From positions 1-55,122 of the forward strand of contig NZ_JAPSHV010000007.1 in the NCBI RefSeq assembly GCF_031179385.1: a stretch of 55,122 bases of DNA. Direction: 5' to 3'. The stretch's first letter is position 1. Each line of letters opens with the position of its first letter. Source of the DNA: Arthrobacter sp. (lineage in GTDB: Bacteria > Actinomycetota > Actinomycetes > Actinomycetales > Micrococcaceae). The notes below the pieces were generated by a model. It was given only the letters and a program-made list of their open reading frames with translations, was not told where the DNA came from and did not search any database. Positions 1 to 55,122 of the stretch are shown here, in pieces. The translations under genes and the position numbers were made by a program.

Positions 1-253
1 GGTACGTGCCGGCGTCGGTGATTCCAAGATCGAGCACCTGGATGTTTCCTGGCCGCTCGCCGGTGGCAACTTCTCGCGCGCTGGTAGCAACCTGGCCGGC
101 ATTGGAGGGCGATGCCACGAGTATGCTTACCGGCCGATTCAATACCTGATCGACGCCGTCCAGCACCAGGTCCTTCTCAGCAGAGGACAGTACATAAGCG
201 GTGACCTTATAGCGGCCGCCCAGTACTGAACCAACATCTACTGCTTCTGGCAC
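1..253 (-). CDS. MurJ-associated pseudokinase, N-terminal part (runs off the window)
   Basis: Only the first 84 codons are inside the window; the 3' end lies beyond position 1. It starts with GTG preceded by a clear GGAGG ribosome binding site at about 259-263. The N-terminus (VLGGRYKVTAYV) looks like the glycine-loop strand of a Ser/Thr-kinase N-lobe, followed by a degenerate N-lobe. In mycobacteria the MurJ homologue MviN carries an intracellular pseudokinase domain at its C-terminus that is phosphorylated by PknB and bound by FhaA. Here an equivalent domain appears to be a separate gene 84 bp behind murJ on the same strand. That assignment is inference from position and the short N-lobe; the catalytic residues cannot be seen. 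Confidence 0.65.
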   Translation of the reverse strand, partial: MPEAVDVGSVLGGRYKVTAYVLSSAEKDLVLDGVDQVLNRPVSILVASPSNAGQVATSAREVATGERPGNIQVLDLGITDAGTY

Positions 254-337
254 GTGTTCCTCCCGGATGTGGATACTTTGTACCAATGCTACCGGTGACT
301 CCCGGGCCAATTTGCGTCTATGCCCCGGTGTCGCCCT

Positions 338-2065
338 CTAGCGCCGTTTGAAGCGAGACAGGAGCGGAGCAAGGAAGTCACTCAGCTCTGTGACTCGCAG
401 GACCTTCAGCATGGTTACGTATACGGCCACCATCAGGGGACCTGCCACCAGAAGTACGACGGTGGCACTGCCGACAGACTGCCACACGAATCCATTGGGC
501 TGGTAGCCACCGAAGAGCCAGAGGATGCCGGCGCCGACAGCGGCTGATACCAGCCCGGCGATGCTAAGCCGCACGTGGACGTCGTAGATGTGTCCGGCCC
601 CGTAGCTCCCGATCTGCCGCACAAGGAAAAAATGACTGACGATGACGGCGATGATGTTGCCGACCGTGAAGCTCAGGGCAAGCATCGGGACGATCAGGGC
701 TGGTTCGAACAGGCTCGCCGTGAGAGCCAGGGCTACCCCTGCCACAGAGAGAATGAGCTGGACCTTGAGCGGGGTGATCGCATCTTCAGCGGCGTAGAAC
801 ACCCGGTTCATGAAGAAGTTGGCACTGAGGAAGGGTGCACCAACGGCAAGAAGGGTGATGATCAAGGCGTTGAGGGCACCGCCTTCGCGGATGCCACCGG
901 AGAAGACCATGCCGAGGGGCGCTGCCAGTGCCAGAAGGGCTGCAGCACCGAAGACAGTCGCAACGCCGATGGTCCGCAGGCCAAGCGAAAGAGTTTCCTT
1001 CGTGGTTTGCAGATCGTTCTCGGCATGCGCCGCGGCGAGGCGGTTGAACATGACGGTGGCCAGGGAAAGAGCGATCACCGAATGCGGCAGGACGTAGACA
1101 AGCGAACCGATATCCAGGTTGGTGAGGCCGGCGATGTAGGTGTCGTCGGGGAGGTCGGTTCGTGCCTCGGTAGCGATGGTGGCAACCCACTGGTTGACCA
1201 TGTACAGGCCGTTGCCGATCAGCATCGTCACGATGGTGATGGAAGCCAGGCGGCCGGTTTTCCCCAGCCCGACACCGCGCCACCTGAACCTGGGACGGAG
1301 GCCGAGGCGCAGGCGGCGCAGCGGCACGATGAGCACGAGCGCCTGGACGATGATTCCGAGGGTGGTTCCTCCCGCGAGGAGCAGGGTATGCGTGGGCGTC
1401 CACGTGTCCGGGGTGTGGCCCGTAGTCCGTTCAGCGCCCATCAGGGTGATGAAGGCGATGAGGAACCCGATGGAGACGATGTTGTTCACCACAGGAGCCC
1501 ACATGTAGGGACCGAAGGATCCGTTGGCGTTGAGGACCTGTCCGATGATCGAGTACAGGCCGTAGAAGAAAATCTGTGGCAGACACCAGTAGGCAAAGAC
1601 CGTCGTCAAGGCCAGCGCATCCCCGGATACATTCGTCAGCAGATCCGCAAGGAAGGGCGCCGCCAGTGTGATGAGTACCGTCAGGACGAACAGGACGATG
1701 ACCGAGAGCGTCATGAGCCGGCTTACGAAGTCCGCTCCACGGTCCTCCTGCTGGCTGGCACGGATGATCTGCGGCACCAGCACCGCATTGAACACACCGC
1801 CTGCGATCATCAGGAAGATATAGGTCGGCAGGTTGTTGGCCGCGGGAAAGAGGTCCGACACCGCACCGGCTGTGCCGATCGCCGTTGCGAGGAGCGCCAC
1901 CCGAACGAGGCCGAGTATGCGCGACACCAGCGTGCCTGCAGCCATGATTGCGCTGGAGCGTGCGGTTGAATCGGTGGGCGGAACTTCGCCCGCCGGGGTG
2001 GGACGGCGGCTGGGAACCACGCCCGCATCCTGGACGGGTATTGAGGCGGTGTTGGTATCAGACAT
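338..2065 (-). CDS. murJ: Lipid II flippase MurJ (MviN)
   Basis: 575 aa polytopic membrane protein of the MOP superfamily. MurJ flips the peptidoglycan precursor lipid II across the cytoplasmic membrane. A proline- and threonine-rich cytosolic N-tail of about 38 residues is followed by the typical first helices (IMAAGTLVSRILGLVR, then YIFLMIAGGVFNAVLVPQI) and about 14 hydrophobic segments. The length is that of a flippase without the long mycobacterial extension. The ATG at 2065 has only a weak purine stretch upstream, and the gap to the NUDIX gene is 70 bp, so the two are probably co-transcribed, with the pseudokinase gene following. Identity is very secure; the exact start is less so. Confidence 0.95.
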   Translation of the reverse strand: MSDTNTASIPVQDAGVVPSRRPTPAGEVPPTDSTARSSAIMAAGTLVSRILGLVRVALLATAIGTAGAVSDLFPAANNLPTYIFLMIAGGVFNAVLVPQIIRASQQEDRGADFVSRLMTLSVIVLFVLTVLITLAAPFLADLLTNVSGDALALTTVFAYWCLPQIFFYGLYSIIGQVLNANGSFGPYMWAPVVNNIVSIGFLIAFITLMGAERTTGHTPDTWTPTHTLLLAGGTTLGIIVQALVLIVPLRRLRLGLRPRFRWRGVGLGKTGRLASITIVTMLIGNGLYMVNQWVATIATEARTDLPDDTYIAGLTNLDIGSLVYVLPHSVIALSLATVMFNRLAAAHAENDLQTTKETLSLGLRTIGVATVFGAAALLALAAPLGMVFSGGIREGGALNALIITLLAVGAPFLSANFFMNRVFYAAEDAITPLKVQLILSVAGVALALTASLFEPALIVPMLALSFTVGNIIAVIVSHFFLVRQIGSYGAGHIYDVHVRLSIAGLVSAAVGAGILWLFGGYQPNGFVWQSVGSATVVLLVAGPLMVAVYVTMLKVLRVTELSDFLAPLLSRFKRR

Positions 2066-2135
2066 CGTTACTCATCGTCTCACCAATACGCTCCCACGCC
2101 GGTCACCCGCCGTCGGTGCCCGGGAGGCAACCCAC

Positions 2136-2666
2136 TTACAGGTACTGCGGAAGCACCTCTCGGGCAAGGTCGGCGATCCGGCGCTCATTCGGGAACGAGA
2201 GCTTGCGGCCAAGATCCGCGAGGGGAACCCACGCCACATCCACGGCCTCATGATCGGGATCGTTCTCGATGGTGAGGTGTCCACCGGTCGAGACCAGCAG
2301 GAAGTGATGAACCGTCTTGTGAACGCGGTGCCCGCTGACGGTGAACCAGTAGTCGATGCTGCCCAGCGCTGCAAGGACACGGCCGCGAATGCCTGTTTCC
2401 TCTTCGATCTCACGCACCGCTGCCTGCTCGTTGTTCTCCTGGTTTTCCGGGTGCCCCTTGGGCAGGCACCACTCGAGGCGTCCACCCCGGTTCAGACGGG
2501 CGATGATCGCGACATTGAGCAGGTCGGTTGACGTGTCGACGACGATTCCGCCGGCCGATACTTCCTCCACTGTCGGAAGCGTCTGGTGGATCATGGGCGC
2601 GCTCGTCCGGCCCATTGACGCTGTCAATGGGGTGCGCTTGGGGGCGCTGGGAACGGGTCGGTCCAT
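2136..2666 (-). CDS. NUDIX hydrolase (MutT4-type position)
   Basis: 176 aa. A complete Nudix box GX5EX7REUXEEXGU is visible (GHPENQ-E-NNEQAAV-REIEEETGI, residues about 72-94), so this should hydrolyse a nucleoside-diphosphate-linked substrate with divalent metal. The substrate cannot be told from sequence. The position, divergent from pcnA and upstream of murJ, matches M. tuberculosis Rv3908 (mutT4). The ATG at 2666 lies six bases behind TAGAGT, which supports this start and a leaderless transcript; an in-frame ATG 17 codons later is the alternative. Confidence 0.9.
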   Translation of the reverse strand: MDRPVPSAPKRTPLTASMGRTSAPMIHQTLPTVEEVSAGGIVVDTSTDLLNVAIIARLNRGGRLEWCLPKGHPENQENNEQAAVREIEEETGIRGRVLAALGSIDYWFTVSGHRVHKTVHHFLLVSTGGHLTIENDPDHEAVDVAWVPLADLGRKLSFPNERRIADLAREVLPQYL

Positions 2667-2672
2667 GTCCCC

Positions 2673-2678
2673 ACTCTA
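2673..2678 (-). promoter_or_regulatory. -10 element of a leaderless NUDIX/murJ transcript
   Basis: The minus strand reads TAGAGT, then six bases, then the ATG at 2666. No ribosome binding site and no convincing -35 are visible. Confidence 0.5.
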
Positions 2679-2838
2679 ACGACCTTTGCGGGGCGATGAT
2701 GACGTGACGCCCGGGGCGGACGCGGCGGCGCGGAACGTGCGGCGTGTTGCCGTGCGCGAGCCGACGATTGGGGACGGATGCCCATCCTTGCTTCCCCGTA
2801 ATGGTGTTTGGGCTGATCTCTGGCACGCTTAAACCACT

Positions 2839-4284
2839 ATGGTGCACCTGTTGGAAAACTCCCCGCTGACCGCCCCGCTTCCGGCGGTGGTCACCGAGCT
2901 CGGTCGTCTCTTCGCCGATGCCGGCCACGAACTCTCTCTGGTGGGCGGCCCGGTCCGCGACCTTTTCCTTGGGCGCTCCTCGCCGGACCTGGATTTCACG
3001 ACGGACGCCGACCCGGACCAGACCATCGCTGTCATTCGCCGCTGGGCTGACGCTTTCTGGGAGATCGGCCGGGAATTCGGCACGATCGGCCTTCGCAAGG
3101 ACTCGTTCACGATCGAGGTCACCACCTACCGGGCGGAAGCCTACGATCCATCCTCCCGCAAACCCGTGGTGGCGTTCGGTACGAACCTGGAGGATGACCT
3201 TCTCCGCCGGGACTTCACGATCAACGCCATGGCGCTCCGGCTTCCCTCGTTGGAACTCGTGGACCCCTACGGCGGCGTCAAGGACCTCCACGCCGGCCTG
3301 CTGCGCACCCCGGGTGCGCCGTCGTCGTCGTTCTCTGATGATCCGCTTCGGATGATGCGCGCGGCGAGGTTCGCATCCCAGCTGGGAGTGGAAGTTGCTC
3401 CGGAGGTGCGTGGAGCCATGACGGCAATGGCCGAGCGCATCACCATCATTTCCGCGGAGCGGGTGCGTGACGAGCTGACGAAGCTGATCAACGGGGCGCA
3501 CCCCCGCCGCGGGATCGACATCATGGTGTCCACCGGATTAGCCGACCACGTTCTGCCGGAGGTGCCCGCGCTTCGCCTCGAGATGGACGAGCACCACAGG
3601 CACAAGGACGTCTACCAGCACTCCCTGACCGTGCTGGAGCAGGCCTGTGAGCTGGAAACCGACGATGACGGTGCGGTGCCGGCTCCCGACTTCGTGCTGC
3701 GGTTCGCTGCACTGATGCACGACGTCGGCAAGCCGGCTACGCGGCGCTTCGAACCGTCAGGTGCGGTGAGCTTCCGCCACCACGACGTCGTCGGAGCGAA
3801 GCTAACGGCGAAGCGGATGAAGGCGCTTCGCTTCGACAATGACACGATCAAGGCTGTGGCCCGCCTCGTGGAACTGCACATGAGGTTCTACGGATATGGC
3901 GAGGCGGGCTGGACTGACTCAGCGGTCCGCCGCTACGTCTCCGACGCCGGCCCCCACCTTGAGCGGCTGCACCGGCTGACGCGCTCGGACGTGACAACCC
4001 GCAACCGCCGAAAGGCTGAGCGGCTCGCGTTCGCGTATGACGACCTCGAGGGACGCATTGCTGCGCTCGCCGAGCAGGAAGAACTGGCGGCCATACGGCC
4101 AGACCTGGACGGAGAACAGATCATGGCCCTTTTAGGCATCCGGCCGGGTCCCGTCGTGGGGCGGGCCTACCGCTACCTGCTGGAGGAGCGAATGGAGCAC
4201 GGCCCGCACACCCCGGACGAGGCTGAGGCGAAACTGCGCACCTGGTGGTCCAGCCAGCCCGAAGCCGCCGGGGATGAGTCGTGA
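2839..4284 (+). CDS. pcnA: CCA tRNA nucleotidyltransferase
   Basis: 481 aa. Adds or repairs the 3' CCA end of tRNAs. The class II nucleotidyltransferase head is clear: GGPVRD at residues 36-41, the metal-binding DLD at 50-52 and RRDFTINAMAL at 123-133. It is followed by the RNA-binding domain and an HD domain (H261, HD at 294-295) as in most bacterial enzymes of this type. No ribosome binding site precedes the ATG, so a leaderless start is possible, but the -10 is not clean (TTAAAC at 2829-2834). It is divergent from the NUDIX gene and overlaps the next gene by four bases, so the two are translationally coupled. Confidence 0.95.
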   Translation: MVHLLENSPLTAPLPAVVTELGRLFADAGHELSLVGGPVRDLFLGRSSPDLDFTTDADPDQTIAVIRRWADAFWEIGREFGTIGLRKDSFTIEVTTYRAEAYDPSSRKPVVAFGTNLEDDLLRRDFTINAMALRLPSLELVDPYGGVKDLHAGLLRTPGAPSSSFSDDPLRMMRAARFASQLGVEVAPEVRGAMTAMAERITIISAERVRDELTKLINGAHPRRGIDIMVSTGLADHVLPEVPALRLEMDEHHRHKDVYQHSLTVLEQACELETDDDGAVPAPDFVLRFAALMHDVGKPATRRFEPSGAVSFRHHDVVGAKLTAKRMKALRFDNDTIKAVARLVELHMRFYGYGEAGWTDSAVRRYVSDAGPHLERLHRLTRSDVTTRNRRKAERLAFAYDDLEGRIAALAEQEELAAIRPDLDGEQIMALLGIRPGPVVGRAYRYLLEERMEHGPHTPDEAEAKLRTWWSSQPEAAGDES

Positions 4285-4928
4285 GCCAGCCGGGCGCCGC
4301 TGCCGCCGACCTCACGCCCGCCGGCACGCCGCTGCCGAACCTTTGGCTCCTGCGACACGGCGAGACCGAGTGGTCGCGGGACGGCAACTACACGGGACTC
4401 ACGGACCTTCCGCTGACCGAGGGCGGGGAGCAGCAGGCCCGCGACGCCGCCGGCCGGCTGACCGGCGTCGACTTCGACGTGGTCTTCACGTCGCCGCTGC
4501 AGCGTGCCCGGCGGACAGCAGAGCTGGCGGGCTTCCCGAACGCGGAAGTACTGCCGCACGCTCATGAATGGGACTACGGCGACAACGAAGGCCGCAACAG
4601 CGTGAAGGTGCGCGAGGAGAATCCCGGGTACCTCATCTGGAAGGACGGCGCGCCGAACGGCGAGACGCTCGCCGAGGTGGGAGCTCGCGCCGACAGAATC
4701 ATCTCCCGCGTCCAGGCGGGCTGCGGAACGCCCGCGGATCAGGATCCGAACGCCGTTCCCGTCCGCAACGCACTTCTGGTCGCGCACGGGCACTTTCTTC
4801 GCATTCTCACCGCGCGCTGGCTGGAGTTCGACGCCGTTGAAGGACGGCGCTTCATCCTCGGTACCGCTGCGGTCTGCGCCCTCGGCTGGGACAAGCACAC
4901 GCCGGCCATCCTGCGTTGGAACATCTAA
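4281..4928 (+). CDS. Histidine phosphatase family protein (phosphoglycerate-mutase-like)
   Basis: 215 aa. The family hallmark LLRHGETEW (RHGE at residues 25-28, His26 the phospho-acceptor) is present, and a second catalytic His lies in LLVAHGHFLR near residue 170. The reaction is removal or transfer of phosphate through a phosphohistidine; the substrate cannot be read. A glutamate-rich TEGGEQQARDAA segment fits the broad-specificity phosphatase branch. The GTG start sits in GTGA, overlapping the pcnA stop by four bases, so it is translated from the pcnA message. The end overlaps the convergent DUF418 gene by four bases. Confidence 0.88.
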   Translation: MSQPGAAAADLTPAGTPLPNLWLLRHGETEWSRDGNYTGLTDLPLTEGGEQQARDAAGRLTGVDFDVVFTSPLQRARRTAELAGFPNAEVLPHAHEWDYGDNEGRNSVKVREENPGYLIWKDGAPNGETLAEVGARADRIISRVQAGCGTPADQDPNAVPVRNALLVAHGHFLRILTARWLEFDAVEGRRFILGTAAVCALGWDKHTPAILRWNI

Positions 4929-6139
4929 TTCCGCACAGCCTGTGCCCTGCGCGCGCCGTAAGTGATGCGGCGCATCAGCCACTCCATCGGACCCATTGAG
5001 ACCCGTGAGAGCAGGATCCGGCTGAAAACCAGCTGGGCTGCATAAATAACGACGGCGATGCCTGCCACCGCGGCGGCGGGCAGCTGGTCCGATAGACGCA
5101 GCCCGTAGGCCGTGAAGAGGAAGGCCATGATCAGCGATTGCATCAGGTAGTTGGTGAGCGCGATGCGGCCGGCGGGGGCGAGGAAGTCACGGAACCTGCC
5201 TCCCGTCGTCGTGCGGAAGAACAGCAGGAGGAGGCTGACATATCCGGCCGTCAGCAAGGGCGCGGTGAGCGTCGAGATCCCGACCGCTAGAACGCTGAAC
5301 TGCTCAGCGTCCACATAGTTGGTGAGGTAGGCCTGGATCGCCCCGGCGGTGAGGCCAACCGGGAGGGCTACTGACGCCGTCGTCGTGAGAGCGCGGCGGG
5401 AAAGCTGCCCTGAGAGGAGTCCAACCCTTCCGGCTGCGAGACCGAGGTAGAACATCGCCAGGGAGAGGGGGCCCTGGAACAGCACGACTCCGGCAACGTT
5501 GTTCAGGAAATTGTCGACGTTGGCGAAGAATGCGGAGCCTGGGCTCTGCACGAGCGCGTCTGCGTCGACATCGAAACCCACCGGCGGGAGGCCTACCGAG
5601 GCTACGGCGACGAAAAGTCCCACCACCAGAATGGCCGATCCGACGATTCCGATCAGGGCACTGCCCGCGATGACGGCTGCGGATGTCCGGATGGAGTACG
5701 TCGCCAGCAGAATGAAGCCCATCAACGCGTACGTGAGCAGGATGTCTCCGAAGAACAGAAAGGTCCCGTGCAGCAAACCGAGGACAAGCAAGGCGGTCAA
5801 TCGGCGCGACATCCGCTGAACCGGGGAGGCGGACGCAGCAACGGCCGCTTGCCACTGCAAGACGAAGCTGTATCCGAACAGGAAAGAAAAGAGCAGATAG
5901 AACTTTGCTTCGAACAGCGCTGCGACGGTGAACCGAACCGTCACATCGGCAGGAGAGTCGTGGGCGGGGCTGATTTCGCCGGCGACGGTGAACGGGTCGG
6001 CGAAGTACCAGATGTTGACCATGAGGATGCCGCCAAGCGCGAAGCTGCGCAGCGCATCCACCTCGCGAAGGCGCTTCAGCTTCACCGGTGCTTCCTTACG
6101 CCCGTCCGGAACTCTCATATCACTCTCATATTGGCCCAC
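4925..6139 (-). CDS. DUF418 family membrane protein (YeiB-like)
   Basis: 404 aa with about ten hydrophobic segments. The N-terminal part (EVDALRSFALGGILMVN) resembles heparan-N-acetyltransferase/acyltransferase-like membrane proteins. The C-terminal part around APAGRIALTNYLMQSLI is the DUF418 signature. Function is unknown; members are proposed transporters or envelope-modifying acyltransferases. The GTG at 6139 is the longest start, and an ATG seven codons in (6118) is equally possible because neither has a good ribosome binding site. It is convergent with the histidine phosphatase and divergent from the next membrane protein. Confidence 0.85.
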   Translation of the reverse strand: MGQYESDMRVPDGRKEAPVKLKRLREVDALRSFALGGILMVNIWYFADPFTVAGEISPAHDSPADVTVRFTVAALFEAKFYLLFSFLFGYSFVLQWQAAVAASASPVQRMSRRLTALLVLGLLHGTFLFFGDILLTYALMGFILLATYSIRTSAAVIAGSALIGIVGSAILVVGLFVAVASVGLPPVGFDVDADALVQSPGSAFFANVDNFLNNVAGVVLFQGPLSLAMFYLGLAAGRVGLLSGQLSRRALTTTASVALPVGLTAGAIQAYLTNYVDAEQFSVLAVGISTLTAPLLTAGYVSLLLLFFRTTTGGRFRDFLAPAGRIALTNYLMQSLIMAFLFTAYGLRLSDQLPAAAVAGIAVVIYAAQLVFSRILLSRVSMGPMEWLMRRITYGARRAQAVRN

Positions 6140-6229
6140 TAGAATCGATCTTCATCACGAGATACCGGGAACCGGTTGATTATTCGGCGGCGCCGTCTTG
6201 TGAAGGTCTCAGGAGGTATGGCAATCGTA

Positions 6230-6937
6230 ATGGGAAAGCTGATTTCGACGCTCGGGTGGGCCGGCGCCGCCCTGCTGGCGGTAGGGGCGATTATTGATGC
6301 TTTCTCGCCTGTCTTCGAAGGTGGGGGACGCATCTCCGCGGCCTTTTTCATGATCCGCGACATGACTTACGCGTCCAGGGAAGACAGTGTGTGGACCTGG
6401 TACTCCGTGCTCTTGCTTGCAGCGGTAGGTGTGGTTTTTGCGACTCTGGCGTTGATTCGCCGGTCAAACGGTGAAAGTTCCATCCCCTACTTCTGTTTCG
6501 CGGTGGTGGCAGCAGGCATGTCAATCGACGAAGCCACCCTGTTCCATGAGAAGTTTGCGATCGCCGCCCGGTTGATGGGGTTGTCCCTGCCATTTACATT
6601 CAGTTGGCTCATCATTGGCATCCCTTTCGCAGTCACCGCGGGTGTGATCCTTCTGCTGCTTGCCCGGCGAATAGATGCCACGCTGCGCCGTCGGCTCATC
6701 GTTGCGGGGGCTGTTTTTCTCCTGGGGGCTGTCGGGTTCGAACTGCTGGGTGGAATCATCGTGAACTTCTCTGACAATCTCGCGGCGCCCGGGAGTCGAT
6801 TGCTGTACCAGTTCGTCGCCATGCTTGAAGAGGGTTTGGAGCTCACCGGATCGCTGATTGCGCTATGGGCTGGCTTGAAAGCCGTCGACTTACAGTGGAT
6901 CGCGCAGCGCCTGAGTAGGAAGCACGCCGTCTCCTGA
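6230..6937 (+). CDS. Uncharacterised membrane protein with acidic/His motifs
   Basis: About 235 aa with six or seven hydrophobic segments. I do not recognise a named family. Two motifs inside or next to membrane segments stand out: SIDEATLFHE in the middle and MLEEGLELTGS near the C-terminus. They could form a metal site, which is inference. The perfect AGGAGG at 6211-6216 lies 13 bases before the ATG at 6230 and only one before the ATG at 6218, so the start is uncertain; an ATG at 6176 without a ribosome site also exists. Base composition is visibly less GC-rich than flanking genes. It ends 139 bases before a terminator. Confidence 0.7.
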   Translation: MGKLISTLGWAGAALLAVGAIIDAFSPVFEGGGRISAAFFMIRDMTYASREDSVWTWYSVLLLAAVGVVFATLALIRRSNGESSIPYFCFAVVAAGMSIDEATLFHEKFAIAARLMGLSLPFTFSWLIIGIPFAVTAGVILLLLARRIDATLRRRLIVAGAVFLLGAVGFELLGGIIVNFSDNLAAPGSRLLYQFVAMLEEGLELTGSLIALWAGLKAVDLQWIAQRLSRKHAVS

Positions 6938-7076
6938 GCGGCCCGGGGTGCTAAGGGAAGCCCGACCTTTGACAGCGTAATCGCCCCGCAATTTTCGCGC
7001 CAAAAAGATTTCAGATATTCCCCGAAAAGAGCTAGGCGAAGGGCCTTCCTTTGCGGTAGCTTTGAGAAGTGGCATT

Positions 7077-7102
7077 GGGAGATCTCAATCTCCCGGCTTT
7101 TT
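7077..7102 (+). terminator. Rho-independent terminator
   Basis: GGGAGAT, loop CTCA, ATCTCCC, then GGC and five T's. A stem of seven to eight bases with a T run, placed 139 bases behind the membrane-protein gene. The stretch 6938-7076 between them holds a TTGACA at 6969-6974 without a good -10, and nothing else I can name. Confidence 0.7.
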
Positions 7103-7146
7103 GCACAGTCCAGGTAAGCGCTAGATAGAAGTGGAGGTGGGATTCG

Positions 7147-7215
7147 GTGATTAACTTTCTCGGCGGCATGATGGCCGCGCGAACCCGCCCAGCCTCCGCC
7201 GTCGCAGCGCACTAA
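7147..7215 (+). CDS. Possible 22-residue leader peptide
   Basis: A GTG-started ORF of 22 codons ending in TAA. It has a strong ribosome binding site, GGAGGT at 7133-7138, eight bases upstream. The peptide begins hydrophobic (INFLGG) and continues with Ala, Arg and Pro. It is followed within 50 bases by two mutually exclusive small hairpins sharing GAGAAGT at 7257-7263, which is the layout of an attenuator. I do not recognise the peptide. Whether it is translated is inference. Confidence 0.35.
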   Translation: MINFLGGMMAARTRPASAVAAH

Positions 7216-7233
7216 TTTCCTGCTGAAACTGGC

Positions 7234-7263
7234 ACTTCTCTCCTAATTACTTCTGCGAGAAGT
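7234..7263 (+). promoter_or_regulatory. Alternative hairpins behind the small ORF (candidate attenuator)
   Basis: ACTTCTC at 7234-7240 can pair with GAGAAGT at 7257-7263. ACTTCT at 7249-7254 can pair with AGAAGT at 7258-7263, giving a three-base loop followed by TTCTTTC. The two pairings exclude each other. The rest of 7216-7378 is comparatively AT-rich; it holds CCCC-TTTA-GGGG at 7313-7324 and no recognisable gene. Confidence 0.3.
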
Positions 7264-7378
7264 TTCTTTCACTACTTGTGTGCCAGGCGTAGTCCGCCTC
7301 TCTTTTTCGTGCCCCCTTTAGGGGATGTGCTTTTACGCGCCATTTCCACTTCATGCACCACAATTCCAGGAGATATCC

Positions 7379-7705
7379 ATGCCTGCTTCTCAGGTCCTAT
7401 CTGTCCCCATTTCCACAGAACGCACCGCGACGCAGGTCGACGAACAGCCGCGTTCTCAGGGGGAATTCATCATGTCAGGCAATCTCACCCGCCTCGACGG
7501 CAGGGCAGGCGATCCCAGCCCTGAAGCGATCGATTCTGCAGCGGTGATGCCCGACTTCATGCAGCGAAAGGAGGTGTACCTCATGATCAAGAAACTCCGC
7601 GAAAGTGTTTCCTTCTGGAAGCGAATACAGGAATTGTCGGTCGATAGCGCCTGGGACAACGCCCAGTCCTACGCCCTGCCACAGCATCACCTGTTCATCA
7701 AGTAG
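7379..7705 (+). CDS. Small protein of unknown function
   Basis: 108 aa, not recognised. The first half is polar and probably disordered. The last 40 residues, from MIKKLRESVSFWKRIQEL, look like an amphipathic basic helix ending in PQHHLFIK. There is no signal peptide or obvious domain. The ATG at 7379 has AGGAG six bases upstream. Two further in-frame ATGs also have ribosome binding sites: 7471 behind AGGGGG and 7585 behind AAAGGAGG, the best site of the three. The product could therefore be 108, 77 or 40 residues. Third-position base use is moderately GC-rich, consistent with a real gene. A strong hairpin follows at 7788. Confidence 0.5.
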   Translation: MPASQVLSVPISTERTATQVDEQPRSQGEFIMSGNLTRLDGRAGDPSPEAIDSAAVMPDFMQRKEVYLMIKKLRESVSFWKRIQELSVDSAWDNAQSYALPQHHLFIK

Positions 7706-7787
7706 CAGCGTCCATGCGGCTGTGTAGCTGCGTCCTGTCGATCCGCGAAGGAGGGTCCGATGCAAGTCATCGATCCCATTCCAGGAG

Positions 7788-7813
7788 AAGCCCGCGCTTC
7801 CCAGCGCGGGCTT
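7788..7813 (+). terminator. Strong hairpin, probable terminator of the small-protein gene
   Basis: AAGCCCGCGC, loop TTCCCA, GCGCGGGCTT: a perfect ten-base stem followed by CCGCCTTTAA, so without a full T run. It isolates the mshA transcript from the small-protein gene. 7706-7949 holds nothing else I can support. Confidence 0.6.
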
Positions 7814-7949
7814 CCGCCTTTAACGGAGCAGCAGCCCCAATTCGCCGCACCTGTCACGGAATGTAGCGGCTGTTGTGCGCGTTATATGGTCAAAGATGGT
7901 TAGCGGGCAAGAGCAGGTGTGCCCTTAAGTGACAGTGAAGGGAGGGTGC

Positions 7950-9197
7950 GTGGCCCCCGTGAAGCGCGTTGCGATGCTGTCGCTTCACACATCGCCCTTC
8001 GACCAGCCCGGTGGCGGAGACGCCGGCGGGATGAATGTCTATGTCCGGTCAGTGGCGCTCGAACTTGCGAAGGTCGGCATCAACGTCGAAATCTTCACGC
8101 GTGCAGCCGCCGACGGGCAGCCCCACATTGAGGAACTTGGCCCGGGTGTCCTGGTGCGCCACCTCATTGCCGGGCCTACCCGACGGGTGCCCAAAGAAGT
8201 GCTGCCCCAGCTATCCGATGACCTCGCGGACGCTATAGCGGACGCCACGGACCTCCTTGCCGACGGGCATTTCGACGTTATCCACTCGCACTATTGGGTG
8301 TCCGGGATAGTGGGCCTTACCGTTGCGAAATCACTCAAGTTGCCGCTGGTGCACTCGATGCACACCATGGCAAAGGTAAAGAACCTCAGGCTCCATGCCG
8401 GCGGCGTGATGGAACCCGAGTCCCGTATCGCCGGTGAGCACTCCATCGTCGACGGCGCCGACCGCCTCATCGCCAACACGAGTACGGAGGCTGCCGAACT
8501 CGAGTCACTCTACGGAGCCGCCGCCGAAAAGGTCGATATAGTCGCTCCGGGCGTCGACCTCGATGTCTTCCACGCACTGCATCGCCCCGCTTCCCGGGAG
8601 CGTCTCCAGTTCCCGGCCGAGGCGTTCCACGTGGTCTTCGCCGGCAGGATTCAGAAACTGAAAGGTCCGCACCTGCTCGTGGAGGCTGCCGCGGATCTGC
8701 TCGCCAGGCGCCCTGACATTCCGCTGCAGGTCAGCATTATCGGCTCAGGCAGCGGGCCGGAGGCGCTGGAACTCCAGCCGCTGATCGACCGGCTTGGACT
8801 GCACGACGTCGTCAGGCTCTACCCTCCCGTCCTGCCCGCCCAGCTTGCGCACTGGTTCCGTGCAGCCGATGTCGTGGCCATGCCCTCCTACAGCGAGTCC
8901 TTTGGTCTGGTTGCCCTGGAAGCCCAGGCCTGCGGTACGCCCGTGCTCGCAGCCAACGTGGGCGGGCTGCCCCAGGCCATCAGCGATGGACGCACCGGCA
9001 TCCTGGTGGATGGTCACGGTGTTGCCTTGTGGTCAGCCGCCCTGGAGGTCCTGCACGACGACGGCGACATGCGCCGCACGCTCGGCGCCCACGCTGCGGT
9101 ACACGCGCTCGCCTTCGGGTGGCAGCGCACAGCACTGTTCACAGCGCAGAGTTACCGCACCGCCGTCGAGCAGTATGAGGCCGCTCCCGCCCTCTGA
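7950..9197 (+). CDS. mshA: D-inositol-3-phosphate glycosyltransferase (mycothiol synthesis)
   Basis: 415 aa retaining GT4 glycosyltransferase. MshA joins GlcNAc from UDP-GlcNAc to 1L-myo-inositol 1-phosphate, the first committed step of mycothiol synthesis, in the cytoplasm. Typical features are the N-terminal VAMLSLHTSPFDQPGGGDAGGMN, the substrate loop around HSHYWVSG, the nucleotide-binding VFAGRIQKLKGPHLL, and the GT4 EX7E region PSYSESFGLVALEAQACGTP. The GTG at 7950 is chosen because GGGAGG ends a few bases upstream and family members start just before RVA(M/L)LSLH. A GTG at 7929 in the same frame is the longer alternative. It precedes a phosphatase-family gene by 47 bases. Confidence 0.93.
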   Translation: MAPVKRVAMLSLHTSPFDQPGGGDAGGMNVYVRSVALELAKVGINVEIFTRAAADGQPHIEELGPGVLVRHLIAGPTRRVPKEVLPQLSDDLADAIADATDLLADGHFDVIHSHYWVSGIVGLTVAKSLKLPLVHSMHTMAKVKNLRLHAGGVMEPESRIAGEHSIVDGADRLIANTSTEAAELESLYGAAAEKVDIVAPGVDLDVFHALHRPASRERLQFPAEAFHVVFAGRIQKLKGPHLLVEAAADLLARRPDIPLQVSIIGSGSGPEALELQPLIDRLGLHDVVRLYPPVLPAQLAHWFRAADVVAMPSYSESFGLVALEAQACGTPVLAANVGGLPQAISDGRTGILVDGHGVALWSAALEVLHDDGDMRRTLGAHAAVHALAFGWQRTALFTAQSYRTAVEQYEAAPAL

Positions 9198-9232
9198 ACC
9201 GCGAAGGCGGCCCGCGAGCCCCCGGGTGTGCC

Positions 9233-9238
9233 TACGAT
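9233..9238 (+). promoter_or_regulatory. -10 element ahead of the phosphatase-family gene
   Basis: TACGAT lies six bases before the GTG at 9245, fitting a leaderless transcript separate from or additional to read-through from mshA. No clear -35. Confidence 0.4.
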
Positions 9239-9244
9239 GGAGTG

Positions 9245-10012
9245 GTGAATGCCGCCGAAGAACTCGCCAGTTATCTCGACTCTGTAGGTATCACCGGTAA
9301 GGTTGCCACGCCCCGACAGGACAACCTGCGGCACATGCGGCTGTTCCTTGAGGGCAATGAGCACCTCGAGTTCGGCGTGCGGCTCACACGTGAGTGGACG
9401 TTCGACGAGGTGTTCGACCTGATGCACGAGCGCGTCGGCACCAGCGCCGACCCTGCACTGCTCGAGGGTCAGGACACCATCGACGCCGGTAAGTGCGTTG
9501 CGGCGCTCGACCGTTTCGCGGACCGGTTGGGGGATGCTGTTCGCGCGAAGGGTCGCATTCTGTTCGCTACCGGCCATCCCGCCGGCCTGCTGCCCGTTCA
9601 TGCTGCGCTCGCTTCCGCCGCTGAGCGGGGCGGAGCCACAGTGGTGCGGGTGCCGGAAGGCCAACCGTTCCGGGACGGTGACATTCGGCAGCTCTTCGGC
9701 GTCCTGGCATGGCACCAGTACGGCGGACTCGTCCACACCCATTACCCGGAGCCGATGAGGCTCAGCCTCGAATTGTTGGCCTCGCAGGGTGCGCTGCCGC
9801 CACAGCTGGTGGTGGCCGATCACGGCTGGGCCGGACATGCCGCGTCCGAAGGAATACCGACCCTGGGGTTCGCCGACTGCAACGATCCCGGCCTGTTTGT
9901 CTCCGAAGCGCAGGGACAGCTCGAGGTTGCGGTTCCCCTGGACGACAATCTGTGTCCGGGGCTCTATGAGCCGATGACCCGGTACATTCTCGAGCGGGCG
10001 GGACTGTCCTGA
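9245..10012 (+). CDS. Putative phosphatase; candidate mycothiol-pathway phosphatase
   Basis: 255 aa, soluble. It resembles an actinobacterial family usually labelled phosphatase. Shared blocks as I recall the family are the ATGHPAGLLPVH segment, LVHTHYPEPM, LVVADHGWAG and FADCNDPGLFVSEAQG, closing with VAVPLDDN and MTRYILERAGLS. Conserved His and Asp residues in these blocks could bind metal. No reaction is established. It lies directly behind mshA, whose product GlcNAc-Ins-phosphate must be dephosphorylated by an enzyme (MshA2) whose gene I do not know to be identified, so the position is suggestive. Two adjacent GTGs (9242, 9245) are possible starts; 9245 has ideal leaderless spacing. Confidence 0.7.
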   Translation: MNAAEELASYLDSVGITGKVATPRQDNLRHMRLFLEGNEHLEFGVRLTREWTFDEVFDLMHERVGTSADPALLEGQDTIDAGKCVAALDRFADRLGDAVRAKGRILFATGHPAGLLPVHAALASAAERGGATVVRVPEGQPFRDGDIRQLFGVLAWHQYGGLVHTHYPEPMRLSLELLASQGALPPQLVVADHGWAGHAASEGIPTLGFADCNDPGLFVSEAQGQLEVAVPLDDNLCPGLYEPMTRYILERAGLS

Positions 10013-10133
10013 CTGATGGCGACGAACGCATGTGATGCGCGGCATAACCGTCGCTCGCCCCGCTGGTAGATTGGTCGTGAGCTCACACCCGAGCCGCCCA
10101 TAGTCCTGCCAGCACCCCGGAGGGATTCAGACG

Positions 10134-11825
10134 ATGACGTCTATCCACGCCCCAGTGTCCGACCTCGACATTGCACGAGCCGCCCGCATGCGCCCCATCG
10201 AGGACATTGCAGCGACGGCGGGTATTCCTGCTGAGGCGTTGGAGTTGTACGGGCGGTACAAGGCAAAGATCGATCCCGCGCGATTACCTCGCGTCCCGGG
10301 CAAGGCGCCGGCAAGGGTGGTGCTGGTGAGCGCCATGAGCCCCACGCCAGCCGGGGAGGGCAAGTCCACCTGCACGGTGGGACTAGCTGACTCCCTGGCG
10401 AGGGCAGGTCAACGCGTGATGGTTGCGCTCCGTGAACCTTCCCTGGGTCCGGTGATGGGTATGAAGGGTGGCGCCACCGGGGGCGGCTACTCGCAGGTCC
10501 TGCCGATGGAGGACATCAACCTCCACTTCACCGGCGACTTTCACGCAATCACCAGTGCCAACAACACCCTGATGGCTCTGGTGGACAACTCGATCTACCA
10601 GGGCAATCCCCTCAATATCGATCCCCGCAGAATCACGTTCAAACGCGTGCTCGATGTCAACGACCGCGCGCTGCGGGAGGTGGTGATCGGACTCGGGGGT
10701 CCCGCGCAGGGGATCCCGCGCCAGGACGGGTTCGACATCACGGTGGCCTCGGAGGTCATGGCAGTGTTCTGTCTCGCGACCGACCTTGCCGACCTGAAGC
10801 GACGGCTCGCCGCGATGACTGTCGGTTACACGTATGACAGGAAACCCGTGACCGTGGCGGACCTCGGGGTTGAGGGTGCCCTGGCGCTCCTGCTGAAAGA
10901 CGCGATCAAACCAAACCTAGTGCAAACAATCGCCGGCACGCCCGCGCTGGTACACGGTGGGCCGTTCGCCAACATTGCGCACGGCTGCAACTCGGTGATT
11001 GCCACCCGGACAGCCCGGGAGATGGCGGACGTTGTCGTAACTGAGGCCGGGTTCGGTGCTGACCTTGGCGCTGAGAAGTTCATGGACATCAAGGCGAGGT
11101 CGGCGGATGTGGCGCCGGACGCCGTCGTACTTGTGGCGACCATCCGCGCGCTGAAGATGCACGGAGGCGTGGCGAAGGATGATCTACGGGCGCCGAATGT
11201 CCCGGCGCTTGAGCGCGGAGTGGTCAACCTGCAGCGGCATGTGACGAACGTGCTGAAGTTCGGAATCACGCCCGTGGTGGCGATCAACAAGTTCGCTACG
11301 GACTCCGATGAGGAACTGGCCTGGCTGTTGCAGTGGTGTGCCGGCAAAGGTATCAGTGCTGCCGTTGCGGACATCTGGGGTGAGGGCGGTGGCGGTCCCG
11401 GCGGAGATGAGCTCGCCGCGAAAGTCCTGGAGGCCCTGGAGGCCCCCCGGTCGTTCCGTCACCTCTATCCTTTGGACCTTCCGGTGGACCAGAAGATCCG
11501 CACGGTGGCCCAGGAAATCTACGGGGCCTGTGACGTCGAATTCGCTCCTGCAGCGTTGCGCCGCCTGGCGGAGATCCGCGCCAACGGGTGGGACCGGCTG
11601 CCGGTCTGCATGGCGAAGACCCAGTACTCCTTCTCCGATGACGCCACTCTGCTGGGTGCGCCCGAGGGCTTCACTCTCCATGTGCGCGACCTGATGCCGA
11701 AGACCGGCGCCGGGTTCATCGTGGCCCTCACGGGCGCCGTCATGACCATGCCCGGACTGCCCAGGGAGCCGGGCGCCCTGCGCATGGACGTCGACGACGA
11801 CGGCGGCGCAGTAGGTCTGTTCTGA
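10134..11825 (+). CDS. fhs: Formate-tetrahydrofolate ligase
   Basis: 563 aa, full length for the family. It makes 10-formyl-THF from formate, THF and ATP, supplying one-carbon units. The P-loop TPAGEGKST lies near residues 71-79 and is followed by the family block [20 protein letters not shown] and [15 protein letters not shown]. Its C-terminus has the usual MPGLP segment. The ATG at 10134 has GGAGGG about eight bases upstream. A tdh-kbl pair follows after 65 bases, so the three may form one unit. The 121 bases upstream hold a TAGATT at about 10062-10067 as a possible -10. Confidence 0.96.
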
Positions 11826-11890
11826 GTAACACCGTCTCCGGCTCCATCCCGTCGGTACCCCACCTCGCGAACCTGACGAAAGGACTTTGA

Positions 11891-12934
11891 GTGAAGGCGC
11901 TCTATAAAGCCGGTTCCCAGACCGGTTTTGACCTCGTCGACAGACCGGAGCCCGTCCCCGGTATCGGGGAGGTGAAGATCCGCGTGCTGACCACGGGAAT
12001 CTGCGGAACAGACCTCCACATCGAGTCATGGGACGCCTGGGCGGCTGGGATCATCCGGGCACCGCTGATTCCGGGTCATGAGTTTTACGGCGAGGTGGTT
12101 GAGCTTGGTGACGGTGTCCACGATGTGCGGGTGGGAGACCGGGTATCCGGTGAGGGCCACATTGTGTGCGGTATCTGCCGCAACTGCCGGGCCGGACGCC
12201 GTCAGATGTGTATCAGGACCGTCAGCGTCGGTGTGCAGCGTGACGGCGCCTTTGCTGAATTCGTGGTCCTTCCCGAAACCAACGTCTGGGTGCACCACGA
12301 CGGCGTGACGCCCGAGTTGGGTGCGGTCTTCGACCCGTTTGGGAACGCTGTTCACACCGCGTTGAGCTTCCCCCTGGTCGGCGAGGACGTTCTCATCACC
12401 GGCGCAGGACCCATCGGGCTGATGGCCATTGCCGTAGCCCGTCATGCGGGTGCCCGCAATATCGCGATCACGGACGTCTCTGAGCCGCGCCTTGATCTCG
12501 CCAGATCCATCGGGGTCGATCTCGCCGTCGATGTGAGCAGGATGAGGATCACGGAGGCGCAGCGGGAACTGCACATGGTGGAAGGCTTCGACGTCGGGCT
12601 TGAGATGTCCGGACACCCCACTGCATTGCCCGAGATGATCGACAACATGAACCACGGCGGCCGGATTGCGATGCTTGGGCTGCCCGCGCAGGACATCACC
12701 ATCGACTGGGGGAAGGTCGTCACGCACATGCTCACCCTGAAGGGCGTGTACGGGCGGGAGATGTTCGAAACCTGGTATGCGATGAGCGCCATGCTGCAGT
12801 CCAATCATCGGCTGCGTGATGCTGTGGCGAGTGTAGTGACGGACGTGCTGCCGGCGTCGGACTGGCAGAAAGGTTTCACGATCGCGCGCAATGGGCGCAG
12901 CGGCAAAGTCGTACTCGACTGGTCGTCAATTTAG
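11891..12934 (+). CDS. tdh: L-threonine 3-dehydrogenase
   Basis: 347 aa zinc-dependent medium-chain dehydrogenase. It oxidises L-threonine to 2-amino-3-ketobutyrate with NAD+. The catalytic-zinc region is [15 protein letters not shown] with GHEFYGEV behind it. The structural-zinc cysteines are in [16 protein letters not shown], and the nucleotide-binding glycines in [20 protein letters not shown]. The WDAW signature near the catalytic cysteine is typical of Tdh rather than of alcohol or sorbitol dehydrogenases. The GTG start has AAAGGA upstream. The next gene, kbl, starts ten bases after the stop, which makes the function assignment firm. Confidence 0.95.
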
Positions 12935-12944
12935 GGAGTTGGGA

Positions 12945-14144
12945 ATGTTTGCTTCAGTCAAGGATCAGTTGCAGTCAGAGCTGCAGGAGATTCGGGATGC
13001 CGGTCTGTACAAGCGGGAAAGGACCATCTCGTCTCCGCAGTCCAGCGCGATCCGAGCCGCCCTCGGGAACGGTGAAGGAGCGCGGGTTCTGAACTTTTGC
13101 GCCAACAACTACCTCGGCCTTGCCGATCACCCCTCGATCATCGAATCCGCGAAAGGCGCGCTCGACGACCGCGGCTTCGGCATGGCGTCGGTGCGTTTCA
13201 TCTGTGGAACCCAGGACCTGCACCTGGCGCTCGAACAGCGGGTCTCCCGGTTCCTCGGGACCGATGACACCATTCTCTTCAGTTCCTGCTTCGATGCGAA
13301 CGGCGGAGTGTTCGAATCACTGCTGGGCGCTGACGACGCCGTGATCTCCGATGCCCTGAACCACGCCTCAATCATCGACGGGATCCGGCTGAGCAAGGCG
13401 CAGCGGTTCCGCTACGCGAACCGCGATATGGCGGATCTGGAAGCGAAGCTGCAGGAAGCCTCCGGCGCCCGCCGCCGGCTCGTCGTCACCGACGGTGTCT
13501 TCTCGATGGACGGTTACCTTGCTCCGCTGCAGGAGATCTGCGACCTGGCAGAGCGGTACGACGCCATGGTGATGGTGGACGACTCACACGCCGTCGGATT
13601 CATGGGCACCACCGGCGCCGGAACACCCGAGCATGCCGGTGTATCCGATCGCGTCGACATCTATACCGGTACCTTCGGTAAAGCCCTCGGTGGAGCATCG
13701 GGCGGCTATGTGTCCGGACGCCGCGAGATCGTTGAACTGCTCCGGCAGCGAGCGCGGCCGTACCTGTTCTCCAACTCGCTCGCCCCGTCGATTGTCGCAG
13801 CCACTCTGACGGCGCTGGACCTGGTGCAAAACAGCGCGGATCTTCGCGTGCGGCTGAGCGAGAACGCGGCGCTGTTCCGGAGGCGGATGACCGAGGAGGG
13901 CTTCGACCTGCTGGAGGGCGAGCATCCCATCATCCCGGTCATGTTCGGTGACGCGGCTGTGGCCGCCCGGGTGGCCGACAACATGCTGGAGCATGGTGTC
14001 TACGTGGTCGCGTTCAGCTACCCGGTGGTACCCAGGGGCGCGGCGCGTATTCGCGTCCAGCTTTCGGCCGCACACAGCGCCGAGGATGTTGAGGCGTGTG
14101 TTTCGGCCTTTGTGACGGCCCGTCAGGCGGTGGTCCAGCAGTAA
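12945..14144 (+). CDS. kbl: Glycine C-acetyltransferase (2-amino-3-ketobutyrate CoA ligase)
   Basis: 399 aa PLP enzyme of the alpha-oxoamine synthase family. It cleaves 2-amino-3-ketobutyrate with CoA to glycine and acetyl-CoA, completing threonine degradation begun by Tdh. The N-terminal block [15 protein letters not shown], the [10 protein letters not shown] aspartate, and the PLP lysine at about residue 246 in [14 protein letters not shown] are visible. The ATG at 12945 is chosen because it follows GGGAG and matches the family N-terminus; an upstream GTG would overlap tdh. The 122 bases after it hold no terminator that I can see. Confidence 0.95.
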
Positions 14145-14266
14145 CGTCGTGAACGTCCTTCCAACAGACGCCCCGGGGCGACACACTTCAGTGGGTGACG
14201 TCATACATCGCTGCGGAGATGGTCAATGCCTACACTGACGAGGATCACCCAGCCTGAAGGAGTCCT

Positions 14267-15160
14267 ATGCCGTTCGACGCGGGCCGCCGAGCCTTCATTC
14301 TGGCCGGTCTTGGTATGACGCTGGCGGGATGTGCGGCAAAGGCGCCGCAGACCCTGCCGACCGAGAGCACGTTCCCCGCACTGACGCCCTCTACGGCGCC
14401 GTCACCGACACCACGACCCACACTCACGAGTCCGCCGCCGGAGCCGGAGCCGGCGCTGCCTACACGGGACGAGATCATCTCTACTTTCTCAGGTCTCGCT
14501 CCCCAGCACTGGGGGCTGGATGTCCCCGGAGTGGCCAGTCGTCTGCCCACAACTGCCGGAGGCGCTGCTCTGACCCTCGATTACTGCGGAGGGCCGGGAG
14601 GAAGCCAGACAGACCATACGATCCTGGATCTCCTGCGCCAACACCAGGTACAGGCCACACTGTTCCTCAACGCTCGGTGGATTGCCGGTAACCCGGGTCT
14701 GGCGAAGGAACTGGCGGGCGATCCGCTGTTCGAAATCGCCAACCATGGCACGCAACATCTTCCGTTGAGCGTGAACGGACAGAGCGCCTACGGCATACCC
14801 GGTACAACCGGACCGGGCGAGGTATACGACGAGATCATGCAGAACACCGAGGTAATCTCCGAACTCGCCGGCAAGCCGCCGCGCTTCTTTCGGTCCGGGA
14901 CCGCCCATTTGGACGACGTAGCCTCCCAGATCTGCCTTGCCCTCGGCCAGACTCCGACCGGATTCAGCATCAACGGCGATGCGGGAGCGACGCTTTCGGC
15001 GCAGGCGGTCACGCAGGAAGTGGTCAGGGCTCAACAGGGTGACATCATCATCGCTCACGGCAACCAGCCGGCGGCGGGCACGGGCGCAGGGCTCGCGGCG
15101 GCAATACAGTTCCTTCAGACCGAGTTCGTTGCACTGGAGTCGCTCAAACACCCGGTGTAG
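14267..15160 (+). CDS. Polysaccharide-deacetylase (NodB-like) lipoprotein
   Basis: 297 aa. A lipoprotein signal peptide (RRAFILAGLGMTLAGC, lipid on Cys22) is followed by a Pro/Thr-rich linker to about residue 66 and a NodB homology domain. Motif 1 reads TLDYCGGPG instead of the classical TFDDG: the catalytic-base Asp is there, but the metal-ligand Asp is Tyr. Motif 2 is intact (NHGTQH). A TFDACGGP variant is one I recall from secreted actinobacterial deacetylases, so activity is not excluded. Likely substrates are peptidoglycan or another envelope glycan. The ATG has AAGGAG upstream. Two Arg at the N-terminus could suggest Tat export, but this is weak. Confidence 0.85.
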   Translation: MPFDAGRRAFILAGLGMTLAGCAAKAPQTLPTESTFPALTPSTAPSPTPRPTLTSPPPEPEPALPTRDEIISTFSGLAPQHWGLDVPGVASRLPTTAGGAALTLDYCGGPGGSQTDHTILDLLRQHQVQATLFLNARWIAGNPGLAKELAGDPLFEIANHGTQHLPLSVNGQSAYGIPGTTGPGEVYDEIMQNTEVISELAGKPPRFFRSGTAHLDDVASQICLALGQTPTGFSINGDAGATLSAQAVTQEVVRAQQGDIIIAHGNQPAAGTGAGLAAAIQFLQTEFVALESLKHPV

Positions 15161-15201
15161 GCCACTTCATTCGCCCGCCGGTGACAATGGACGGGAAGTG
15201 C

Positions 15202-15693
15202 CTATGCCGGCGTCTTACGTGGCCGAACGAGGACCTTCGGTGCCTTTGACCGAGGTCGGACTGCGAGATACAGGGCGCCCGCGGTCAGGAGGACCAGGGC
15301 AGCGACGACGAGCGCGGTGGCCGGGTCATCAGCCAATAGCAGTGGTATCGCGCGCCCGGGCACGGTGGCCGCGAAGACGAAGGCAACAGCGATCCCGATA
15401 TAGCTGCCGATCATGTTCGCCCGGTGGGCCACGATGTTGCGGCGGATGGCGGATACCAGACCGAGCGTCACGGTGACGATGGTGAACGCAGAGAGGCCGT
15501 GTAGCCAGCTGAACTGCCCGTCGGAGACGATCCAGAAGCTGCTGATGCAGACGAAGTACATCGCGGCTACCCACGTATATCCGATGATTCGATGTGTCCG
15601 GTCGCGGCGTCGCCGGAAGATATTGATCGGCCCGAGCACCAGTACGTAAAGCGCCGCGATCACGTGGGCGGTTATCAGCGGGCTCCAGTCCAT
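15202..15693 (-). CDS. DUF2306 family membrane protein
   Basis: 163 aa with four or five membrane segments and a basic C-tail. The first helix (PLITAHVIAALYVLVLGP) and the RRRRDRTHRIIGYTWVAAMYF stretch with conserved Arg and His fit DUF2306. The function of the family is unknown. The transcript is probably leaderless: TATCTT lies six bases before the ATG and overlaps the inverted repeat in the shared promoter region with the divergent MerR gene, so it is the likely target of that regulator. Confidence 0.85.
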   Translation of the reverse strand: MDWSPLITAHVIAALYVLVLGPINIFRRRRDRTHRIIGYTWVAAMYFVCISSFWIVSDGQFSWLHGLSAFTIVTVTLGLVSAIRRNIVAHRANMIGSYIGIAVAFVFAATVPGRAIPLLLADDPATALVVAALVLLTAGALYLAVRPRSKAPKVLVRPRKTPA

Positions 15694-15699
15694 GCCTAT

Positions 15700-15705
15700 A
15701 AGATA
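15700..15705 (-). promoter_or_regulatory. -10 element of the DUF2306 gene
   Basis: Minus strand TATCTT, six bases before the ATG at 15693. It overlaps the left arm of the operator-like repeat, so a bound regulator would cover the promoter. Confidence 0.45.
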
Positions 15706-15758
15706 GGCGCACTATCCTATGAATGTATATCTGGATAGTTGCTGCCGATCTACTATCC
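15702..15758. promoter_or_regulatory. Operator-like repeats between DUF2306 gene and merR
   Basis: GATAG (15702-15706) and CTATC (15712-15716) form an inverted repeat with five bases between. GGATAG at 15733-15738 and CTATCC at 15753-15758 form a second inverted pair with 14 bases between. Four copies of one half-site in 57 bases between divergent genes, next to a MerR regulator, is a plausible autoregulatory operator. Confidence 0.5.
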
Positions 15759-15773
15759 GATGAGGAGCACCCG

Positions 15774-16394
15774 ATGCAGCTGAACGAACTGAGCGCCGCA
15801 ACGGGTGTCAGCACGGCAAGCATCAAGTTCTACCTCCGCGAAGGTCTCCTGCCCCGCGGAGACGAGATTCATCCCACCCGAGCCGAGTATGGGCCCAGGC
15901 ACACCGAACGTCTTGAGTTGATCACCGGGCTTCGATCGGTCGTGGGGCTTCGGATTGACCAAATCCGGTCCCTGATCGGGCTGATCGACGATCCTGCCGT
16001 CACCCGGCTCGAACTGCTCGGCAGGACCCAGGCAATGGTATTGGGAGCACCGCCGCAGACCCTGCCCGATCTTCCGCTCGTCAGGGAACTGCTGGACGCA
16101 TATTCCTGGCCGGACGTACCAACTGACGCACGCGCGGTGCTCAATGGAACGCTTCGCGAAATGGAGGCGATGGGACTGTCGGTGAGCGCCGACGTCGTAC
16201 TGGGTTACGCACGCGCAGCAGATCAGGTGGCGAAGCAGGACCTGGGAGTGGTGTTCGACGAGAAGTCCCGGGACAGGACGGTGCTCGCCGTGGCGGTGGG
16301 TGTGCGTGCCTATGGCAAGTTGCTGCTGAGTCTGGTGGCACTGGCCCAGGCGTCGCGCAGCATTCAGCGTCTCGGCGGTGAGGAATCCACATGA
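15774..16394 (+). CDS. MerR family transcriptional regulator
   Basis: 206 aa. The N-terminal winged helix MQLNELSAATGVSTASIKFYLREGLLPRG is a clean MerR DNA-binding head, followed by the coupling helices (YGPRHTERLELITGLRSVVGLRIDQIRSLI). The C-terminal part is about 130 residues of helix without Cys clusters, so it probably senses an organic ligand or protein rather than a metal. The ATG at 15774 has GAGGAG upstream; an upstream in-frame ATG without a ribosome site is rejected. It is divergent from the DUF2306 gene with repeats in between, and convergent with the YeiH-like gene 15 bases away. Confidence 0.88.
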   Translation: MQLNELSAATGVSTASIKFYLREGLLPRGDEIHPTRAEYGPRHTERLELITGLRSVVGLRIDQIRSLIGLIDDPAVTRLELLGRTQAMVLGAPPQTLPDLPLVRELLDAYSWPDVPTDARAVLNGTLREMEAMGLSVSADVVLGYARAADQVAKQDLGVVFDEKSRDRTVLAVAVGVRAYGKLLLSLVALAQASRSIQRLGGEEST

Positions 16395-16409
16395 CCCTAC
16401 GCAGGCTGT

Positions 16410-17414
16410 TCAGGGTCGCGGCGCCGCCACCATTACGGTACCGGTCAGAGACACCGCAAGGATGACCCCGGTCGCGAGCAGGCCAAGCAGAACCGGTCGG
16501 TGGCCCACTCGCAGCAGGCTCCGCAAGTGCACGCCGAGACCGAGCGCGAACATCGCTGCGGCAAGCATGAACGTCTGCACAAGCTGCGCCAGTTCCAGAG
16601 CACCTGGGGGAAGGGCGCTGACGCTGCGCACCAGCATTGCCCCGACAAATCCCAGTATGAACAGGGGGACTACGGGCGGCAGCGAAGCACCGGTCCGCGG
16701 GTCCGTCCGGCGCTGGTACATCGTGATTCCGGCGATGATCGGGGCCAGCGTCAGCACCCGGGCGAGCTTGACCGTGACGGCTACGGCCAGTGCCGTGCCG
16801 CCAACAGCTTCGCCCGCTGCGACTACCTGCGCTACCTCGTGGGTCGACGCACCTATCCAGATCCCGAGAGCCCTGTCGGATAGTCCCAGAAGTTCCCCGA
16901 GGAAGGGGACGGCGGGAATCATGAGGGTCCCGAAGAGTACTACGAGCCCGATGGCGGTCGCGACGTCTGTTTTGCGGGCTCCGGCCGCGCTCTCCGTCGC
17001 CGCTACGGCGGCCGCGCCGCAGATTGAGAATCCGGACGCGATCAGTAGGCGCTGGGAAGGCGCGACCCCCAGAAGCTTGCCGAACCAGACGGTAGCTGCG
17101 AAGGTCACCCCAACCGATGCGAGAACGATCAACAGCACACCCGGGCCAAGCCCGAGAACCGCCGAGAACGGTAGCTGGAGTCCCAGCAGCACGATTCCGC
17201 CCCGCAGAAGGTGTTTGGCGCTTACGGCGATTCCCTGGAAGAAGATCGCCGGCATGGGTAGGACATTGCCCAGTACTGCGCCGAGCAGGATGGCTATCAG
17301 GAGGGGGCTGGCACCCGGGATCACGTTGCTTCCCAGCCACGACAGGGCAGCAGCGGCAAGGCAGAATGCGAGGCCGGGAAGTATGGGCAGCAGACGCCCC
17401 GAGCGATTGCTCAT
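16410..17414 (-). CDS. YeiH family putative sulfate exporter
   Basis: 334 aa with about ten membrane segments. It belongs to the conserved UPF0324/YeiH family: the first segments (LGSNVIPGASPLLIAILLGAVLGN), the GFSICGAAAVAA block and GIWIGASTHEVAQVVAAG are characteristic. Members are annotated as putative sulfate exporters; the substrate is not settled and the sequence alone does not decide it. The ATG at 17414 lacks a strong ribosome site. It lies behind ino1 on the same strand, but a strong hairpin separates them, so it is probably its own unit. Confidence 0.88.
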   Translation of the reverse strand: MSNRSGRLLPILPGLAFCLAAAALSWLGSNVIPGASPLLIAILLGAVLGNVLPMPAIFFQGIAVSAKHLLRGGIVLLGLQLPFSAVLGLGPGVLLIVLASVGVTFAATVWFGKLLGVAPSQRLLIASGFSICGAAAVAATESAAGARKTDVATAIGLVVLFGTLMIPAVPFLGELLGLSDRALGIWIGASTHEVAQVVAAGEAVGGTALAVAVTVKLARVLTLAPIIAGITMYQRRTDPRTGASLPPVVPLFILGFVGAMLVRSVSALPPGALELAQLVQTFMLAAAMFALGLGVHLRSLLRVGHRPVLLGLLATGVILAVSLTGTVMVAAPRP

Positions 17415-17468
17415 GTCAACAATCTCTCACGCATCGCGGGCCGCACTAGCCAAATCCTCCTGTGAACA

Positions 17469-17501
17469 CGAAACGCTCCCGGCATGACCGGGAGCGTTTC
17501 G
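17469..17501. terminator. Terminator hairpin behind ino1
   Basis: CGAAACGCTCCCGG, loop CATGA, CCGGGAGCGTTTCG: a perfect 14-base stem 15 bases beyond the ino1 stop. On the minus strand it is followed by TGTTCAC, so the T run is weak; the stem is strong. Confidence 0.75.
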
Positions 17502-17516
17502 TCGAAGGAGCGTCGT

Positions 17517-18602
17517 TTAGCGCTCAACCTCGCCGCGGATGAAGGCTTCAACCTTCTCGCGGGCGATGTCATCGTTGTACTGCTCCGGCGGCGACTTCAT
17601 AAAGTAGCTCGACGCCGACAGGATGGGGCCGCCGATCCCGCGGTCTGCGGCAATCTTCGCTGCGCGGATTGCATCGATGATCACGCCGGCCGAGTTCGGG
17701 GAATCCCAAACTTCCAGCTTGTACTCGAGCGACACCGGAGCGTCTCCGAAGTTGCGACCTTCAAGCCGGACGAAAGCCCACTTGCGGTCGTCGAGCCAGG
17801 CGACGTAATCGGATGGACCGATGTGGACGTCGTCGGCGTGAAGTTCGGCTTCCACGTTGGAGGTGACAGCCTGCGTCTTGGAAATCTTCTTGGACTCGAG
17901 GCGATCCCGCTCAAGCATGTTCTTGAAGTCCATGTTGCCGCCGACGTTGAGCTGGTATGTGCGGTCCAGCGTCACTCCACGGTCTTCGAAAAGCTTCGCC
18001 ATGACGCGGTGCGTAATGGTTGCGCCGATCTGGCTCTTGATGTCATCGCCCACGATGGGGACACCGGCTTCGGTGAACTTGTCGGCCCACTCCTTGGTGC
18101 CGGCGATGAAGACCGGCAGGGCGTTGACGAATGCGACACCGGCATCGATGGCGCACTGGGCGTAGAACTTCGCAGCCGCTTCGGATCCAACAGGGAGGTA
18201 GCACACCATGACGTCGACCTGCGAAGCCTTGAGCTCGGCCACAACGTCAACAGGCTCGGCGTCGGACTCCACGATGGTCTCGCGGTAGTACTTGCCCAGA
18301 CCGTCCAGGGTGTGGCCGCGCTGCACCTTGACGCCCGTTGCCGGCACATCCGCGATCTTGATGGTGTTGTTTTCACTGGCACCGATCGCATCAGCAAGAT
18401 CCAGGCCGACCTTCTTGCCATCAACATCGAAGGCAGAGACGAACTGGACGTCGCCGACGTGGTACTTGCCGAATTCCACGTGCATCAAGCCCGGGATGGT
18501 GGCCGTTGCATCCGCATCCTTGTAATACTGCACACCCTGTACAAGTGATGCTGCACAGTTTCCGACACCGACAATTGCTACCCGAATGGGGTTAGTTCCC
18601 AC
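17517..18602 (-). CDS. ino1: Inositol-3-phosphate synthase
   Basis: 361 aa. Converts glucose 6-phosphate to 1L-myo-inositol 1-phosphate (using NAD+), the precursor of phosphatidylinositol and of mycothiol. It therefore supplies the acceptor for mshA 9 kb away. The NAD-binding loop ([18 protein letters not shown]) opens the protein. The conserved [25 protein letters not shown] and [13 protein letters not shown] blocks follow, and the length is that of the short bacterial form. The GTG at 18602 follows AGAGGAG; an ATG seven codons upstream is rejected for lack of a ribosome site. The 206-base gap to the next gene holds the promoter region, with no regulator site I can name. Confidence 0.96.
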
Positions 18603-18795
18603 TGTTCTCCTCTTTACGCGCATTCTGAACCGCTCAGACTGAGGTTATGTTGCCTTTGCCCGCGGCGAAATCCACAGCTCACACAGTCTACTTGTTATTG
18701 CCAACACGCGTTGTGGCTCGCGCATTCCGTCGCTGTCCAATGGGAACGGGCGAAGCGGCACATCGCGGGGAGGCGCCGTCGTCGTAGCGGTTCGC

Positions 18796-18801
18796 TAGGC
18801 T
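18796..18801 (+). promoter_or_regulatory. -10 element of the GT87-like gene
   Basis: TAGGCT seven bases before the ATG at 18809; no ribosome binding site, so a leaderless transcript is likely. Confidence 0.5.
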
Positions 18802-18808
18802 TCGGTAC

Positions 18809-20278
18809 ATGGAGCACGAGGAGAGCCCGCGCCGCCCGGTGAGCATCTCGGTGCCCTCCCGTAAAGATCCCCTCTTGAGGCAGCTCACCGAGTCCGTCGG
18901 GGGACCGCTGGGCAGGCATGCCGCGCCCGGCCGCGTACGGCCGGCAATCTTCACCGTCGAGCGGGTTCTCATTCTCATGACGACGGCGGCGGCCCTCCTT
19001 GCAGTGTTGGTCAAGGTGCCCTGCCGAACGGATGGTTGGGCACGTCCGGAACAGTTCTACCGCGCCTGCTATTCGGACTGGACCGAAGCGTTCAGGTTCC
19101 AGGGCATCGGGAGCGGACTGTCTCCGTTCGCGGAAGGATCCGCCTTCGATGGCCCATTGCTGGTCGGGGTGGTTGCGGGACTGACGGCTCTGCTGGTTCC
19201 GACGTCTGCGGATGGAATAGTGCAGACGCAGTCAGTGGTGCAGTACTTCGATGTGAACGCTGTGGTGATTGCAGCGGCGTGGCTGGGGACCGTTGTTGCG
19301 ACGATGCGGCTGGCCAGCAGGCGGCCCTGGGATGCAGCGATTGTGGCCGTTGCGCCGATCGCCGTTCTGACCGCGACCTCGAGCTGGGTGCTGCTGTCGG
19401 TTCTTCTGAGCATCCTGGCTGTCAGGGCGTTCGCCCGGCACCACTACGCGGTGGCAGGAATACTGCTCGGATTCGGTGCCGGATTCAGCGTTCACGTTGT
19501 GCTTGTTCTTGCGGCGGTGGTTCTTCTGGCCGCACGTACCGGGCGGTTCAGGGGAGCGCTGGTAACCGCAGGTGCCCTTGCCGCGGTCTGGATTATTACC
19601 GTTCTCCCATTCGGCCCTTCGCAGGCGCTCGCCCTTCCATGGGAGTACGACCCCCCGCACCTGGGTATCTCGTCCTCCGTGTGGGGGGCGTATAACCTCC
19701 TTGCGGATCGGCTGGGACTGCCTCCCATGCCGCCCGGTGCGGTGGGGGTGGCAGGATCCGTCGGCTTCGTAGTGCTGGCGGCGCTCATTGTGCTGCTGGT
19801 GCTGCGCGCTCCGCGGCGCCCCCGGCTCCCACAAGTGATATTTCTCCTCATTGGCGCCCTGGTGCTCATCATTCCCGACTATGGTCCTGAGCTCAGCCTC
19901 TGGCTACTGCCCTTTCTTGCGCTCTCCTATGTCGACTGGAGAATACTTCTTGTCTGGCAAGTGGCGGAGGTGCTGCACTGGTGGGCGCACTGGATGTTCG
20001 CCGCGCGAGAGGCCTCCGCTGGAGCTGTAGCCAACAACATCGATCCGCTGTACGTGGCTTTGGCCGTCCTCGCGCGGCTACTGGTCACCGGCTATCTGAT
20101 GTACCGAGTTGCCCAACATATACTTGAACCCGAATACGACCCGGTTCGCACACTCGGAATCGACGATCCGGCGGGCGGCCCCTTCGACGGCGCTTCGGAT
20201 CGGATTCACCATGCTCGGGTAGGCTTGAGGGCGTCCGCTCAGGACCCGCCGATTCCCGCACCGAAAGACCCACAGTGA
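18809..20278 (+). CDS. GT87-like integral membrane glycosyltransferase (Rv0051-type)
   Basis: 489 aa with a cytosolic N-tail of about 50 residues, roughly ten membrane segments and a polar C-tail. The first periplasmic loop carries Cys and aromatic residues (ARPEQFYRACYSDW), as in the DUF2029/GT87 polyprenyl-phosphate-mannose-dependent transferases. The position beside ino1 corresponds to M. tuberculosis Rv0051. The catalytic aspartate cannot be fixed by eye, so activity is inferred. The ATG at 18809 follows a -10 element directly. Its stop overlaps the femX start by four bases (GTGA), so the two are coupled and probably both act in envelope assembly. Confidence 0.8.
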   Translation: MEHEESPRRPVSISVPSRKDPLLRQLTESVGGPLGRHAAPGRVRPAIFTVERVLILMTTAAALLAVLVKVPCRTDGWARPEQFYRACYSDWTEAFRFQGIGSGLSPFAEGSAFDGPLLVGVVAGLTALLVPTSADGIVQTQSVVQYFDVNAVVIAAAWLGTVVATMRLASRRPWDAAIVAVAPIAVLTATSSWVLLSVLLSILAVRAFARHHYAVAGILLGFGAGFSVHVVLVLAAVVLLAARTGRFRGALVTAGALAAVWIITVLPFGPSQALALPWEYDPPHLGISSSVWGAYNLLADRLGLPPMPPGAVGVAGSVGFVVLAALIVLLVLRAPRRPRLPQVIFLLIGALVLIIPDYGPELSLWLLPFLALSYVDWRILLVWQVAEVLHWWAHWMFAAREASAGAVANNIDPLYVALAVLARLLVTGYLMYRVAQHILEPEYDPVRTLGIDDPAGGPFDGASDRIHHARVGLRASAQDPPIPAPKDPQ

Positions 20279-21369
20279 CACGTTCCGTCTTCCGCAGCGA
20301 ACGCCTGACGCCTGAAGCTTTTGAGACGATTGCATCGGCTCACCCAGGCGTCGTCATCCCCCTGGAGCAGACCCCGCAGTGGGCTGACTTCGAGCGGAGC
20401 CTCGGCCGGGAACCGTATGGGCTGTGGGCTTACTACGACGACGACGGCGCGCCGGCCGTGTTGATGAGCCTGCTCCGGGTGCGGCGGCGATTCCGCGAAT
20501 CCCTGGTGGCCATCAACGGCCCCGTCTGGTTGGGGGACCGCTCGCCGGACGCGGAGCTTCGCCTCATGCGGACGGTCCAGGCGCAGTTCGACGAGGACGT
20601 CGATACCGATCCCCTCTACGTCCGGATGCAGGTCAAGCATCCCCAGGCTCCTGCTGACGGCCCGATCGAGCACGGCTGGTACGAGCGCGAGATCGTGGTG
20701 GACCTCACGCCCAGTGAGGACGCCATCTTCAAGTCCTTCCGACCAAACGCACGCAACAGCATCAGGCGGGCTGAGCGTTCGGGTGTCGAGATACGGACTA
20801 TCGAGCGGCCCGAGTGGGTCGATGTGTTCCGGCGGGACCTTTATCCGATCCTGCAGGAGACAGCTGAACGGGACGGCTTCGCAAGCTTCGGTGCTGAATA
20901 CTACGAGAAGCTTCTGGATCAACTGGGCGACTATCTGCGCCTCATGGTGGCGTACGTCGAAGGCCGCGCGGTGAGTTGGCTGATCACCACCGAGTACCGT
21001 GGCTACTCGGTGTATTACTTCGCGGGCAGCACGCACGATGCCCGGAAGACGTTCGCCCCCTACCTGCTCCTGTGGGAGGCGTTCAAGCAGCTCAAGGCTG
21101 CCGGCAACACCGCATGCGGCCTCACCGGGATCGTGAGCGAGAACTATCCCCAGCTGGTTAATGTGACCACCTTCAAGCGGAATTTCTCGAAGAACGTGGT
21201 CGAAATTCCCACCACCTACGACATCCCCCTCAACCCGGGAAAATACCGGGTAGTTGCAGGGCTGCTGACGTTCCGCAGGACAGCACCGGCGAAGGGTCGC
21301 GCGCTGCTGATGGGGGCGGCGGCGTCGTTGTCGAGGCTGCGGACAGACCGCTCCGAGGCAAGGAACTAA
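20275..21369 (+). CDS. FemX/FemAB-type peptidoglycan bridge aminoacyltransferase
   Basis: 364 aa. Two GNAT-like domains of the FemABX family. The QTPQWADFERSLGREPYGLWAYYDD start, the FRPNARNSIRRAERSGVEI block and the second-domain segment VYYFAGSTHDARKTFAPYLL followed by EAFK are typical. These enzymes transfer an amino acid from aminoacyl-tRNA to the stem peptide of lipid II, in the cytoplasm. Which residue is added (Gly, Ala or Ser) cannot be read. The GTG start overlaps the previous stop. The next gene begins two bases after its stop, so an operon with the GT87 gene and the FAD oxidoreductase is likely. Confidence 0.9.
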   Translation: MTRSVFRSERLTPEAFETIASAHPGVVIPLEQTPQWADFERSLGREPYGLWAYYDDDGAPAVLMSLLRVRRRFRESLVAINGPVWLGDRSPDAELRLMRTVQAQFDEDVDTDPLYVRMQVKHPQAPADGPIEHGWYEREIVVDLTPSEDAIFKSFRPNARNSIRRAERSGVEIRTIERPEWVDVFRRDLYPILQETAERDGFASFGAEYYEKLLDQLGDYLRLMVAYVEGRAVSWLITTEYRGYSVYYFAGSTHDARKTFAPYLLLWEAFKQLKAAGNTACGLTGIVSENYPQLVNVTTFKRNFSKNVVEIPTTYDIPLNPGKYRVVAGLLTFRRTAPAKGRALLMGAAASLSRLRTDRSEARN

Positions 21370-21371
21370 CC

Positions 21372-22817
21372 ATGACTGACGTCGCGATTGTCGGTGCCGG
21401 ACCCAACGGGCTGGCGGCCGGCGTCGTGATGGCACGGGCGGGACTCAGTGTCGAGGTGTTCGAGGCTGAGCATGCTATCGGCGGCGGCTCCCGCTCCATG
21501 GAGCTGCTCGAACCGGATCATCGCCATGATGTCTGTTCAGCGGTGCACCCGATGGCGTTGGCATCGCCCTTCTTCCGTGATTTCGCCCTCTCTGACCGCG
21601 TTCCCTTCGTTGTGCCGGCGCTGTCATATGCCAACCCGCTCGACGGCGGAAGGGCGGGGCTCGCGTACCGGGACCTCGGACGCACCGCCATGGGGCTGGG
21701 CAAGGACGGGCAATCCTGGCGGCGTCTGATGCGCCCGCTCGTGCAGCACATAGAGGGCGTGGTGGACACGGGCCTTAATTCGTTCCTGCGTGTTCCACGG
21801 AATCCTGTGGCCGCGGCCTTTCTGGGCCGGGCGACGCTTGAGCAGGGAACACCCCTGTGGGGCTTACGTTTTTCAACCGAAGAGGCAGCGGCATTGTTCA
21901 CCGGCGTGGCCGCCCACGCCGTCTCCCCCCTTCCCACCCTCGCGGCCGCCGGAGCCGGCCTCACCCTGGGAGCGTTGGCGCACACGGTGGGTTGGCCGAT
22001 CCCGGTGGGTGGGTCGCAGGCGCTGGTGGATGCCATGGCGGAAGATATCCGTGCGCACGGAGGGAGAATCCACACGGGCCGCCCGATCACATCGGTGAGC
22101 GAGTTCGACGGCGCACGCGCAGTCCTGCTCGACGTTTCACCCCGGGTTGCGGCCGATCTGGCCCGAGACCGGCTGCCTCAGCGCTACCTTTCCGCGCTGG
22201 AGGGCTTCCGATACGGCGACGGAGCGTGCAAGGTCGACTTCATCCTCTCTGGTCCAGTGCCATGGGCAAATGAAGAAGTACGATCGGCCGGAACCGTTCA
22301 TGCAGGCGGCAGCCGCCGGGAGGTTGCGGCGTCCGAGGCTGACGTCGCTTCCGGCCGACATCCGGAGAAGCCCTATGTCCTGGTATCGCAGCCCTCTGTA
22401 TTCGACTTCACCCGCGCTCCGCACGGACGCCAGATCCTCTGGACTTACTGCCACGTCCCCAACGGATCGACGCGGGATATGACTGAGGCCATCGTGCGGC
22501 AGATCGAACGTTTCGCACCGGGGTTCCGCGACGTCGTCGTCCGTTCGCACGTGATGACAGCGGCGGATCTGGAACAGTACAACGCCAATTACGTGGGCGG
22601 GGATTTCAGCGGCGGGGCGGTCACCATCCCGCAACTGCTCGCGCGCCCCTCCTTCGGACCCAACCCATGGCGCATGCCGGTTGACGGTCTGTACCTGTGC
22701 TCTGCGTCGACACCTCCGGGGCCCGGTGTTCACGGAATGGGCGGGTACCACGCGGCCAGATTGGCGTTGAAGGACGTCTTCGGGCTGCCGGTGCCGGAGT
22801 TGGGGATGCGCCGTTGA
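21372..22817 (+). CDS. FAD-dependent oxidoreductase (phytoene-desaturase-like)
   Basis: 481 aa. A Rossmann FAD loop (VAIVGAGPNGLAAGVVMARAG) followed by the acidic VEVFEAE and a GGGSRSMELLEPDHRHDVCSAVHPM segment places it in the NAD(P)/FAD-dependent amine-oxidase and CrtI-like group. The C-terminal FAD block (GLYLCSASTPPGPGVHGMGGYHAA) is complete. Proteins of this type are often called phytoene desaturase-like, but there are no other carotenoid genes here, so the substrate is unknown. It is last in a probable three-gene unit with the GT87-like gene and femX. The 88 bases to the riboswitch show no clear terminator. Confidence 0.85.
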   Translation: MTDVAIVGAGPNGLAAGVVMARAGLSVEVFEAEHAIGGGSRSMELLEPDHRHDVCSAVHPMALASPFFRDFALSDRVPFVVPALSYANPLDGGRAGLAYRDLGRTAMGLGKDGQSWRRLMRPLVQHIEGVVDTGLNSFLRVPRNPVAAAFLGRATLEQGTPLWGLRFSTEEAAALFTGVAAHAVSPLPTLAAAGAGLTLGALAHTVGWPIPVGGSQALVDAMAEDIRAHGGRIHTGRPITSVSEFDGARAVLLDVSPRVAADLARDRLPQRYLSALEGFRYGDGACKVDFILSGPVPWANEEVRSAGTVHAGGSRREVAASEADVASGRHPEKPYVLVSQPSVFDFTRAPHGRQILWTYCHVPNGSTRDMTEAIVRQIERFAPGFRDVVVRSHVMTAADLEQYNANYVGGDFSGGAVTIPQLLARPSFGPNPWRMPVDGLYLCSASTPPGPGVHGMGGYHAARLALKDVFGLPVPELGMRR

Positions 22818-22904
22818 ACTGGTCCTGACCGGACCATTTCCGGCTCAGGAAGCGCAAGAGTAAGCTTGATCACGATCGCAACTAAATAACGCCCTTGACC
22901 CGCA

Positions 22905-23103
22905 GCGGGAGAGTTCTGCCGTTGACTTCACACACCGGTAGGCGCCGTAGGAGCAAACCCTCCCCAGGAATCTCTCAGGCCCAGCACCGCAGCGGAAAGG
23001 CAACTCTGGAAAGCAGGACAGCCGAGCCCGGCTGTCCTCACCGACGGTGCAATGCGGACCTCGCGTTCGCGGAATCTCTCAGGTCCAATACAGAGTGGGG
23101 AGG
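22905..23103 (+). ncRNA. Tandem glycine riboswitch
   Basis: Two aptamers in series. The first runs about 22905-23013, with GCGGGAGAG at its start, GAATCTCTCAGGC at 22968-22980 and ACTCTGGAAAG at 23003-23013. The second runs about 23014-23103, with a peripheral hairpin AGGACAGCC/GGCTGTCCT (23015-23038), GAATCTCTCAGG at 23072-23083 and ACAGAG at 23090-23095. Both cores match the glycine riboswitch consensus. It sits ahead of gcvP, where it normally switches expression on when glycine is plentiful. 22818-22904 holds the presumed promoter; TAAATA at about 22893 is a possible -10. Confidence 0.93.
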
Positions 23104-23152
23104 AACTCGACCCTGGTTCGCGCATGTTGCGCACACTGATCTACGGAGTTCC
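23102..23152 (+). promoter_or_regulatory. Possible expression platform masking the gcvP ribosome site
   Basis: GGAACTC at 23102-23108 is perfectly complementary to GAGTTCC at 23146-23152, which contains part of the GGAG ribosome site just before the gcvP ATG. GAACTC at 23103-23108 could alternatively pair with GAGTTC at 22911-22916 inside aptamer 1. No intrinsic terminator is visible between riboswitch and gene, so translational control is the simpler reading. Confidence 0.45.
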
Positions 23153-23153
23153 C

Positions 23154-26000
23154 ATGACCCACCTGACGGAATCAACCTTCTCCGACCGACACATCGGTCC
23201 CCGCTCCGATGATGCCGAGCAGATGCTGAAGGTTCTCGGCTATCCCTCTCTGGACAAGCTCGTCGATGTCGCCGTGCCGGCGAGCATCCGCATCGACGAA
23301 GGCCTGGACCTTCCCTCCGCGCTCAGTGAGCCGGAAGTTCTGGCCGAACTGCGCCGCATCGCGTCGAAGAACAAGACCGCCGTCCAGATGATCGGGCAGG
23401 GCTACTACGACACCGTGACACCACCGGTGATCCGCCGTAACGTTCTTGAGTCGCCGGCCTGGTACACCGCGTACACGCCCTACCAGCCGGAGATCTCCCA
23501 GGGCCGCCTCGAAGCGCTCCTGAACTTCCAGACCATGGTGCAGGACCTCACCGCGCTGCCCATCGCCAACGCCTCACTGCTCGATGAAGCGTCCGCGGTT
23601 GCCGAGGCCGTCCTGCTCATGCGCCGGTCGGGCAAGAACAAGGGCAGGACAGTGGTGGATGCGGATTGCCTGCCGCAGACCATCGCCGTTGTCAGGGGTC
23701 GCGCGGAAGCGCTCGGCTTCGAGGTGGAGATCGCGGACCTGTCCGAGGGTCTTCCTGACGGTGACATCAACGGCGTGGTGCTGCAGCAGCCCGGTGCTTC
23801 CGGCGCGCTGTGTGACCACACCGGCATCATCGCCACGGCGCACGACAATGGTGCGCTGGTGACGGTTGCCGCTGACCTTCTGGCGCTGACCCTGATCACT
23901 CCTCCCGGTGAGCAGGGTGCGGATATCGCCGTCGGCTCTGCACAGCGCTTTGGCGTTCCGCTCTTCTTCGGCGGACCGCATGCCGCGTACATGGCTGTCC
24001 GCAAGGGTCTCGAGCGGATGCTCCCCGGCCGGCTGGTCGGCGTGTCCAAAGATTCCGACGGCGCTCCCGCGTACCGCCTCGCGCTCCAGACACGCGAGCA
24101 GCACATCCGCCGCGAGAAGGCGACTTCCAACATCTGTACGGCCCAGGCACTACTCGCCATCGTCGCGAGCATGTACGGCGTCTACCACGGACCTGACGGG
24201 CTGAAGGCAATTGCAGAGCGCGTGCACGGGAAGGCTGCGAAACTTGCCAGGGCACTGCCCGGAACTGTTCACACCTCCTTCTTCGACACCCTCCTCGTGA
24301 AGGTCGACGGCGGCGCCAAAGACATCGTCACCAAGGCGGAAGAACGCGGGATCAACCTGCGCTTCGTCGATACCGACCATGTCGGTATCTCCTGCGACGA
24401 GACCACCACGGATGCACACCTGGAGATCCTCGCCGGAGTGTTCGGCGCGGACCTTCCGGATGGAGCCGAGGGAACCATTCCCGCGGAACTGAAGCGGACG
24501 TCGTCGTACATGACCCACCCGGTGTTTTCGCTTCACCGCTCCGAGACGCAGATGCTGCGCTACCTGCGCGGTCTCTCCGATCGGGACCTCGCGCTTGACC
24601 GCACCATGATCCCCCTCGGTTCCTGCACCATGAAGCTGAACGCGACGGTCGAAATGGAGCCGATCTCCTGGCCCGAGTTCGCAACCATCCACCCGTTCGC
24701 GCCGGAGCACCAGACCGAAGGCTGGCGTGAGCTCATCGGTGACCTCGAAGCGCGCCTCGCAGAGATCACCGGCTACGCCGGGGTGTCCATCCAGCCCAAC
24801 GCAGGATCGCAGGGAGAGCTGGCCGGACTCCTGGCCATCCGGAACTATCATCTGTCCCGCGGTGATGAAGCCCGTAACGTCTGCCTCATCCCGTCGTCGG
24901 CGCATGGAACAAACGCAGCGTCCGCTGTGCTCGCCGGCATGAAGGTGGTGGTGGTCAAGACAGCGCAGAACGGCAACATTGACCACGACGACCTCCAGGC
25001 AAAGATCGAAGCGAACAGCGATTCCCTGTCCGCGATCATGATCACCTACCCCTCAACGCACGGCGTCTTCGAGGAGGACGTGCGCTGGGTGTGCGACCAG
25101 GTGCACGCCGCCGGTGGCCAGGTCTACATCGACGGTGCCAACCTGAACGCCCTCGTCGGTCTTGCCAAGCCCGGTGAATTCGGCGGCGACGTCTCCCACC
25201 TCAACCTGCACAAGACCTTCTGTATCCCGCATGGAGGCGGGGGACCGGGCGTCGGTCCGGTAGCCGTAGCGGAGCACCTGGTGCCGTTCCTGCCCGGAGA
25301 CCCGAACAGCACGCAAAGTGCAGCGGGCGTTCCCATCTCCGCCTCACGGTTCGGTTCGGCAGGCGTGCTCCCCATCTCCTGGGCCTACATCGCCCTGATG
25401 GGCAGTGAGGGACTGACTGCTGCCACCAAGTCCGCCCTCCTCGCGGCCAACTACGTTGCCGCCCGCCTGAACGAACACTTCCCGGTGCTCTACTCGGGTG
25501 AGAACGGCCTGGTTGCGCACGAGTGCATCCTTGACCTCCGGGACCTGACGGCCAAGACCGGCGTCACCGCAGAAGACGTCGCGAAGCGCCTCATCGACTA
25601 CGGCTTCCACGCGCCGACCCTGAGCTTCCCCGTTGCCGGCACGCTCATGGTCGAGCCCACGGAGTCAGAGGACCTCGCAGAGCTCGATCGTTTTGTGGAC
25701 GCGATGATCGCGATCAAGGGGGAGATCGACCGCGTAGCAACGGGCGAATGGCAGCTCGAGGAGAGCCCGCTCCGCCAGGCGCCGCACACCGCGCAGGCAC
25801 TCATCAGCGACGACTGGGCCCAGGCCTACTCGCGTGAAGAGGCAGCATTCCCGCTGCGGTCCCTGCGCCATGACAAGTACTTCCCGCCGGTCCGTCGTGT
25901 CGACGGCGCCCATGGAGACCGGAACCTCGTGTGCTCGTGCCCGCCCCTCGAAGCTTTCGAGGACAACGCCGAGTCCCTTCACGAGAACACCGGAAACTAA
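23154..26000 (+). CDS. gcvP: Glycine dehydrogenase (decarboxylating), P protein
   Basis: 948 aa, the single-chain P protein of the glycine cleavage system. It decarboxylates glycine on PLP and passes the aminomethyl group to the lipoyl arm of H protein. The N-terminal half begins [17 protein letters not shown]; the C-terminal half carries the PLP lysine at about residue 687 in [20 protein letters not shown]. The ATG at 23154 is chosen because it follows GGAG and directly precedes the family N-terminus; the frame is open further upstream only through the riboswitch. gcvT follows after nine bases. Confidence 0.97.
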
Positions 26001-26009
26001 GGAAGTCTC

Positions 26010-27122
26010 ATGACCAAGCAGACAGCGCTCTACGCGCAGCATCAAGAACTCGGCGCCGCCTTCACCGACTTCGGCGGCTGGCAAATGCCCCTGAAGTACC
26101 GGAGCGAGCTGGAGGAACACCATACGGTGCGGCGTGCGGCGGGCATCTTCGACCTTTCACACATGGGCGAGGTGAAGGTGAGCGGAGCGCAGGCGGTACA
26201 GTTCCTCAACTACGCACTCGTCGGCAACTTCGCAGTCATGCCGGTAGGCAAGGCCAAATACTCCCTGATCTGCACTGAGGACGGCGGAGTCATCGACGAT
26301 CTCATCGTGTACCGCCTGGAGGAGGACGAGTTCCTGGTTGTTCCGAACGCCTCGAACTCCGACACCGTCGCCGCGGAGCTGCAGCGCCGGGCGGCTGACT
26401 TCGAGGTGAAAGTTCAGGACCAGTCGGAAGATACAGCCCTGATCGCGGTACAGGGGCCTAACGCCGAGGCGATCCTGCTCGGTATGGCCGGCGCAGCAGA
26501 CGCCGAGGCGATCACTTCACTGAAGTACTACGCCGCCGTCACAGTGGAGCTGGCAGGGCTCACGGTTCTCCTCGCCCGGACCGGTTATACCGGCGAAGAC
26601 GGGTTTGAGCTCTTCATCGAGAACGGGCAGGCGCTGCAGTTGTGGAAGGCCGTGACCGAGGCCGGCGCTGAACACGGCCTTGCGCCCTGTGGGCTGGCTT
26701 CGCGGGACTCGCTCCGGCTGGAGGCAGGCATGCCGTTGTACGGACACGAGCTGGGGCTGGATACCAACCCCTTCGAGGCCGGCCTCGGCGGCGTCGTCAG
26801 CTTCAAGAAGACCGAGGACTTCGTGGGCCGCGCCGTGCTCGAACCACTCAAGGGCGGAACTCCCAGCCGGAAGCTCGTGGGTCTCCGTGGATCCGGAAGG
26901 CGTTCTGCCCGCGCCGGGTACGGCGTCGTTCAGGACGGACGCACGGTTGGAACAGTGACGTCCGGCCTGCCAAGCCCGACGCTCGGCTACCCGGTGGCGC
27001 TCGCCTACGTGAACTCCGAGCTGAGTGAACCCGGTACGGAACTGGAGGTGGACCTGCGCGGCCGCCCCGAAGGATTCACCGTGGTGGAGTTGCCCTTCTA
27101 CAAGCGTCCGGACCGCTCGTGA
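26010..27122 (+). CDS. gcvT: Aminomethyltransferase, T protein of glycine cleavage
   Basis: 370 aa. Releases ammonia from the aminomethyl-lipoyl H protein and forms 5,10-methylene-THF. The N-terminal [23 protein letters not shown], the [13 protein letters not shown] segment with its conserved Asp and the [11 protein letters not shown] block are classical. The ATG has AAGGAAG upstream. The stop overlaps the start of sdaA by four bases, leaving no room for gcvH, which commonly follows gcvT in related actinobacteria. Co-transcribed with gcvP under the glycine riboswitch. Confidence 0.97.
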
Positions 27123-28492
27123 CCATCAGCGCCTTCGACCTGTTCAAGATCGGGATAGGACCGTCTAGCTCGCATACCGGTGGACCGATGACCGCGGCAT
27201 ACCTGTTCACCAGGCTGCTGGCGGAGCAGGAGCAGATGGGGCAGGTCACGCGGATCTCGGCTGAACTGTTCGGTTCCCTCGGTGTCACCGGTCATGGCCA
27301 CGGGACGGTCAAGGCCGTTCTGCTCGGCCTTGAGGGTGAGCAACCCCATCTCACCGATCCCGAGCGCGCGGAACCGCGGGTCGGCGAAATCGAGTCGTCC
27401 AGGACACTGCGGCTCGGCGGGGTTCGGGATATCAGCTTCGACCCGGAAGTTGACCTCGTCCTGCACCGCAGGCAGCGCCTGGATTACCACACCAACGGCA
27501 TGCGTTTCACGGCATATAACGCTTCCGGAATGTCTCTACTGGCCCGCGAGTACTACTCAGTCGGCGGCGGTTTCGTCCTGGATGAGGATGAAATCAACTC
27601 GGACGTATCCGTCGGCTCGACTGTTCCTCTGCCCTACCCCTTCGAATCGGGGGCCCAGTTGCTGGACATTGCGGCAGCAACAGGTAAGCCCTTCTCCGGC
27701 ATCGTCTTTGCCAACGAATTGGTCTCCCGGTCCGAGGAGGAGGTCCGAAGCGGCTTGCTCGAGATCTGGGACGTCATGCAGGACACCATCCGCCGGGGGT
27801 CCTCGACCAGCGGCATCCTTCCAGGTGGGCTGCATGTCCGACGCAGGGCGGCACGGCAGCTGGAACTGCTCCGTAAGGAAGCGGACCCGAACGATCATCT
27901 CAGCACCATGGAATGGGTCACCCTGTTTGCGCTTGCGGTGAATGAGGAGAACGCGGCAGGCGGCCGCGTAGTCACCGCACCCACCAACGGTGCCGCCGGC
28001 ATCATTCCCGCCGTTCTGAAGTACTACACCGATTTCGTCCCGGGAGCCGACGACGACGGCGTCATCCGCTTCCTGCTTGCCGCCACTGCCGTCGGCGTTC
28101 TCTTCAAGAAGAATGCGTCTATCTCCGGCGCAGAGGTGGGCTGCCAGGGGGAGGTCGGCTCCGCTTGTGCAATGGCGGCGGCAGGGCTCGCGGAAGTGCT
28201 CGGAGGCACTCCCGAACAGGTGGAGAACGCTGCCGAGATCGGCATCGAACACAATCTGGGACTCACGTGTGATCCGGTGGGTGGACTGGTGCAGATTCCG
28301 TGCATCGAGCGAAACGCGGTCGGTGCGATGAAGGCGATCACCGCCGCCCGCATGGCCGTGCGCGGGGACGGTCAGCATTTCGTGTCGCTCGACGCCGCCA
28401 TCAAGACGATGCGCGAAACGGGTGCGGACATGATGGACAAATACAAGGAAACGGCCCGCGGGGGGCTGGCCCTCAACGTGGTGGAATGCTGA
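27119..28492 (+). CDS. sdaA: L-serine ammonia-lyase (iron-sulfur)
   Basis: 457 aa, one-chain type. Deaminates serine to pyruvate with a [4Fe-4S] cluster. The N-terminal [16 protein letters not shown] is the serine-binding signature. The C-terminal domain holds the cluster cysteines ([10 protein letters not shown], then [14 protein letters not shown]). The GTG start overlaps the gcvT stop, so it is under the glycine riboswitch too. Serine formed from glycine and methylene-THF by serine hydroxymethyltransferase would be drained to pyruvate, a sensible partner for glycine catabolism. Confidence 0.95.
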
Positions 28493-29254
28493 ATGGCGCT
28501 ACCGACGCGGGTCGAGATTGTCCCTGGGGGCGGCGTCGTCGACCGTCTGCAGGGACTTGTTGCTCCTCCGGCAACGATCACGGTCACCTGCCTTCCACAC
28601 CATGGTCCGGAGGAGACCGTTGGCCTCGCCGTGGAGCTTTCGGGTCTCGGCTATCGCGCGGTGCCGCATCTCGCGGCCCGTACGCTCACGTCCCGTCGGC
28701 AACTCATGCACTTCACGACGCGCCTCGCTGACGCCGGGGTGCGGGACATTTTCGTGATCGCCGGCGATGACAAGGACCCGGAGGGACCCTACGGCTGGAG
28801 CATGCCGGTCATGGAGGAGATCGCGGACGTCGGCGGGTTCAATACCGGTTTCGCGGCCTACCCCGAGGGTCATCCCTCAATTTCTGAACCGGAATTGACC
28901 CAGTTACTGCTGAAGAAGCAGCAGCTGGGCAGCTGGGCCGTCACCCAGATGTGTTTCTCGGGCGATGTCCTCAACCGGTATGTCGCCCGACTGAGGTCCG
29001 ACGGTGTGACTGTGCCGGTGTGGGCAGGGGTCCCGGGGCGGGTGCGGCGGACCCGGCTCATTGCGTTGGCCGGTCGAATCGGCGTCGGTCCGTCACTGAA
29101 GTTCGCCAAGCGCAGCGGATCGCTGCTCCGTTCTGTTCTGGCGCCGTCGTCGTACGATCCGGCGCCGTTGGTTCGGTCCATCGAACGCAGTAACGCGTTC
29201 GCCGGGGTGCACGTCTACAGCTTCAACGACTTCTCGGGGATTCCCCGGGCCTGA
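28493..29254 (+). CDS. Methylenetetrahydrofolate-reductase-like protein
   Basis: 253 aa TIM-barrel-size protein. It matches the MTHFR family in order: VPHLAARTLTSRRQLMHFTTRL and the GVRDIFVIAGDD block, then GFNTGFAAYPEGHPS, then SWAVTQMCFSGDVLNRYVARLR. It is clearly divergent and shorter than typical MetF (about 290-300 aa). It would act on reduced folates, either as a true reductase or on another methyl-folate reaction. Its start codon is immediately after the sdaA stop, so it is the last gene of the glycine operon, where methylene-THF from GcvT would be its natural substrate. The next gene is convergent. Confidence 0.8.
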   Translation: MALPTRVEIVPGGGVVDRLQGLVAPPATITVTCLPHHGPEETVGLAVELSGLGYRAVPHLAARTLTSRRQLMHFTTRLADAGVRDIFVIAGDDKDPEGPYGWSMPVMEEIADVGGFNTGFAAYPEGHPSISEPELTQLLLKKQQLGSWAVTQMCFSGDVLNRYVARLRSDGVTVPVWAGVPGRVRRTRLIALAGRIGVGPSLKFAKRSGSLLRSVLAPSSYDPAPLVRSIERSNAFAGVHVYSFNDFSGIPRA

Positions 29255-29262
29255 GCCCGGAT

Positions 29263-30432
29263 TCAGTCGCCCTTCACGTTCACGATCTGGCGGAGGGTAT
29301 GCCGGATGCGGACCAGGTCCCGGGCGTCCTCCATCACCACGTCGATGTCCTTGTACGCCGCCGGGATCTCATCAATGAAGGCATCTGTATCGCGGTATTC
29401 GATGCCTCGCATGGCTTTCCTCAGTTCCTCACGGGAGAAGGTGCGACGCGCGGCGCTTCGGCTGTATTCACGGCCCGCACCGTGCGGAGCGGAATTCAGG
29501 GCCGGTGCGAAACCGAGGCCCTCCACCACGTAGGACGCAGTGCCCATGGACCCTGGAATGAGCCCGGGGCGGCCGGGGGAGGCATCGATCGCACCCTTGC
29601 GGCTCAGCCAAACCTGCTTGCCGTAGTGCGTTTCCTGGGCGGTGTAGTTGTGGTGACAGTTGATGCGCTCGAGTTCCCGCACTTCACCGTCGGTCCATCG
29701 GGCGAAGCACCCAATGACGCGGTCCATCATTTCCTCGCGGTTCAGCAGGGCGAAGTCCTGGGCCCACCGAAGCTGGCGGATGTATTCCTCGAACTCTTCA
29801 TCACCCTCCGTGAGATAGGCCAGATCGTTGTCCGGCAGGGAGATGCGGCGTTTGTCGCACAGATCCAGGGCGACCCTGATGTGCCGCTGGGCGATCCGGT
29901 TTCCCACACCGCGTGATCCACTGTGCAGGAAAAGCCACACATTGTCGTTCTCATCGAGGCTGACCTCGATGAAGTGGTTGCCCGATCCCAGCGACCCGAG
30001 CTGCAATGCCCACTGCTTTGAATACGACGCCGGATCGAAACCCGCGCGCTCAGCGTCCCGTGCCAGCCGATCGACACGCGGCTGCGCGGAGTCAAGCACG
30101 CGCTTGTTGCTGTGACCGGCGGAGAGCGGAATGGCCCGCTCGATGGACTGACGAAGTACCTTGCGGTCCAGCCTAGCCAGGTCTTCAAGGGTGAATTGGG
30201 TTCGTACAGCGATCATCCCGCAGCCGATGTCCACGCCCACCGCAGCTGGAATGATCGCGCCCAGGGTGGGGATGACCGAACCTACGGCGGCGCCCTTCCC
30301 GAGATGCGCGTCCGGCATGCTCGCCAGATGAGGGTAGATGAACGGCATAGAGGCCGTCTTCAGGTTCTGCGCCCGAGTCTGGTCATCGAGGATGCTGGCG
30401 AAGTTCACGTACGTGGGGCTGACGTTTTCCAT
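29263..30432 (-). CDS. rtcB: RtcB family RNA ligase
   Basis: 389 aa. Seals RNA 3'-phosphate or 2',3'-cyclic phosphate ends to 5'-OH ends using GTP and Mn2+. The metal site residues lie in GVDIGCGM and in SGNHFIEV, and the guanylated histidine in SAPHGAGREYSR (about residue 317). The PHLASMPDAHLGKGAAVG start is typical. The ATG at 30432 is chosen because family members begin close to ME-V; an ATG 14 codons upstream is the alternative. There is no RtcA or archease nearby. A six-base CCGGGC/GCCCGG hairpin at 29245-29260 sits in the convergent junction. Confidence 0.93.
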   Translation of the reverse strand: MENVSPTYVNFASILDDQTRAQNLKTASMPFIYPHLASMPDAHLGKGAAVGSVIPTLGAIIPAAVGVDIGCGMIAVRTQFTLEDLARLDRKVLRQSIERAIPLSAGHSNKRVLDSAQPRVDRLARDAERAGFDPASYSKQWALQLGSLGSGNHFIEVSLDENDNVWLFLHSGSRGVGNRIAQRHIRVALDLCDKRRISLPDNDLAYLTEGDEEFEEYIRQLRWAQDFALLNREEMMDRVIGCFARWTDGEVRELERINCHHNYTAQETHYGKQVWLSRKGAIDASPGRPGLIPGSMGTASYVVEGLGFAPALNSAPHGAGREYSRSAARRTFSREELRKAMRGIEYRDTDAFIDEIPAAYKDIDVVMEDARDLVRIRHTLRQIVNVKGD

Positions 30433-30554
30433 GATCGTCCCATCGTCCTTCACCTGCACCAGAGCTTCAACCAACCTTTCCCCAAGGCCTGCGGGAAATC
30501 ATGAAGCGATTCCTTCCCAGTGGCGGCTGGGAAGACCCGTCCGCAGGAGGATCC

Positions 30555-30788
30555 ATGGATATTGAGATAGTCGGCGCCCTGGCGATCATGGCCGTGGCAG
30601 CCGCCGTTGGCCTGACAACCCGCCTTGCAGCGACGAGTCAGCGCCGGATCACCCCTGAACCTGCAGAGCTGTCCTCTGCCGACCGTCGCCTGCTCCCGTA
30701 CCTCAAGCTCACTCCGGCGCAGTGGCTATCGCTCACGGACTTCCAGCGTGCCAACCTGCGCGAGAGGGCTCACCGGACGATGAGCTAG
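30555..30788 (+). CDS. Small membrane protein of unknown function
   Basis: 77 aa. One membrane segment at about residues 5-27 (IVGALAIMAVAAAVGL), then a polar, arginine-rich cytosolic tail with a possible helix (SSADRRLLPYLKLTPAQWLSL). I do not recognise a family. A strong ribosome site, AGGAGG, lies four bases before the ATG at 30555. It is divergent from rtcB; the 122-base gap has no site I can name. The 164 bases between it and the ABC-F gene also show nothing clear. Confidence 0.75.
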   Translation: MDIEIVGALAIMAVAAAVGLTTRLAATSQRRITPEPAELSSADRRLLPYLKLTPAQWLSLTDFQRANLRERAHRTMS

Positions 30789-30952
30789 GCCGGAACGCTG
30801 ATCAGTCGTCGGAGACGGCTTGCTCCTTTGGTAGTGACGGGGATCACCACTTCAAGAGGATTGGCACCAGCCCCGGAGCCGCCGAGTGCCTTCGGTGCTG
30901 CAAACGCAACTCTTTGCGCCGGGCTTGGGCTCACGGGTGCAAGACTTAAGCT

Positions 30953-32635
30953 GTGGCACACCTTGACGTTTCCAACATCGATTACTTCCTCTCCGACGGC
31001 CGCCAGCTGCTCAACGGCGTCTCCTTCAAAGTGGGCGAGGGCCACAAGACTGCGCTCATCGGCCCCAACGGAACGGGAAAGACCACCCTCCTGCGTATCG
31101 TTGCCGGTGACATCACCGCCGATGAGGGGGCCGTGACGAGGTCCGGCAGCATGGGCATCATGCGTCAGTTCGTTGGCCAGGTCCGCGACGACACCACCGT
31201 CCGTGACCTTCTGGTGTCGGCCGCCCCGCCGGTGCTCGCCGCAGCTGCCAAGCGGATCGATGACGCCGAGCTGGCCATGATGGAGCACGACGACGAACCC
31301 ACCCAGATGCGCTACGCCCAGGCAATCGCCGACTGGGGAGACGCCGGCGGGTATGAGCTCGAGACGACCTGGGACGAAGTCACGATGGCGGCCCTGGGCG
31401 TGCCCTATGATCGCGCCCAATACCGTGCAGCGTCGTCGCTGTCGGGCGGTGAGCAGAAACGGCTGGTGTTGGAGGCCCTCTTCGCCGGACCAGATGAGTT
31501 GCTCCTCCTGGACGAACCCGACAACTATCTCGACGTACCCGGCAAACGCTGGCTGGAAGCAAAACTGAACGAGTCGAGCAAGTCCGTGCTCTTCGTCAGC
31601 CACGACCGCGAACTGCTCGACAATGCGGCGACGCGCATTGTGACGCTGGAGCCCGGGGCCCTAGGTGCTTCCAGTTGGGTGCACGGCGGCGGCTTCAGCA
31701 CGTATCTCCAGGCGAGGGCCGATCGCAACGCACGGTTCGAGGAGCTCCGGCGTCGCTGGGATGAGGAGCACATCAAGCTCAAAGAGCTCGTGAACATGTA
31801 CAAGAACAAGGCAGCGTTCCGCTCGGACATGGCCAACCGGTACCACGCCGCCCAAACGAGGCTGGCGAAGTTCCTTGAGGCCGGCCCGCCGGAAGCGATC
31901 CCCATCGAGCAGAACGTCAACATGCGGCTCAAGGGCGGACGCACCGCCAAGCGGGCGGTGGTGGCACAAAAGCTCGAACTGACCGGGCTGATGAAACCGT
32001 TCAGCACGGAGATCTGGTTCGGTGACCGCGTCGGCGTCCTCGGTTCCAACGGCTCCGGCAAATCACACTTTCTGCGGTTGCTTGCAGCAGGCGGAAGCGA
32101 TCCCGACAAAGAACATGAGCCGGTCTCCGAGGTGAGCATCGCTCCGGTGCCGCACACCGGCGTCGTGAAGCTGGGAGCACGCATCCGGCCGGGGTTCTTC
32201 GCCCAAACCCACGTCCGTCCGGACCTCCTGGGGCGCACCCTGCTCGACATACTGCACCGCGGCGACGATCACCGGTCCGGGCTGGGGCGCGAAGCCGCTT
32301 CCGCAGTATTGGACCGCTACGGGCTCGCAGGGCAGTCGGAGCAGTTGTACGACTCCCTGTCCGGCGGACAGCAGGCGCGATTGCAGATCCTGCTGCTTGA
32401 GCTCTCCGGTGCGACCCTTCTGCTCCTCGATGAGCCTACGGATAACCTCGACCTCCATTCGGCCGAGGCGCTGGAACGGGCTATCGACGCCTTCGAGGGA
32501 ACCGTGCTCGCAGTGACGCACGACCGCTGGTTCGCCCGCGGCTTCGACCGGTTCCTGGTGTTCGGCGAAGACGGCAAGGTGTACGAGTCCGAGACCCCGG
32601 TGTGGGACGAGGGCAGGGTGCAGCGCGCCCGGTAG
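30953..32635 (+). CDS. ABC-F family ATP-binding protein
   Basis: 560 aa, two ABC domains and no membrane segment, so a soluble ribosome-associated type ATPase and not a transporter. Domain 1 has Walker A GPNGTGKTT (about residues 37-45) and signature LSGGEQKRL. Domain 2 has GSNGSGKSH and LSGGQQARL. The first Walker B reads LLLLDEPDNYLD rather than the usual DEPTNHLD; the second is DEPTDNLD. A charged linker with a coiled segment joins them. Members act in translation, some protecting the ribosome from antibiotics; which applies here cannot be said. The GTG lacks a ribosome site. AAGACT lies six bases upstream as a weak -10. Confidence 0.88.
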   Translation: MAHLDVSNIDYFLSDGRQLLNGVSFKVGEGHKTALIGPNGTGKTTLLRIVAGDITADEGAVTRSGSMGIMRQFVGQVRDDTTVRDLLVSAAPPVLAAAAKRIDDAELAMMEHDDEPTQMRYAQAIADWGDAGGYELETTWDEVTMAALGVPYDRAQYRAASSLSGGEQKRLVLEALFAGPDELLLLDEPDNYLDVPGKRWLEAKLNESSKSVLFVSHDRELLDNAATRIVTLEPGALGASSWVHGGGFSTYLQARADRNARFEELRRRWDEEHIKLKELVNMYKNKAAFRSDMANRYHAAQTRLAKFLEAGPPEAIPIEQNVNMRLKGGRTAKRAVVAQKLELTGLMKPFSTEIWFGDRVGVLGSNGSGKSHFLRLLAAGGSDPDKEHEPVSEVSIAPVPHTGVVKLGARIRPGFFAQTHVRPDLLGRTLLDILHRGDDHRSGLGREAASAVLDRYGLAGQSEQLYDSLSGGQQARLQILLLELSGATLLLLDEPTDNLDLHSAEALERAIDAFEGTVLAVTHDRWFARGFDRFLVFGEDGKVYESETPVWDEGRVQRAR

Positions 32636-32674
32636 GTGCATGGGCAGTTAGGTCCTGATACGCCGTGCTGTGTG

Positions 32675-32703
32675 TAGACCGACCCGGTCACGGCACATAG
32701 GGT
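32675..32703 (+). promoter_or_regulatory. Promoter of the MFS gene (leaderless)
   Basis: -35 TAGACC (32675-32680), 17-base spacer, -10 TAGGGT (32698-32703), then six bases to the GTG at 32710. Confidence 0.5.
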
Positions 32704-32709
32704 TTATGG

Positions 32710-33909
32710 GTGCAGAACAACGTCAACCCCGCCATGTGGGCAACCTTTGCAATCTTCGGACTCAACGGCCTGGTCTTCGCCAGCTGGGCGGCGCGAATTC
32801 CGGCCGCCTCCGACGTCCTCGGACTGAGTGACGGTGCTACGGGTGCGCTGCTTCTGGTCGCCGCCATCGGTTCAATGATTTCCCTCCCACTGTCCGGGGG
32901 AATCGCGGCCCGGATCGGAACCGCCAACACCGTGAGGGTCGGCGGAGTAGCCGCAACCATTGCGGCCTCAACGATCGCCGCAGGACTGATCGCGGAGTCG
33001 GTTCCCCTCGCAGCAACCGGCCTCTTCATCTTCGGCCTCGGTATCGGCTTGTGGGATGTCGCGCAGAACCTTGAGGGAGCCGACGTCGAACGCCGGCTCA
33101 TGCGCACCATCATGCCCAAATTCCATGCAGCCTTCAGCGGTGGTGCCTTCATCGGTGCGCTCGCCGGTGCCGGGCTCGCTGCCGCCGGCGTGGAACTATC
33201 CACACATCTTGTGGGTGTTGCGGTTCTGGTGCTGATCATCTCGCTGTGGATTCCGCGTTACTTCCTGCCGGAGCACTCCCACGAGGAAAAGCACGACGAC
33301 GGGGCCTCCCGCCGCAGCGGACTCACAGCCTGGAGGGAGCCGCGCACGCTTCTCATTGGTTTGGTGGTGTTGGGTGCCGCGCTGACGGAGGGTGCCGCGA
33401 ACGATTGGGTAGCGAAGGCCACGGTCGACGGGCTGGGCGCGGATGAGGCTGTCGGTGCCCTGATGTTCGGCGTCTTCGTCGCGTCCATGACCCTGTTCCG
33501 ATTCATCGGTGGAGGGTTCATCGACCGGTTCGGCAGGGTCCGGGTGCTGCAGGTCAGCCTGGCATCGTCACTGGCCGGCCTGGTGCTTTTTGTTTTCGCA
33601 CCGAACGTGATTCTCGCCGGACTTGGGGCCGTTCTCTGGGGAACCGGTGCCGCCCTCGGCTTCCCGATGGGTATGTCCGCCGCCGCCGATGAGCCGCGGC
33701 TTGCGGCCGCTCGGGTCTCCGTCGTGTCGACCATCGGCTACATGGCATTCCTGGCAGGGCCGCCCCTGCTTGGGTTCCTCGGAGATCAGGTGGGCATCCG
33801 TAATGCGCTGCTGGCAGTCGGCGTGGCCGTCCTGGCCTCATTCCTCGTGGCTCCCGCGGCGGCCGAGCGCAAGGCCGGGGAACCGGAAGGAAGCCGCATT
33901 CCGTCCTGA
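32710..33909 (+). CDS. MFS transporter
   Basis: 399 aa with 12 predicted membrane segments in two halves split by a charged loop (EHSHEEKHDDGASRRSG) near residue 200. The N-terminus (FAIFGLNGLVFASWAARIPAASDVLGLSDG) resembles the actinobacterial group of fucose-permease/YbjJ-like MFS proteins. The substrate is unknown. The GTG has a promoter at leaderless distance. A strong bidirectional terminator follows 42 bases after the stop. It stands alone as a transcription unit. Confidence 0.88.
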   Translation: MQNNVNPAMWATFAIFGLNGLVFASWAARIPAASDVLGLSDGATGALLLVAAIGSMISLPLSGGIAARIGTANTVRVGGVAATIAASTIAAGLIAESVPLAATGLFIFGLGIGLWDVAQNLEGADVERRLMRTIMPKFHAAFSGGAFIGALAGAGLAAAGVELSTHLVGVAVLVLIISLWIPRYFLPEHSHEEKHDDGASRRSGLTAWREPRTLLIGLVVLGAALTEGAANDWVAKATVDGLGADEAVGALMFGVFVASMTLFRFIGGGFIDRFGRVRVLQVSLASSLAGLVLFVFAPNVILAGLGAVLWGTGAALGFPMGMSAAADEPRLAAARVSVVSTIGYMAFLAGPPLLGFLGDQVGIRNALLAVGVAVLASFLVAPAAAERKAGEPEGSRIPS

Positions 33910-33951
33910 TGCGGCCGCCGTCGTACTGAGGATATGACTCCAGATATGCGG

Positions 33952-33984
33952 AAGGGCGGGCTGCTTAGCGCAGCCCGCCCTTTT
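33952..33984. terminator. Bidirectional terminator
   Basis: AAGGGCGGGCTGC, loop TTAGC, GCAGCCCGCCCTT with TTTT overlapping its right edge. It sits between two convergent genes and serves both. Confidence 0.85.
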
Positions 33985-33986
33985 CC

Positions 33987-34406
33987 CTAATGGCGTCCGG
34001 GACGGCCTTGATCGGCGTCGTTCCGGCGGTCGTTGTCCCGGCGCGCGTCGTCGTTCCCCACCAGGGGATCGATTTCATCTGCGTGGCGGGCGCGATCTTC
34101 GGTTTCGCGGCGTAGTCCCTGTGCGTCCGCCTGGCGCTGTTCTGCCTCCTGGCGCAACCGCTCGGCGTCGACCTCGGCCTGCTGGGCCTCAGCGGCCGCA
34201 CGGGTAGCGTGGGCCTCACGCTCGCGCGCCTCGAGGTCCTTGACCTGTGCTTCTTCACGAATCTGGTTGGCACGCTCGTGATCCTTCCGGCGCTTCTCCT
34301 GATCGTGTTGCTGCTTGCGCTTGCGTCCAAGGAAAACGATCAATCCGATGATGAGGAGCACTACGAGGATCCCGATGATGATCCATACCCATGTCATTGC
34401 GTCCAT
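33987..34406 (-). CDS. Membrane-anchored coiled-coil protein
   Basis: 139 aa. One membrane segment at about residues 4-25 (WVWIIIGILVVLLIIGLIVFL), then a long charged coiled coil rich in Glu, Arg, Ala and Gln, ending in Asp/Arg/Asn repeats. The topology suggests a cytosolic tail. Function is unknown; a scaffold or stress protein is possible. The ATG at 34406 follows AGGAAGG; an upstream ATG (34514) would add an Arg-rich tail without a ribosome site and is rejected. Confidence 0.7.
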   Translation of the reverse strand: MDAMTWVWIIIGILVVLLIIGLIVFLGRKRKQQHDQEKRRKDHERANQIREEAQVKDLEAREREAHATRAAAEAQQAEVDAERLRQEAEQRQADAQGLRRETEDRARHADEIDPLVGNDDARRDNDRRNDADQGRPGRH

Positions 34407-34567
34407 TGCCTTCGCCTTCCTGATGAATGGCTGCCACGCCGGGCGAGCCAGTATTCGGGGCGCCCGATAGGGACGTCTAGTAGTAACTCTTGACCTGTAC
34501 TTGAGGGTCGTCAAGGGGTGGCTGTTATGCCGCCGTCTGGCCGCCGCCGAAGAGATCCTCCCTGAGG

Positions 34568-34590
34568 ACGACGCCGGCAGCCGGCGTCGT
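34568..34590. repeat. Perfect 11-base palindrome between divergent genes
   Basis: ACGACGCCGGC, one central base, GCCGGCGTCGT. It lies 58 bases before the LURP-one gene and 161 before the coiled-coil gene. It could be an operator or an RNA hairpin. A looser CTTGAC...GTCAAG pair at 34489-34515 lies just to the left. Confidence 0.5.
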
Positions 34591-34648
34591 GGCTATGCTC
34601 AGAAACGCTGCCCTCATCCGGGCACGGTAAAGCGTGAAGGAAGAGCAA

Positions 34649-35242
34649 GTGGAGCACAGTGCATCGATCGAGAAGTTCTCGGTAACGCAGAAGATCACGA
34701 TGATGGTGAACCGGTACGAAGTGCGTTCGGTGGACCCGAGCGGCAATCCCGGTCAGCTCATGGCCCTCGCGCAACAGAAACGCGCCGCCTTCAAGGAGGA
34801 AGTCCGCTTCTTCGCCGACGAGTCACGGCAGACGGTGTTGTTTTCCTTCAAGGCGCGCCAGCGGCTGGACCTGGGCGCGACCTATGACGTGCTGGACGCG
34901 CAGGGGAACCCGATCGGCAGTTTCCGCAAGAACTTCGGGGCGTCGCTGCTTCGTTCCACGTGGCAGCTTGATGCACCTGGTGTCCAGGCCGTCGGGAGTG
35001 AGCGCAGCCAGGGAGTTGCCATAGCGCGCAGGGTGTGGGAGATCGTTCCATTCCTTGACGCCATTCCGGCGCCCTTCCTGTTCCATTTTGACTTCCGTGA
35101 CCCATCTGGGCAGCTGGTCCTCACCTCGGAGCGGCGCGCCTCCCTCCGGGACCGTTACGACGTGACGGTTCCGGGTGGTCGTTTGGACTGGCGGGTAGCG
35201 GCCGCGATGGCGGTTGCATTGGACGCATTGCAGTCCCGTTAG
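34649..35242 (+). CDS. LURP-one-related / phospholipid-scramblase-like protein
   Basis: About 197 aa. Its alternating strand pattern (KFSVTQKITMMVNRYEVRSVD, later TYDVLDAQGNPIGSFRKNFG and FHFDFRDPSG) fits the tubby-like LURP-one fold. There is no signal peptide; the C-terminal helix may touch the membrane. Function is unknown in bacteria. The GTG at 34649 is chosen because AAGGA lies seven bases upstream; a GTG five codons earlier (34634) is open too. It is divergent from the coiled-coil gene across a perfect palindrome. Confidence 0.7.
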   Translation: MEHSASIEKFSVTQKITMMVNRYEVRSVDPSGNPGQLMALAQQKRAAFKEEVRFFADESRQTVLFSFKARQRLDLGATYDVLDAQGNPIGSFRKNFGASLLRSTWQLDAPGVQAVGSERSQGVAIARRVWEIVPFLDAIPAPFLFHFDFRDPSGQLVLTSERRASLRDRYDVTVPGGRLDWRVAAAMAVALDALQSR

Positions 35243-35311
35243 AGGACAGTCCAATTCGAATAGCGGACACAAGCTGTCCGTGATGTGCTTCACCCTCCCT
35301 TGCCCCGAACT

Positions 35312-35317
35312 TAGGTT
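35312..35317 (+). promoter_or_regulatory. -10 element of the DrrA-like gene
   Basis: TAGGTT six bases before the ATG at 35324; no ribosome binding site, so leaderless. Confidence 0.5.
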
Positions 35318-35323
35318 TGACCC

Positions 35324-36313
35324 ATGACAATCATCCAGGCCGAAGGTCTGAAGAAAACGTACAAATCAAAGAGCGGACCGGTGCATGCACTCGCCGGTCT
35401 CAACCTTTCAGTTCCCCAGGGAACGGTGAAGGCCCTGCTCGGTCCTAACGGAGCAGGAAAGACCACCGCGGTCAAGGTGCTGACCACCCTCATCAAGCCC
35501 GATGAGGGGTCGGCGCACATTGACGGCATCGATGTCGTCCGCAATCCGAAGGCGGCTCGGAGAATCATTGGAGCATCCGGTCAGTATGCGGCGGTCGATG
35601 AAAACCTCACGGGGTTTGAGAACCTGGAAATGGTGGGCAGGCTGTATCACCTGGGGGCCAAAACCGCGCGGAAGCGGGCACAGGAACTCATCGAGCAGTT
35701 CGAGTTGACCGAGGCGGGAAACCGTCCGGTCAAAGGCTTCTCCGGTGGTATGCGCCGTCGGATTGACCTTGCCGGTGCCCTGGTTATCAACCCGAAGATC
35801 CTGTTCCTTGACGAGCCGACCACGGGTTTGGACCCGCGCAGCCGGCTCGCGCTGTGGGAAATCATCACGAAGCTCGTCAATGACGGCACCACCCTCCTGC
35901 TGACCACCCAGTATCTGGAGGAGGCCGACCACCTGTCGGACGACATCGCGGTGATCGACGGCGGCAAGGTCATCGCCGAGGGCACGTCGGACGAGCTGAA
36001 GGCCCAGATCGGCGGTCACAGGGTAGTGGTAACTCTTGTCGACGAGGCCGACGCCGGAGCCGCACGCGACATCTTGGCACGCCACGGCGACGGCACGCCC
36101 CTCGTGAACGACCGCACAGTGGAGGTGTCCGTCGTCGAGGGCCCACGCGCGCTGCAGTACGTGCTGTCCGATCTGGGGCAGGCGAACATCAGGCTGCATG
36201 ATGCCGGGATGCGCAGACCCACACTAGACGACGTCTTCCTCACGCTCACCGGCCACAAAGCCGAAGACGAGAAGACCCGGAAGATTGACGCTGAATTGGA
36301 GAATGCACAATGA
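35324..36313 (+). CDS. ABC exporter ATP-binding subunit (DrrA-like)
   Basis: 329 aa. Walker A GPNGAGKTT at residues 40-48, signature FSGGMRRRIDLA, Walker B ILFLDEPTTGLD and the C-terminal domain (about 235-310) of the daunorubicin-resistance DrrA subfamily. It powers export of an unknown lipophilic compound through the partner permease. The ATG at 35324 is placed by the leaderless promoter. The stop overlaps the permease start by four bases (ATGA), so both are made together. No biosynthetic cluster is adjacent. Confidence 0.92.
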   Translation: MTIIQAEGLKKTYKSKSGPVHALAGLNLSVPQGTVKALLGPNGAGKTTAVKVLTTLIKPDEGSAHIDGIDVVRNPKAARRIIGASGQYAAVDENLTGFENLEMVGRLYHLGAKTARKRAQELIEQFELTEAGNRPVKGFSGGMRRRIDLAGALVINPKILFLDEPTTGLDPRSRLALWEIITKLVNDGTTLLLTTQYLEEADHLSDDIAVIDGGKVIAEGTSDELKAQIGGHRVVVTLVDEADAGAARDILARHGDGTPLVNDRTVEVSVVEGPRALQYVLSDLGQANIRLHDAGMRRPTLDDVFLTLTGHKAEDEKTRKIDAELENAQ

Positions 36314-37143
36314 CCGCGGTCACCCAACCCGCCTATGGGAGCGTAGGGTCTCCATTGACTCAGCTGATCTCTGATGGGTGGATCGCCACCCGCAGGAACC
36401 TGATCAAGATCAAGCGGGTCCCGGAGATCCTCGTCTTCACCATTCTCCAGCCGATCATGTTCGTTCTGCTCTTCAGCCAGGTGTACGCCGGTGCCATGAA
36501 CGTGCCCGACTACGTGAACTTCCTGATGGCGGGTATCTTCGCGCAGACCGTCATCTTCGGTTCCACCTTCTCTGGTGCTGCCATGGCTCAGGACCTGAAG
36601 GACGGCATCATCGACCGCTTCCGGACGCTGCCCATGAGCCCTGCAGCGGTACTGATCGGCAGGACCAACGGAGACCTCGTCATCAACAGCATCTCCATGC
36701 TGATCATGATGGGAACGGGCTGGCTGGTTGGATGGCGCGTGACCACGTCTTTCTGGGGCTTCCTGGGCGGCGTCGCGATCCTCCTCCTCTTCTCCTATTC
36801 CTTCAGTTGGGTCATGGCACTCCTGGGAATGAGTGTGCGCAGCCCGGAGGTCATCAACAACGCGTCCTTCATGATCCTGTTCCCGCTGACTTTCATTTCC
36901 AACGCCTTCGTTCCGATCCACACCATGCCGGAGGTACTGAAGAACATTGCGGAATGGAACCCCGTATCCGCCCTTGTCGAGTCGGCGCGGATGCTGTTTG
37001 GGAACACTAACCCGGAATTCCCCGAGCCCACCGCGTGGACCCTCCAGAACCCGATCATCACTGTGATCGTCGGAATTGTCGTGATGCTCACCATCTTCGT
37101 CCCGCTCTCGGTGAAGAAGTTCAAGTCAATCAGTTCCCGCTAG
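36310..37143 (+). CDS. ABC exporter permease (ABC-2 type, DrrB-like)
   Basis: 277 aa with six membrane segments of the ABC-2 type. The N-terminal cytosolic part (DGWIATRRNLIKIKRVPEILVF) and the FRTLPMSPAAVLIGR amphipathic motif between helices 2 and 3 are typical of DrrB. It is coupled to the ATPase before it. A terminator follows ten bases behind the stop. Confidence 0.9.
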   Translation: MTAVTQPAYGSVGSPLTQLISDGWIATRRNLIKIKRVPEILVFTILQPIMFVLLFSQVYAGAMNVPDYVNFLMAGIFAQTVIFGSTFSGAAMAQDLKDGIIDRFRTLPMSPAAVLIGRTNGDLVINSISMLIMMGTGWLVGWRVTTSFWGFLGGVAILLLFSYSFSWVMALLGMSVRSPEVINNASFMILFPLTFISNAFVPIHTMPEVLKNIAEWNPVSALVESARMLFGNTNPEFPEPTAWTLQNPIITVIVGIVVMLTIFVPLSVKKFKSISSR

Positions 37144-37152
37144 GACCTAGGC

Positions 37153-37190
37153 ACGACGACGGCGGCATCCACGTGTCGCCGTCGTCGTTT
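37153..37190. terminator. Terminator between convergent exporter and response-regulator genes
   Basis: ACGACGACGGCG, loop of 12, CGCCGTCGTCGT then TT. A perfect 12-base stem between two convergent genes. Confidence 0.7.
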
Positions 37191-37204
37191 CCCGGCGGCA
37201 CATC

Positions 37205-37831
37205 TCAGGGACGGTGCCGCACCCAACCGCGGCGGCCCGCTTCCGCGATGGCAGCAGAGCGGGTCTCCACACCCAGCTTGCGGTAGATGTGCAGGAGATG
37301 GGTCTTGACCGTGGTTTCGCTGACGTAGAGCTTCCGGCCCAACTCACGGTTGCTCAGCCCTGCGGCCAACAGTTCCAGGATCTCCGCTTCTCGCGGAGTC
37401 AATGCGCCTTCGGGTTGTTGCATCCGCTTCAGAAGGACGGACGCCACCGGCGCGGACAGCGCTGCCTGACCCTGGGCGGCAGCCCGGATTGCGGCGTACA
37501 GTTCCTCCGGCGTCGAATCCTTGAGCAGATAACCCGTGGCGCCGGCGTCGATGACGCGGACAATGTCGGCGTCAGAGTCATAGGTGGTGAAGACGAGGAT
37601 ACGTATGCCGGGAGCGTCGGCTGTTATTCGCCGCGTTGCTTCGATGCCGTCCATTCCTGCACCGATGGCGAGATCCATGAGGACCACGTCGGGCTGCAGG
37701 GCCAGGGCCTGGCGTACGCCGTCTGCTCCGTTGGCGGCTTCGCCCACTACTTCGATATCGGACTGCGTCCCGAGGATGGCGCGTAGTCCGGCGCGCACAA
37801 CGTCGTGATCGTCGATCAGCAGAATCCTCAT
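37205..37831 (-). CDS. NarL/LuxR-type response regulator (SenR-like position)
   Basis: 208 aa. The receiver domain has the acidic pocket DDH at residues 7-9, the phospho-acceptor Asp53 (VVLMDLAIG) and Lys in GYLLKDS. The C-terminal LuxR helix-turn-helix is LTPREAEILELLAAGLSNRELG followed by SETTVKTHLLHIYRKLGV. It is coupled to the kinase gene by an ATGA overlap. Probable targets include the divergent HbpS-like gene; that is inference from position. Confidence 0.93.
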   Translation of the reverse strand: MRILLIDDHDVVRAGLRAILGTQSDIEVVGEAANGADGVRQALALQPDVVLMDLAIGAGMDGIEATRRITADAPGIRILVFTTYDSDADIVRVIDAGATGYLLKDSTPEELYAAIRAAAQGQAALSAPVASVLLKRMQQPEGALTPREAEILELLAAGLSNRELGRKLYVSETTVKTHLLHIYRKLGVETRSAAIAEAGRRGWVRHRP

Positions 37832-38970
37832 GAGGGGTCATCCTGCCGCGGCAGCCACGCTGTGATCACTGTGCCGTCGCCGGGTGAACTCTCCACGGAA
37901 AACGTGCCGTTGAGTTGCTCCGCACGCTGGCGCATCGCGCGTAGTCCGTAGCCGTGGTGTTCAGCGGCCGGATCAAAGCCCCTGCCGTTATCGAACAAAT
38001 CGAGGCTGATACCGTCCGGAACATACGTCAGGGTGAGTACCGCCGTGTCGGCGCCCGAGTGCAGCCTCACGTTCGCCGCTGCGCTCTGGGCTATGCGGAG
38101 GAGGGCATGATTGATCTCCGGGCGGAGGTCATACTCCTCTCCCGTGACGGTGACCTGAAGACCCGGCACCTCAGCTGTAGCGGACCGCAGCGCCTCGGCA
38201 AGCGTCCGGTTACTGAGTTGCGGGGAGGTGAGGTTGTGTACCAGGCTGCGTGCCTCCATCAGACTGCCGCGGACGGATGCCGTGGCCTTTCCCAGATGTG
38301 ACCGCGACGACGACGGCGCGACGTCCCACAGCTGGTCTGCTGCTTCCAGAAGCAGCACCGACTGGGTCAGATCCTGAGTGACTGTGTCGTGGATTTCGCG
38401 GGCGAGCCGTTCACGTTCGGCCAGTGCGCCCTCGCGCTGCTTGCTGGTGCTGAGTTCCGCCTGCGCCTCGGTGAGCTCATCGAGAAGTTTCTTTCGTGCG
38501 AGGCTTTCCTGCTCAACCCTGTTGTACACGGCCAGCATGAGTACAGCCACAGCCACCGGCCCGACGATGAGGGTGATGTCCAGGCCGCCGGTGAGGCGTG
38601 CCAGAGCGATCATCATCACCGCGACAACCACTATCAGGGAGAGACGGGCCGCCCATCCCTTGAGGAGATGCCGGCACACGAAGAACAGGGGAAAGGCGCA
38701 CCAGAGGAAGCTCGGTGCGATATAGGCGACGATTCCCCACAACAGCAACACCGCGAAAAGCCAGCCAACGGCCGTTCGACCCGTCGATAGAAAAATGCTC
38801 CCTGCGGCATATAGAACAACGAGGAGAACGGACAGGGCCAGCAGAACCACCCACTCGCCGTCCAGCCCGTGTGACAGCAGGTACCGCACCGCGGACGTTA
38901 TCAGGAGCAGGTAGAAACCGGCATGCATCCACATCAGAACGGTGGCCCTGCCGGGCAACTGCAAGGTCAT
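37828..38970 (-). CDS. Two-component sensor histidine kinase (HisKA_3; SenS-like position)
   Basis: 380 aa. Five or six membrane segments (about residues 10-150), a coiled linker, the HisKA_3 dimerisation helix with the phospho-acceptor His194 in RLAREIHDTVTQDL, and a HATPase_c domain with N box and GRGFDPAAEHHGYGLRAM. There is no large extracytoplasmic sensor domain, so the signal may come through the membrane part or a partner protein. The ATG at 38970 is chosen on length; upstream in-frame starts reach only polar sequence. A TAAAAT lies about 30 bases upstream. The shared 189-base gap to the divergent lipoprotein gene has no obvious repeats. Confidence 0.9.
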   Translation of the reverse strand: MTLQLPGRATVLMWMHAGFYLLLITSAVRYLLSHGLDGEWVVLLALSVLLVVLYAAGSIFLSTGRTAVGWLFAVLLLWGIVAYIAPSFLWCAFPLFFVCRHLLKGWAARLSLIVVVAVMMIALARLTGGLDITLIVGPVAVAVLMLAVYNRVEQESLARKKLLDELTEAQAELSTSKQREGALAERERLAREIHDTVTQDLTQSVLLLEAADQLWDVAPSSSRSHLGKATASVRGSLMEARSLVHNLTSPQLSNRTLAEALRSATAEVPGLQVTVTGEEYDLRPEINHALLRIAQSAAANVRLHSGADTAVLTLTYVPDGISLDLFDNGRGFDPAAEHHGYGLRAMRQRAEQLNGTFSVESSPGDGTVITAWLPRQDDPS

Positions 38971-39159
38971 GGGGGGCCGATCGGTAGCGGGAACTTCTTG
39001 GATTTTAGCCTGCGGAGAATTCAACTGCCCTCGTCCAAAGGTAGGAGACGGACCTGACTGTAGGTCGTACCCAAAGGTGGTCAAACAGGGGATGTACCGA
39101 TGTGTCCAGCAGCGGGACACTGGAGGTCCAGTCAGCGTCCCGACCAGTCAAGGAGTGTC

Positions 39160-39777
39160 ATGTCCAATACTCATCTTCCCCGCGCGTCCTTCGCCTTCCT
39201 CTCGGCGGCGGCGCTTGCCGCAGCCCTCGTCTCGTGTTCGTCACCCGACACGGACACCGCCGAGCCGGCCGCAGAGGTGACCTCGGAGTCTGCAGCTCCT
39301 GCAACCGAGTCTGCTCCCGCCGAGTCCGCACCGGCTGAGTCGTCCGGTGAGGCCGTGCTCACCATGCCGCGGCTTAGCATTCAGGCAGCCACGGAAGCCG
39401 CTCAGGCTGCTCTCGCGCAGTGCCAGGAGGACAATCTCGGATTCGTATCAGTCGCGGTAGTCGACCGGTTCGGTCAGGTACAGGCCATGCTGCGGGGAGA
39501 CAACGCCGGTGAGCACACCATGGAATCGGCACGGTTGAAGGGTTATACCGCCGCAGCCTTCGGCTCGAATACCTCCGAACTCACGGAACGCGCTGCAGGA
39601 GACGGTGCCACGATCCGCGACATTCCGGGCACCCTGTTCCTTGCGGGGGGCGTGAGCGTGAAGGCCGGGGAGGCGTCCATCGCCGGCATTGGAGTCGGCG
39701 GTGCCCCGTCGGGCGAGGCGGATGAGGCATGCGCCCAAGCGGGTCTTGATGCCATCGCGGACTCCCTTGCAGGCTAG
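39160..39777 (+). CDS. HbpS/GlcG-like (haem-degrading domain) lipoprotein
   Basis: 205 aa. A lipoprotein signal (FAFLSAAALAAALVSC), a Ser/Glu/Pro/Ala-rich linker to about residue 65, then a DUF336/HbpS-GlcG domain: LSIQAATEAAQAALAQCQ, VSVAVVDRFGQVQAMLR, AFGSNTSELTER, then LFLAGGVSVKAGEASIAGIGVGG and EADEACAQAGLDAI. In Streptomyces reticuli the secreted HbpS binds haem and controls the two-component pair SenS-SenR encoded beside it. Here a similar protein is divergent from a NarL-type kinase/regulator pair. The ATG has AAGGAG upstream. Its last 29 bases overlap the next gene. Confidence 0.88.
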   Translation: MSNTHLPRASFAFLSAAALAAALVSCSSPDTDTAEPAAEVTSESAAPATESAPAESAPAESSGEAVLTMPRLSIQAATEAAQAALAQCQEDNLGFVSVAVVDRFGQVQAMLRGDNAGEHTMESARLKGYTAAAFGSNTSELTERAAGDGATIRDIPGTLFLAGGVSVKAGEASIAGIGVGGAPSGEADEACAQAGLDAIADSLAG

Positions 39778-40987
39778 GTTTGCCGGGCTGGCCTGGACGG
39801 CGTTCCTGCTGCTCAGTGTCGGCTGCACCGGCCCGGCGCCCCCCGGGCCGCCACCAACGACGACGCCGGTCGCCTCCCCAACCGCGTCGCCTACTTCGCC
39901 CGTGTCACCGTCGTCCGCAGCGTCACCGTCGTCTGCAGCGTCACCGCCGGCGCCAGCGACGACTGACGGGCCTGAAGAGGCGCCACCGGAGCCGTCGATC
40001 GTGCTTGCAACCCAGGCATCGGGAGACTCCCTCGCCTTCGTGGACCCGGCCGATCCCGCGAATCCCCTCGTGGCAAGTGTCGTGGTCGGGCAGGCACCGT
40101 GGGACGTGTTCGTCGCGGGGGGACAGGCGTTCGTCTCCACAGCGGAAGGCGTGGCGGTAGTCGATCTGGACGATCGGCGTCGTACTGGGTTGATCCCGTA
40201 CGCAAACCCGGCGGGCCGTATCGAGTATGGGGAGTACCGGGCCGGCGGTACCGGCCTCGTAGCCAGCGCCGACGGCGCGTTTGTCTACGTGGCCGTGCTG
40301 CGGGCGGACGGTACCTCCGTGCTGGAGAAGATGGATGTCACGGCCGGCAGGACCGTGGATTCAGTGGAGGTGGGGCTGCGTCCTTTCGACGTCCTGCTAT
40401 CGGGGGACGGTGCCCAGTTGTACACAATCGACCATGATTCCTTCTCCGTACACGTGGTCGACGCCGAGTCCCTCGCAGCACGCCGGATCGAGGTGGCGCC
40501 GTTCGGGATTCAAGGCGGATTAGCCTCCTGGGAAAAACCCCACTACGCAGCCATCGACGATGCGGGCAACCTTCTCCTGCCATACCAGGGCCTTGCGCTC
40601 GCCGTCGTCAATCCCGCTTCGGGCGCCGTGACGGTGGAGAAGATGACCGCGAACTCCCATCAGCACGGCACGGCCATCGTGGAGGACACGCTGCTGGTCA
40701 TAGGGACGGGAGCGTTCGGCAACTCGACAGGCACGCCGAATTTCACCGTGCGTGACCTCGCGACGGATGCCGAAGAGATAGTGCCGCTAAAGCGGCTGCA
40801 CGAAACAGTAGCGCCGTGGGTTCATCCGGAGACCGGCAGGCGTTATGCACTCCTCTCCGGCGGCTACACACGGGACGGGTTTTGGGACGGCATCACCGTC
40901 ATCGACCTGGAGACATTCGAGCAGCAGGAGCTTGCAGTGCCGGGCAGGCCGCAGGCGCTCGCCGTCGTGCCCTCCGGACAGCCCTAG
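39749..40987 (+). CDS. Beta-propeller (YncE-like) lipoprotein
   Basis: 412 aa. A signal peptide with lipobox LLLSVGC (lipid on about Cys26), a Pro/Ser/Thr/Ala linker encoded by short tandem repeats, then a YncE/YVTN-type propeller with blades marked by VASVVVGQAPWDVFVAGG, ADGAFVYVAVLRADG and SGDGAQLYTIDHDSFSVHVVD. The function is unknown; such proteins bind ligands or partners outside the membrane. The ATG at 39749 lies inside the end of the HbpS-like gene in another frame; an ATG at 39689 would lengthen an Arg-rich N-tail and is less likely. It forms an operon with the HbpS-like gene. Confidence 0.82.
   Translation: MPSRTPLQARFAGLAWTAFLLLSVGCTGPAPPGPPPTTTPVASPTASPTSPVSPSSAASPSSAASPPAPATTDGPEEAPPEPSIVLATQASGDSLAFVDPADPANPLVASVVVGQAPWDVFVAGGQAFVSTAEGVAVVDLDDRRRTGLIPYANPAGRIEYGEYRAGGTGLVASADGAFVYVAVLRADGTSVLEKMDVTAGRTVDSVEVGLRPFDVLLSGDGAQLYTIDHDSFSVHVVDAESLAARRIEVAPFGIQGGLASWEKPHYAAIDDAGNLLLPYQGLALAVVNPASGAVTVEKMTANSHQHGTAIVEDTLLVIGTGAFGNSTGTPNFTVRDLATDAEEIVPLKRLHETVAPWVHPETGRRYALLSGGYTRDGFWDGITVIDLETFEQQELAVPGRPQALAVVPSGQP
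39905..39952 (+). repeat. 18-base tandem repeat in the lipoprotein linker
   Basis: Two copies of TCACCGTCGTC(C/T)GCAGCG at 39905-39922 and 39923-39940, then a partial third. They encode SPSSAA repeats in the linker and could vary in copy number. Confidence 0.7.
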
Positions 40988-41111
40988 CAGGGGTCATCCT
41001 TTCGACGTAGTGGGTTCGGCGCAGAATCATCCCCCCGGTCGGCGCCGCGAACGGCAAAGCTTCGTAGGGTTGAAGTAGTCCAAAAATCCCCCTTCCCCAA
41101 GGATGCCCATC

Positions 41112-42071
41112 ATGATTGAGGCAGCAGAACTGTCCAAACGCTACGGCGCCAAGACAGCAGTAGACGGTATTTCCTTCAGCGTTAAGCCGGGACAAGTGAC
41201 AGGTTTCCTCGGACCCAACGGCGCCGGCAAGTCAACGACCATGCGCATGATCGTCGGGCTCGACAACCCGTCGGGCGGCGACGTACGGGTCAACGGAAAG
41301 CACTACGCACAGCACTCAGCGCCGCTGCGTGAGGTCGGCGCGCTGCTCGACGCCAAGGCTGTCCACACCAAGCGCACCGCGTATAACCACCTCCGTGCCA
41401 TGGCGGCTACCCACGGCATTCCGAACAGCCGGGTCAAGGAGGTCATCGAAATGACCGGCCTGGGTCCCGTTGCGAAGAAGCGAGTAGGCGGGTTCTCCCT
41501 GGGCATGGGCCAGCGGCTCGGTATCGCTTGCGCCCTCCTCGGGGATCCGCATACGGTCATCCTCGACGAACCCGTCAACGGGCTGGATCCGGAAGGCGTC
41601 CAGTGGGTTCGTCACCTGGCGAAGGGGCTCGCCTCTGAAGGCCGCACGGTGTTCCTCTCGTCCCACCTGATGTCGGAGATGGCGCTCACCGCGGACCACC
41701 TCATCGTGATCGGCCGGGGCCGGATCATTGCGGATGCCCCGATCAAGGAAATCCTGGCCGGCCACGGTCAGACCCGCGCACGCGTCCGCACCGACCGCCC
41801 GGCGGACCTTATCCGGGCGCTTGCCGCGGACGGCGTTTCGAGCCAGCAGTTCGAATCTGACCTTCTGGAGATCACCGGGGCCGACTCCCGCCGCATCGCT
41901 GAGGTCGCCCTCAACCATCAGATCCTCGTCTACGAACTGACGCCGCTTCAGGCCTCGCTCGAGGACGCGTATATGCAGCTCACCTCCGACGAGGTCGAGT
42001 ACCACTCACACACTCTTCCGCAGGCCGGCGTCACTGCCGGTGGCGGAGCCGGCCTTCAGGAAGGCAAGTAG
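41112..42071 (+). CDS. ABC transporter ATP-binding protein
   Basis: 319 aa. Walker A GPNGAGKST at about residues 34-42, signature FSLGMGQRLGIA and Walker B VILDEPVNGLDP. A C-terminal domain of about 100 residues follows. The FSLGMGQR form of the signature is common in the actinobacterial ABC-2 family that exports peptides or gives resistance to them. The ATG at 41112 follows AAGGA by eight bases; an ATG three codons earlier is too close to that site. The permease gene starts two bases after the stop. 40988-41111 holds no clear terminator. Confidence 0.9.
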   Translation: MIEAAELSKRYGAKTAVDGISFSVKPGQVTGFLGPNGAGKSTTMRMIVGLDNPSGGDVRVNGKHYAQHSAPLREVGALLDAKAVHTKRTAYNHLRAMAATHGIPNSRVKEVIEMTGLGPVAKKRVGGFSLGMGQRLGIACALLGDPHTVILDEPVNGLDPEGVQWVRHLAKGLASEGRTVFLSSHLMSEMALTADHLIVIGRGRIIADAPIKEILAGHGQTRARVRTDRPADLIRALAADGVSSQQFESDLLEITGADSRRIAEVALNHQILVYELTPLQASLEDAYMQLTSDEVEYHSHTLPQAGVTAGGGAGLQEGK

Positions 42072-42073
42072 CC

Positions 42074-42964
42074 ATGGCACACACCGCCACCGCACCGAGC
42101 CCGCAGGGGACCACCAGCCACCGCCGACCGACTTCAGGATCCGGCGTCAATTTCGCTCGCGTCCTCAAGTCCGAGTGGATCAAGGTGACCACAGTTCCGT
42201 CCACGATGATCCTGCTATCCATCACGCTGGTCGTGATGATCGGACTGTCCGCGCTCTTCGCATGGTCAATGGCAACAAGTCAGGCCTCCGCTGAGTCATT
42301 CACGTCTTCCGACCCGGAAATCGCGGCTCAGCTCGCCGCGACCGACTACGGCGAGATGGCGCTGACCGCACCCAGTGCCGGCATCATCTTCGGCCAGCTC
42401 CTGATTGCCTCGCTCGCCGTTGTGCTGATCGCATCGGAATGGGGGACGGGGATGATCCGGTCGACGATGGTCGCCGTGCCCAAGCGAATTCCGGCTCTGC
42501 TCGCGAAGAACCTCATCATCGCCGCCATCGCCTTCGTGGTGGGCGCAGGTGCAGCCTTCATCTCCTACTTCGTGGCGCAGCCGCTCCTCGCACCCGAGGA
42601 CATCGACTTCGCAATCACCACCGACGGCGTCCTGCTCAGCATCGTCAACACCGGTTCCGTACTCGCGCTGATGGCCGTAATCGCCATGTCAATCGGCGCC
42701 CTCCTGCGCAACACCGCCGGCGGCGTCGTGACGGCAATCGGCCTGCTGATGGTGCTGCCCATCATCGTCCAGATCTTCTCCGGCCTCGCGGACTGGATCC
42801 CCGACGCAGCCCGGTTCCTGCCCAGCAGCGCCGGTGAGGCGATGGTGGCCGTCACCACCGTGGAAGACGGCCTGACTCAGTGGCAGGGCGCTCTGGTGCT
42901 CGGCGGCTGGGCCCTTGTACTCCTGGTCCTCTCGCTCATCGTCACCAAGAAGCGGGACGTCTAG
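42074..42964 (+). CDS. ABC transporter permease
   Basis: 296 aa with about six membrane segments and an N-terminal cytosolic stretch of about 45 residues ending NFARVLKSEWIKVTTVPSTMI, the entry motif of ABC-2 permeases. It pairs with the ATPase in front. A two-component system follows after 34 bases but has its own promoter. The substrate is unknown. Confidence 0.88.
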   Translation: MAHTATAPSPQGTTSHRRPTSGSGVNFARVLKSEWIKVTTVPSTMILLSITLVVMIGLSALFAWSMATSQASAESFTSSDPEIAAQLAATDYGEMALTAPSAGIIFGQLLIASLAVVLIASEWGTGMIRSTMVAVPKRIPALLAKNLIIAAIAFVVGAGAAFISYFVAQPLLAPEDIDFAITTDGVLLSIVNTGSVLALMAVIAMSIGALLRNTAGGVVTAIGLLMVLPIIVQIFSGLADWIPDAARFLPSSAGEAMVAVTTVEDGLTQWQGALVLGGWALVLLVLSLIVTKKRDV

Positions 42965-42986
42965 CGGGCTGAAGAAGCACACCCAA

Positions 42987-42992
42987 TAAGCT
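42987..42992 (+). promoter_or_regulatory. -10 element of the second two-component system
   Basis: TAAGCT six bases before the ATG at 42999; no ribosome site, so a leaderless transcript separate from the permease. Confidence 0.5.
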
Positions 42993-42998
42993 CACTCC

Positions 42999-44255
42999 AT
43001 GAGTGAAAAAGCCTTGGTGAAGGAGACGTCGGAGCGAACGGCCGCCGTCTCCTTCACCGAGATCAATGCACGACGACTCGGACCCATCCGCCGGTACTTC
43101 CGGTCGCATCCGCGGATGATGGATGCCGTCGTCGTTTTCCTGTTTCTCCTGGCCAGCCTGCCCAATGTCGTCCTGCCTGTTGAAGGCGCCCCGGGTTGGT
43201 GGGCCGCCCTACCCATTTGTGCAGCAGCACTCGTCCTGTTCTTCCGCCGCATCACGCCGCGGACAGTACTGGTAGCACTGTGCGTCATCGAACCGGTCGC
43301 CCTGCTCTACTCGGATGCCCGCTCCACCGTCGGCATCGGAATCTGGTTTGCGTTATATGCCGTCTCGGTTGCGTTTCAGCTGCGCACGGCGATCGGGGCC
43401 TTTGCCCTCGCGCTTGTCGCCTCGGTTCTGCCGCTCGCCTTCATCCCCGACATCGTCCCCGGAGAAGCTCCCTACCTGGTGTGGGTCATCATGGGCTTCG
43501 CTGTCATGTGGTACGTCGTGGCCGTCGGCGTCGGCGTGACCATCCGCCGGGAAAGGCTCCATGAGAATGAACTGCGTGAGTGGGCGGAGCGGAACGCCGA
43601 ACTCGCCTCCGCCAATGAACGGAACCGGATTGCCCGGGAGATGCATGACGTGGTTGCCCACTCGCTTTCCGTGATGATTGCACTGTCCGACGGCGCCGCC
43701 GTCGTCATGAAGCGCGATCAAGACCGTGCGCGCGACGTGCTGAGCGAACTCTCGGCCACTGGGCGTACCGCGCTCGCGGACATGCGGAGGGTCCTCGGCG
43801 TCCTTCGGGAAGGACCCGACTCCGCGCCGTTGGCACCGTTGCCCGCGGGCGGTTCACTGGCGGGGCTTCTCGAGGGATTCCGCGCCGCCGGGCTGCCCAT
43901 CCGCGTGCAACTCAGCGGACCCGGGCTGCCGGAAGATGCTGCGTTCCAGATGACCATCCACCGAATCATCCAGGAGTCGCTCACCAATGTGCTGCGCTAC
44001 GCCAAAGCCGTGACAACGGTTGACGTGCTGATCGCGCGGTTGGGCTCCACCGTGAGGGTGCGCGTCTCCGATGACGGCCGGGGCGCCATGGACCCTGTGC
44101 CGTCGGTCGGCACCGGTCAGGGAATCGCCGGCATGCGGGAACGGGCGGCCATCTACGGCGGGACGGTAACCTGCGGACCCGGACCGTCCGGCGGCTGGAT
44201 CGTCACCGCTGAACTACAGATTCCACAAGAGAACCGTCAGGAGAAGTCTGCGTGA
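42999..44255 (+). CDS. Two-component sensor histidine kinase (HisKA_3)
   Basis: 418 aa. A cytosolic N-tail, five or six membrane segments from about residue 42 to 182, and the HisKA_3 helix with the phospho-acceptor His216 in NRIAREMHDVVAHSLSVMI. The HATPase domain has DDGRGAMDPVPSVGTGQGIAGMRERAAIYGG split over the G boxes. The kinase shares its type with the SenS-like protein at 37.8 kb but not its gene order. It is coupled to the regulator by a four-base overlap. Placement behind an ABC exporter suggests it senses a compound the exporter handles. Confidence 0.92.
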   Translation: MSEKALVKETSERTAAVSFTEINARRLGPIRRYFRSHPRMMDAVVVFLFLLASLPNVVLPVEGAPGWWAALPICAAALVLFFRRITPRTVLVALCVIEPVALLYSDARSTVGIGIWFALYAVSVAFQLRTAIGAFALALVASVLPLAFIPDIVPGEAPYLVWVIMGFAVMWYVVAVGVGVTIRRERLHENELREWAERNAELASANERNRIAREMHDVVAHSLSVMIALSDGAAVVMKRDQDRARDVLSELSATGRTALADMRRVLGVLREGPDSAPLAPLPAGGSLAGLLEGFRAAGLPIRVQLSGPGLPEDAAFQMTIHRIIQESLTNVLRYAKAVTTVDVLIARLGSTVRVRVSDDGRGAMDPVPSVGTGQGIAGMRERAAIYGGTVTCGPGPSGGWIVTAELQIPQENRQEKSA

Positions 44256-44935
44256 GTGAACCGATAAGAGTCCTCCTGGTGGACGACCAGCCGCTCCTCC
44301 GAATGGGTTTCCGGCTCATCCTTGAGGGCGAGGAGGACATGCATATCGTCGGGGAAGCGTCCGATGGCGCCGAGGGGGTGCGGTTGACCGAGCGGCTGAA
44401 GCCCGACGTCGTCCTCATGGACGTGCGGATGCCAACTATGGACGGCATCGAGGCGACCAGACGCATCACTGACTCGGGCAGCTGTGCCCGGATCATCATC
44501 CTGACGACCTTCGATCTTGACGAGTACGCGTTCGCCGGCCTGCGGGCCGGGGCCTCGGCCTTTCTTCTCAAGGACGTTGCACCGAACGAGCTCGTGCACG
44601 CAGTGCGGGTGGTTGCCAGCGGGGACGCCGTCGTCGCGCCCAGGGTCACCCAGCGCCTCCTCGAGGAATATGTGCGCTCCCAGCCGAGCGCGCCGAAAAC
44701 TCCGCGGGACCCGTTGCTGCAGGATCTGACCCCGCGTGAGCTCGAGGTCCTCGGCGCAATTGCCGAGGGCCTGTCCAATGCCGAGCTGGCGCACCGGTTC
44801 TTCCTCTCGGAAGCCACCGTGAAGACACACGTCCGCCGGATCCTCACCAAACTGCACCTGCGCGACCGCGTCCAGGCCGTTGTCTACGCCTACGAGACCG
44901 GCCTGGTGACGCCGAGCCAGGGACTCGATTTCTGA
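44252..44935 (+). CDS. NarL/LuxR-type response regulator
   Basis: 227 aa. Receiver with DDQ at residues 11-13, Asp57 (VVLMDVRMPTMDG) as phospho-acceptor and AFLLKDV. The LuxR output domain is LTPRELEVLGAIAEGLSNAELA followed by SEATVKTHVRRILTKLHL. It begins with GTG overlapping the kinase stop. Targets are not visible, but the adjacent ABC exporter is the natural guess. Confidence 0.93.
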   Translation: MSEPIRVLLVDDQPLLRMGFRLILEGEEDMHIVGEASDGAEGVRLTERLKPDVVLMDVRMPTMDGIEATRRITDSGSCARIIILTTFDLDEYAFAGLRAGASAFLLKDVAPNELVHAVRVVASGDAVVAPRVTQRLLEEYVRSQPSAPKTPRDPLLQDLTPRELEVLGAIAEGLSNAELAHRFFLSEATVKTHVRRILTKLHLRDRVQAVVYAYETGLVTPSQGLDF

Positions 44936-44949
44936 CCCGCTGCGGCTTG

Positions 44950-44955
44950 TAGGCT
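44950..44955 (+). promoter_or_regulatory. -10 element of the aminopeptidase gene
   Basis: TAGGCT seven bases before the ATG at 44963; no ribosome site. Confidence 0.5.
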
Positions 44956-44962
44956 TGCAGTC

Positions 44963-46243
44963 ATGACTGCCGCTCATGCTCACATTGCCGATCTTGGCGC
45001 CTACGTCAGCGCTTCGCCGTCGAGTTTCCACGCAGCTCATGAAGGCGGTGCCCGACTGCGGACTGCCGGATTCACCCAACTGCACGAGGGTGATGCCTGG
45101 GACGGTGGACCGGGCCGGTATTTCGTCGTCCGTGACGGCGCCCTGATCGCATGGGTTGTTCCGTCGACGGCAACCGAGACCACCGGGTTCCACATACTGG
45201 GAGCACACACTGACTCGCCCTCTTTCAAGCTGAAGCCGAAGCCGACCACCGGACGCCACGGTTGGCTGCAGGCCGGCGTCGAAATCTACGGCGGTCCGCT
45301 GCTCAACTCGTGGCTGGACCGCGAGTTGGCACTCGCCGGGCGGCTCGTGACGCACGACGGCGTCGAGCACCTCGTGCACACCGGGCCGCTCCTGCGCTTC
45401 CCCCAGCTCGCCATACACCTCGACCGTGCCGTCAATGATGGCCTGAAGCTGGACAAGCAGCAGCACATGAACCCCGTGTGGGGCCTTGGCGATCCCGGGC
45501 GGGCTGACCTCCTGCAGCTCCTGGCCGTGGACGCCGACGTGGAGGCAGCGGATGTCGGCGGGTTCGACGTCGTCATCGCCGACACCCAGCAACCGCGGGT
45601 GTTCGGCGCGGAAGGCGAGTTCTTCGCCTCCGGTCGGCTCGATAACCTCTCCTCGGTACACGCCGGGCTCACCGCACTCATCCACGCGACGAAGGACGAC
45701 GCCGGGAACGCACCGATCGCGGTGCTGGCCGCCTTCGATCACGAGGAGGTGGGCAGCGGTTCGCGCTCGGGGGCGAGCGGGCCGTTCCTGGAGGACATCC
45801 TGCACCGGATCTCGGCGGGGCTGGGCGCAAGTGAAGAGCAGCGGCGGCGCTCTTTCGCGGCCTCATTCTGTGTCTCCGCTGACGCGGGCCACGCCGTCCA
45901 TCCCAATTACGCCGAACGCCACGACCCCGCAAATCATCCCGTCCTGAACGGTGGACCGCTGCTGAAGATCAACGCTAACCAGCGGTACACCACTGATGCT
46001 CCCGGCGCAGCCTATTGGGCCCGGTTGTGCCGCGACGCAGATGCTCCGTACCAGGAGTTTGTGTCCAACAACGTGATGCCGTGCGGGTCGACCATCGGAC
46101 CGCTGACAGCGACCCGACTGGGCATCCGGACGGTCGACGTCGGAGTTCCGTTGCTGTCAATGCACTCCGCCCGCGAACTGTGCGGCGTGGAGGATCCCTA
46201 CCAGCTGACCCGCGTTGCGCGGCGCTTCTTCACTGTTGCCTAA
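44963..46243 (+). CDS. M18 family aminopeptidase
   Basis: 426 aa, full length for the family. A two-zinc cytosolic peptidase removing N-terminal residues, in this family often acidic ones. The metal ligands lie in LGAHTDSPSFKLKPK (His, Asp), AAFDHEEVGSGSRSGA (Glu, Glu), SADAGHAVHPNYAERH (Asp) and the last His in VPLLSMHSARELC. The start is placed by the leaderless promoter. The 178-base gap to rpsF holds a perfect DnaA-box sequence and a possible promoter (GTGACC at 46272-46277 and TATTGA at 46295-46300, 17-base spacer). Confidence 0.93.
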   Translation: MTAAHAHIADLGAYVSASPSSFHAAHEGGARLRTAGFTQLHEGDAWDGGPGRYFVVRDGALIAWVVPSTATETTGFHILGAHTDSPSFKLKPKPTTGRHGWLQAGVEIYGGPLLNSWLDRELALAGRLVTHDGVEHLVHTGPLLRFPQLAIHLDRAVNDGLKLDKQQHMNPVWGLGDPGRADLLQLLAVDADVEAADVGGFDVVIADTQQPRVFGAEGEFFASGRLDNLSSVHAGLTALIHATKDDAGNAPIAVLAAFDHEEVGSGSRSGASGPFLEDILHRISAGLGASEEQRRRSFAASFCVSADAGHAVHPNYAERHDPANHPVLNGGPLLKINANQRYTTDAPGAAYWARLCRDADAPYQEFVSNNVMPCGSTIGPLTATRLGIRTVDVGVPLLSMHSARELCGVEDPYQLTRVARRFFTVA

Positions 46244-46253
46244 GCTGTAGTGC

Positions 46254-46262
46254 TTATCCACA
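46254..46262 (+). promoter_or_regulatory. DnaA-box sequence upstream of rpsF
   Basis: TTATCCACA, a perfect match to the DnaA-box consensus, 168 bases before rpsF. A single copy; it may be chance. Confidence 0.4.
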
Positions 46263-46421
46263 GGCGGTTCGGTGACCCGTTTACAGTCCGGTAGTATTGA
46301 TAAGTCCGTGCCGACGTGGAGCCGCTGGAAGTAAAGCGGTAACAGCTGCACGGGTCAACGCAAAAGAACCTCCTGTTGCGGAAGGACCGCGACCGTTTAG
46401 CCCAGAGGAGGTGGGTTCACA

Positions 46422-46727
46422 ATGCGTGCATATGAACTGATGGTAATCATCGACCCCGATGTCGAGGAACGTACCGTTGAGCCAACACTTGAGAAGTTCC
46501 TGAACGTTGTACGCAACGGCGAAGGCACTGTAGACAAGGTGGACATCTGGGGACGTCGCCGCTTGGCCTACGACATCAAGAAGAAGTCCGAGGGCATTTA
46601 CGCCGTCGTCAACTTCACCGCTACCCCGGCTATCGCAGCTGAACTTGACCGCCAGCTTGGTCTGAACGAGACCATCATGCGCACCAAGATCATCCGCCCC
46701 GAGGAGCAGAAGGTTTCTGCCGAGTAG
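46422..46727 (+). CDS. rpsF: 30S ribosomal protein S6
   Basis: 101 aa, the usual size. It starts [20 protein letters not shown] and contains [20 protein letters not shown], the S6 signature. It binds 16S rRNA together with S18, whose gene is two genes downstream. AGAGGAGG lies just upstream of the ATG. It is first in the rpsF-ssb-rpsR-rplI unit. The GC-rich leader of about 110 bases before it could hold an S6:S18 autoregulatory fold, but I could not identify the consensus. Confidence 0.98.
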
Positions 46728-46780
46728 TTTCGGCTTTCAACCACGTCCACCCCGGTGGACCAGTGACCGTAGGAGGCACC

Positions 46781-47329
46781 ATGGCAGGCGAGACCACAAT
46801 CACGGTCGTCGGTAATCTCACCAGCGACCCGGAACTTCGTTTCACCCCGTCAGGCTCCGCAGTGGCTAATTTCACCATTGCATCGACGCCGCGGACCTTC
46901 GACCGTCAGTCCAACGAATGGAAGGACGGCGAAACGCTGTTCCTCCGGGCGTCGGTCTGGCGTGAAGCGGCTGAGAACGTCGCGGAGACCCTCACCAAGG
47001 GAACCCGCGTTGTTGCACAGGGCCGCCTCAAGTCACGCTCGTATGAAACCAAGGAAGGCGAGAAGCGCACCGTCATGGAGCTGGAGGTGGACGAAATCGG
47101 TCCATCCCTGCGCTACGCATCCGCCAAGGTAAGCCGTACCCAGCGCTCCGGCGGTGGCGGCGGCTTCGGTGGGGGAGACAGCGGCGGCTTCGGCGGCGGC
47201 GGCTCCAACCAGGGTTGGGGAGGCGGCGGCCAGCAGAGCCAGCCGGCTCAGGACCCCTGGGGTGCACCGGCCGGCGGTAACTCGTCCGGTTGGGGCAGCG
47301 GCCCGGATTCGTCCGAACCGCCCTTCTAG
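46781..47329 (+). CDS. ssb: Single-stranded DNA-binding protein
   Basis: 182 aa. An N-terminal OB fold (residues about 1-115: [22 protein letters not shown], the [14 protein letters not shown] strand, [19 protein letters not shown]). A glycine-rich linker with many GGG and Gln follows, and a C-terminal tip DSSEPPF. The tip recruits replication and repair proteins and usually has more acidic residues (DDEPPF). The ATG at 46781 has AGGAGG four bases upstream; a GTG six codons earlier is rejected. It sits between rpsF and rpsR as in many bacteria. Confidence 0.97.
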
Positions 47330-47429
47330 ACCTTCCACGAAGCGTCGCCGCAGCGGCGTCGTCTTCACCACGTAATTCCCATCCCGCAGAACCGTTCTGC
47401 GGGCTCCACCAGACATAAGGAGCACCACG

Positions 47430-47669
47430 ATGGCTAAGGCTGAACTTCGTAAGCCCAAACCAAAGTCCAACCCCTTGAAGGCCGCTGACGTCACCGTCAT
47501 CGACTACAAGGACGTAGCACTGCTGCGTAAGTTCATTTCCGACCGCGGAAAGATCCGTGCGCGCCGCGTTACCGGCGTGACCGTGCAGGAACAGCGCAAA
47601 ATCGCCCAGGCAATCAAGAACGCCCGCGAAGTTGCACTCCTGCCTTACTCCGGCGCAGGCCGCGGCTAA
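47430..47669 (+). CDS. rpsR: 30S ribosomal protein S18
   Basis: 79 aa. The conserved [22 protein letters not shown] block and RRVTGV..QQRK-type segment identify S18, which docks beside S6 on the 30S platform. There are no paired zinc cysteines, so it is the zinc-free form. AAGGAG lies upstream of the ATG. rplI follows after 15 bases. Confidence 0.98.
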
Positions 47670-47684
47670 GGAAAGGAACACACC

Positions 47685-48134
47685 ATGGCAAAGCTTATTC
47701 TGACCCAGGAAGTCACCGGTCTCGGAACCGCAGGCGACGTCGTCGAGGTGAAGAACGGTTACGCACGTAACTACCTTCTGCCCCGCGGTTTCGCTCTGAC
47801 CTGGACCAAGGGTGGCGAGAAGCAGGTGGAGTCCATCAAGGCTGCACGTACTGCTCGCGAGCACGCATCCCTCGAGGACGCCCAGCGCCAGGCTGCTGCC
47901 CTCCAGGCAAAGCCGGTCAAGCTGACCGTCAAGGCCGGCGAGTCCGGCCGCCTCTTCGGAACCGTAAAGGCCGAAGATGTCGCAAAGGCTGTCGAGGCCG
48001 CTGGCCTCGGCTCCATCGACAAGCGCAAGGTCGAACTGCCGGCCCACATCAAGTCGACCGGCAGCTACCAGGCGAACGTCCGTCTCCACGAGGATGTTGC
48101 CGCTGTTATCGACCTGGATGTCGTAGCCAGCTAG
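47685..48134 (+). CDS. rplI: 50S ribosomal protein L9
   Basis: 149 aa, standard length. The N-terminal domain ([20 protein letters not shown], then [16 protein letters not shown]) binds 23S rRNA; a long helix joins it to the C-terminal domain. GGAAAGGA lies before the ATG. A terminator follows, closing the ribosomal-protein unit. Confidence 0.98.
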
Positions 48135-48151
48135 ATCAGTTTCGCTCAGGG

Positions 48152-48183
48152 AAGGCCCTGCTCCTTTGGAGCGGGGCCTTTCG
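48152..48183 (+). terminator. Terminator after rplI
   Basis: AAGGCCCTGCTCC, loop TTT, GGAGCGGGGCCTT with one G-T pair, running into a short T run. Confidence 0.85.
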
Positions 48184-48323
48184 CGTGTACTGATGCCGAA
48201 GGGCGCATCGGTGCGCATGCCCGTCCCCGTATATGTCCGGGCCACCATCAGGGCCTGAGAATAAACGGCCGTCACGGCGCTGCCCACCCATCCCCCGCAC
48301 ATATACCCAGCTAGCTGTGGAGT

Positions 48324-48559
48324 TGTGGATATTGGGTGCATAAAGGGCCGGCCGTAGGGCCAAATTCACCTTCTGTCAACACGGAACCAGCGGGTGAATG
48401 TTGGGCTCAGAAAGTTTTTCTCCACAGGCTGTTCGGAACGTCTTGCCTAGTCAAACCGCTGTTGTGAGCGGGCGACGGAGTAAATCCACATAGATATCCC
48501 CAGCCTCTGCACACAACACGCCGAACAATTACCCACTTATGCACACCCCCTGTGGATAA
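48324..48559. promoter_or_regulatory. Cluster of DnaA-box-like sites upstream of dnaB
   Basis: Two perfect TTATNCACA matches in opposite orientation five bases apart (48537-48545 on plus, 48551-48559 on minus). Three weaker sites accompany them: 48324-48332 (minus), 48418-48426 (plus) and 48482-48490 (plus). The whole rplI-dnaB gap (48184-48722) holds no gene I can support and is less GC-rich than its neighbours. Confidence 0.5.
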
Positions 48560-48722
48560 CTTGCTTGGCAGGGTGGCGCTTGGGCACTAGCGTTACGGGG
48601 TATCCCATCCCGCGCAAGGCTGTCGGTGGCGGCTGGTACCTATGGTTATTCAGCTCGGATCCATCGCCCCCAAGGGCTTGGGAACGGGATTTGGGGAAGT
48701 TTCGGGAAGGAAGGCCGCACTA

Positions 48723-50099
48723 GTGTCTTTGACTCATGCGGATACATCAGAAGATACTCGCTCCCCGGAATTCTCCCGGACACCACCGCAGGACCTGGTG
48801 GCGGAGCAGTCCGTCCTCGGCGGCATGATGCTTTCCAAAGACGCCATCGCAGACTGCGTCGAGGTACTGCGTGGAGTGGACTTCTACCGCCCGGCCCACG
48901 AGAGCATCTACGAGGCCATCATTGACCTGTATGGTCGCGGGGAGCCGGCTGACGCCGTCACCGTCTCGGATGAGCTAACCAAACGTGGCGAGATTTCACG
49001 GATCGGCGGCCCGGCTTACCTGCACACGCTGATCCAGTCGGTTCCCACCGCAGCCAACGCGGGCTTCTACGCGGAGATCGTCCGTGAGCGCGCCGTCCTG
49101 CGTCGCCTGGTGGACGCCGGGACCAAAATCGTTCAGCTCGGCTACTCCAATGACGGGGAGGTCGATGACATCGTCAACGCTGCCCAGGCTGAGGTTTATG
49201 CGGTTGCCGAGCGGCGTACGGCTGAAGACTATGTGCCCCTGAAGGACATCATCGAGGGCACGGTGGATGAGATCGAATCTGCCGGCCATCGCGGGGAGGG
49301 GATGACCGGCGTACCCACGGGGTTCTACGAATTCGACGAGCTCACCCAGGGCCTTCACGGCGGGCAGATGATCGTCATAGCTGCGCGACCAGCCATGGGT
49401 AAGTCAACATTCGCACTCGACTGGGCCCGGTCGGCTGCGATCAAGCACAACATGACCACAGTGTTCTTCTCCCTCGAAATGGGCCGGAATGAGATCGCTA
49501 TGCGCCTGTTGTCCGCCGAGGCCACGATCGGGCTGCAGGACCTCCGTAAGGGCACGGTCAAAGACGAGCAGTGGGGCAAGATCGCCACCACCATGGGCCG
49601 CATGAACGACGCCCCGCTCTTCATCGATGACAGCCCGAACATGTCCCTCATGGAGATTCGTGCCAAATGCCGTCGCTTGAAGCAGAGGCACGATCTCAAG
49701 CTGGTTGTCCTTGATTACCTGCAACTGATGTCCTCAGGTAAGCGCGTTGAGTCGAGGCAGCAGGAAGTCTCCGAGTTCTCACGAGCGCTGAAACTGTTGG
49801 CCAAGGAACTGAACGTCCCCGTCGTCGCCCTGTCACAGCTGAACCGTGGCTCGGAGCAGCGTACTGACAAGCGGCCCATGGTGTCTGACCTTCGTGAATC
49901 CGGATCGATCGAGCAGGACGCTGACATGGTCATCCTGCTCCACCGTGACGACGTCTACGACAAGGAGTCGCCACGCGCCGGTGAGGCGGATGTCATCGTT
50001 GCGAAGCACCGTAACGGACCTACCAAGACGCTTGTGGTCGGATTCCAGGGGCACTATTCGCGCTTCAACAACATGGCGGCTGACACCGGCGGGTTCTAA
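48723..50099 (+). CDS. dnaB: Replicative DNA helicase
   Basis: 458 aa, no intein. The N-terminal scaffold (PPQDLVAEQSVLGGMMLSKDAI) is followed by a RecA-like motor: Walker A ARPAMGKSTFALD, H1a FFSLEMGRNE, Walker B LKLVVLDYLQLM and the arginine-finger region near SGSIEQDADMV. DnaB hexamers unwind the replication fork. The GTG at 48723 is chosen because GGAAGGAAGG lies upstream and the residues before it are unlike the family; an ATG at 48642 is the longer alternative. The upstream gap carries DnaA-box-like sites. Confidence 0.96.
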   Translation: MSLTHADTSEDTRSPEFSRTPPQDLVAEQSVLGGMMLSKDAIADCVEVLRGVDFYRPAHESIYEAIIDLYGRGEPADAVTVSDELTKRGEISRIGGPAYLHTLIQSVPTAANAGFYAEIVRERAVLRRLVDAGTKIVQLGYSNDGEVDDIVNAAQAEVYAVAERRTAEDYVPLKDIIEGTVDEIESAGHRGEGMTGVPTGFYEFDELTQGLHGGQMIVIAARPAMGKSTFALDWARSAAIKHNMTTVFFSLEMGRNEIAMRLLSAEATIGLQDLRKGTVKDEQWGKIATTMGRMNDAPLFIDDSPNMSLMEIRAKCRRLKQRHDLKLVVLDYLQLMSSGKRVESRQQEVSEFSRALKLLAKELNVPVVALSQLNRGSEQRTDKRPMVSDLRESGSIEQDADMVILLHRDDVYDKESPRAGEADVIVAKHRNGPTKTLVVGFQGHYSRFNNMAADTGGF

Positions 50100-50112
50100 C
50101 CAATTCAGTCCG

Positions 50113-50682
50113 TCAGGGCAATCGGCTCGGTTTGAGGCGGTGCGGCACGCCAGCCTGTGCCGGAACGAGTTCTACGGGGCTCACGAGCACGGCCGCGCCA
50201 GTATGCAAGGAACCGGTGGAGAGCGGCTGACATCGAACGCCACCGCGCCCGCGCATTGCCGCATGTGCTCCGGGGGCGAGCATCCTATCCATCCATACAC
50301 ACGGGTGGGCCGGCCTGCCACCCCTCAAAGTGACGCTGTCTCCGCCGGACTCCAGTGCGAACTCCTGCCCGATGAGCGGTGCCAGGTGTGCACCCCTCAG
50401 AATCACATTGCGGCGCGTCAGCAGGGGATCGAAGGGACCGGCTCCCAGTTCCGCTGCGATAGCTTCCAGGGCTTCGACCGGGAACAGGGTTACGGCCGCG
50501 TCCATGTGTGCGGCCTTTCCGAAGAACCTGTCACCCACGATGCCCTTGCCCGCTACTACATCGGCTTTGTCGGCGTCGAGGGTGCTGACCTCGGCAGCGC
50601 CGTCGCGGGCCCTGCCGAAGTAGGCGTGCTGCGGCGACACCAGCAGATGAAGTATTTCGACGTTGTACCGGTACTCGGACAT
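50113..50682 (-). CDS. MOSC domain protein
   Basis: 189 aa, essentially one MOSC domain. The block LTRRNVILRGAHLAPLIGQEF, then HPCVWMD with the conserved Cys, then RGRGGVRCQPLSTGSLHTG identify it. MOSC proteins bind molybdenum cofactor or carry sulfur through the Cys; the substrate is unknown. The ATG at 50682 is favoured over one two codons upstream because TAGTTT lies six bases before it. It is convergent with dnaB and divergent from the CHAD gene. A MoaD-like gene lies 1.3 kb away, which may or may not be related. Confidence 0.88.
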   Translation of the reverse strand: MSEYRYNVEILHLLVSPQHAYFGRARDGAAEVSTLDADKADVVAGKGIVGDRFFGKAAHMDAAVTLFPVEALEAIAAELGAGPFDPLLTRRNVILRGAHLAPLIGQEFALESGGDSVTLRGGRPAHPCVWMDRMLAPGAHAAMRGRGGVRCQPLSTGSLHTGAAVLVSPVELVPAQAGVPHRLKPSRLP

Positions 50683-50688
50683 GTACAC

Positions 50689-50694
50689 AAACTA
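50689..50694 (-). promoter_or_regulatory. -10 element of the MOSC gene
   Basis: Minus strand TAGTTT six bases before the ATG at 50682; leaderless. Confidence 0.5.
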
Positions 50695-50773
50695 GCGGTT
50701 CACCGGGAGGAGGACCGCCATGGGGGATCGGGCAGCCTCTGCAGCAAGCCGCTGCGGAGACGGAAGCAACGTG

Positions 50774-50779
50774 CATGAT
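50774..50779 (+). promoter_or_regulatory. -10-like element of the CHAD gene
   Basis: CATGAT six bases before the ATG at 50786; the first base departs from TANNNT. Confidence 0.35.
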
Positions 50780-50785
50780 GGACTC

Positions 50786-51985
50786 ATGAGCGTCGAGGCG
50801 TCTGCAGCAGACCCCGCGGACACACCCTACGACACCGCAGGGAATGCACTCGGCCGTCGATCAGTGGAGTTGGTCCGACGCGTCCAGGATGATTCGGCCC
50901 GCTGGATCATCAGGCTGATGCTCGCCGGGCAGCACCATGAGGTGACTTTCGCCGGCCTGAAATCGCGGCCCCTGGATCTCCCGGTTGCCCTATCGCGTCA
51001 CCTTGTCGGCTTCACCGGCGGTGAGGAGCTCGCACCGGTGCGACCGAGCGGCAGCTCGGGAGCTGCCGGCAGTACATCCCTCGCACAGCGCGCAGGAGCA
51101 CCTGCGGCGTTGTCGGCCATGCTCCGGCATCTCTCGGACCAACTCCTCGTGGGAGACCTCGCCGTCCGGCTTGAACTGCCCGATGCCATTCACCAGCTAC
51201 GCGTGACCTGCCGATCCCTGCGGGCCCTGCTGAAGGCCGCGGCACCGTTCCTGGAGCGCAGCCGCAGGCGGGAAGCTAGTCAGCGGCTGAAGACTCTCGC
51301 CAGGGTATGCGCACCGGCGCGTGATGCTGAGATCACGGCACAGTTGCTCACCATGGGCCTAGATTCACTTACCCCTGTGAACGAGGACCTGATCACCCAT
51401 CTGCAGGAGCTTGCCTTCGCTCAATACACCGAGGGGTCCCGCGCTGTCAGGCAGGTCCTGCAGCAGAAAGAACACCATGATCTGTTGACGGAGATGAGCG
51501 CCTTCGCGCTGAATCCGCCGCTGACCGACAAGGTGACCGGCCTGACCGCCCGTCAACTTGCCAACAAACTCCTCCGACGAAGCCTGCGGGGCGTCCTGGA
51601 AAGCGCGGCTGAGCCGCCGGACCACGCCCTGTCTTCGGATGAGGCGGTGCTACAGCGCGCACACAACGTCCGCAAAGCCGCCAAAGCGGTCCGTTATGTT
51701 GCCTCGGTGCTGCACGGCGCGGGAATCAAGCCGCAGAAGGACCTACACAGGGCGGCGAAGACCAGCAAGCGGTACCAGCGTGAACTCGGCGCCATCATCG
51801 ACTCCTGGGTGGTGCTCAGGTGGCTCTCGAGCACCGCAGACCGCCAGGCCGGTGAGGGTGACCGCTACGACCTGGGTCTGATCCAGGGAGTCGCGGCCGC
51901 CCGGTACCGGGACAGCCTCCGGCATTCCGGGGAACTGATCGACGAATTCCTCTCGCAACTGGCCGACGGCTCACCCGCGTCCTAG
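50786..51985 (+). CDS. CHAD domain protein
   Basis: 399 aa. The C-terminal 270 residues are a CHAD domain: the basic helices IHQLRVTCRSLRALLKAAAPFL and HNVRKAAKAVRYVASVL carry the conserved Arg/Lys/His that bind polyphosphate. The N-terminal 120 residues may be a remnant CYTH-like part; the ExExK motif of active CYTH enzymes is not visible. It probably binds polyphosphate. The start at 50786 is placed on the leaderless-type element; the frame is open further upstream. It is convergent with the MoaD-like gene, overlapping it by four bases. Confidence 0.85.
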   Translation: MSVEASAADPADTPYDTAGNALGRRSVELVRRVQDDSARWIIRLMLAGQHHEVTFAGLKSRPLDLPVALSRHLVGFTGGEELAPVRPSGSSGAAGSTSLAQRAGAPAALSAMLRHLSDQLLVGDLAVRLELPDAIHQLRVTCRSLRALLKAAAPFLERSRRREASQRLKTLARVCAPARDAEITAQLLTMGLDSLTPVNEDLITHLQELAFAQYTEGSRAVRQVLQQKEHHDLLTEMSAFALNPPLTDKVTGLTARQLANKLLRRSLRGVLESAAEPPDHALSSDEAVLQRAHNVRKAAKAVRYVASVLHGAGIKPQKDLHRAAKTSKRYQRELGAIIDSWVVLRWLSSTADRQAGEGDRYDLGLIQGVAAARYRDSLRHSGELIDEFLSQLADGSPAS

Positions 51986-52269
51986 CCGCCGGCGACGGAC
52001 TGGATGATCATCACCTCTGATCCGGGGGTGACGGATGTGGCAAGCCCGTCCACCCGGCGGACGTCCTCGCCGTCCACGTAGACGTTCACGTACCGGCGCA
52101 GTGCGCCTGTCTCGTCGCGGATGCGTCGCGCCAACACGGGCCTGCCCTCTGAGAGGGCGTCGAGTACGGCGGACACCGTCGCCGGTGCGTCGACCGGAAC
52201 CTCGACGGCCGACCGGTCCTCGACCAGTGGCCGCAACAGCGTCGGGATGAGCACCGTCACTGCACTCAT
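51982..52269 (-). CDS. MoaD/ThiS family sulfur-carrier-like protein
   Basis: 95 aa ubiquitin-like fold. It starts MSAVTVLIPTLLRPLV, has VNVYVDGEDVRRVDGL and VTPGSEVMIIQSVAGG, and ends in the Gly-Gly that is adenylated and thiocarboxylated in MoaD and ThiS. No MoaE, MoeB or ThiF gene lies near. The ATG overlaps the stop of the beta-propeller gene (ATGA), so they are made together and probably work together. The overall job is unknown. Confidence 0.88.
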   Translation of the reverse strand: MSAVTVLIPTLLRPLVEDRSAVEVPVDAPATVSAVLDALSEGRPVLARRIRDETGALRRYVNVYVDGEDVRRVDGLATSVTPGSEVMIIQSVAGG

Positions 52270-53375
52270 GGCGAGGGGACAGGTGCAGTAGCCCCGACGA
52301 CGACGGCGGCACGTACGCACAGTACGTCCGGCAGGTGCGCTGCCACTTCCGTGAAGGTCTGGCCCTCGTCAGCGCTGGCGTAGACCGTTCCGCCGCGGGT
52401 GCCAAAGTAGACGCCGACTGGTTCTGCTGTGTCCACGCCTGCGGCGTCGCGCAACACGGCGTTGTATTCGCTGGAGGGTAGGCCGTTGTCGAGGCGGGTC
52501 CAGGTGGCTCCGGCGTCGTCTGTGCGGTGAACGGCAAGGCGCGCATCCGGTGGGATGCGCTCGCCGTCGGCCTTGAGCGGGATTACCCACGCTGTACCAC
52601 CGCGCCGCGGGTGGGAGAGCATCACGAATCCGAAGTCCGCGGGCAGTCCGTCGGCGATCGATTCCCACGTTTCCGCACCGTCATCGGACCGGTAGACACC
52701 GTGGTGGTTCTGGGCATAGAGCCGCTCCGGGTTTTCCGAGTCGCGGGCGATCTTGTGAACGCACTGGCCGAACTCCGGATTCGGGTCAGGCATGAAGTAG
52801 GCCGAGATGCCCTTGTTGCGGGGTTCCCAGGACTGACCGCCGTCGATGGAGCGGTAGACGCCGCCGGTGCTCATGGCCACGTGGACGGTGTCGTCCACCG
52901 GGTGCGGTATGACGGTGTGAGCTGCCGCCCCGCCGAATCCGGCTCCCCATTCCGAGCGATGCGGGTGGTCCCATAGCCCCCGGTTGAGCTCGAAGTGCTG
53001 TCCGCCGTCGGTGGATTTCCACACCGAGATCGGTTCGCAGCCGGCCCAGACAACGCCGGGGCGGTCTTCGGAGTCCGGCTGCAACTGCCAGATCCGGCCA
53101 AGGGCGGTCTCGTCTGATTCGGCGAACTTGATGGCACCCTGCTCGGGTTCGGACCAGGTGGAGCCGAGATCGTCGGAGTAGACAACAGTTGGGCCCCAGT
53201 GCCAGTCCATCATCCCGACGAGGATTCTCGTCCTGCCGCCGCGCGTATCGATACCGATGCTCGGGATCTCCGACATCAGATGGTGAGGCTGGGACAGGGT
53301 CCAGTTCTGCCGGTCCGTGCTGGTAGCCAGCCACAGACCCTTTTTGGTGCCGATGGCAATGACGGTGGTTTCCAT
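52266..53375 (-). CDS. BNR/sialidase-like beta-propeller protein
   Basis: 369 aa, no signal peptide, so cytosolic. Repeated Asp-box-like blades (YSDDLGSTWSEPE, WKSTDGGQHFEL, YRSIDGGQSWEPR, YRSDDGAETWESI, HRTDDAGATWTRL, YASADEGQTFTEV) make a six- or seven-bladed propeller of the BNR/YCF48 type. It opens METTVIAIGTKKGLWLATS. Database names such as exo-alpha-sialidase are based on the fold only; the Arg triad of sialidases is not evident. It is coupled to the MoaD-like gene. A shared 18-base element lies 68 bases upstream. The ATG at 53375 is chosen from the family N-terminus. Confidence 0.85.
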   Translation of the reverse strand: METTVIAIGTKKGLWLATSTDRQNWTLSQPHHLMSEIPSIGIDTRGGRTRILVGMMDWHWGPTVVYSDDLGSTWSEPEQGAIKFAESDETALGRIWQLQPDSEDRPGVVWAGCEPISVWKSTDGGQHFELNRGLWDHPHRSEWGAGFGGAAAHTVIPHPVDDTVHVAMSTGGVYRSIDGGQSWEPRNKGISAYFMPDPNPEFGQCVHKIARDSENPERLYAQNHHGVYRSDDGAETWESIADGLPADFGFVMLSHPRRGGTAWVIPLKADGERIPPDARLAVHRTDDAGATWTRLDNGLPSSEYNAVLRDAAGVDTAEPVGVYFGTRGGTVYASADEGQTFTEVAAHLPDVLCVRAAVVVGATAPVPSP

Positions 53376-53442
53376 GAGTACTCGATTCACCGGAAGAGGA
53401 GTACGCGGCCGCCGTGGACACACCATCACATGACCGACCGCA

Positions 53443-53460
53443 TGTGGACACTGTAAACAA
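53443..53460 (-). promoter_or_regulatory. Operator-like 18-base element upstream of the propeller/MoaD operon
   Basis: Plus strand reads TGTGGACACTGTAAACAA. It is identical at 16 of 18 positions to the element upstream of the TetR gene (54879-54896, read on the minus strand) and has the same orientation relative to its gene. 53376-53559 holds nothing else except the promoter of the HD gene. Confidence 0.55.
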
Positions 53461-53546
53461 TGGCACAGCCGCCTTGGGCTGTACAGAGGTTTTTGAAGGA
53501 GAGGTCCCCTACAGTCCGGGCGCCGCTCGCCGGAACCGTAGGCCGA

Positions 53547-53552
53547 TAAGCT
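53547..53552 (+). promoter_or_regulatory. -10 element of the DUF4031-HD gene
   Basis: TAAGCT seven bases before the ATG at 53560; no ribosome site. Confidence 0.5.
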
Positions 53553-53559
53553 TCTGCCC

Positions 53560-54438
53560 ATGGCCGTGTACATTGATCCTCCCCTCTGGCCTGCGCACGG
53601 AACCGTTTTTTCCCACCTGATCTCGGATGCCTCGCTGGAGGAACTGCACGCTTTCGCAGCGGAAGCCGGCATCCCGGAGCGGGCCTTTGACCTTGACCAC
53701 TACGACGTGCCCGCCCGCCGATACCGCCAACTCGTCACGCTCGGCGCACGGGAGGTCGACGGCGGCGCCCTGGTTCGTATCCTCATCGCGAGCGGATTGC
53801 GGGTTCCCGCACGACGAAGGCCTGCCAAAATCCAGCAAGCCCTGCAGGCTCGCTGGGAGCAAACCCTGCCCGGTGCGCAGCGGCTGGGGTCAGAGCTCCT
53901 GAGCCGGTGGTCTGAGCCGCACCGTCGCTATCACACGCCCGAGCACCTGCTCGATGTGCTGGAAGCGCTGGACCTCCTCTTCACCGAGAACGACGACGCC
54001 GACACCCGCCTTCAGGTCCGGCTCGCCGCCTGGTTCCACGACGCAGTGTATGCGGGCGAGGCCGGGAGGGACGAGGAAGCGTCCGCCGCGCTCGCGCAGG
54101 CCCGCCTTGCACGCCACCTCGAGCAGCCCGCCGAGGTTCAACGGCTGGTGTTACTCACCGCCACCCACGCGCCAGGCCAAGGGGACCGGCCCGGGGAACT
54201 GCTGTGCGACGCTGATCTTTCCGTGCTGGGCCGTCCGCCGGGCGGATACCGGCGCTACCTGTCAGCCGTCCGCCAGGAGTACGCCCATGTGCCGGACGAG
54301 GACTTCGCCCGCGGTAGGGCCGCCGTCGTCGACCGTCTGCGGTGCCTTGACCCGCTGTACCGGACAGGGGAGGGGCAGCGGCTATGGGCGGACCAGGCCC
54401 AGCAGAACCTGCGGGCTGAGGCCCTTACGCTGCGCTGA
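53560..54438 (+). CDS. DUF4031-HD domain fusion protein
   Basis: 292 aa. Residues 1-85 are a DUF4031 domain (MAVYIDPPLWPAHGTVFSHL, then ERAFDLDHYDVPARRY). Residues about 100-290 are an HD-type phosphohydrolase-like domain with RRYHTPEHLLDVL, AAWFHDAVYAG and LLCDADLSVLG, which supply the His, His-Asp and Asp metal ligands. The substrate is unknown. Both domains are found as separate proteins elsewhere. The start is placed by the leaderless promoter. The end overlaps the convergent GNAT gene by 14 bases. Confidence 0.85.
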   Translation: MAVYIDPPLWPAHGTVFSHLISDASLEELHAFAAEAGIPERAFDLDHYDVPARRYRQLVTLGAREVDGGALVRILIASGLRVPARRRPAKIQQALQARWEQTLPGAQRLGSELLSRWSEPHRRYHTPEHLLDVLEALDLLFTENDDADTRLQVRLAAWFHDAVYAGEAGRDEEASAALAQARLARHLEQPAEVQRLVLLTATHAPGQGDRPGELLCDADLSVLGRPPGGYRRYLSAVRQEYAHVPDEDFARGRAAVVDRLRCLDPLYRTGEGQRLWADQAQQNLRAEALTLR

Positions 54439-54859
54439 GGGGAGGCAGGGTGCAGCGGTAGCGTAAACGTCCGGGCCATCTCGGGTCGGGAGGGGCGGTC
54501 TCGACGGTGAAGCCGAGCCGGTGGTAGAAGCCGGCGGCGTCATCGTCGGTTTCCGCGATGAGGGGCATCCCCGGATCCTCGGCCCTGATGAACCGGATGA
54601 GAGCAGTTCCCGCGCCGCGTCCGCGGTGGGAAGCACGGACCGCAAGGTACTCCAGCATATTCGCCCTACCGTGAGCACGGTAGCTTGCGAATGCGACAGG
54701 TTCCGCGTCCTCAAGCACGCCTATGGTCGCCATCACCGGAAGAACGTCTGCAATCAAACGGTGCAGCTCCTGATCCTCCTGCCCGGCCGCGTCCCGCAGT
54801 AGGGCGACGAATGCCTTGGTGCGCAGGGAATCGTCAGGAAGAGCTTCGATCCGGTGCAT
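54425..54859 (-). CDS. GNAT family N-acetyltransferase
   Basis: 144 aa. The acetyl-CoA-binding motif is LAVRASHRGRGAGTALIRF, and the late strand-turn GFYHRLGFTVE is typical. The substrate is unknown. The ATG at 54859 is chosen; an in-frame ATG at 54877 is equally open and neither has a ribosome site. It is divergent from the TetR gene, whose operator-like element overlaps its promoter region, so it may be controlled by that regulator. Confidence 0.85.
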   Translation of the reverse strand: MHRIEALPDDSLRTKAFVALLRDAAGQEDQELHRLIADVLPVMATIGVLEDAEPVAFASYRAHGRANMLEYLAVRASHRGRGAGTALIRFIRAEDPGMPLIAETDDDAAGFYHRLGFTVETAPPDPRWPGRLRYRCTLPPLSAA

Positions 54860-54878
54860 GAGATCATGGTGGCACATC

Positions 54879-54896
54879 TTGTTTACAGTGTTTACA
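54879..54896 (+). promoter_or_regulatory. Operator-like 18-base element upstream of the TetR gene
   Basis: TTGTTTACAGTGTTTACA: two direct copies of GTTTACA with a nine-base period, between the divergent GNAT and TetR genes. 16 of 18 positions recur upstream of the propeller/MoaD operon. Confidence 0.55.
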
Positions 54897-54943
54897 TTCG
54901 GCGGGAGCTGCACAGTTTGGTCGCCGAGCAGCAAGGAGGTGGG

Positions 54944-55122
54944 GTGTCGCACCGGAAGCGCAATACCTATCGTCACGGCGACCTTCACCGCGCGTTGGTA
55001 GCAGCTGGCACTGACCTTGCCCGGGAAGGCGGGCCGTCCGCCGTCGTACTTCGTGAAGTGACGCGCCGCACCGGGGTGACACCGAATGCTGCCTACCGGC
55101 ACTTCGCCGACAAGCGGGCCCT
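54944..55122 (+). CDS. TetR family transcriptional regulator, N-terminal part (runs off the window)
   Basis: The first 59 codons are inside the window. The sequence has the TetR DNA-binding head: LHRALVAAGTDLAREGG, LREVTRRTGVTPNAAYRHF and ADKRAL, the helix-turn-helix and the Tyr-x-His-Phe end of the recognition helix. AAGGAGG lies a few bases before the GTG. The ligand domain is outside. An operator-like element lies 47 bases upstream, and a near copy precedes the propeller/MoaD operon, so both are probable targets. Confidence 0.85.
   Translation, partial: MSHRKRNTYRHGDLHRALVAAGTDLAREGGPSAVVLREVTRRTGVTPNAAYRHFADKRA

Follow-up and report, generated by a model that had tools for sequence, protein, structure and literature searches.

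The closest described counterpart of the locus considered here is the HbpS-SenS-SenR system of Streptomyces reticuli and S. coelicolor, in which, as here, an exported HbpS-domain protein is encoded divergently from a NarL-type kinase and its regulator. A NarL-type pair is also the core of the ChrSA and HrrSA systems of Corynebacterium, for which we know of no HbpS protein. The PduO C-terminal domain and the GlcG-OrfY proteins have, to our knowledge, no kinase partner at all. They belong to the same fold family as the HbpS protein described below, but are intracellular and ligate haem through two histidines (available portion of PMC4923194). In S. reticuli, by contrast, HbpS is exported by the Tat pathway (PMC3754957, in part), and the protein itself switches the autophosphorylation of SenS (excerpted text of PMC3184428).

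The present locus lies in a stretch of 55,122 nucleotides from an Arthrobacter sp., which is referred to as the window. Its features are as follows.

37205..37831, minus strand: NarL/LuxR-type response regulator, SenR-like (Pfam Response_reg and GerE)
37828..38970, minus strand: membrane histidine kinase, SenS-like, with about six hydrophobic segments and short loops (Pfam HisKA_3/HATPase_c, hydropathy)
38971..39159, no strand: divergent intergenic region, in which the dyad of relatives is absent (dyad scan)
39150-39155, plus strand: Shine-Dalgarno sequence AAGGAG of hbpS (sequence)
39160..39777, plus strand: HbpS-domain lipoprotein (Pfam PF03928)
39235..39237, plus strand: lipobox cysteine of HbpS, LVS-C (sequence)
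39421..39423, plus strand: cysteine at the Ala45 position of HbpS, end of the N-terminal helix (29/29 Micrococcaceae-set loci; model helix 9-25)
39730..39732, plus strand: cysteine at the Tyr146 position of HbpS, start of the C-terminal helix (29/29 loci; model helix 120-139)
39749..40987, plus strand: seven-bladed YVTN/YncE-like beta-propeller, predicted lipoprotein (structure model, weak NCBIfam hits, homologues)

The four genes originally proposed at 37205-40987 are real. The longest form of the kinase ORF runs from 37828 to 39120 on the minus strand and starts with GTG at 39120, but the ATG at 38970 is more likely the start, since most relatives align only from a point downstream of it. 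The kinase had been described as having no large external sensor domain, and its hydrophobic stretches, at residues 9-153, are indeed separated by short loops. The 29-base overlap of hbpS with the propeller gene is likewise correct for a propeller start at ATG 39749; alternative starts would give overlaps of 89 bases (TTG 39689) or 11 bases (TTG 39767).

The HbpS-kinase-regulator core

The window HbpS scores 90 bits against the Pfam HbpS-like family (cut-off 25), and its best solved relative is HbpS of S. reticuli (3fpv, E 1.5e-31). A divergent kinase and regulator are present at the window and at 27 of the 28 other strong HbpS orthologue loci, far more often than chance would allow. The original prediction was set against the possibility that the lipoprotein and kinase genes rarely occur together in relatives; they do so at 28 of 29 loci, in an orientation that fits the published HbpS-SenS-SenR layout as its figure legend describes it. 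The same layout was found at 23 of 26 class-level loci, mostly Streptomyces-like, which were fetched among HbpS matches with weaker rows left out; two of these 26 places gave no HbpS row, leaving 24 rows for residue comparison. The one orthologue locus lacking the pair (L038, genome G035) has no kinase within the fetched stretch, which contains a run of 100 N, and that genome has no kinase match at 1e-55.

In 245 family genomes, HbpS adjoins 24 of the 25 best kinase matches (E up to 1.4e-78), and the remaining one (G220) adjoins an ankyrin gene, with HbpS absent. At 1e-55, 8 of the 35 kinase rows are not beside HbpS, all eight among the ten weaker rows. The membrane part was compared by profile with HbpS-linked kinases of Streptomyces-like genomes rather than with a named SenS sequence, and on this comparison the SenS-type membrane sensing part is present in the window kinase. 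The profile of this part matches 23 of the 26 class loci, and it scores -2.2 bits on the other NarL-type kinase of the window. The proposed likeness to HbpS-SenS-SenR is borne out, the kinase membrane part included. The three-part reading is correct, but it has a precedent in print, where the cluster is already listed for Arthrobacter aurescens (PMC4991794, in the portion available).

The window pair was also compared with the ChrSA/HrrSA group, and as far as haem-exporter genes are concerned it does not have the neighbourhood typical of that group. The ABC neighbours in the window are ABC-2-type permeases (the second below its cut-off), not HrtB-type proteins, and an HrtB query returned nothing in the window at 1e-15. 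In the kinase tree the HrtBA-linked kinases form a separate, supported group.

The slot behind hbpS and the intergenic dyad

The protein encoded behind hbpS has no Pfam hit at 0.001, and its NCBIfam hits (YVTN repeat, PQQ-associated propeller, MmpL3/TtfA stabiliser and hydrazine synthase beta) are all weak and below cut-off. By sequence, the PDB yields 1l0q (8e-12) and hydrazine synthase beta (0.007). An AlphaFold model, the best of five with a mean pLDDT of 80 (the other four 43-63) from an alignment of two sequences, predicts the seven-bladed fold of YncE/YVTN propellers (Z 31.9 for 1l0q and 27.7 for E. coli YncE), although identity in structural alignment is 14-20%, and the conserved KPHYA and MTANxHQHG motifs set the protein's own relatives apart. 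Generic seven-bladed propellers, WDR5 and others, make up the Foldseek and VIA lists, so that the fold points to no single family. The lipobox of the window propeller, SVG-C, is weaker than that of HbpS; homologues, found by a three-row profile search of genomes, have LAG-C, LSA-C or LVS-C when read by eye.

This propeller had been described as an addition to the known system. It is present, but is better seen as one of the occupants of a position that in most loci is taken by an ankyrin protein. A propeller gene follows hbpS in 3/29 loci, and an ankyrin-repeat gene does so directly in 22 of the 25 loci without a propeller, with a lipobox-like signal in 19 of the 22 ankyrin proteins. Both genes follow hbpS in a row at two distant Streptomyces-like loci (L101 and L113) and probably, across a contig break, in G581. 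Two narrower readings were rejected: the propeller is not specific to the window clade, as homologues and hbpS-linked copies occur in Streptomyces-like genomes, and the ankyrin protein is not always tied to a kinase, as 11 of the 14 ankyrin loci fetched away from hbpS are without kinase and regulator.

A dyad, TCANCC-N4-GGNTGA, stands between hbpS and the kinase gene at 21 of the 29 loci, which are also the loci from which it was derived. With one mismatch allowed, 22 of the 23 class loci that have the kinase carry it, versus none of the three that lack the kinase. It differs from the published SenRc consensus CGGGCCGCGTCCCG (PMC4991794, in part). In contrast to the systems of S. reticuli and S. 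coelicolor, the locus has a second lipoprotein gene, and the window clade has no dyad in the hbpS-kinase intergenic region; a scan of the 55 kb gave four matches at one mismatch versus 2.5 expected, none of them close to these genes. The sequence does contain a CCGATCGG core at 38977-38984, which is not counted as a window operator: its outer bases agree at a single position out of six, and L003 and L039 do not retain it exactly. Thirteen dyad sites are not at hbpS. Three of these, in three genomes, are at HrtBA-type haem-exporter genes, one precedes a DUF2871 gene, eight look scattered (L200-L207), and one (L199) has no gene call. The exporter genes match PDB 7w78, which we take to be HrtBA, and lie beside a paralogous pair, a point of likeness to ChrSA and HrrSA.

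These distributions bear on two alternative accounts of the second lipoproteins. It is possible, though less likely than not, that they are outputs rather than sensor parts, namely stress-protective or scaffold proteins made upon regulator activation, by analogy with AnkB and KatB. AnkB of Pseudomonas aeruginosa adjoins a catalase gene and, unlike the ankyrin occupant of the slot, is not known to be accompanied by HbpS or a kinase. Like that occupant, it is an exported ankyrin protein tied to oxidant defense, and its support of the catalase KatB is known here from a title in the reference list of PMC3534063. Five ankyrin-propeller pairs far from hbpS share with it only the dyad and not the kinase, which would suit outputs; the dyad is upstream of three of the five at one mismatch and of all five at two mismatches around the CCGATCGG core, where 0.00-0.10 are expected per locus. 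The ankyrin gene of G220, however, is directly divergent from the kinase in the absence of HbpS, as if it were a substitute for HbpS.

A more doubtful account accepts the core as genuinely of the HbpS-SenS-SenR type but takes the propeller for a passenger: a lipoprotein with no tie to the system, whose gene lies downstream here by coincidence and which has its own role, such as metal handling or envelope scaffolding. The presence of the propeller at so few of the 29 loci would agree with this, as would the congener G193 (L146), where the same ABC-transporter genes flank the propeller but HbpS, kinase and regulator are all missing, and the other surroundings in which the homologues of G024, G211, G239, G391 and G031 are found. 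Yet in Streptomyces-like genomes the propeller follows an ankyrin gene in all seven cases that no contig end interrupts, two of them behind hbpS, and the five pairs away from hbpS have the hbpS-type dyad with 0 to 2 mismatches. Moreover, the HbpS system is present in 9 of the 11 class genomes that carry the propeller versus 26 of 394 overall, a comparison that is not corrected for kinship.

Sensing residues of HbpS and the kinase

The lipid anchor that had been proposed for HbpS stands for the window protein, whose lipobox LVS-C is canonical and which differs in this from the Tat-exported HbpS of S. reticuli, but not as a general trait, as only 6 of the 29 loci have it when read by eye. The expectation of haem sensing was similarly borne out in part. 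Thr113, which has a haem-site role according to the accessible part of PMC3754957, is kept in 29/29 loci, and Lys83 and Asp143 are also retained, whereas Tyr77, Glu81 and His28 occur in none of the 29. At the dityrosine site Tyr77 the window has Met, and Tyr is found in 0/29 loci versus 21/24 class rows. Glu81 of the internal iron site Glu78-x-x-Glu81 is Arg in the window, with Glu in 0/29 loci versus 13/24 class rows. Both sites are features of the mechanism, but the iron site is not strictly defining because Glu81 is present in only 13 of the class rows as well. His28 is replaced by Arg in all 29 loci, and an H28A exchange in S. reticuli HbpS gives monomers rather than the octamer (PMC3754957, same limited text).

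In place of these residues, the window family has Cys45 and Cys146 in 29/29 Micrococcaceae-set loci, and both are absent from 24/24 class rows. In the structure model, helices 9-25 and 120-139 carry the Cys45 and Cys146 ends, and the two end helices of the fold are antiparallel and exposed (PMC4923194, from the portion available). Relatives with the cysteine pair were also found in proteobacteria, where only Cys45 is informative because position 146 was in the search peptide. Overall, HbpS here is probably a thiol-switched, lipid-anchored variant of the HbpS-SenS-SenR type with an exchangeable partner.

It is unlikely that the kinase is instead its own haem or redox sensor, acting through a conserved membrane cysteine, as haem-binding ChrS and HrrS might suggest, with HbpS mainly a haem or iron sponge: the cysteine, in an APSFxWC motif, is indeed found in 25/28 Micrococcaceae and 22/23 class rows of HbpS-linked kinases and in 2/2 ankyrin-linked kinases versus 0/3 HrtBA-linked paralogues, and the same dyad type occurs at HrtBA-type genes, but HbpS switches SenS autophosphorylation in S. 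reticuli (PMC3184428, in part).

A proposed mechanism and its implications

On balance, we consider it somewhat probable that this locus represents a Micrococcaceae form of HbpS-SenS-SenR, a two-component system with an accessory protein. The proposal builds on the gene content, the conservation, the exchangeable slot, the residue swap and the dyad shared among relatives, all of which were observed. Weighing against it are the propeller of G193 without the other three genes, the HbpS of G035 without a kinase, the propeller homologues in other surroundings, the ankyrin loci that lack kinase and regulator, the weaker kinase rows away from HbpS, the missing dyad of the window clade and the difference between the dyad and the SenRc consensus. 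The lipid would hold HbpS on the outer face of the membrane, where the protein probably binds a tetrapyrrole or becomes oxidized. By homology, HbpS would then determine how active the neighbouring multi-span NarL-type kinase is, and the kinase would signal through the regulator. Conservation suggests that in this family oxidation probably proceeds by the cysteine pair 45/146 on two paired exposed helices, and not by the chemistry that Tyr77 and Glu78-x-x-Glu81 provide in S. reticuli. The second lipoprotein, encoded by the gene that overlaps hbpS, would be an accessory of the HbpS pathway, as a propeller here, an ankyrin protein in most relatives and both in a few Streptomyces-like loci. It might dock onto HbpS or the kinase, or it might be an output under the control of the regulator, with a protective role for exported proteins.

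A bolder form of this proposal is offered tentatively. Micrococcaceae HbpS could be a thiol-switch sensor in which a Cys45-Cys146 disulfide between the exposed end helices replaces the tyrosine and iron chemistry of Streptomyces. Its partner could be no single protein but a repeat-protein module whose members, ankyrin, propeller or both, replace one another, and which stands in for HbpS before the kinase in G220. The regulon marked by TCANCC-N4-GGNTGA could link such a module with the export of haem.

In the well-studied HbpS-SenS-SenR system, sensing is the task of a separate exported protein and not of the kinase. A relative in which the sensing chemistry has seemingly been exchanged, and in which a second exported protein alternates between two folds with no relation to each other, makes it possible to ask which components communicate with the kinase. 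Through the dyad the regulon can be approached directly, and with dyads also present at genes for haem exporters, haem becomes a signal that can be tested.

Gene content and the conserved core

The locus comprises the four open reading frames that the original prediction described, and these were borne out by ORF calls and Pfam searches:

37205-37831, minus strand: NarL-type response regulator (SenR-like; Pfam Response_reg/GerE)
37828-38970, minus strand: membrane histidine kinase (SenS-like; Pfam HisKA_3/HATPase_c; reading frame open to GTG 39120)
39160-39777, plus strand: HbpS-domain lipoprotein, hbpS (Pfam HbpS-like, 90 bits versus a cut-off of 25)
39749-40987, plus strand: propeller lipoprotein (ORF call; no Pfam match at 0.001)

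The predicted 29-base overlap between hbpS and the propeller gene is correct provided that the latter starts at ATG 39749. Between residues 9 and 153, the kinase has hydrophobic stretches joined by short loops. HbpS has a canonical lipobox (LVS-C) at the end of its signal, and that of the propeller (SVG-C) is weaker. A DrrA-like ABC exporter pair lies on one side of this cassette, and on the other is another ABC exporter, which has a NarL-type kinase/regulator of its own (flanks 35324-37143 and 41103-44935). Also, the same genome carries a second HbpS-domain gene above the Pfam cut-off (L001, G000:C30:11330-11713).

HbpS orthologues are present in 28 of 245 family genomes, the window's own included, all at E-values of 5.3e-44 or better; the match ranked after them has 4.4e-9. 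Together with the named locus of Arthrobacter sp. Soil782 (L003), these yield a set of 29 loci. A search for the proposed four-gene arrangement upheld its core, since a divergent kinase and regulator accompany hbpS in the window and in 27 of the 28 other loci, but the propeller occurs directly after hbpS in only three of the 29 (window, L003, L039). The pair was not found at the G035 locus (L038), where the fetched stretch includes a run of 100 N. At another locus (L058, G039) the kinase gene is broken across two reading frames and adjoins the HbpS and ankyrin genes. An earlier paper already lists the cluster for Arthrobacter aurescens (PMC4991794).

Of 394 class-level genomes, the HbpS profile matched 44 at E up to 1e-12, including the window's genome and two relatives. 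We fetched 26 places from this set, and a single Streptomyces-like genus with genomes of 6-11 Mb accounts for 23. A divergent pair is present at 23 of the 26, the same 23 that are matched by a profile restricted to the kinase's membrane part. When the kinase was sought in the 245 family genomes (35 rows at E up to 1e-55), 24 of the best 25 rows (up to 1.4e-78) adjoin HbpS and one (G220) adjoins an ankyrin gene; among the 10 weaker rows, two (G215, G006) adjoin HbpS and eight do not. In a kinase tree that carries a long-branch warning, the 23 class rows and three paralogues linked to HrtBA-type genes form two separate supported groups, and the Micrococcaceae rows do not form a single group.

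The gene following hbpS

Aside from the three propeller loci, 25 loci of the set carry the kinase; in 22 of them an ankyrin-repeat protein occupies the position after hbpS (L046 by a partial match only), and 19 of these 22 proteins have a lipobox-like signal; no ankyrin gene was found after hbpS in L044, L051 and L056. Two class loci (L101, L113) have the order hbpS, ankyrin, propeller, with no visible signal on the ankyrin proteins. In G581, one contig ends right after hbpS-ankyrin (L107) and a propeller gene lies at another contig end (L138). Furthermore, ankyrin-propeller pairs distant from hbpS occur in five further genomes of the Streptomyces-like genus (L139-L143). At 1e-30, propeller homologues were found in 11 of 394 class and eight of 245 family genomes, with two genomes common to both sets. 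The HbpS system is present in nine of the 11 propeller-bearing class genomes versus 26 of all 394 (hypergeometric 3e-10, kinship ignored).

Other observations argue against a fixed partnership. The same ABC-transporter genes flank the cassettes of the window, L003 and L039 on both sides, and in a genome of the window's genus (G193, L146) these genes enclose the propeller only, with HbpS, kinase and regulator absent. Propeller homologues have different surroundings in G024, G211, G239, G391 and G031, and in G035 a homologue lies close to a contig end with HbpS on a different contig. Remoter homologues in two genera (L145, L148) adjoin, as read by eye, oligopeptide-type ABC transporter genes. 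Among 14 fetched ankyrin loci distant from hbpS, kinase and regulator are present in L152 and L155 and a regulator in L151; signalling genes were not found at the remaining 11. In G220 (L152:5029-7678), an ankyrin lipoprotein gene is directly divergent from a SenS/SenR-like pair in a stretch with no HbpS gene. A search of open-licence papers listed none on an ankyrin, propeller or lipoprotein partner for HbpS. In the window, the propeller's tie to the system rests on the gene overlap and the three loci of its clade.

A shared inverted repeat

A k-mer search of regions upstream of hbpS recovered TCAGCC-TTTT-GGCTGA, a form of a dyad (TCANCC-N4-GGNTGA). Of the 29 loci, 21 agree with TCAGCC-TTTT-GGCTGA at 14 to 16 of its 16 positions. 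The maximum in 200 shuffles per locus was 13, which is not an independent test because the motif was derived from the same loci. The dyad is found at 21 of 23 loci with an ordinary HbpS signal versus none of the six with a lipobox HbpS, the window among them. Allowing one mismatch, 24 chosen genomes contain 33 sites, of which 20 are at hbpS; three genomes lack a site, and the reversed control gave none. Under a class rule of half-sites with one mismatch and any spacer of four, sites occur at 22 of the 23 hbpS loci that have the kinase, in every case with spacer GATC, and at none of the three others (34 sites in total versus 8.7 expected).

Second-lipoprotein genes in Streptomyces-like genomes also have the hbpS-type dyad. 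The one-mismatch rule detects it upstream of three of the five ankyrin-propeller pairs distant from hbpS (L139, L140, L143), and two mismatches around the CCGATCGG core detect it at all five (0.00-0.10 expected per locus), about 230-275 bases upstream of the ankyrin domain (L141 after correction for a longer profile match).

Three more Micrococcaceae sites (L195-L197) carry TCAACCTTTTGGTTGA between an ABC transporter and a paralogous kinase-regulator pair. In the PDB, the L195 permease is matched by 7w78 chain B at E 2.5e-67, an entry that we take to be the haem exporter HrtBA; this permease and its ATPase recur in L196 and L197 at 62-81% identity. These HrtBA-type genes are divergent from a pair paralogous to the HbpS-linked kinase and regulator. 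A fourth site away from hbpS, with the same 16-base dyad, lies upstream of a DUF2871 membrane protein gene (L198:3017-3552); in L197, a gene 62% identical to it comes after the HrtBA-type genes. The published SenRc consensus is another inverted repeat (PMC4991794), so this regulator is no more than a candidate for binding the dyad.

Sensor chemistry and signaling

HbpS residues, in S. reticuli numbering, were compared between the 29 loci and 24 class rows. Thr113, Lys83 and Asp143 are each present in 29/29 loci. Tyr77, Glu81 and His28 are each present in 0/29 loci versus 21, 13 and 22 of the 24 class rows, respectively. Cysteines at 45 and 146 are present in 29/29 loci and neither is in the class rows, with Cys146 visible in the 24 rows of the cut alignment that extend far enough and the other five ending earlier. 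Both also occur in four proteobacterial relatives, where only Cys45 is informative because the search peptide contained Cys146. A structural model (mean pLDDT 86) places the two cysteines in the N-terminal and C-terminal helices, and a study of PduOC describes these helices of the fold as antiparallel and exposed in the octamer (PMC4923194). Thus, a Cys45-Cys146 disulfide is plausible. The kinase has a membrane cysteine in 25/28 HbpS-linked rows of the 29-locus set and 22/23 of the class, and in 2/2 ankyrin-linked rows versus 0/3 HrtBA-linked paralogues.

In the HbpS-SenS-SenR system, as two reports describe, HbpS acts outside the cell and switches the kinase (PMC3184428, PMC3754957). By homology, the HbpS protein here, which is tethered to the membrane, would switch its kinase from outside, apparently with thiols as the redox element.
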